This document shows positions 1 through 27,278 of a stretch of DNA of 27,278 nt, in pieces (the first letter of the stretch is position 1; each line of letters begins with the position of its first letter). The notes under the pieces were generated by a model. It saw only the letters and a list, made by a program, of their open reading frames with translations. It had not been told where the DNA came from and ran no database searches. The position numbers were made by a program, and so were the translations under genes. The stretch is from positions 1-27,278 of IMG/VR virus record IMGVR_UViG_3300042519_000104. One strand, written 5' to 3'. This stretch comes from a virus.

Positions 1-2
1 TT

Positions 3-956
3 GTACTTCCACAAGATGTACAAGAACTCCAGTTGGGTGGAGATGCGGTTATCCGTACTTCAAATCCAGCAGGTGTGCGCCGTGTAGAACTATCACTTCC
101 ACAAGGTGCGTTCACTGAACAAGCCCAACTTAATCAAGAACTTCGTGTAGGCACACGTTATCCTGAAGGACGTACAGGAAACATTGATGCTTCTATCGTC
201 ACTGGACAAGGCGTTCAGGCTCTTATGGGAGCCTTTGATACACAAGTTAAATCAGCACAAGCCATCTTTGCTGCAACTCTTCGTGATGTAATTTCAATCT
301 GCTTTGAAGTAGACGAAATGATTTTCCCAGAAGAGAAGACAATTCGTGGCGTTGACTCTGGTTCACCTTATGAAATTACATACAAACCAACAAAGGACAT
401 CAAGAGTGATTACTCTGCAGATGTTCGTTATGGAATGTTGGCTGGATTAAACCCAGCACAGGGACTTATCTTTATGCTTCAGGCATTGGGTGGCGGTCTT
501 ATCTCTAAGGATATGGCAATGCGTGAACTTCCATTCACTGTAAACGTTACACAAGAACTTGAAAAGATTGAAATTGAGAATATGCGTACTGCTCTCCTTG
601 GAGGCATTACTGCTATGGCTCAAGCAATTCCTGCGATGGCAACTCAGGGACAAGACCCATCAGATATGGTAAATAAGATTGCTGCGGTTATCAAGGCTCG
701 TCAAAAGGGTCAAGCATTAGAAGACGCAATTGAAGCCACATTCACTCCGCAGCAACCAGTTCCTCCTGCTGGGGCACCGAATATGGTTGAGCAACCGTCC
801 CCTGCTCCCACTGGCGTTCCAGCAGGAGGCGCTCTTCCACAAGAAGCACCAATGGTTCCACAGGAAGAAGCACCAGTAGATATTCAAACAATTCTTTCTA
901 GCCTAAGTGCATCAGGAAGAACTGGCGGAAGAGCATCAACAACAGCAAGGTTATAA
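3..956 (+). CDS. Portal protein, C-terminal part (5' truncated by window)
   Basis: The reading frame is open to the left edge, so this is the end of a longer gene; the first TTG at 33 is probably not the true start. The visible ~317 residues have an alpha/beta part (about 1-180 of the fragment), a helical part with AMAQAIPAMATQ and KARQKGQALEDAIEA, and a disordered Pro/Gln/Ala-rich tail (QQPVPPAGAPNMVEQPSPAP and similar). This layout fits the C-terminal stem, crown and tail of phage portal proteins. Its position at the head of the cluster, upstream of scaffold and capsid, agrees. A portal forms the dodecameric ring through which DNA enters and leaves the capsid. The call rests on layout and context rather than on a diagnostic motif; another large head protein is possible. 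A new gene follows after 14 bases. Confidence 0.6.
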   Translation, partial: VLPQDVQELQLGGDAVIRTSNPAGVRRVELSLPQGAFTEQAQLNQELRVGTRYPEGRTGNIDASIVTGQGVQALMGAFDTQVKSAQAIFAATLRDVISICFEVDEMIFPEEKTIRGVDSGSPYEITYKPTKDIKSDYSADVRYGMLAGLNPAQGLIFMLQALGGGLISKDMAMRELPFTVNVTQELEKIEIENMRTALLGGITAMAQAIPAMATQGQDPSDMVNKIAAVIKARQKGQALEDAIEATFTPQQPVPPAGAPNMVEQPSPAPTGVPAGGALPQEAPMVPQEEAPVDIQTILSSLSASGRTGGRASTTARL

Positions 957-970
957 TTAAGTAGGGGACA

Positions 971-1513
971 ATGACAACAATTATCGGCTTGGAATATAAA
1001 GACAGTGCAGTAATTGTTGCTGATAGTCAGACAACTGATGACAGTGGGCGAATTTATAATCACCCAGATGTTAAGAAGATTGCTGAACGGGGACACTTTT
1101 TAGTCGCAGGTTCTGGAGAAGTTTTACCTTGCGATGTAGCACAACATATATGGGAACCACCAGTTCCCACCAAGGCTGATTATAAAGACCTATATCACTT
1201 TATGATTGCCAAAGCAATGCCTTCTCTACGTAAATGCTTGTCTGAGAATGGATATAACTTTGATGAAGATACAAAAGAAATGCGCTTTCAGTTTATTATT
1301 GCTATAGGTGGCGAAATATTTGACGTAGACCAAGAGTGTTCAATATCTAAATCTGACACAAATGTTTACGCAGCAGGTTCAGGAGCAGCGTATGCGCTAG
1401 GCGCATTACACGCTGGTGCTGATGCTTACGAAGCAATGGAGATTGCAAGTAAGTTAACAGCATTTACAGCAAAACCATATCTATCAAAAATTCAATTTAA
1501 ACATATTAAGTAG
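971..1513 (+). CDS. Proteasome beta/HslV-like Ntn-hydrolase (threonine protease)
   Basis: This 180-aa protein starts M-TTIIGLEYKDSAVIVADSQ, the N-terminus of proteasome beta/HslV subunits. After Met removal, Thr1 is the nucleophile and Asp17 falls exactly at the family position (VADSQ). A Lys pair directly before Ile (DVKKIAERG, Lys35 in mature numbering) matches catalytic Lys33 with a two-residue shift. Gly in LVAGSGE fits the oxyanion glycine, and AAGSGAAYALGALHAGADAYEAMEIA matches the HslV AxGSGxxYAxxAxxA helix in two blocks. No propeptide is present, so Met aminopeptidase would be enough to activate it. Known family members form oligomeric self-compartmentalised proteases. It lies between portal and capsid genes and no other prohead protease is visible, so I infer a possible role in capsid or scaffold maturation. 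The start has a clear SD (AGGGGA), in a 15-base context repeated before the glycosyltransferase gene. Confidence 0.88.
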   Translation: MTTIIGLEYKDSAVIVADSQTTDDSGRIYNHPDVKKIAERGHFLVAGSGEVLPCDVAQHIWEPPVPTKADYKDLYHFMIAKAMPSLRKCLSENGYNFDEDTKEMRFQFIIAIGGEIFDVDQECSISKSDTNVYAAGSGAAYALGALHAGADAYEAMEIASKLTAFTAKPYLSKIQFKHIK

Positions 1514-1521
1514 GAGGCACT

Positions 1522-1980
1522 GTGGCTGGAGTTAAAGGAAAGAGCGGTGGACCCAATGGCGGTCCTCAATACAACCCAGCCAATATTTCTGCAACTGGTG
1601 GAGATGGTCAATCAGGCAAGCAACCAGCACAATATATTTCAGGACTTCCATACGGTCAAGGACAAGAGACTATGCAACAACAATTATCAGCACCGATGGC
1701 AGCAGCGTCAACTCCATCAATGGGTGGTATTGGTATGAATATGCCAACACTTCTAGATGAAACAATGCGCCCTTCAGAACCGACATCAGCAGGTGTTGAC
1801 TTTGGTGCAGGTCCTGGTTCAGAAATTCTTCCTCCATCTCTTGGACAAGACCAACGTCCAATTGAGAACAAGGCTATTGTTGAAAAGTATTTGCCAGCAA
1901 TGATGGAAGCAGGACGTAGTGTTGACGCTCCTGATTCATACAAGCAATTTTTATCTTACTTGTTAAAGAAGATGCAATGA
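1522..1980 (+). CDS. Gly/Pro/Gln-rich head-cluster protein, function unknown
   Basis: This 152-aa protein starts at GTG 1522, eight bases after the previous stop, with SD AGGAGG (1512-1517). I do not recognise a family with certainty. The N-terminus is basic and glycine-rich (MAGVKGKSGGPNGGPQYN), the middle is low-complexity Gln/Ser/Pro/Met, and only the last ~45 residues (about 108-152, ending KQFLSYLLKKMQ) look helical and folded. The long disordered N-terminus with a short helical C-terminus suggests a binding or linker protein of the head. Its place right after the Ntn-hydrolase makes it a possible partner or substrate; this is inference only. The end overlaps the next gene by four bases (ATGA). 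Confidence 0.75.
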   Translation: MAGVKGKSGGPNGGPQYNPANISATGGDGQSGKQPAQYISGLPYGQGQETMQQQLSAPMAAASTPSMGGIGMNMPTLLDETMRPSEPTSAGVDFGAGPGSEILPPSLGQDQRPIENKAIVEKYLPAMMEAGRSVDAPDSYKQFLSYLLKKMQ

Positions 1981-2174
1981 ACTCTTGGATTCCAGGTGGG
2001 ATTTATGACAACATTGATAAGTTTGCAAACTCTTTAGGTTATGAGAATGCTTCTATTGCTCTGACTCTTGCAACCATCCCTTGGGATTCAGTTGACGACA
2101 GAGATTCTTTTATTGAAATGCTTACTGGGGAAATGCCTCGCGGTGGTAAAATTAAAAACCAATTCGGAGTTTAA
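1977..2174 (+). CDS. Small acidic head-cluster protein, function unknown
   Basis: This 65-aa protein begins at ATG 1977, overlapping the stop of the previous gene (ATGA), so translation is probably coupled. The sequence is mostly helical and mildly acidic (NIDKFANSLGYENASIAL, DSVDDRDSFIEMLTG) and ends in a basic stretch (RGGKIKNQFGV). There is no signal peptide or membrane segment. I do not recognise it. Its tight packing between a head-cluster gene and the 1690-aa gene supports it as a real late gene. Confidence 0.65.
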   Translation: MNSWIPGGIYDNIDKFANSLGYENASIALTLATIPWDSVDDRDSFIEMLTGEMPRGGKIKNQFGV

Positions 2175-2183
2175 GGAGATAGA

Positions 2184-5100
2184 ATGTCATTATGGAATGA
2201 TTTCCTAGACAATATCGCCAAACCAGTTGGCAAAACTTTTACTAATGCAGCAGATTACTGGAAAGATGCTTTCACTGGCAATCTAGGTTCTCCATCTCAA
2301 TTTATTTCTAATGTTGCCACAAATGCTGGTGTTGAAATTGGAGCGACTCCACTGCTCCGCCAGTTAGGTGTTGAAGAACAAGCGCAACAGGTCATCAAAG
2401 ATAACCTTAAATACTCTGTAAAGAATCAAGCAACAAGTAATGATATAGTTCTTAAGGCTGGAGTTAAACTTCACGATGAAGTTATCTCGCCATACATTAC
2501 TCGTCCAGTATCAACTCTTGGATTAATAACTGACATAGATTCACCTCTGTATGCAAGCGATGAATTTGAAAAAGGCTTTCAGATTAAAGATATTGTCAGT
2601 GCGTATAATCGCTCTGAAAAAGTTTCAATGGGTCAGGCTTTTACTAAGTCAGACCTGACTCCAATTAAATATGCTGCAGACATAGCATTTAATGCTGGCG
2701 GTATTGATATTGATTCAGTTGACTTATGGAATGATAATGACATCCAGAGAGCATTTGTTGACAATACTGTAGGTAGATACTTTACTGGAGTTCTTGATTT
2801 TACAGCATCTAACGTTGCTATTGGTGGCGCTTTTGGTGTAATGGCAAAAGCAGGAAATCTTGCTGCTCGTGGAGTGGGACTAACCACAAAGAACAAAGCA
2901 TCATCACAATTTGAAATGGACATCAATGATGGTCTTACATTTAAAAATAGTGATGGAACATCTGGTCGCTTAACTACTGCTGGTTCAGATGTTCAGCGTC
3001 TAGCATCTACAACTGACATTAATGAAGTAAGCCAACTGGTTCAAAAGTACAGTAACAATGGTGGTCTTATTGGACCTATCTCACGTGCTACTGACTCAAA
3101 TACTATTAGAGACCTTTTACTTGCTGACAAGGGTTACTACCCAGCACTTGACAGACTCTCAAAGAATGCTCCTGCAGACTTGTATGAAATTGCAGATATG
3201 AACTCTGTGTTTAAGACTAAGGCTATTGAGGAAGGAAAACTTCCAGAGTTTGATGAAATTTCTTGGGAACGATTAAACTCAGCATTTGACGATGCTATCA
3301 ATCGTGTACCTGAGTATCGCTTTATCCGTGACTCACTACTTGACCCACAGACAAAAACTCCTTTAATGCAGGGTAAAGATTACATTCCTGCTGAGCCTGT
3401 TATTGGCAAGGCTGCCTATGTTGCTGGACGTGAGCGTCTAGGTAGACTTAAGGCTGCTGCGGTTACACGTGACTTTTCTAAACTTGGTAACATTGAAGAG
3501 CGCATCTTAGGTGGTAGCCTCAATGGTCCTATTACAAAGATAGTTAGATTCACTGGTTCAGAAAAACCGCTTGGCTTTGTTACATTCTCTGGCTCACGCC
3601 CATTTGACGCATTTAAAGAAATAGATGCTTTCTTTGACGATATTGACCTATTTAAAAATGGTTCTAATATGGTCTCAATTAGTCCTAAAGTAAAGATTAC
3701 TGCTGCAGAATTCCGTAACTCAGTCAAACAGAAACTTGCTAACGCAGAGACCAACATTCAACGCAAGAATGTACTTGAGGAACTAGATGACCAGATTGGT
3801 CTCGTCACAGCATTCTCTAATGGATTCTACGATATAGCAAAGATTAAGAACTTCACGCAAGAAATTAAAAATAAAGTTCTTAACTCTACTAACTCATTAG
3901 CAAGAACTGGCTATGCTATGGATGCTACTAGTTCACGCGTTCTTACTGACGCACAGACACAGAGTCAGTTAATTGAGTCCTATCGTATGGCTCCTTGGAA
4001 CTTTATTGAGAAAGAATTGCTTCTTGCACTTAAGAAGCCAGGTCTTGAACTTGGTGTAATTAGAACAACTGACACTATTAATGCTTTCTACGAAACATTC
4101 AATAAGTACTGGACACTGGATGTATTGGCAAGACCATCATACATCCCAAAGAACTCATTATTTGAACCAGCCTTGAGCGCAACTCTTGCACACGGAATGG
4201 ACATTGTTATTCAAGGTGTTCCAACAATGACCAAAAACTTCTTGCTTAATAACAAGAATCGCGTAATGGGCAAGGTATCTAAAGTCTATAAAGGCAAAGA
4301 ATATCGCGCTGTCAATAAGGCTGTAGGAGACCTTAGTAATGAATTAGATGCTGCAGTAGCACAACTAGATGCTCTTACTGCAGAGGTTTCATTGTTTCTA
4401 CAACCAGAAATAAATACAATTAAACTTAGTCCAAAAGTTATTCAAGAGAATAAAGCAATTGTACTTGACCAACTCAAGAAGACACAAAAACTTGTTGATA
4501 ATATTGAGTTAGAACTTCGCGATGCTATCAGTCCTTTTGGAACTATGTCCCAAGTTCCAACTATTGCTGGACTAGAGCGAAGAATTGCATTTATTGAAAA
4601 TGAAACTTCAGCAGCATCTAAGGCAAAGTTTGGCTCAGATATTGCTAATGCTAAATCTGCGATTGGCGCAGCAAAGGGAGCAATTAATACTCTTGCTCCA
4701 AATGCAGCAGAAATACTAGCAGCCAATAAAAATATTGCTATGCAATATAAGGCAATTGATGACATCTTGCAATCTCTTGGTGAGGCTCGCGTAAAACAAG
4801 CAGATGTATTTGGCAAAGATGCTAAGTATAAAGCACGCTACTATGGTAAGCCAGAGCAGTATCGTATGATTGCTGGTCAATGGGTACCAATTAAGTCACT
4901 CTTTGATGAGAACCTTATGGGTGCTGCATTTAAGAGCGAGTTTGGTAACTCACGTACTGTTGCTGCCACATACCTAGGTGAAAGAACTATTGGTGTACGT
5001 CAAGGTATGGTCCTTCGTAGAGGACCATCAACTGTTACTTACATTAATGACCCTAATTATTTTGAAGAGTTGGCTTATTACGTTAACCGTTCTCTACGCA

Positions 5101-7256
5101 ATGACCCACTTATCAAGCAAGCACTTGAGGGGTTGCCAGAAGATAAGATTATTAAGTGGGCACAAAGTGACGCTGGTACATCTTACCTAAGCCAATTTGG
5201 TATTGTAACAGAGGGCAACATTCCCAACCTAGTTCGTGACAGAATTGGATTAGTTAACCGCTATCTTCCAGATGCTGAGGCTCGTTCTTTAGCACTGACT
5301 AAAGATGTCACATCGGTAGAACTACAGAAGATTCTTTCACCTAAGTCTCGTGACTTAAGTCCTATTCATCCACTTGATTTCAATGTACACACAGCATCTG
5401 AGTTTGGTGCACGTACATTAGGTCAGATTGAACAGACAATCAATAAGGGTGCTAACTGGATATTTAGTAAACTAACTGCTCCAGAAAACCCAATTCGTTG
5501 GGCTTCTGCTGATAGATTTTTTGCTGACGCTGTTGCCAAAAAAGTAAATACCCTTGCCGAGCAAGGCTTTAAGTTTACTAAGGCTGATGGAACAGTAGAT
5601 ATTGATAAGATAAATTCTATTCGCTCTGCTGCTCGCCGTGAGGCGCTTGACCTGAACGAAAAGACATTCTATACAATTCGCCGTCAGAATAAAGCACTGT
5701 ATGCTGCTCGTCTAGCAACAGCGTTTCCTACTGCATCTCTTAATGCTTTCTACCGCTATGGTCGTTTTGCACTTAAGAGTCCAGAACGAGTAAGCCAGTT
5801 CCTCTATAACTACCAAGCAGCCTTCAGGTCATTTGGTGTAGATGAATATGGAATTCCAACGGATGACCCCCTAAAGGCTACACATCTTGTTGTTCCCGCA
5901 ACTGATGATATGGGATTCTTTGGCGGAAAAGGTATTCGTTTAAATGCTCGTAGCATCGGATTCTTACTTAACTACCCAACTCCATCTTTGTATGCAAGCA
6001 TTGCAACTGCAAAGGTATTCCAATGGCAACCAGATGCTGAAGATTTAATGAAAGAATACCTTGGCGCCAACTATGATGTTATCTTCCCATACGGACCACA
6101 GACATCTCTTGGTATGGCTGTAGTACCACGCTGGGCAAATGATTTATGGAACTATGCAAATGGTCCAGAGGGTAAGAAAGACTTCTTAGACTCATATAAA
6201 GATGTGCATAACTACTATCGCACTCTTGATGAGATGAAGATTCTTAAGTATCCTGGAGATGCTGCAATCAGAAAGGCTACACAACAGAACTTCTTCGTTA
6301 AGTTTGGCTGGTCATTCAACTCTCTATTTGGTATACCTGCCAAGGTTGATACACGCCCTATGAAACTATATGAAGATGCTTATGGTCTTTTGGTTAATAA
6401 GTATCAATCTCAAGGCATTGATATTACACAGGCTAAGGAACTTGCAGGAGCAGAATTCCTATCTAAGGTTGGAACAGACTTTCCACTAGATAGAATTACA
6501 TTCAAAGGCTCAGCATCTAATGCTTATATTCAACCAACATCTAAGGCTTACAATAGAGTCTTTGTTGAGAATCAGAAACTAGCAGCAGAACTAGCAAGTA
6601 AAGACCCCGCTCTTGTTGGCTTGCTTACTGCTGACCTAGACCAGAACCCTAAAGACTTTAACCTTAGTGTGTATAGAAAACTCCAAGACCCAGATACTAA
6701 ACTTCCTGGTGGAGAACTTTTAAACAAACTTGCAATTACTGTTCAAAAGGAAGAAAGTCTTAGAAACATTAACCGAGTCTGGGATTTGTACAATCAAGTC
6801 ACTGATGTTTTAGAACTTAAGGCACAACAAAGTGATGGCAAATCTCTTCGTTCCCATCCAGAATTACTTGCTGCTCGCAAGGAAATATCTGACACGCTCT
6901 TTAGAAAAGAATCTGAAGAATGGTGGTTGCAATTAAATGACCCTGAGCGTGGGGATAAATCTTTCAGATATGCCTATGCCTTAAACAGAATTGTTTCTGA
7001 TGATTCATATATGAAGAAATATGGCAATACTAAATTCTGGTCAGACGTAAAAGACTATGTATCAATTAGAAATGCAGTAGTTGATGTATATCAAGGACTG
7101 CCAATGAATGACCCTAGAAAGTCTAAAATTAAAAAGGCTTACAACGCAACACTAGATACATTTACACCAACTTGGCATCCACGTCTTCAAGACATCATTA
7201 AACGATTCTTTGAAGAGGATACAATGAAGAACGCTACCCAGGAAGGGTCCGAGTAA
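2184..7256 (+). CDS. Very large (1690 aa) putative internal virion / DNA-ejection protein
   Basis: This is the longest gene of the window, with a strong SD (AAGGAG, 2173-2178) before ATG 2184. The protein is largely helical. Residues about 715-890 look like coiled coil (LSNELDAAVAQLDALTAEV, then IVLDQLKKTQKLVDNIELEL). Residues about 1160-1330 are rich in aromatic and basic residues (FPTASLNAFYRYGRFALKSP, WANDLWNYANGPEGKKDFL). The C-terminus is charged and helical. I see no lytic transglycosylase or protease motif. Genes of this size in a head cluster, upstream of scaffold and capsid, fit large internal proteins that podoviruses eject with their DNA (the T7 gp16 role); a tape-measure protein would be expected after the capsid gene and next to tail-tube genes, which are absent. 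The function is therefore inferred from size, composition and place. The stop overlaps the next start (TAATG). Confidence 0.8.
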   Translation: MSLWNDFLDNIAKPVGKTFTNAADYWKDAFTGNLGSPSQFISNVATNAGVEIGATPLLRQLGVEEQAQQVIKDNLKYSVKNQATSNDIVLKAGVKLHDEVISPYITRPVSTLGLITDIDSPLYASDEFEKGFQIKDIVSAYNRSEKVSMGQAFTKSDLTPIKYAADIAFNAGGIDIDSVDLWNDNDIQRAFVDNTVGRYFTGVLDFTASNVAIGGAFGVMAKAGNLAARGVGLTTKNKASSQFEMDINDGLTFKNSDGTSGRLTTAGSDVQRLASTTDINEVSQLVQKYSNNGGLIGPISRATDSNTIRDLLLADKGYYPALDRLSKNAPADLYEIADMNSVFKTKAIEEGKLPEFDEISWERLNSAFDDAINRVPEYRFIRDSLLDPQTKTPLMQGKDYIPAEPVIGKAAYVAGRERLGRLKAAAVTRDFSKLGNIEERILGGSLNGPITKIVRFTGSEKPLGFVTFSGSRPFDAFKEIDAFFDDIDLFKNGSNMVSISPKVKITAAEFRNSVKQKLANAETNIQRKNVLEELDDQIGLVTAFSNGFYDIAKIKNFTQEIKNKVLNSTNSLARTGYAMDATSSRVLTDAQTQSQLIESYRMAPWNFIEKELLLALKKPGLELGVIRTTDTINAFYETFNKYWTLDVLARPSYIPKNSLFEPALSATLAHGMDIVIQGVPTMTKNFLLNNKNRVMGKVSKVYKGKEYRAVNKAVGDLSNELDAAVAQLDALTAEVSLFLQPEINTIKLSPKVIQENKAIVLDQLKKTQKLVDNIELELRDAISPFGTMSQVPTIAGLERRIAFIENETSAASKAKFGSDIANAKSAIGAAKGAINTLAPNAAEILAANKNIAMQYKAIDDILQSLGEARVKQADVFGKDAKYKARYYGKPEQYRMIAGQWVPIKSLFDENLMGAAFKSEFGNSRTVAATYLGERTIGVRQGMVLRRGPSTVTYINDPNYFEELAYYVNRSLRNDPLIKQALEGLPEDKIIKWAQSDAGTSYLSQFGIVTEGNIPNLVRDRIGLVNRYLPDAEARSLALTKDVTSVELQKILSPKSRDLSPIHPLDFNVHTASEFGARTLGQIEQTINKGANWIFSKLTAPENPIRWASADRFFADAVAKKVNTLAEQGFKFTKADGTVDIDKINSIRSAARREALDLNEKTFYTIRRQNKALYAARLATAFPTASLNAFYRYGRFALKSPERVSQFLYNYQAAFRSFGVDEYGIPTDDPLKATHLVVPATDDMGFFGGKGIRLNARSIGFLLNYPTPSLYASIATAKVFQWQPDAEDLMKEYLGANYDVIFPYGPQTSLGMAVVPRWANDLWNYANGPEGKKDFLDSYKDVHNYYRTLDEMKILKYPGDAAIRKATQQNFFVKFGWSFNSLFGIPAKVDTRPMKLYEDAYGLLVNKYQSQGIDITQAKELAGAEFLSKVGTDFPLDRITFKGSASNAYIQPTSKAYNRVFVENQKLAAELASKDPALVGLLTADLDQNPKDFNLSVYRKLQDPDTKLPGGELLNKLAITVQKEESLRNINRVWDLYNQVTDVLELKAQQSDGKSLRSHPELLAARKEISDTLFRKESEEWWLQLNDPERGDKSFRYAYALNRIVSDDSYMKKYGNTKFWSDVKDYVSIRNAVVDVYQGLPMNDPRKSKIKKAYNATLDTFTPTWHPRLQDIIKRFFEEDTMKNATQEGSE

Positions 7257-8137
7257 TGGCTATTTCAACAGAAGAATTAAAGGCAATTCTTGCCACTGTA
7301 GTTGCTTCAGCAGGTGGTGGTAGCGGAGATAGCGACACAACCACAAAGCAAGCCATTAAACTTACTACAATCTCTGGCAAGCAATTACTTGATTCCATTG
7401 CTCGTGATATTCAATATACTGGAAAGTTCTCCCAGGCTGAGTTGGCATCATTCGTTGCTACTTATAACAAGGCTGCCAATGCTCAACTTGAAACTGTTAT
7501 CAAGGCTGCTCGCAGCCAGATTAAGCCAGGTGCTACAGAGGCTGACGCACAAAAGACTATTCAGAGTATTATTTCTACAAGTTACCCTAACTTCTTTGAC
7601 CCTAAGCAGTTCACTAAAGACTACATCTGGGGTAAAGTTAACTTCGCAGATGTTAAGAACCTAGGTGCTAAAAGTCTTATTGCTCTCACAGAGGCTCGCT
7701 CTGCAGTTAAAGCATTTAACCTTAGCGGTATCTCAGATGCAGAAGTACAAGCAGCAGCAAAGAAGATTGCTATGGGAGACTTGACTCTAGAAGAATATAA
7801 GGCTCAACTTGTGCAAAAAGCCAAGATGGAATACCCACAACTAGCAGAGCGATTTGATTCAACACCTGGTGCAACAACACGTCAACTCTACGCACCAATC
7901 CTTAATGCTATTGCTAGTGCTTGGGAAGTTGAAGCCGATTCACTTGATTTAAATGACCCATTCATTGACAAGTTAATTCGTCCAGATGGAGTGATTGGCA
8001 AGTTGCCACCTGCAACTGTAGGTCAGGCATCAATAGCAGCAATGAATGATAAAAGATTTGATGGAACTTTAAAAGCAATTGACAATGGTCGTGATAGCGC
8101 GACTTCATTATCACGAGCGTTAGGATGGGGTATCTAA
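7256..8137 (+). CDS. Putative internal virion protein, 293 aa
   Basis: The start overlaps the stop of the 1690-aa gene (TAATG) with an SD-like AGGAAGGG inside that gene's end. After a short low-complexity stretch (ASAGGGSGDSDTTTKQ, about 18-33) the protein is helical, rich in Ala, Lys and Gln (KFSQAELASFVATYNKAANA, SGISDAEVQAAAKKIAMGD). It has no signal peptide and no membrane segment. I do not recognise a family. Coupling to the giant protein upstream and the helical 520-aa protein downstream suggests that the three form one functional group, for example the internal or ejection proteins. That is inference from arrangement. Confidence 0.75.
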   Translation: MAISTEELKAILATVVASAGGGSGDSDTTTKQAIKLTTISGKQLLDSIARDIQYTGKFSQAELASFVATYNKAANAQLETVIKAARSQIKPGATEADAQKTIQSIISTSYPNFFDPKQFTKDYIWGKVNFADVKNLGAKSLIALTEARSAVKAFNLSGISDAEVQAAAKKIAMGDLTLEEYKAQLVQKAKMEYPQLAERFDSTPGATTRQLYAPILNAIASAWEVEADSLDLNDPFIDKLIRPDGVIGKLPPATVGQASIAAMNDKRFDGTLKAIDNGRDSATSLSRALGWGI

Positions 8138-9699
8138 TGGCTGTTAAAGATGATAAAGCCAATTTCCGCGAAGCACAAAATGCAGCAACTAAGTCAGCGG
8201 CAAATGAAGCAGCATACAATCCTAAAGACCCATTTTTTGGTGCAACTAGAAAAGATGTTACGGTTAACGGTGTTACATATAAAGGTGCAATAGATATAGG
8301 AACCGCCAAGCCACCTGCTGCTACAAAGGTAGGAATGGTATCTCCTATCAGTGGACTTACTATTACTGGTACAGAGCGCAATGCTGCCAAAGAAGTAGAA
8401 GCAATGAAGATTGGTTACACCAAGGAATACATTGCATCACGTGGCGGAATCAATGCTATGGGTTACTTTAACGATACCCCAACAAGCGGACAACTTAATG
8501 CAGAAGAGTATAAGTCTGTCACTAAAGCAGATGGAACTATCAATACCGCAGGAATGGCGCAAATTCTTCAGGACAAGAAGCGTCAAGAACTTCTAGCATC
8601 TGGTCTATCAACAACTGAAATTGAAGCACGTCTTGCTAGAGAATGGTCAACACTTTATACACCATCAAAGTCAGCAGGGTATAACTCTGCTGGTCAGCCT
8701 GAAGAAGGCGGACAATACAGCGCATCTGGTGAATATGTAGGTGCCACAGGTGGCACTGGTGCTCCAATGACAGGTGGAATCGCAGGGGCTGTAACAAACG
8801 CATCTGGCAAGACACTTGCTCAAGATGCTTTTATTAATACATTTAAACTTATCGTAGGTGACACAGAGGGTTCAAAAGCCTATGTTGGTGAACTATATAA
8901 GTACATCTCTGGTTTCTGGAAGTCAGGCTCAACCATTGATGAGGCTATCAACCTAGCCCTTCGTGCTGCTAGAAACGATAAGGCTATTCCTGAGTTTACT
9001 AATCGCTTTGCAGCAATCTTTAAATTAGAAGACCTAAAGGCTGCTGGAAAGATTGTTGAAGTTCCTACAGTTGCAGAGTATGTAAAGTCAGAAGAGACAC
9101 TTGGCGATATTCTTAATCGCTCTAATCTAGGTGATTTAGCAAACTCAACATTCATTGCTGACATCCTTGCTACTGGCAAGTCAGTATCTGAAAGCACAGA
9201 TATTATTACAAATGTCTTTGATGCAATTGATAATGCTCCAGCACAATGGAAGGCTCAAGTAGCCAAGGCAATACCATTTGCAGATAGAGCAACACTTGCA
9301 AAGGCTATTCTTACTGGACCAGAAGGTGTTAAGCAACTAGAAAGAACTGTTGCCACTGCTGGTGTTCAGGCTGCAGCAGGTATGCAGGGACTTACATTAG
9401 GTGCACAAGCAGCAGGAGAACTTGTATCAAAAGGTCAAACCTTTGGAAGTTCTATGGGAACATTTGGTAAAGTAGCACGCATTCTTCCTGAAGCGCAGAA
9501 ATTAACTGCAATTGAATCTGGCTATATGCCAGCACAAGGTTATACACAAGAGCAAGCAATCGCTGCAACATTTGACCAGAGTGCAGCAGAACTTAAGAAA
9601 CTAGAAGACCTTGCTCGTAGAGAAGAAGGTCGCTTCTTAGCACGCTCTGGAACTATTGGAAGTAAATCATTTGCTTCTCAAGTTCGCGGAATGCAATAA
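8137..9699 (+). CDS. Putative structural / internal virion protein, 520 aa
   Basis: An ATG at 8125 would give four extra residues, but I choose ATG 8137: it overlaps the previous stop as TAATG, like many neighbours, and has AGGATGGGG upstream. The N-terminal ~100 residues include KDPFFGATRKDVTVNGVTYK. There is a Gly/Ala/Thr-rich linker near residues 185-220 (EYVGATGGTGAPMTGGIAGA), then long helical segments (residues about 230-500). The C-terminus is basic (RREEGRFLARSGTIGSKSF). I do not recognise a family; the central helices and low-complexity linker fit a virion component. It is followed by a 130-base structured leader and the scaffold gene, so this is the last gene of the upstream head sub-cluster. 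Confidence 0.75.
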   Translation: MAVKDDKANFREAQNAATKSAANEAAYNPKDPFFGATRKDVTVNGVTYKGAIDIGTAKPPAATKVGMVSPISGLTITGTERNAAKEVEAMKIGYTKEYIASRGGINAMGYFNDTPTSGQLNAEEYKSVTKADGTINTAGMAQILQDKKRQELLASGLSTTEIEARLAREWSTLYTPSKSAGYNSAGQPEEGGQYSASGEYVGATGGTGAPMTGGIAGAVTNASGKTLAQDAFINTFKLIVGDTEGSKAYVGELYKYISGFWKSGSTIDEAINLALRAARNDKAIPEFTNRFAAIFKLEDLKAAGKIVEVPTVAEYVKSEETLGDILNRSNLGDLANSTFIADILATGKSVSESTDIITNVFDAIDNAPAQWKAQVAKAIPFADRATLAKAILTGPEGVKQLERTVATAGVQAAAGMQGLTLGAQAAGELVSKGQTFGSSMGTFGKVARILPEAQKLTAIESGYMPAQGYTQEQAIAATFDQSAAELKKLEDLARREEGRFLARSGTIGSKSFASQVRGMQ

Positions 9700-9829
9700 A
9701 CAAATAAAGAATCCTGAGCGGACCAACCAGCCCCGCCAGCGTATAAGACTGGTAGCAAGAGCCAGCCCAATTCCCCGATTGGAATCTGTGGCTTGCGACT
9801 AACAACGAATAGAAGGGTGGACAGTTGCT
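9700..9829 (+). promoter_or_regulatory. GC-rich structured leader ahead of scaffold and capsid genes
   Basis: This 130-base gap is more GC-rich than its surroundings and can fold. ACCAG (9726-9730) pairs with CTGGT (9749-9753). GCAA (9755-9758) pairs with TTGC (9793-9796), then after a GA bulge GCCA (9761-9764) pairs with TGGC (9789-9792), with an inner stem CCAAT/ATTGG (9767-9771 and 9778-9782) closing a TCCCCG loop. The SD (AGAAGGGTGG, 9811-9820) lies outside the folded part. It could be a 5' leader that sets scaffold/capsid expression, an mRNA processing site or a small RNA. It does not resemble a tRNA. Confidence 0.45.
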
Positions 9830-10306
9830 ATGAGCAACAACTACTGGGACGAAGACGAAGACGATATAGATACACAAGACGAATCGCAAATGGATGGCAG
9901 TGACTTACTTAAAAAGTTACGCAAAGCCAAACGTGCGGACGAAAAGCGTATTAAAGAACTCACTGAGCAACTTGAGGGTTTATCCAAGGCGCAGCGTGAG
10001 CGTACAGTCAAAGAAGTCCTAGAAAAGAAGGGTGTAAATCCTAAAGCAGTACGACTAATCCTAAAAGATATTGACGATGTTTCAGAAGAATCAGTGAATA
10101 ACTGGCTCAATGACAACGGTGATTTGTTTGGGTTAACTCCTGCAGAGGACGCATCCGTAGCAAACACTGCAGACCTAGCGGCATTACGCCAACAGGATGT
10201 AGTAACGCAGGGTGCAACAACACCTGACCGAGCAGAGAACCTAGAGCAACGATTAGCAAATGCAGAATCTGCAGATGAAATCTTGTCTCTCCTCCGCTCA
10301 CAATAA
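9830..10306 (+). CDS. Capsid scaffolding protein
   Basis: This 158-aa acidic protein sits directly before the major capsid gene, the usual scaffold position. The N-terminus is very acidic (NYWDEDEDDIDTQDESQ). Residues about 23-65 form a charged coiled coil (LLKKLRKAKRADEKRIKELT, EQLEGLSKAQRERTVKEVLE). The central part (KKGVNPKAVRLILKD, then VNNWLNDNGDLFGLTP) matches the pattern of actinophage scaffold proteins, and the end is helical (RLANAESADEILSLLRSQ). Scaffolds of this kind direct procapsid assembly and are expelled or cleaved. If the Ntn-hydrolase encoded at 971 is a maturation protease, this is its most likely substrate (inference). ATG 9830 is preceded by AGAAGGGTGG. Confidence 0.85.
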   Translation: MSNNYWDEDEDDIDTQDESQMDGSDLLKKLRKAKRADEKRIKELTEQLEGLSKAQRERTVKEVLEKKGVNPKAVRLILKDIDDVSEESVNNWLNDNGDLFGLTPAEDASVANTADLAALRQQDVVTQGATTPDRAENLEQRLANAESADEILSLLRSQ

Positions 10307-10324
10307 AAACAATCATAGTTTCTA

Positions 10325-10340
10325 GTCACTTGGAGGTGAC
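10325..10340 (+). promoter_or_regulatory. Hairpin containing the capsid-gene ribosome binding site
   Basis: GTCAC (10325-10329) and GTGAC (10336-10340) can form a five-base-pair stem with a TTGGAG loop. The SD of the major capsid gene (GGAGGTGA, 10332-10339) lies half in the loop and half in the 3' arm, four bases before ATG 10344. The loop shows the GGAG core while the stem holds the rest. This could tune or present the site. The stem is short and may be fortuitous. Confidence 0.4.
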
Positions 10341-10343
10341 AAA

Positions 10344-11291
10344 ATGGCATTTGTATCAACAGACTCCGCTTCTCTCGGCGGTACCGCTGGTGGTGCTGGT
10401 CTAGTCCAGAAGGCGTATGACCGTCTTTTGGAGTTTGCTCTCCGTTCAGAACCCCTTATTCGTTCTGTCGCAGACAAGCGTCCAACTAACCAGTCAATCC
10501 CAGGTTCAACAGTAGTTCTACAGAAGTACGTTGACCTTTCAGCAGCAACAACAGCACTAACAGAAACAACTGACCCAGATGCAGTAGCAATGTCTACACC
10601 AACATCTGTAACCATTACTCTTGCAGAGTACGGTAACTCAGTTCTAGTTACACGTGCGTTGGAACTCTTCAGCCTTGCTGATGTAGACCCAGCAATCGCT
10701 AACATCATCGCATTCAACCTAGCAGATTCTATTGACGCTGTAGCAATGACAACATTGCGTGGCGGTTCAAACGTAATCTACTCAGGTTCAACTGCAACAT
10801 CAACAGCAACAATCACTGCTGCTGCAACACTCTCTTCAGCAAACATCCGCAAGGCTGTTGCGAAGTTGCGTGCTAACAAGGCAACTGCCCGCAAGGGTTC
10901 ACTCTACTGGGCTGGTATCCACCCAGAAGTTTCACACGACCTCCGCGCCGAAACAGGCTCAGCAGGTTGGTTGCTTCCTAACCAATACGGTTCTGCACAA
11001 GACCGTATCTGGGCAGGAGAAATCGGAACATACGAAGGTGCATACTTCGTAGAGTCTCCACGTCTTTACAACGCAACAGATGGTTCATCATCTGCACGCG
11101 TTTACCGCACAATCCTTGCAGGACAGCAAGCAATGGCAGAAGCCGTTGCTGAAGAACCACACGTAGTTATCGGACCAGTCGTTGACCGCTTGATGCGTCA
11201 CCGTCCAATGGGCTGGTACGGCGTTCTAGGCTTTGCACGTTACCGTGAAGAAGCACTATACCGCATTGAGTCTGGTTCATCAATCGCTTAA
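10344..11291 (+). CDS. Major capsid protein, N4-gp56-like
   Basis: This 315-aa protein follows the scaffold and has the strongest SD of the window (GGAGGTGA). Features of the N4-gp56-type HK97-fold capsid family are visible: an N-terminal helix (QKAYDRLLEFALRSEPLIR), the strand-rich segment PGSTVVLQKYVDLSAATTAL, the EYGNSVLVTRALELFS region, the AGIHPEVSHDLRAETG segment followed by WLLPNQY, and a C-terminal beta part (VVIGPVVDRLMRHRPMGWYG). Length is in the usual range for the family. Codon choice is more uniform than in neighbouring genes, as expected for a highly expressed gene. There is no N-terminal delta domain; the separate acidic scaffold does that job. A hairpin terminator/attenuator follows. 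Confidence 0.92.
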   Translation: MAFVSTDSASLGGTAGGAGLVQKAYDRLLEFALRSEPLIRSVADKRPTNQSIPGSTVVLQKYVDLSAATTALTETTDPDAVAMSTPTSVTITLAEYGNSVLVTRALELFSLADVDPAIANIIAFNLADSIDAVAMTTLRGGSNVIYSGSTATSTATITAAATLSSANIRKAVAKLRANKATARKGSLYWAGIHPEVSHDLRAETGSAGWLLPNQYGSAQDRIWAGEIGTYEGAYFVESPRLYNATDGSSSARVYRTILAGQQAMAEAVAEEPHVVIGPVVDRLMRHRPMGWYGVLGFARYREEALYRIESGSSIA

Positions 11292-11303
11292 TTGATTGAC
11301 GGG

Positions 11304-11327
11304 TAGGCAGGGGGAAACCCCTGCTTA
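11304..11327 (+). terminator. Hairpin terminator/attenuator after the capsid gene
   Basis: GCAGGGG (11307-11313) and CCCCTGC (11318-11324) form a perfect seven-base-pair stem closed by a GAAA tetraloop. It extends by T-A, A-T and G-T pairs to 11304-11327. Only TTATCAGT follows, so the U-tract is weak. It may be a leaky terminator, or a 3' stabiliser that keeps capsid mRNA above the level of downstream genes. Confidence 0.65.
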
Positions 11328-11352
11328 TCAGTAAGTCCATTAAGGAGGACGA

Positions 11353-11622
11353 ATGACACAGTACACATTTAGAACACCTGTAGTTAAAGAAGGTCCAGCA
11401 GGTGGTCATCGTTTGTTCTACTTTTATAAGTTGGACAAAGGTGTAACAGTAATTAAGTCTGGTGGCACTTGGTCAACAACAAGATACCTAGTTGATGAAG
11501 ACTTAGATAATTACGATGAGATTTACAGAGGCGGATACAACCACACAGTAGATGATGCTAAGAAAGCAGAACTTATTGCAGCGGGTATCGGTATCACAGA
11601 GGCAAACTTTACAGCACAGTAG
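11353..11622 (+). CDS. Small virion-cluster protein, function unknown (89 aa)
   Basis: ATG 11353 has a strong SD (AAGGAGGA). The N-terminal half is beta-like and rich in aromatic and basic residues (TFRTPVVKEGPAGGHRLFYF, YKLDKGVTVIKSGGTWSTTR). The second half is acidic and helical (DDAKKAELIAAGIGITEANF). There is no membrane segment. The place right after the major capsid gene is often used for capsid decoration or head-completion proteins, but I see no diagnostic motif. Confidence 0.75.
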   Translation: MTQYTFRTPVVKEGPAGGHRLFYFYKLDKGVTVIKSGGTWSTTRYLVDEDLDNYDEIYRGGYNHTVDDAKKAELIAAGIGITEANFTAQ

Positions 11623-11630
11623 GGACAAAT

Positions 11631-11939
11631 ATGGCAAAGCATTGGGAAGCACATCCAACTTATGTTGAAGGTTGCTTTGGTTGTAAGGCTTCAACTCTTC
11701 AAATGAATCCTGGGGATGCGAAGCGAGATATACCTGATAAGAAGTGGAACGCAGAGTTAGAGGCTTACCGAGATGCAAGAGCACAAGGTATACAGCCAGC
11801 AGGTACAACTATGCGTCACATTGAAGAAGCACACAAAGCGTCAGAGCATTTAGGCAGAGCCTATGACGCAGATACTATGCCTAAAGCAAAAGATATAAAC
11901 CACAAATCCGCTGAAGTAATGAAAGAACTAGGAGTATAA
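11631..11939 (+). CDS. Small CxxC protein common in actinophage head clusters
   Basis: This 102-aa protein carries an N-terminal CFGC pair (residues 15-18, VEGCFGCKAS), which could bind zinc or form a disulphide. The remainder is charged and helical (KKWNAELEAYRDARAQGIQP, MRHIEEAHKASEHLGRAYDA). The layout with HWEAHP near the start, CxxCK and then a helix ending in GxQP is one I associate with uncharacterised actinophage proteins; that is recall, not a search. It starts nine bases after the previous gene, with AGGGAC as SD. Confidence 0.72.
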   Translation: MAKHWEAHPTYVEGCFGCKASTLQMNPGDAKRDIPDKKWNAELEAYRDARAQGIQPAGTTMRHIEEAHKASEHLGRAYDADTMPKAKDINHKSAEVMKELGV

Positions 11940-11940
11940 A

Positions 11941-12072
11941 ATGCCAAAAGTAGGAATGAAAGAATTTGCATACACACCAAAAGGTATGGCTATGGCAAAG
12001 GCTGAAGCCAAGAAGACTGGTAAGAAAATGGTAGTCAAGAAGGCTGCTAAGAAATCAGGAAAGAAGAAATAA
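11941..12072 (+). CDS. Lysine-rich micro-protein, 43 aa
   Basis: ATG 11941 follows the preceding stop by one base. The protein begins MPKVGMKEFAYTPKGMAMA and ends with a lysine-rich tail (KKAAKKSGKKK). The pattern MPxVGxxxFxYTxxGxxxA with a poly-Lys end recurs in many marine and freshwater phages next to capsid genes, and is often annotated as a head or DNA-binding micro-protein without experimental function. The charge suggests nucleic acid or capsid-lumen binding (inference). The stop overlaps the next start (TAATG), and AGGAAAG within the end can serve as the next gene's SD. Confidence 0.7.
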   Translation: MPKVGMKEFAYTPKGMAMAKAEAKKTGKKMVVKKAAKKSGKKK

Positions 12073-12290
12073 TGGCAACTCCAAAACCAAATCCTAAGCC
12101 AAAAATTACTGCAAAGCCAAAACCAAAGCCAGCACCAAGTCCAACATCATATAAGCAATTAGATATTGATATGGCAACTATGGCTAATGTTAAACCAGAG
12201 CACCAGTTTACAGCAAAAGACCCTAACACATACAGTGGAACATATAAGGGTAAAAGATATACTTGGCAAAGTGGTGGGTTTCTTAAGTAA
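12072..12290 (+). CDS. Pro/Lys-rich small protein, 72 aa
   Basis: The start overlaps the previous stop (TAATG). The first ~27 residues are alternating Pro and Lys (TPKPNPKPKITAKPKPKPAP), probably extended and disordered. The rest is a small folded part ending YSGTYKGKRYTWQSGGFLK. There is no signal peptide or membrane segment. Extended PK stretches could bind DNA or a capsid surface; I do not recognise a family. The antisense open frame here is a shadow of the PK repeat. Confidence 0.65.
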   Translation: MATPKPNPKPKITAKPKPKPAPSPTSYKQLDIDMATMANVKPEHQFTAKDPNTYSGTYKGKRYTWQSGGFLK

Positions 12291-12547
12291 TGGCTGACTC
12301 ACGACTAAAGCGAGCAGGAGTCTCTGGCTTTAATAAGCCTAAGCGTACACCTAATCATCCAACTAAATCACACGTTGTTGTCGCTAAGTCTGGAGACCAA
12401 GTTAAGACCATTCGTTTCGGACAACAAGGTGTTACTGGAGATAAGAAGCCAACAGCACGTCAGGCTTCCTTCAAAGCACGTCACGCCAAGAACATTGCCA
12501 AGGGCAAGATGAGTGCAGCGTATTGGGCAGATAAAGTTAAGTGGTAA
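12290..12547 (+). CDS. Conserved FNKPKRTPNHP-type phage protein (85 aa)
   Basis: The start overlaps the previous stop (TAATG). The protein is very basic and carries blocks I recognise as conserved in many aquatic phages: RLKRAGVSGFNKPKRTPNHP, SHVVVAKSG, TIRFGQQGVTG and FKARHAKNIAKGKMSAAYWA followed by DKVKW. I believe Pfam treats this as a domain of unknown function (possibly DUF6321), recalled and unchecked. The conserved RFGQQG and KARH blocks and the high charge suggest a DNA- or RNA-contacting role. Its company with the 43-aa lysine-rich protein is common in such phages. Confidence 0.82.
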   Translation: MADSRLKRAGVSGFNKPKRTPNHPTKSHVVVAKSGDQVKTIRFGQQGVTGDKKPTARQASFKARHAKNIAKGKMSAAYWADKVKW

Positions 12548-12561
12548 GAAAGTAGGGGACA

Positions 12562-13239
12562 ATGCAAGAAACAGTATCTATCGCCTGGTGCGATAACGGT
12601 ATGGTTGATGGAAAGTTTATGCAAGGAGTTACAGATGTACTCCTTAAGTCAGGAATTCAGTTTGAATCTACTCTACGCAGTCAGGGAAACCAGATTGCTA
12701 GACAGAGGGAAACTGTTATCAACTATTGGTACGAAAAGAATAAGGCTGATTGGTTGCTCTGGGTTGACTCAGATGTAGTCATTAGCCCAGAGGGTTTCTT
12801 GAAACTCTGGAATCAAAAAGATAAAGATGAGCGTCCAATTATGACTGGCGTGTACTTTACTACTGATAATCCAGAAGAACCCTTGATGGTTCCAATGCCT
12901 ACAATATTTAAGTTTGTTGACAATGAAGATGGTGGTTTTGGTTTAGCCAGAATACATCCACTGCCTAAAGACAAACTGATTCAGGTAGGCGCAGCGGGTA
13001 TGGGATACGTCCTAATGCACCGCAGTGTGGTTGAACGAATTAGAAAAGAATTACCTGATGCTCAATTCTTTATGGAGATGGGCAGAGGGACAAAGTTTAT
13101 AGGTGAGGACATCTACTTCTTTGCATTATGCGAGAAGGCTGGAATCCCACTCTGGTGCGATACAAGTGTGACTGCTCCACATATGAAGCGATTCTCATTT
13201 GATGAGCACTATTACAATGCAATGACTAAAGGGAGATAA
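12562..13239 (+). CDS. GT-A fold glycosyltransferase (family 2-like)
   Basis: This 225-aa protein has the parts of a GT-A glycosyltransferase: an N-terminal beta strand (VSIAWCDNG), the RSQGNQIARQRETVINYW helix, a metal-binding DxD within WLLWVDSDVVIS (Asp69-Ser-Asp71), and a late acidic motif FIGEDIYFF followed by CDTSVTAPHMKR, whose His can complete the metal site. The enzyme would move a sugar from a nucleotide-sugar to an acceptor in the cytoplasm. The acceptor cannot be read from the sequence. Being inside the virion operon, it may modify capsid or tail proteins; DNA or host wall polymers are alternatives. The start has the same 15-base context (AAGTAGGGGACAATG) as the Ntn-hydrolase gene. 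Confidence 0.85.
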   Translation: MQETVSIAWCDNGMVDGKFMQGVTDVLLKSGIQFESTLRSQGNQIARQRETVINYWYEKNKADWLLWVDSDVVISPEGFLKLWNQKDKDERPIMTGVYFTTDNPEEPLMVPMPTIFKFVDNEDGGFGLARIHPLPKDKLIQVGAAGMGYVLMHRSVVERIRKELPDAQFFMEMGRGTKFIGEDIYFFALCEKAGIPLWCDTSVTAPHMKRFSFDEHYYNAMTKGR

Positions 13240-13241
13240 CA

Positions 13242-13508
13242 ATGGCTGGTACTGCTGGTAGCACATTATGTGCCGAACTTAATCGTTTGGCTAATGGTGG
13301 GACATATCCTGCAATGACTGCATTTCTTGACGAACAAGGTGCTGCGAACAAGTGGGCTGGTACTAGCGGTAAAGCAATCATTGGTGCACTTAACTACAAA
13401 GTTAGTGCTGCTCGTCAGCCTTCAGCATTCAAAGATTTAAATGGTGTTTGCAATGAACTTGCTGGAACTACTGGCAAATCTGCGGTTGACGCATTGAGGA
13501 CTATCTAA
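13242..13508 (+). CDS. AGTTG-repeat small virion protein, 88 aa
   Basis: This 88-aa protein is built of degenerate repeats around a core W/LAGTxGK: NKWAGTSGKAIIGALN (about 36-51) and NELAGTTGKSAVDALR (about 71-86), with a first, poorer copy LNRLANGGTYPAM (13-25). Repeats of this kind, with LNELAGTTG and NxWAGTTGxxxxGALN, are frequent in small actinophage and marine phage proteins found between capsid and tail genes. Their function is not established to my knowledge. ATG 13242 follows the glycosyltransferase stop by two bases, with SD GGGAGA. The stop overlaps the next start (TAATG). Confidence 0.78.
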   Translation: MAGTAGSTLCAELNRLANGGTYPAMTAFLDEQGAANKWAGTSGKAIIGALNYKVSAARQPSAFKDLNGVCNELAGTTGKSAVDALRTI

Positions 13509-14446
13509 TGACAACTACCCTAGCAAATATGATGGATGAGGTTCAGGTCAACCTCGCTGGTTACACATTCCAGCAAGACCGTACAACCTACATCTCATCT
13601 GCTGTTACAACTACAACTTCATCATCTGCTTCCCCTTTGGTCTTAAGTCTTGGTTCAACTGAATCACTTGGCAAGGGTATTGTAGAAATTGACGAAGAAC
13701 TCCTATGGGTTGACTCATATGACCGCGTTGCTAACACAGCGACAGTGGCTCCCTATGGTCGCGGATACCTAGGTACAACAGCAGCAACACACGCTGCAGA
13801 TGCAAAGGTAACTATTGCTCCTACCTTCCCACGCTTTAATATTAAGCGAGCAATCAACGACACAGTACGCTCCCTTGGAGCAAGCATCTTCGCAATGAAG
13901 ACAACAACATTTACTTTCAATGCAGCAGTATCTACTTATGCTTTTGCTAACCTAAACATCAAGAATATCTTGACTGTGCACTGGCAAGATATTGGTCCAT
14001 CTAAAGAATGGCGACCAATTCGTAAGTATGACTTTGATGCTGTAGCAAACCCAGAAGCATTTGGTTACACATCTGGTACTGACCAAGTACAGACAATCAC
14101 ATTGGGCGAAGCCCCAATCTCTGGACGTACAGTAAAGATTGTCTACGCAACTGACCCAGTAGCCTTTACAACTAACTCACAGGATTATGCAACACAGACT
14201 GGACTACCAGAATCTACACGGGACGTAGTAATTCTTGGTGCAGCCTATCGTCTGCTCTCATTCCTTGACCCAGCACGTGCTGCTCAGGTTAGCCCACAGG
14301 CTGACGAGACAGATAGCAAGCGTCCATACGGTGCATCACAGACAGCAACAAAACAACTTTATGCCTTGTACTCACAGCGTCTTGCTGAAGAGACAAAGGC
14401 ACAGCAACAGAACTATCCCCCACGAGTTCATTTCTCACGCCGATAA
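13508..14446 (+). CDS. Putative head-tail connector / tail tubular protein, 312 aa
   Basis: The start overlaps the previous stop (TAATG), with GAGGAC upstream. Residues about 28-105 are beta-rich, with IVEIDEELLWVDSY and APYGRGYLGTTAATHAADAK, a module resembling one near the N-terminus of the tail fibre encoded next ([24 protein letters not shown]). Then comes a helical segment (FNIKRAINDTVRSLGASIFA) and further strands, and at residues about 240-300 an alpha-helical part (TRDVVILGAAYRLLSFLDPA, SQRLAEETKAQQQ). Helix plus strands with a C-terminal helical bundle fits proteins that dock under the portal in short-tailed phages. The assignment is by position and composition, so moderate. Confidence 0.6.
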   Translation: MTTTLANMMDEVQVNLAGYTFQQDRTTYISSAVTTTTSSSASPLVLSLGSTESLGKGIVEIDEELLWVDSYDRVANTATVAPYGRGYLGTTAATHAADAKVTIAPTFPRFNIKRAINDTVRSLGASIFAMKTTTFTFNAAVSTYAFANLNIKNILTVHWQDIGPSKEWRPIRKYDFDAVANPEAFGYTSGTDQVQTITLGEAPISGRTVKIVYATDPVAFTTNSQDYATQTGLPESTRDVVILGAAYRLLSFLDPARAAQVSPQADETDSKRPYGASQTATKQLYALYSQRLAEETKAQQQNYPPRVHFSRR

Positions 14447-14455
14447 GGAACCTGA

Positions 14456-17434
14456 ATGACAACTAGAAAATACTCCTCACGCTCTCAGCAAACAACGCTG
14501 ACTGGCGCACTTACCTCATCAGGTACATCTGCCACTGTTGTGTCAGGTACAGCACTCCTTGGTGGTGTAACAATCTCCGCTGGTGAAACTTTTACAGTAG
14601 TAATTGACCCAGATACAGCACTTGAAGAAATTGTAGATGTCACCGCCGTCAGTACTAACACGCTGACAATTACTCGTGGCATTGATGGCTCAACTGGTCA
14701 GGCACACTCTGCTGGTGCAGTAGTTCGCCATATGGCTATTGGTCGCGATTACCGTGAAGCCAATACCCACATTGAGGCTACAACTGGACACGGTGCTACA
14801 GGCGCTGTAGTTGGTACAACTAACACTCAGACACTTACAAACAAAACTCTTACTAGCCCAACACTAACTACTCCAGCCCTTGGAACTCCAGCATCTGGTG
14901 TTCTAACTAATACAACTGGATTGCCACTTACAACTGGCGTAACTGGAACTCTTCCAGTAGCCAATGGTGGAACTGGTGTAACAACCTCAACTGGTTCTGG
15001 TGCTAACGTTCTTGGAACTAGCCCAACAATATCTGCTCCTACCATTACTGGTGCTGGAACTATTGCTGGTACCTTTACTGGAAACATTACAGGTAACGTA
15101 ACTGGTAACGTCACAGGCAACGTAACTGGCAATGTGACTGGCTCATCTGGTTCTACTACAGGTAATGCGGCAACAGCCACAGCCCTGGCTACAGGGCGTA
15201 CAATAGCCCTTACAGGCGATGTCACTGGTACATCAGGTACATTTGATGGCACTGGAAACGCTAGCATTACAGCAGCCATTGCCGCTAACAGTATTGTCAA
15301 TGATGACATTAATGCCTCTGCTGCTATTGCTCTATCCAAGTTGGCTACAGACCCACTAGCCCGTGCTAACCATACAGGCACACAGGCTGCATCAACTATC
15401 TCAGACTTTGATACACAGGTACGTACTAGCCGTCTAGACCAGATGGCTGCACCATCTGCTGCGGTATCAGTAAACAGTCAAAAGATTACAAATCTTGATA
15501 CACCAACCTCGTCTGCTGATGCAGCAAATAAAGGTTATGTAGATACATCTATCAACAACCTTATTGATGGTGCTCCAGCAACACTAGATACCTTAAATGA
15601 GATTGCTGCTGCTCTTGCAGATACAGCAAACTTCTCAGACACAGTAGTTCTTAAGTCAGGCTCTACAATGTCTGGCAACCTAGCGATGGGTACCAACAAG
15701 GTAACTGGTCTTGGAACTCCTACAACATCTACTGATGCTGCTACTAAGGGCTACGTAGATACAACAGTAGTTGCACCTAGTAACTTAACTGGTCCTATTA
15801 CCTCTGTTGGTTCAGCAACGACAGTTGCTGCCCAGACTGGTACTGGCTCAACATTTGTAATGCAAGACAGCCCAACGCTTACAACTCCTAACATTGGTGT
15901 GGCTACTGCTACATCTGTCAATGGAACAACAATTCCTTCAAGTAAGACTTTAGTTGCTACTGATTCAACTCAATATGTGGTTCCAAGTCAGACTGGTAAT
16001 GCCAATAAGTTTCTGACAACAGATGGAACTACTTCATCTTGGGGTAACGTGGCTGGTGCTCTTGCACAACCAACAGAGCCATCATCTCCACAAGATGGAC
16101 AAATCTGGATTGACACAGATGGAACTGCGCCTACAACTGTAGTCACACGCTGGACAGAACAACCTGCTGCAGGTACTACAGTACTTACAGGCAATGATGA
16201 CTACTCAATCCCATTGGCTTACAGCCCAGGATATGAACAAGTATTCCTTAATGGTGTACTGCTCTCTCGCTCTGGTTCTGAGTACACAGCAACTAATGGT
16301 ACAAGTATTACACTTGCTGCTGCTACTGTGGCTGGAGATATTGTAGAAGTTATCTGCCCACTGCAGATTGCAACTACTGATACCTATACTCAGTCTGCTG
16401 TTAACAATGCTTTCCAGGCTAACACTAATAACTTTGCTGCTGGCAAGAACCGCATAATTAACGGTGACTTTAGATTCAATCAACGCGGTTTTACAAGCAA
16501 CTCAACAGACAACACTTATAATTTTGACCGTTGGGTTCAGGCTAATGGTGGCTCAACTGGAACACTTACTATTACGCCTCAAACCTTTACTCCTGGAACT
16601 GCTCCAGTATCAGGATATGAAGCAATTAACTATGTTCAATGTGTAACCGCTGCGGGTGCAAGCACTAACACTTTTGCTTTGTTAAATCAGTATATTGAAG
16701 ATACAAGAACTTTTGCAGGACAAACAGTAACGCTATCTTTTTGGGCTAAAGCAACAAGCGGAACACCAAAGATAGCAACTGAAATTGGTCAGAACTTTGG
16801 TAGCGGTGGTTCTCCATCTGCTGCTGTCTATACCGCTGGTGGTTCAGTTACTCTTTCTACATCGTGGGCAAGATATTCAACAACAATATCTGTTCCATCT
16901 GTTGCAGGTAAAACTTTTGGAACAACTGCTAATACATCTTATTTAGCCGCTACTTTGTGGCTGAGTTCAGGTTCTACATTCAATACACGCTCATCATCTA
17001 TTGGATTACAGAACGCGACTTTTCAAATATGGGGAGTGCAGTTAGAGGCAGGGTCGACTGCCACAGCCTTCCAAACTGCAACTGGAACTGTGCAAGGCGA
17101 ATTGGCTGCTTGCCAGAGGTATTATATTCGCCGTACAGGTACTGGTGGTCCACTTGCATTTGGTATGGCTCCAAACTCAACAACTATTGCTCAAACATAC
17201 TTCCAGCATCCAGTAACAATGCGTACTGCACCATCGGCTATTGAAGTATCTGGAGTTGGAGCATCAGACGAACAAACAACATATACAACTGGTACTACAA
17301 CTTGGGATGGTTCAGATACACAAGCAACATATGTTCGTTACACACACGGTTCTGCAGCATTAACGGCATACCGTCCTTATAAACTTTACAATACTGGTGC
17401 AAATTCATACCTAGCAGTAAGTGCGGAGTTATAA
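14456..17434 (+). CDS. Tail fibre / receptor-binding protein, 992 aa
   Basis: The protein is modular. Residues ~1-105 form a beta-rich attachment module. Residues ~110-230 are Thr/Gly repeats ([20 protein letters not shown]), with five tandem 12-base repeats at 15080-15139 giving [20 protein letters not shown]. Two typical fibre-shaft motifs follow, [18 protein letters not shown] (~346) and [20 protein letters not shown] (~415). Residues ~560-650 carry an [20 protein letters not shown] segment and a beta module. The last ~330 residues, from [18 protein letters not shown], form a jelly-roll/carbohydrate-binding-like head. That head is repeated in the gene at 17563. The role is host surface recognition. 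The start lies nine bases after the previous stop, with AAGGAACC as SD. Confidence 0.9.
15080..15139 (+). repeat. Five tandem 12-base repeats (GN[IV]T) in the fibre gene
   Basis: The units start at 15080, 15092, 15104, 15116 and 15128 (GGAAACATTACA, GGTAACGTAACT, GGTAACGTCACA, GGCAACGTAACT, GGCAATGTGACT). Most differences between units are synonymous, so the peptide repeat is kept while the DNA drifts. Such repeats can change copy number and so fibre length. Confidence 0.9.
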
Positions 17435-17435
17435 T

Positions 17436-17561
17436 ATGGAACTATATACAAATCAATTTGGACAAGAGTGCGTCATCATTACTAATGAAGACGGTAGTAC
17501 TTGGTCAGGTCTTAAATCAACCTATGACGAACAGCAAGCACGACAACTAGGAGGCAACTAA
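17436..17561 (+). CDS. Small protein following the fibre gene, 41 aa
   Basis: ATG 17436 is one base after the fibre stop, and the fibre's own end (GCGGAGTTATAAT) supplies GGAG as SD. The protein starts MELYTNQFGQECVIITNEDG and ends QARQLGGN. It is acidic and has a single Cys. A gene of like size follows the duplicated fibre head (18608), so I infer a linked role such as a fibre-folding helper or a fibre-bound peptide. No family is recognised. Its stop is one base before the next start, with AGGAGG just upstream. Confidence 0.65.
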   Translation: MELYTNQFGQECVIITNEDGSTWSGLKSTYDEQQARQLGGN

Positions 17562-17562
17562 T

Positions 17563-18606
17563 ATGGCTCGTTCAAGAAACACGGCAGACACACAGACTGC
17601 TAGTGGTGGTCCAGTATCTCCTTTTGTTGTTGGTAAGAATAAACTTATCAATGGTGATTTTTCTATTAATCAAAGAGCATTTAGTAGCGTTACAGCAAAT
17701 GTAACTTTTACTTTTGATAGATGGAAAACAGACATTTCAGGAACTACTACTTGTACACCACAAGCATTTACCCCAGGTGCTGCTCCCGTAAGTGGATATG
17801 AAGGGGCAAACTATCTACAGATTGTAACTTCTGGACATACTGGAACAAACGGCGCTGGAGTTTACAATCGTATGGAAGATGTCCGCACTCTTGCTGGACA
17901 GACTGCAACAGTTTCTTTTTGGGCTAAAGCAGCAAGCGGTACACCAAGTGTTCTTGTAAATCTAGCACAACTTTTTGGCTCAGGCGGTTCATCAACTGTT
18001 ATTGTATCTCCTTCAACTCCGTCAACAGCAACTGCAATTACTACATCTTGGGCTAGATACTCATTTGTTTTTAATGTTCCATCTCTTTCTGGTAAAACAA
18101 TTGGAACAAATAATTCTTTACAAATAGAAATAGGAGTATCTGATGGTGGATTCCTTGGGCTTGTTCCTTCACTTGGCGTTCAAAACAATACATTTTCTAT
18201 CTGGGGCGTGCAAGTTGAAGCAGGTCCAGTAGCAACACCATTCCAGACTGCCACTGGAACTATCCAAGGTGAACTTGCTGCTTGTCAGCGTTACTACAAT
18301 GTGATTGCTTCTGGTGCATCAAAATTTATTAGCCCTTGCTATGGTTATTCTACATCTAGGGTAGACGGAGTTATTAACTTTCCTTATATGCGCACTGCTC
18401 CAACATTGGTTGTTGCAAGTGGAACAAATTGGTATGTAAACGCAGGTCCAACTGGTGGAAGTTTTAATAGTTTCACAGGATACTATGCTTCTAATTCTTG
18501 TATTGGTTGGTACAGCGGAACTTCAACAACTCAAGCCCTTGGATACGGTGGCGGTTGTTATACAAACAATGCAAGTGCCTCAGTTGCTTTAGATGCGGAG
18601 TTATAA
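17563..18606 (+). CDS. Free-standing receptor-binding head protein, paralogue of the fibre C-terminus
   Basis: This 347-aa protein corresponds to the last ~330 residues of the 992-aa fibre. Matching blocks, this protein versus the fibre, are: KLINGDFSINQRAF / [32 protein letters not shown] / [37 protein letters not shown] / [37 protein letters not shown] / [18 protein letters not shown]; then [10 protein letters not shown] in both. The copies diverge after that point, where a binding surface might lie, and both end in AEL. There is no shaft motif; the short Ser/Thr/Gly N-terminus may dock to another tail part. I infer a second receptor-binding protein made by duplication. SD AGGAGG (17549-17554) precedes ATG 17563. 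Confidence 0.85.
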   Translation: MARSRNTADTQTASGGPVSPFVVGKNKLINGDFSINQRAFSSVTANVTFTFDRWKTDISGTTTCTPQAFTPGAAPVSGYEGANYLQIVTSGHTGTNGAGVYNRMEDVRTLAGQTATVSFWAKAASGTPSVLVNLAQLFGSGGSSTVIVSPSTPSTATAITTSWARYSFVFNVPSLSGKTIGTNNSLQIEIGVSDGGFLGLVPSLGVQNNTFSIWGVQVEAGPVATPFQTATGTIQGELAACQRYYNVIASGASKFISPCYGYSTSRVDGVINFPYMRTAPTLVVASGTNWYVNAGPTGGSFNSFTGYYASNSCIGWYSGTSTTQALGYGGGCYTNNASASVALDAEL

Positions 18607-18607
18607 A

Positions 18608-18742
18608 ATGACAAGACAATATACAGTTGAAGAAAATAACGTTATTTGGTATGAGGAAAATGGATTTAGATATTCATTTATGCCAGACCCAGCCAACTCT
18701 GATTATCAGGCATATCTAAAGTACCTAGAGGAGAATAACTAA
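18608..18742 (+). CDS. Small fibre-assembly-like protein, 44 aa
   Basis: ATG 18608 is one base after the previous stop, in the same context (GCGGAGTTATAA then ATG) as the small gene after the 992-aa fibre. The protein begins MTRQYTVEENNVIWYEENGF and contains MPDPANSDYQAYLKYLEENN. The pattern PxDPxNxDYQxYLxWxxxGN is known from C-terminal parts of phage tail-fibre assembly and tail accessory proteins, so a chaperone-like role is possible. GAGGAG inside its end precedes the next start, and the stop overlaps it (TAATG). Confidence 0.7.
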   Translation: MTRQYTVEENNVIWYEENGFRYSFMPDPANSDYQAYLKYLEENN

Positions 18743-19473
18743 TGGCGACCATAAGCAATACCCCTAGACCAGGCTATGCCTGGGATGCTACAGACAATGT
18801 GTGGTATCCAATTGGGACTGGTACGCACTCACACGGTGAAATACCTGCAACTATTGTAGATGCTAAAGGTGACATCATTGCTGCAACTGCAGCAGATACT
18901 GTTGCTCGTCTTGCTGTAGGTGCAAACGATACCGTACTTACTGCTGACTCTAGTACTGCTACTGGATTAAAGTGGGCAACACCTGGAATGACTTTGCTTA
19001 ACACCACTACATTTTCTGCTGTTTCATCTCAAACAATAGATAATCTGTTTAGTTCAACTTATCAAAACTATCGTATGGTTTTAACTCTTAGCGCAGTCTC
19101 AGCGGCTAACCCAAATATACTGGGATATTTCCGCTCCGCAGGTGCAGATGTAACTACAAATAACAATACAGAAAGTATTGTGCAATATTCAACAACAATT
19201 ACAGGCGCGGAAAGAACTTCTGTTATAGAGTTTGGTGTTTCTTCTACAAGTTATCCGTCGTTTTCTGTTTATGCCGTGGATATTTTTAATCCACAACTTG
19301 CCAGAATAACTTCTTTTTCATCTAATGGTGGTTTTGTAAACAGTGTTGGGCAACCTTTTCAGTACAGGTCGTTTGGTTACAACAATTCTACTACACAAAT
19401 GACAGGAATCAAAATCTATCCTTCAACTGGCACAATGACAGGTGAAGTTAGCATCTACGGATTGGCAAAATAA
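18742..19473 (+). CDS. Minor tail / fibre-like protein, 243 aa
   Basis: The N-terminus (PGYAWDATDNVWYPIGTGTH) is a collagen-free phage tail motif, followed by the very common fibre module DAKGDIIAATAADTVARLAV and GANDTVLTADSSTATGLKWA (residues about 40-80). The rest is a beta-sandwich-like head (TIDNLFSSTYQNYRMVLTLS onwards, to about 243) often placed at the tip of fibres. It does not carry the NGDF head of the two preceding proteins, so it is a third, different receptor-binding candidate. The start overlaps the previous stop (TAATG). Confidence 0.82.
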   Translation: MATISNTPRPGYAWDATDNVWYPIGTGTHSHGEIPATIVDAKGDIIAATAADTVARLAVGANDTVLTADSSTATGLKWATPGMTLLNTTTFSAVSSQTIDNLFSSTYQNYRMVLTLSAVSAANPNILGYFRSAGADVTTNNNTESIVQYSTTITGAERTSVIEFGVSSTSYPSFSVYAVDIFNPQLARITSFSSNGGFVNSVGQPFQYRSFGYNNSTTQMTGIKIYPSTGTMTGEVSIYGLAK

Positions 19474-19697
19474 TGACTGAAAAACTAAGTATCGGGATTG
19501 CGGATGCTGAAAAAGGCACAAATGAAGTTAAAGCATTAACTGGTGCTGAACTAACAGCACATCTTGCTGCACAGGCACAAGCAGAAGCATCTGATAAAGC
19601 AGTTCAAGACAAGATTGCAAAAGATGATGCTGAGAAAGCAGCACTACTAGAACGACTAGGCATCACTGCTGACGAAGCAAAACTACTGCTCGGTTAA
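19473..19697 (+). CDS. Small coiled-coil tail-cluster protein, 74 aa
   Basis: The start overlaps the previous stop (TAATG). The first ~25 residues are extended (KLSIGIADAEKGTNEVKALT). The rest is an Ala/Glu/Lys-rich helix (AAQAQAEASDKAVQDKIAKD) ending with AALLERLGITADEAKLLLG, an ending I know from many small phage proteins coded just after tail fibres. There it is annotated as hypothetical or tail protein. A coiled-coil adaptor is likely. The stop overlaps a possible micro-ORF (19697). Confidence 0.78.
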   Translation: MTEKLSIGIADAEKGTNEVKALTGAELTAHLAAQAQAEASDKAVQDKIAKDDAEKAALLERLGITADEAKLLLG

Positions 19698-19744
19698 TGT
19701 GTAAAGACTGCGGTAACTGTTCTAAAACAAATACATTTAATTAA
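19697..19744 (+). CDS. Possible 15-aa cysteine micro-ORF
   Basis: ATG 19697 overlaps the previous stop (TAATG) and encodes MCKDCGNCSKTNTFN, with three cysteines. No SD is visible. It fills exactly the space between the 74-aa gene and the AAGGAG before the displaced start at 19753. It is too short to be sure, but the TAATG junction copies the pattern of true neighbours. Confidence 0.25.
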   Translation: MCKDCGNCSKTNTFN

Positions 19745-19767
19745 GGAGTAACGTGGCAGGTCGTGAT
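19743..19767 (+). pseudogene. Displaced original 5' end of the 747-aa tail gene
   Basis: An SD (AAGGAG, 19743-19748) and GTGGCAGGTCGTGAT (19753-19767) encode MAGRD, the same first five residues as the gene at 20213 (GTGGCGGGTCGCGAT). Both base differences are synonymous. After these codons the frame runs into the antisense HNH gene and stops after seven more residues (TAG, 19789-19791). I read this as the ancestral start cut off by the insertion. Confidence 0.7.
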
Positions 19768-19769
19768 AT

Positions 19770-20171
19770 TCACTGCCACTTCTTCAAGTAGTCAATGGCT
19801 GACTGGAGGTACTCAGGGTTATCCTTGAAGTATCCCAGTCCAGCATTGCATTGAACACATAGCAATCCTCTTGCTTTGTTTTCAGTGTGGCAGTGGTCAG
19901 CACACCAATCGGATAGTCCTGGATTGTCTGTTCCACAGATAGCACAGCGATTTTCCTGCAATTCTACGTACTTGTTATAGCGGTCAATGTCCCAACCAGG
20001 ATTACGCTTCTTGTTCTGAGCACGGATAATTTCTTTATTGTCTAACCTATATTGACGTTTATATTCTTTGTAACACTCAATACATTTATGTTCTGTTCCA
20101 TTGTTGTAACCCTTTCTAGGGTAATACTCTTCAATGGTTTTCATTTTATTGCAAGTCATACAAATTTTCAC
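19770..20171 (-). CDS. HNH endonuclease, Endonuclease VII family
   Basis: This 133-aa protein has two zinc-binding regions. The N-terminal one has C4-M-T-C7 and C30-I-E-C33. The C-terminal one has C76-A-I-C79, the catalytic ADHCH block (residues 91-95), then RGLLCVQCNAGLGYFKDNP with C105 and C108 and Asn109. This is the signature of the Endonuclease VII (T4 gp49-like) family, whose small members in phages act as homing-type nucleases. Start GTG 20171 is chosen because the next ATG (residue 5) would lose C4. It is opposite to all neighbouring late genes and sits between two copies of a tail gene's first codons. There is no SD; TATAAT lies just upstream on its strand, so the message may be leaderless. 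Confidence 0.9.
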   Translation of the reverse strand: MKICMTCNKMKTIEEYYPRKGYNNGTEHKCIECYKEYKRQYRLDNKEIIRAQNKKRNPGWDIDRYNKYVELQENRCAICGTDNPGLSDWCADHCHTENKARGLLCVQCNAGLGYFKDNPEYLQSAIDYLKKWQ

Positions 20172-20177
20172 AATCTA

Positions 20178-20183
20178 ATTATA
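20178..20183 (-). promoter_or_regulatory. Candidate -10 box for a leaderless HNH transcript
   Basis: On the minus strand TATAAT (20183 to 20178) lies seven bases before GTG 20171, so transcription would begin at or next to the start codon. The gene has no SD. Leaderless mRNAs are common in Actinobacteria. No clear -35 is seen, and the stretch is short and AT-rich, so chance is possible. Confidence 0.4.
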
Positions 20184-20212
20184 TCACTTATCTAAATAAC
20201 TGGAGGTTCGCT

Positions 20213-22456
20213 GTGGCGGGTCGCGATTTGACAGACGGAAGAGCCGAACGGTCTATTGCAGTTGACGTAGGTGTAGTTTCATCTACTGCCATCTGGCAGA
20301 ACACTGACGTTGCCTATGACGTTGCAGTAGGTGGTCTTCCATTTATCTATGCAATCAATGATGCACGTCCATATATCCGCCAGACTGCACCTTATAAGAA
20401 AGACCAGTTTGATAACGGAGCAGAACCAGGTGAGCAATCACTTACTGGTTGGTGGCTACGTAGTCAATCATCCTTTCACGGTGGCGAAGGCATTAAGTTT
20501 TACGACCCATCTGCTGGAGAAACAGTTGCGCATAGGTTTACAGATAGCAAAAACGTAGATGTATGGACAAAAGGTCAAGTAACTTTACTTAAAGATGTAG
20601 TTGACACACATCAGACTACTGGTGCTGTAACTGGCACAGACCATCAACACCCTAACCAGCACGTTCGTTCTATTCAGTGGGGTGGAGTAAACGGTGTATT
20701 GCTACACGATGAGTTTGATGTAGATAAAATCTATCCATCAATTACTGTGTCTATTAGTAATAAGGCTTTAACTTCCAACGTAGCAACCCTTACTACGCCT
20801 GTAGCACACGGACTTACAGTTGGTATGACTATTACAATTACAGATGTAGATGCTACATTTAATGGTGAGTATCGTATTACAACTGTTCCTACAACAACTA
20901 CTTTTACCTATGCTAAGACCGCATCTAACGTAACTTCTACTGCAGTATCTCCAGTTGGTACTGGTGTGACTAACCCAGTAATTCACTTTATTGACTACAT
21001 TTCTGGCACAGACCCCAAGGTATTTGCTATTTGCGATGATGGCGTTAACGCCTATTGGATAACTAATAAGACAGTAGGCGGTAATCAACGTCTTACTATG
21101 TTTAAGAAACCATTATCAGGTGACTCAATTACTGGTTCATCTAATCCATCTGCAACTGGTGATGTTACCCAGATGTTTCAAAGTGGTGACACCGAAATTA
21201 TTTATGCAACAATGGAATTTGTTAAAGACCGCATTGTTCTTTGTGTTAATAATAAAGTTTTTGAAGTAACAACAACGGCTACTGCTTTACCTGCTGCTAT
21301 ATACACTAACCCTAATACTGAATATCATTACACAAGCGTGGCTGCTTCTGGTCCTGCTATCTATACAGCGGGTCATTCTGGTATCTACTCAACCATTCAG
21401 AAGTACACACTATCAACGGCTGGTGTTATGCCTACCCTTACATCAGCAGTGGTGGCTGCAGAGTTACCTGCTGGCGAGATAGTTGAAAAGATTTATTACT
21501 ATTTAGGTTATATGATGATAGGTACTAACAAAGGTGTACGTGCTGCAGTTGTATCAGACCAAGATGGCTCCATTAATTATGGTCCACTCATTGTAGAAAC
21601 ATCCCAACCTTGCTATGATTTTGCTGCACGTGATAGATTTATTTGGTGTGCTGCAGGTATTGGTGCATTAGATGCTGGTTTATACCGCATTGACCTTGGC
21701 AACGAAATAGAAACTTTACGCTTTGCTTACGCTAAAGACTTGCAGGTAACACAAAGTGCGGAGCACTATACAACAGGTGTTGCATTTCTTGGAACAACTA
21801 ATAGACTTGCATTTTGCACTGCATATGAAACAACAGATGGTGCAATATATCTTGAGTCAGCATCTACACTAGCGTCTACTGGATTTATAACTACTGGCTA
21901 TATTCGCTATGGAACACTAGAGCCTAAGAACTTTAAGCGCCTTCTTGGACGTGGTGACTTTACCTATGGCTCTATGGTTTTAGAAACCGTAGACAAAGAT
22001 GGTACAGAGTATGACCACATTTCATATGATAGAACTATTAGTCCAATTGAGGTTACTACATCTACACCAGCAACTGCTCAAGAGTATGTTGCTTATAAGT
22101 TTGTTTTAAATCGTGATACTACAACAACAAGTTTAGGTCCTATATTTAAGGGCTATCAAGCAAAGGCTACTATCGCTACTCCACGCCAGCGTGTAATGCG
22201 CTTTCCTGTCTACTGCTTTGATGTAGAGACAGACCGTTATAACACATTGGTTGGCTATGAGGGTAGAGCATCTGAAAGAATTAGACTGCTAGAAGAAATA
22301 GAAGAATCTGGTGACGTACTTACGTGGCAAGATTTGACTACTGCTGAGTCTCGTCAAGCAATCATTGAGCAAGTTACATTCACTCGTATGACACCACCTG
22401 ACAAACGCTTTGATGGGTTTGGCGGGGTCATTGAGATAACTATTAGGACAGTCTAA
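20213..22456 (+). CDS. Large tail protein, beta-propeller-like (tail nozzle candidate), 747 aa
   Basis: GTG 20213 has SD GGAGG (20202-20206). The protein is beta-rich with repeated strand-turn segments (FIYAINDARPYIRQTAPY, WLRSQSSFHGGEGIKFYDPS). An inserted Ig-like module occupies about residues 180-255 (ALTSNVATLTTPVAHGLTVG, MTITITDVDATFNGEYRITT), a type often found in phage tail proteins. Many later segments (RIVLCVNNKVFEV, GPAIYTAGHSGIYSTIQKY, YYYLGYMMIGTNKGVRAA, RFIWCAAGIGALDAGLYRID) look like propeller blades. Size and fold resemble the nozzle of short-tailed phages (T7 gp12 role), which would close the virion cluster; this is inference. Its 5' end was remodelled by the HNH insertion upstream. 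Confidence 0.75.
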   Translation: MAGRDLTDGRAERSIAVDVGVVSSTAIWQNTDVAYDVAVGGLPFIYAINDARPYIRQTAPYKKDQFDNGAEPGEQSLTGWWLRSQSSFHGGEGIKFYDPSAGETVAHRFTDSKNVDVWTKGQVTLLKDVVDTHQTTGAVTGTDHQHPNQHVRSIQWGGVNGVLLHDEFDVDKIYPSITVSISNKALTSNVATLTTPVAHGLTVGMTITITDVDATFNGEYRITTVPTTTTFTYAKTASNVTSTAVSPVGTGVTNPVIHFIDYISGTDPKVFAICDDGVNAYWITNKTVGGNQRLTMFKKPLSGDSITGSSNPSATGDVTQMFQSGDTEIIYATMEFVKDRIVLCVNNKVFEVTTTATALPAAIYTNPNTEYHYTSVAASGPAIYTAGHSGIYSTIQKYTLSTAGVMPTLTSAVVAAELPAGEIVEKIYYYLGYMMIGTNKGVRAAVVSDQDGSINYGPLIVETSQPCYDFAARDRFIWCAAGIGALDAGLYRIDLGNEIETLRFAYAKDLQVTQSAEHYTTGVAFLGTTNRLAFCTAYETTDGAIYLESASTLASTGFITTGYIRYGTLEPKNFKRLLGRGDFTYGSMVLETVDKDGTEYDHISYDRTISPIEVTTSTPATAQEYVAYKFVLNRDTTTTSLGPIFKGYQAKATIATPRQRVMRFPVYCFDVETDRYNTLVGYEGRASERIRLLEEIEESGDVLTWQDLTTAESRQAIIEQVTFTRMTPPDKRFDGFGGVIEITIRTV

Positions 22457-22653
22457 TGAGTGCAACAGATTGGGCTGGAATAGCCGTAGCAGTAGCAACT
22501 ATTGTAGCAAGTTTTGCTGGTGCAGTTCGCTGGATGGTTAAACACTATCTAGAAGAATTGAAACCAAACGGGGGCGGTTCCGTGAAAGACCAAGTCAATA
22601 GATTGGAAGCCCGCGTTGACCAAATCTACATCCTCCTTTGTGAGAAAGAGTAG
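22456..22653 (+). CDS. Small membrane protein with C-terminal coiled coil (holin-like), 65 aa
   Basis: The start overlaps the tail gene's stop (TAATG), with AGGACAG upstream. Residues about 7-28 form one membrane segment (AGIAVAVATIVASFAGAVRW). A Gly-rich turn (NGGGSVK) and a heptad-like helix (DQVNRLEARVDQIYILLCEK) follow. A single membrane segment with a cytoplasmic coiled coil is a known layout for small phage holins and holin accessory proteins, and the neighbours are lysis genes. Several other holin candidates lie close by, so which one makes the lethal hole cannot be decided from sequence. Confidence 0.75.
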   Translation: MSATDWAGIAVAVATIVASFAGAVRWMVKHYLEELKPNGGGSVKDQVNRLEARVDQIYILLCEKE

Positions 22654-23941
22654 AAACCTTTTAGCAATATTTTGTGTAGCACTTGCAGGAAACCTTTTCT
22701 TTTTATCTTATGCTAGAGCAGAAGATGTAGTACCACCAGAGGTAACTACTATTGTAACTCCAGGTGGAGACGATGTCTCTTACCATATTCCACTGACAGT
22801 ATCAGTTGTCTATGATGGTGTTACTTATGAAAATGTTTACGCAACAACCAACTCAGTCATAACATTTGGTAGACCAGATGGTACATATTGGACATATCCA
22901 ACAACACCATCTGTATCTATTGAGTCTAAAGACTGGTGGGTACTACCTCAGCAGATGCCAGACACCCACTTTATTATTAACGTAAGTGATGGTGGGTTTC
23001 AAGTAGATGGTAACTACCGTCCATATGGAACATTTACTGGTGATACAACAAGCATCATCATTACTGCACAGATTCAAACAGATGGGACTGTTGCATATAG
23101 TTATGCAGTAGATGGTCCACTAGCAGGTAATGAAAGAACAGGTGCAGTACTTACTAATGGAACTGTCGTTCCTTTATCAGAAGTAAACATCATTGAGGTT
23201 GAAGAGGCACCAGTTCTAGAACCTGAACCAGTTCCTCCAACACCTGAACCTGTTCCAGAACCAGAGCCAACTCCAGAGCCTGAGCCAGAACCTCAACCAG
23301 AGCCAGCACCTCAACCAGAGCCAGCACCTCAACCAGAGCCAGCACCTGAACCTGCTCCGCAACCAAGACCTATCCCAATCTTTGAACCACCTGCACCTGA
23401 ACCTCCTGCCGAAGAACCTCCAGCACCAGTAGAGGAACCGCCAGCAGAAGAACCACCTGCGGAGGAGCCACCAGTTCCAGTGGAAGAGCCTCCTACTCCT
23501 GTAGAAGAACCACCTGCTGAAGCAGAAGAACCTCCTGCTGAAGCAGAAGAACCTCCTGTTGAGGCAGAACCTGCACCAGAGGAAGCACCTGAACCTCCTG
23601 CAGAACCAGAAGTAGTACAAGCAGAAGATGTTGAAGCATCTGAATTGCCAGCAGATACGCCAATTGAATTGGCTAATGGTGTTGTACTTACTGCTGGTGT
23701 GGTAGCAGCACTTGAACTCTTTGATAGTCCAGCAGAGTTATTAACAGAAGTATTTACAAATCCTGCTCAAGTATTGACAGCACTATCTAACATCGGTGCA
23801 GATATGTCTGAAGAAGAAAGACAAGAATCAACTGAAACAATTTTAGCAGCAGTAATCGTGGGACAGATAGCAACACAGTCAGCAGTTGCAGCAGCAGCCT
23901 CCGCTGCAGCAGCATCATCCACGTATAGGAGAAAACCTTAA
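22640..23941 (+). CDS. Exported Pro/Glu-rich surface protein of the lysis region
   Basis: I choose GTG 22640: it gives a compact signal peptide (MRKSRN, then LLAIFCVALAGNLFFLSYA) with an ARA-ED cleavage site. A TTG at 22616 with GGAAG upstream would lengthen it by eight residues. The mature protein has a beta-rich domain (to about residue 180; NSVITFGRPDGTYWTYP, KDWWVLPQQMP), then ~170 residues of Pro/Glu-rich repeats (EPEPVPPTPEPVPEPEP; PPAEEPPAPVEEPPAEE), then a helical C-terminus with an Ala-rich hydrophobic end (ILAAVIVGQIATQSAVAAAA) and a basic tail (YRRKP). The spacer could cross or line the cell wall. Possible roles are wall binding, aid to lysis or exclusion of other phages. No known family was recognised. 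Its start lies inside the previous gene. Confidence 0.72.
   Translation: MRKSRNLLAIFCVALAGNLFFLSYARAEDVVPPEVTTIVTPGGDDVSYHIPLTVSVVYDGVTYENVYATTNSVITFGRPDGTYWTYPTTPSVSIESKDWWVLPQQMPDTHFIINVSDGGFQVDGNYRPYGTFTGDTTSIIITAQIQTDGTVAYSYAVDGPLAGNERTGAVLTNGTVVPLSEVNIIEVEEAPVLEPEPVPPTPEPVPEPEPTPEPEPEPQPEPAPQPEPAPQPEPAPEPAPQPRPIPIFEPPAPEPPAEEPPAPVEEPPAEEPPAEEPPVPVEEPPTPVEEPPAEAEEPPAEAEEPPVEAEPAPEEAPEPPAEPEVVQAEDVEASELPADTPIELANGVVLTAGVVAALELFDSPAELLTEVFTNPAQVLTALSNIGADMSEEERQESTETILAAVIVGQIATQSAVAAAASAAAASSTYRRKP
23291..23344 (+). repeat. Three perfect 18-base tandem repeats (PQPEPA)
   Basis: CCTCAACCAGAGCCAGCA occurs at 23291, 23309 and 23327 without any base change. Identity at third positions means recent expansion, or copy-number change by slippage. 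It lies inside the Pro/Glu spacer of the exported protein. Confidence 0.92.
23504..23566 (+). repeat. Three 21-base tandem repeats (EEPPAEA)
   Basis: The units at 23504, 23525 and 23546 (GAAGAACCxCCTGyTGArGCA) differ at a few positions only. They form the second repeat block of the exported protein's spacer and are older than the perfect 18-base block. Confidence 0.88.
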
Positions 23942-24111
23942 TGAAGAAGATACTTTCAGATTTCCTTAACCAGGCTTGGACCTTGTTAGGGATGTTTGTT
24001 GCTTGGGTCGTATTAGATGGCTCGGCAAAGACGGTAGTCGGCTATGCCATTGTAGTAACCACTCTTGTTTGGGTAGTTACATACAAGGCTCGTAACCCAA
24101 AGGATGAATAA
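23941..24111 (+). CDS. Holin-like protein with two membrane segments, 56 aa
   Basis: The start overlaps the previous stop (TAATG), with AGGAGA upstream. The protein has a short basic N-terminus (MKKILSDF), a first membrane segment (AWTLLGMFVAWVVLDG, about 12-27), a turn with Lys, a second segment (VVGYAIVVTTLVWVVTY, about 32-48) and a charged tail (KARNPKDE). This is the class II holin layout in miniature. Position before the endolysin supports a lysis role. The stop overlaps the next start (TAATG). Confidence 0.72.
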   Translation: MKKILSDFLNQAWTLLGMFVAWVVLDGSAKTVVGYAIVVTTLVWVVTYKARNPKDE

Positions 24112-24458
24112 TGAAATCACTAAATAATGTATTGATGCGTATTGTTGCAGTCTTTGCAGCAAGCGGTCTATCAGTAATCGGTGCTGGCGCAATCGCTGGC
24201 GTTGACACAATTACAGCAGTAACTGTTGCTGGTCTTACAGCCGTAGCAGCAGTAGTAGAAAAGTTGGCTCGCGCATTTATGGATGACGGCAAACTATCAC
24301 TTGACGAAATCAATGCTGCATTCTCAGCAGTTGATAAGGGTGCAAAGACTGTGGCTGATGTTGAAGTTGAGACACGCTATGCAGCAACAGCAGCAGCGAC
24401 AGTAGCAGCAGCCGCAGTGGCGGTAGAAGTAATCCCAGATGATGAGGAATATAACTAA
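24111..24458 (+). CDS. Holin-like membrane protein with EF-hand-like loop, 115 aa
   Basis: Two hydrophobic segments are visible: VLMRIVAVFAASGLSVIGAG (about 7-26) and ITAVTVAGLTAVAAVVE (about 34-50). Then comes the acidic motif MDDGKLSLDEINAAFS (about 57-72), which resembles an EF-hand loop (D-x-G-K-x-S-x-D-E) and recurs in actinophage holin-type proteins. The C-terminal part is Ala-rich (AATAAATVAAAAVAVEVIP) and may be a third membrane or interface helix. The gene is coupled on both sides by TAATG. It lies immediately upstream of the endolysin, a typical holin position. Confidence 0.75.
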   Translation: MKSLNNVLMRIVAVFAASGLSVIGAGAIAGVDTITAVTVAGLTAVAAVVEKLARAFMDDGKLSLDEINAAFSAVDKGAKTVADVEVETRYAATAAATVAAAAVAVEVIPDDEEYN

Positions 24459-25201
24459 TGGCTGACAGGGGAACGGCAGCAGCAATCATTGAGGTTGCTC
24501 TGAAAGAAGTCGGAACCATTGAAGGTCCAAAAGACAACGAAACAAAGTACGGAAAGTTTATGAAGGCTAACTTCCTACCTTGGTGTGGCTCATTCATTAA
24601 TTGGTGTGCCAATCAAGCGGGAGTTAAGGTACCTAATACTGTATCCACAGTATCTGGTGCTGCAGCATTCAAGAAGATGAAGACTTGGTTTGAGGCTGAC
24701 TGTGGTCAATCTCCACAACCAGGTGACATTGTGTACTTTGATTTCCCTGGAGATGGTGTAGATAGAATCTCACACGTTGGTATCTGTACCCACATTGAGG
24801 CAGATGGCGTTATCCTTACGATTGAAGGTAACACATCTTCAAAGAAGTCTGGTAGCCAACGCAATGGTGGCGAAGTGTGTGCTCAAGTGCGTGCATATAA
24901 ACCAAACAAAAAGAAAGTTCTTGTTAGCATTGTTGGTTGGGGTAGACCTAACTACAACGGTAACGAGGTAACAGCAGAGGTCCCAGTACCTGAGAAGCCT
25001 AAGTTTCCAGGGCGTATTACGCCAGGAGATAAGGGTGAAGGAGTCAAGATAGTTCAGAAGGCATTAGGTCTTAAGGCAGATGGAATCTATGGTCCCATTA
25101 CTAAGGCTAACGTCATCAAGTTCCAAGACAATCACGACATCGTTGACAGCAATGGCATCGTTGGTCCTAAAACTTGGGCTGAACTTATTAAGTTCCTTTA
25201 A
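24458..25201 (+). CDS. Endolysin: CHAP amidase/endopeptidase plus peptidoglycan-binding domain
   Basis: This 247-aa protein has an N-terminal CHAP domain (about 1-165), with the catalytic Cys43 in PWCGSFINWC, His106 in RISHVGIC and Glu123/Asn125 in TIEGNTS. The C-terminal peptidoglycan_binding_1 domain (about 183-247) shows GDKGEGVKIVQKALGLKADG, YGPITKANVIKFQ and GIVGPKTWAELIKFL. It hydrolyses peptidoglycan cross-links or the amide bond and releases progeny. No signal peptide is present, so it needs a holin to reach the wall. The start overlaps the previous stop (TAATG), with GAGGAA upstream. The linker has VPVPEKPKFPG. The call is firm. Confidence 0.94.
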   Translation: MADRGTAAAIIEVALKEVGTIEGPKDNETKYGKFMKANFLPWCGSFINWCANQAGVKVPNTVSTVSGAAAFKKMKTWFEADCGQSPQPGDIVYFDFPGDGVDRISHVGICTHIEADGVILTIEGNTSSKKSGSQRNGGEVCAQVRAYKPNKKKVLVSIVGWGRPNYNGNEVTAEVPVPEKPKFPGRITPGDKGEGVKIVQKALGLKADGIYGPITKANVIKFQDNHDIVDSNGIVGPKTWAELIKFL

Positions 25202-25220
25202 TCAAACTAAGGAGAAAACA

Positions 25221-25409
25221 ATGAAGGCAAAAGCAATCGCAATCGCTAGCACATACTTCCGTGCAGCATTCGCAGCAGTGACAGCACTATACCTTGCAGG
25301 AGAGACAAGCCCAAAGGCTTTGGCTTCTGCATTCCTAGCAGCAGTTGCTGGTCCAGTCCTTAAGGCTCTTGACACCAACAGCCCTGAGTTCGGACGAGGA
25401 AGTAAGTAA
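25221..25409 (+). CDS. Holin (small Ala-rich two-segment membrane protein), 62 aa
   Basis: ATG 25221 is chosen because it follows AAGGAGAAAACA; an upstream frame would read through the endolysin. The 62-aa protein has two hydrophobic helices (IAIASTYFRAAFAAVTALYL and ALASAFLAAVAGPVLKAL) joined by AGETSPK, and ends with DTNSPEFGRGSK. This matches a holin-type family frequent in actinophages and aquatic phages, where the tail reads LDPNDPAFGRG. It is the best holin candidate here. It is the last gene of the late operon, followed by two terminators. Confidence 0.8.
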   Translation: MKAKAIAIASTYFRAAFAAVTALYLAGETSPKALASAFLAAVAGPVLKALDTNSPEFGRGSK

Positions 25410-25427
25410 CCTAGAGTACCGATTATA

Positions 25428-25446
25428 CGCCTTCTAAGGCGGTTTT
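25428..25446 (+). terminator. First terminator after the lysis genes
   Basis: CGCCT (25428-25432) and AGGCG (25437-25441) form a five-base-pair stem with a TCTA loop, followed by GTTTT. The stem is short but GC-rich and is followed at once by a T-run. It is the first of two tandem hairpins closing the late operon. Confidence 0.6.
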
Positions 25447-25454
25447 AAGACACG

Positions 25455-25499
25455 AAGACCCCTGAGTGGTAGAGCAATCTACTTCTTGGGGGTCTTTTT
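25455..25499 (+). terminator. Second, strong intrinsic terminator of the late operon
   Basis: AAGACCCC (25455-25462) pairs with GGGGTCTT (25489-25496), followed by TTT. Inside is a second hairpin, GTAGA/TCTAC (25469-25473 and 25478-25482) with a GCAA tetraloop. For the minus-strand methyltransferase gene the same structure lacks a good T-run, so it mainly serves the plus strand and blocks read-through into antisense. Confidence 0.85.
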
Positions 25500-25500
25500 G

Positions 25501-26079
25501 TCATTTCTTCTTAAGCCATAACTGGTAATCTTCTGACAGTAATTCGTACTCGCCAGTATATTTGGCAAGGAATCTATCAATGGCTGGCTTAGGTGTAAGT
25601 TCAGGTTGCAAGTCTTTACCCCATAGGTAGTCATCAAAAGCCATAATGCCACCAGACTTCAGTAGTTTCCAAGCGTTGTCTGCATCCTTGGCTACCTGAT
25701 GGGATGTGTGGTCTCCATCAATGTAGATGAAGTCAAACCTGATTGTATTGTTACCAGCAAAGTATTCATCGCTGGTCATACGCAAGCGCACCGTTGATTT
25801 CAATGTAGCAATACGTTCTTCGTAGAACTCAAAGACCTTATCAAAGTTTAATGGCTCGTGTTCTACCTCATCGGACCCAGCCCACGTATCAACATCGTAG
25901 AGGTAGGAAGTTTTATCGGTCAGGATGTTCTCGCATAGCCAGATGCTGGCATCACCAGTGAAGACACCTATCTGCAGGAACTTAAGGTCAGGTTGACCTG
26001 CTAGGTGGAGTAGGTGATTCTCAAAGTTGTACTGCTGCCCAACGAACCAGTTGGGGTAGTTCGGCGTGTCGTTTTCCAT
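25501..26079 (-). CDS. Class I SAM-dependent methyltransferase
   Basis: This 192-aa minus-strand protein has motif I FLQIGVFTGDASIW (about 34-47; the G-x-x-x-G of SAM binding), an acidic loop YDVDTWAGSDE (61-71), and the late core DFIYIDGDHTSHQVAKDADN (116-135), then KSGGIMAFDDYLW. This set fits the Methyltransf_24-type group, whose members often act on sugars or small molecules; IDGDHxxxxVxxD is typical. The substrate is unknown. With the glycosyltransferase it may modify virion or cell-surface glycans. It starts at ATG 26079 with AGGAA upstream and faces the divergent control region, so it is under separate control from the late genes. Confidence 0.87.
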   Translation of the reverse strand: MENDTPNYPNWFVGQQYNFENHLLHLAGQPDLKFLQIGVFTGDASIWLCENILTDKTSYLYDVDTWAGSDEVEHEPLNFDKVFEFYEERIATLKSTVRLRMTSDEYFAGNNTIRFDFIYIDGDHTSHQVAKDADNAWKLLKSGGIMAFDDYLWGKDLQPELTPKPAIDRFLAKYTGEYELLSEDYQLWLKKK

Positions 26080-26264
26080 TAAGTGTTCCTGTCTGTGTAT
26101 AATTAATTATATAATAACATATATAATATATATAGGCGCGGAGCGCCGTATATAATAATATATATATTATATACTACAATAGATTTATATAGTTCTCCTG
26201 TGTTAGAGTACTCTCCTGTCCTCCGCAGGAGGACTATATAAAATAACTTAGACAGGGGAAGAGT
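26080..26264. promoter_or_regulatory. Divergent AT-rich control region with palindromes
   Basis: These 185 bases separate the minus-strand methyltransferase from the plus-strand early genes. The left two-thirds (about 26096-26190) is nearly all A/T, with several TATAAT-like boxes on both strands. A GC-rich hairpin stands within it: GGCGC (26135-26139), loop GGA, GCGCC (26143-26147), flanked by pairing TATATA arms. The right third has a direct repeat TCTCCTGT (26194 and 26212), the palindrome AGAGTACTCT (26205-26214) and an inverted repeat (26218-26234). An SD (AGGGGAAG) precedes ATG 26265. I see no gene in it. It may be a divergent promoter pair, a replication origin, or both. Confidence 0.65.
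26218..26234. promoter_or_regulatory. Perfect inverted repeat, candidate operator
   Basis: GTCCTCC (26218-26224), GCA, GGAGGAC (26228-26234) is a perfect seven-base-pair inverted repeat directly upstream of TATAAA (26237-26242), a possible -10 box for the early genes. That position fits a repressor operator. As RNA it would be a stable hairpin, so attenuation is the alternative. Confidence 0.55.
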
Positions 26265-26390
26265 ATGTTCAATAGAAAACTTGAAGAGTCAATTGAAGTT
26301 CTTTACGATTCAATTTGGTTACTATCAGAAGAAGTTAAAACAATTCGTGAAGAAGTAGATTACCTACTAGAAGTTTTAGATAATGATTAA
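26265..26390 (+). CDS. Small acidic coiled-coil protein, 41 aa
   Basis: ATG 26265 has SD AGGGGAAG (26254-26261). The protein is one long amphipathic helix: MFNRKLEESIEVLYDSIWLL, then SEEVKTIREEVDYLLEVLDN. Heptad spacing of Ile, Leu and Val suggests a dimeric coiled coil. As the first gene of the early operon, it could be a host-takeover or regulatory peptide, but nothing in the sequence proves it. Its end overlaps the next start by eight bases (ATGATTAA). Confidence 0.65.
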   Translation: MFNRKLEESIEVLYDSIWLLSEEVKTIREEVDYLLEVLDND

Positions 26391-26571
26391 ACTGGATTCT
26401 TACGAACTTCCAGAGCACATATCCTACTCAGCATTTACAACTTACCTTACCTGTGGTTATCAGTACTACCTAGGTAGATTACTCAAGGTACCTGAAGAGC
26501 CAAGCATCTGGTCCGCAGGTGGACGAGCATTTCACTCCGCAGCAGAAATGTGGGACATAGAAAATGGGTAG
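26383..26571 (+). CDS. Cas4/RecB-like exonuclease, N-terminal part (frame-split)
   Basis: These 62 residues (HISYSAFTTYLTCGYQYYLG, WSAGGRAFHSAAEMWDIENG) are the start of a PD-(D/E)xK exonuclease of the Cas4/RecB type found in actinophage early regions. Cys24 fits the first Fe-S ligand and His51, in GGRAFH, the active-site histidine. The frame ends at TAG 26569, and the rest of the enzyme continues in the +1 frame from 26564. Removing one A from the A4 run at 26561-26564 would join the two exactly. Otherwise, a +1 slip at GGG-TAG, or two separate peptides, could explain it. Confidence 0.78.
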   Translation: MIKLDSYELPEHISYSAFTTYLTCGYQYYLGRLLKVPEEPSIWSAGGRAFHSAAEMWDIENG

Positions 26572-27178
26572 TGCTAATGTTGGTGCAGATTACTGGGACA
26601 TAGCCTGGAGAAAAGAAACCGAAGGACTTAACCTTGATACAGCACGCCGTGCTGGGCGAGCAACAAAAGAAAATCCAAACAAAGAAGATGCTGTTTGGTG
26701 GAATAACAATGGTTCCAAGTGGGTAGATAACTACATCTCTTGGCGCAAGAATAATCCTGATTGGAAAATCTGGACAACACCTCAAGGGGCTAAGGCTATT
26801 GAATTAGAACTTAACCCTGTTATTGCTGGCGTACCCGTGAAGATGTTTATTGACAGAATTTTTGAGGTTAATGGACAACTTGTGATTGTTGACCTTAAGA
26901 CATCACGAGCACGACCACAATCCGACCTTCAACTTGGCTTCTACAAAGTAGGAGTTGAGATGATGCTCGGAGTGAAAGTCAATCTAGGAAACTACTGGAT
27001 GTCTCGTGAATCGGGGACAGGAGAGATGATTGACCTGAGTAGATATACACAGGACACACTTGAATACTTTGTTGATGGCTTTGACAAAGCACGCAAGGCT
27101 GGTATATTTCTACCGAACCTACAATCGTGCAATTTCTGTGGACTCACAGAGCATTGCCAATTCACAAAAGGAAAATAA
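26564..27178 (+). CDS. Cas4/RecB-like exonuclease, catalytic C-terminal part (frame-split)
   Basis: These 204 residues complete the enzyme. GRATKENPNKEDAVWWNNNG (31-50), WRKNNPDWKIWTTPQGAKAI (60-79) and GVPVKMFIDRIFEVNG (89-104) match the actinophage Cas4-family exonuclease pattern. The catalytic acid Asp97 and DLK (110-112) form the PD-(D/E)xK core, and QLGFYKVGVEM is the following helix. Cys189, Cys192 and Cys198 (CNFCGLTEHC) are three Fe-S ligands; the fourth lies in the N-terminal frame. Such enzymes process DNA ends in phage recombination or replication. The ATG at 26564 overlaps the first frame by eight bases, so reinitiation is possible, but this part alone lacks His51 and one cluster ligand. 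Confidence 0.85.
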   Translation: MGSANVGADYWDIAWRKETEGLNLDTARRAGRATKENPNKEDAVWWNNNGSKWVDNYISWRKNNPDWKIWTTPQGAKAIELELNPVIAGVPVKMFIDRIFEVNGQLVIVDLKTSRARPQSDLQLGFYKVGVEMMLGVKVNLGNYWMSRESGTGEMIDLSRYTQDTLEYFVDGFDKARKAGIFLPNLQSCNFCGLTEHCQFTKGK

Positions 27179-27278
27179 ATGGCTATAGAAGATTGGAAGT
27201 TACAGGTATCTATCAAGACTCCTGTTGGCGACTTAATTAATATCCGTGCTAATACATCCGATGAGTTATCAGTATTGC
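27179..27278 (+). CDS. Early gene, 5' part only (cut by window edge)
   Basis: ATG 27179 directly follows the exonuclease stop, with AAAGGAAAA upstream. The 33 visible residues (MAIEDWKLQVSIKTPVGDLI, then NIRANTSDELSVL) are a beta hairpin followed by the start of a helix. In actinophages a small protein of like beginning often follows the Cas4-type exonuclease, sometimes annotated as a single-strand DNA-binding or hypothetical protein; this is recall. The rest is outside the window. Confidence 0.7.
   Translation, partial: MAIEDWKLQVSIKTPVGDLINIRANTSDELSVL

Follow-up and report, generated by a model that had tools for sequence, protein, structure and literature searches.

A putatively mobile Endonuclease VII-family gene at a phage tail gene start is accompanied by a recoded, putatively protective replacement of that start

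Organization of the insertion

The window analyzed here is an IMG/VR virus record of 27,278 bp, a metagenomic fragment that carries phage head, tail and lysis genes. Within it, the gene for a 747-aa tail-region protein (20213–22456, plus strand; phrog_11667, 5e-140) is preceded by a stranded copy of its first codons, and an Endonuclease VII-family (DHHRN) nuclease gene of 133 aa lies between the two copies on the opposite strand (19770–20171, minus strand). On the left, the original Shine–Dalgarno sequence (SD) of the interrupted tail gene (AAGGAG, 19743–19748, plus strand) is followed by the left copy (GTG GCA GGT CGT GAT ATT, 19753–19770, plus strand), whose MAGRD-coding portion, GTGGCAGGTCGTGAT, spans 19753–19767. 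This side reads AAGGAGTAAC-GTGGCAGGTCGTGATATT and then at once the nuclease stop codon; because that TGA (19770–19772) adjoins the left copy, the left reading frame becomes VAGRDIHCHFFK*, a 12-codon stub ORF. The nuclease gene begins with GTG at 20171, and the spacer from there to the right copy (20172–20212) contains an extended -10 promoter box for the nuclease (TGATATAAT, 20178–20186, minus strand), 6 nt before its start codon, and a new SD brought by the element (GGAGGT, 20202–20207, plus strand), matching the GGAGG-type leader of occupied relatives. Downstream of this GGAGG, the tail gene is opened by GGAGGTTCGCT-GTGGCGGGTCGCGATTTGACAGACGGA. Its MAGRD-coding portion, GTGGCGGGTCGCGAT (20213–20227), belongs to a replacement start (GTG GCG GGT CGC GAT TTG ACA GAC GGA, 20213–20239, plus strand) that is recoded, as judged by its divergence from the relative L050.

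The two MAGRD starts are 460 bp apart, and their 15 bases show two mismatches, both of them synonymous. These coordinates bear out a preliminary description of the locus, which had noted two MAGRD starts, each with its own SD, flanking an antisense Endonuclease VII-family gene and differing by synonymous mismatches only. It had also placed the split after codon 5; insertion at the gene start holds, but the left copy of the window reaches codon 6 (ATT).

Relatives of the tail protein are encoded by 594 matching stretches in viral contigs, and its AlphaFold model is of low confidence (mean pLDDT 55). Among named phages, the top matches to the tail gene are OX376640 and OX376641 (66%), followed by Streptomyces phages at about 39%. 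The record titles of the former give LanE43-AprE7 and -AprF5, the names of phages isolated on 'Ca. Planktophila', a freshwater actinobacterium (PMC10202952). Since the closest named phages infect this organism, the window phage probably has a freshwater actinobacterium as its host too. A search of genome_contigs returned no close relative, the sole tail match being one of 33% in Herbidospora.

The nuclease matches PF02945 (Endonuclease_7; 5e-20, above the cut-off) and phrog_2633 ('endonuclease VII'; 1.7e-33), with PDB profile matches to Hpy99I (2e-11) and T4 EndoVII (2e-5). It displays the full Endonuclease VII motif, comprising D-H-x-H, Arg, Asn and the CX2C zinc pairs. The catalytic residues D92, H93, H95, R101 and N109 and the zinc ligands C76/C79/C105/C108 are invariant in the A1 nucleases (16 sequences), and their spacing is that of F-CphI D101/R110/N118. 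The median pairwise dN/dS of 0.23 indicates that purifying selection acts on the nuclease. In nearly all antisense elements a TGNTATAAT-like -10 box lies 6–8 nt before the nuclease start codon; at this distance, a leaderless nuclease mRNA is predicted. The minus-strand box also suggests antisense transcription into the upstream tail genes.

Neither an intron nor an intein appears to account for this arrangement, in agreement with the preliminary description. Rfam gave no match up to E=1 across 19400–20700, including to group I or group II introns, and on the right side the gene is not continued but translated anew from an SD of its own. An intein was rejected on the grounds that the nuclease is antisense to its target and that EndoVII is the sole domain found.

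Empty sites in nuclease-free relatives

Relatives without the nuclease show one continuous start, SD-GTG-MAGRDITEG, spelled in most cases GTGGCTGGTCGTGATATTACCGAAGG. L001 shares all 45 bp before its start with the left side of the window, and its gene then runs on without a break as GTGGCTGGTCGTGATATTACCGAAGG; the stretch that corresponds to the left copy is GTGGCTGGTCGTGATATT in L001, L154, L167 and others. The exact empty-site pattern occurs in 37 viral contigs and in the two cultured 'Ca. Planktophila' phages LanE43-AprE7 and -AprF5. The uninterrupted sites in L001, in these contigs and in the cultured phages show that the left copy is what remains of the original gene, the right copy being its replacement. 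As expected for a homing gene, the nuclease is optional at a fixed site for which relatives retain intact empty versions. The junction predicted for nuclease-free relatives was thereby found, as SD-GTG-MAGRD-ITEG, and the case that would have spoken against an insertion, two copies of the MAGRD start without a nuclease, was sought within 3 kb and occurred in no nuclease-free relative. Empty relatives have one start, whereas in the window the right copy opens the 747-aa gene, consistent with the earlier proposal that the element hands back a replacement start. The insertion had further been called scarless; this is incorrect at the DNA level, as the left stub remains and recoded starts persist in nuclease-free phages.

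Many phages seem to initiate the tail gene at ATC or ATA, behind a good SD; these codons are unusual for a virion gene. Such starts occur both at unoccupied sites (L003, L050/L188, L184, L186, L189, L190 and L192) and at occupied ones (L044, L100, L102–L104 and L136).

Recurrence in two nuclease lineages

Close relatives of the nuclease, 57–76% identical, were found in 27 viral contigs, and all 27 lie at the start of the same tail gene, 26 in antisense and one (L097) in sense orientation. The left codon copy is kept in 22 of 28 cases (21 relatives and the window); in the other six contigs the left junction falls in the SD. Wherever a left copy is kept, the right copy is spelled differently from it. 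Left junctions differ by a few bases around codons 5–6, which is the pattern that repair of breaks at a single cut site should leave.

A second nuclease lineage, about 38% identical to the first, occupies the same tail gene start in 18 contigs (L260–L277, including the L139 contig; L139:2983–3429) in the opposite, sense orientation. In most of its copies, the nuclease reading frame opens with the start and first codons of the target itself (e.g. MAYGDD-MQCNKC), and a second start for the tail gene follows, MAYSDD or MPYSDD in a different spelling. By sequence comparison, this lineage appears to be an independent occurrence of the same design. These findings match the expectation that other EndoVII genes would lie at gene starts with duplicated or captured start signals. 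An alignment-based search for further relatives yielded L136 as one additional locus, plus three distant loci. In L138 and L140, which encode a 38% identical nuclease, the gene lies at a different gene boundary and the duplication is absent. A variable-gap junction pattern retrieved 64 contigs, nearly all of them chance matches, and was discarded. A further EndoVII-like stretch (41% identical) is present on the plus strand of L050, 1299–1027 bases before the tail gene start, at another gene boundary.

Since the duplication is seen in 16 distinct left/right versions and again with an independent nuclease lineage, it is not due to chance. The window is a metagenomic fragment, in which an assembly chimera could in principle arise, but the same architecture is shared by tens of contigs drawn from different samples and spans both nuclease lineages, leaving chance similarity or chimerism with a negligible probability. 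Alternatively, the duplicated start might serve tail gene regulation, for instance through antisense promoter control and a decoy leader peptide, with the nuclease as a domesticated passenger. The conserved antisense promoter adjoining the new SD and the SD retained by the left stub would fit such a role. However, the left copy is decayed (GTGGTCAGTCGTGAT in L055 and L104) or absent in some elements, the second-lineage nuclease is in sense and fused to the old start, and neither feature exists in nuclease-free relatives, which makes a regulatory origin very improbable.

Recoding of the replacement start

The most informative comparison is a near-isogenic pair, L190 (empty) and L088 (occupied), which we give the most weight because the pooled tests take no account of common descent among loci. 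Both flanks are 97% identical (left 113/117, right 1430/1479), whereas 8 of 27 bases differ in the 27-bp start (binomial P=1.8e-6). From L190 to L088 the start codon changes from ATC to GTG, and all changes in codons 2–9 are synonymous (GCT-GCA, GGT-GGA, AGA-CGG, GAT-GAC and GAA-GAG). Similarly, the right copy of the window differs from L050 at 10 of 27 positions against 92% identity downstream (P=5e-5).

Across loci, the start is conserved less than the downstream gene in occupied phages (72% vs 80%) and more in uninvaded ones (92% vs 87%); the Mann–Whitney P of 2e-5 for this contrast is optimistic, as are all P values from pooled loci, because the loci are phylogenetically non-independent. 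Rare Ala/Gly/Arg codons account for 16 of 47 in right copies, against 2.9 expected, and for 0 of 24 in left copies. The Arg codon (codon 4) of the left copy never equals that of the right copy, in 16 of 16 distinct pairs where 2.9 matches are expected (permutation P=0.005), and codon 4 is CGG or AGG in 7 of 17 distinct right copies as against 0 of 14 uninvaded starts. Over codons 2–5 as a whole, the mean left–right distance does not exceed that of shuffled pairings (P=0.22), and the case for avoidance of the left spelling therefore rests mainly on the Arg codon and the rare codons. Recoding of the right copies beyond background, as had been predicted, is evident from the L190/L088 pair, the L050 comparison, the rare codons and the Arg codon. 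L186 combines an ATC start with an unaltered CGTGATATT, which shows that the type of leader cannot be equated with protection.

These data bear directly on the strongest alternative, an ordinary free-standing intergenic homing endonuclease whose right start is the donor's native start, co-converted with the gene and divergent in spelling through neutral drift. Free-standing homing genes of phages are normally intergenic and drag their flanks along (PMC2988022), replacement ends in fungi have been ascribed to a diverged donor that passed them on horizontally (PMC3630166), and the recoded start could likewise simply descend from a diverged donor phage. The six contigs with a junction in the SD and no codon duplication fit this alternative as well and count against a start-replacing element. 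Neutral divergence does not readily explain why the L190/L088 difference is limited to the start, why codon 4 never equals the left copy of the same locus, or why CGG/AGG at that codon occurs in right copies but in none of the 14 uninvaded starts, and we consider this alternative unlikely.

Movement and proposed mechanism

The elements have a mosaic structure. In the L092/L094 pair the nucleases are 97% and the tail genes 76% identical, and in L044/L104 the values are 92% and 70%. Nucleases that are 92–97% identical beside tail genes of only 70–76% indicate horizontal movement, and these pairwise comparisons argue for a nuclease that moves relative to its host gene, as a homing gene would. The nuclease-free L003 has as its first six codons exactly those of the L104 right copy, and its upstream sequence resembles that of the GTG-start phage L034. 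Conversely, the left stumps of L084 and L088 are of the TTG and ATC type, like the starts of the nuclease-free L062 and L190; already altered starts have therefore been invaded. Such cases suggest cycles in which starts are invaded, lose the nuclease and are invaded again by nucleases with a new specificity.

We therefore favor, with a probability of roughly 80%, a minimal homing element that cleaves the tail gene at its start and makes it whole again with a recoded 5′ end, presumably resistant to cleavage. The anatomy of this element is strongly supported and its mechanism moderately; from sequence comparison we infer the cleavage position, the resistance of the recoded copy and homing itself. 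The mobile unit would consist of the nuclease gene, its promoter, the new ribosome-binding site and the recoded first ~6–9 codons of the target. The nuclease would cut an uninvaded phage at the tail gene start, around codons 5–6, and the invaded phage would act as repair template, with the upstream region and left copy as left homology arm and the tail gene as right arm. The left copy would survive because it is part of that left arm. The recipient would gain the nuclease, promoter, SD and recoded start, its gene being restored by the replacement start. As this start has other codons, and often another start codon, it is presumably not cut; recoding would block self-cutting while the tail protein sequence is kept.

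A broader interpretation, somewhat better than even in our estimation, is that the system constitutes a natural home-and-rescue drive, in which nucleases evolve to cut a conserved virion gene at its start and carry cleavage-proof recoded starts, with resistance alleles, re-invasion, at least two nuclease lineages and both orientations. Recoded starts would stay in circulation as resistance alleles and would later be invaded by nucleases with a new specificity, driving successive rounds of recoding at one and the same gene start.

Comparison with known systems

No report of a phage gene start that is duplicated and recoded was found in the open-access literature. The closest natural precedent appears to be the mobile endonuclease ORFs of fungal mitochondria, which replace the 3′ ends of genes (Allomyces atp6; Glomus atp6, atp9, cox2 and nad3; PMC3630166). 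In both systems an endonuclease ORF lies within a coding gene, the native terminus is stranded beside its replacement, and the replacement is nearly identical in protein yet diverged in DNA. The fungal ORFs act at 3′ ends in mitochondria and encode LAGLIDADG or GIY-YIG enzymes, whereas the phage element acts at a 5′ start in dsDNA phages, brings its own SD and promoter and encodes an EndoVII-family enzyme. Given the 5′ end and the unrelated enzyme family, the phage element would be an analogue of the fungal ORFs rather than a member of their group.

The phage-encoded F-CphI (PMC6083498) shares the DHHRN motif and its spacing (D-H-x-H, R +9 and N +17 from the Asp, CX2C pairs), and its own target copy is likewise altered such that self-cleavage is prevented. 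F-CphI is shielded by a separate group I intron (collaborative homing); the element described here is apparently shielded by target recoding, with no intron found. The T4 seg and mob genes (PMC2988022) are also selfish nuclease genes beside conserved genes that home without an intron, but they are intergenic and their cut sites usually lie hundreds to thousands of bp distant, whereas the present element sits inside a coding start and duplicates it. The engineered HomeR system (PMC7968924) integrates into an important gene that it cuts and provides a recoded rescue that can no longer be cut; it is synthetic, Cas9-based and recoded at the 3′ end, while the phage element would be natural and about 460 bp long. 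In T7-like phages (phiYeO3-12, AP5, Tarrare and Poynor), the gene 13.5 EndoVII takes the SD of the downstream virion gene (gp14), which gets a new one, an arrangement that we located in L108, L109 and L110 around 2440–2960. Duplicated or recoded codons were not seen there, and gene 13.5 was rejected as a further case.

If correct, our interpretation would add a third route, besides introns and inteins, by which a selfish nuclease can reside in coding sequence and yet leave the host gene functional, namely by carrying a replacement gene start. It would provide a natural parallel to the engineered home-and-rescue design and a record, within the population, of how one 27-bp site was recoded and re-invaded. 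For annotators, it would imply that an unusual start codon such as ATC or ATA in a phage gene may be the legacy of an earlier invasion.

Other features of the window

Two overlapping plus-strand ORFs (26383–26571 and 26564–27178) look like one RecB/Cas4-like exonuclease split between frames, possibly a frameshift or a split gene, and L016 has a seemingly similar break. Towards the right-hand end of the late genes, a 192-aa minus-strand ORF (25501–26079) resembles, by eye, a SAM-dependent methyltransferase.
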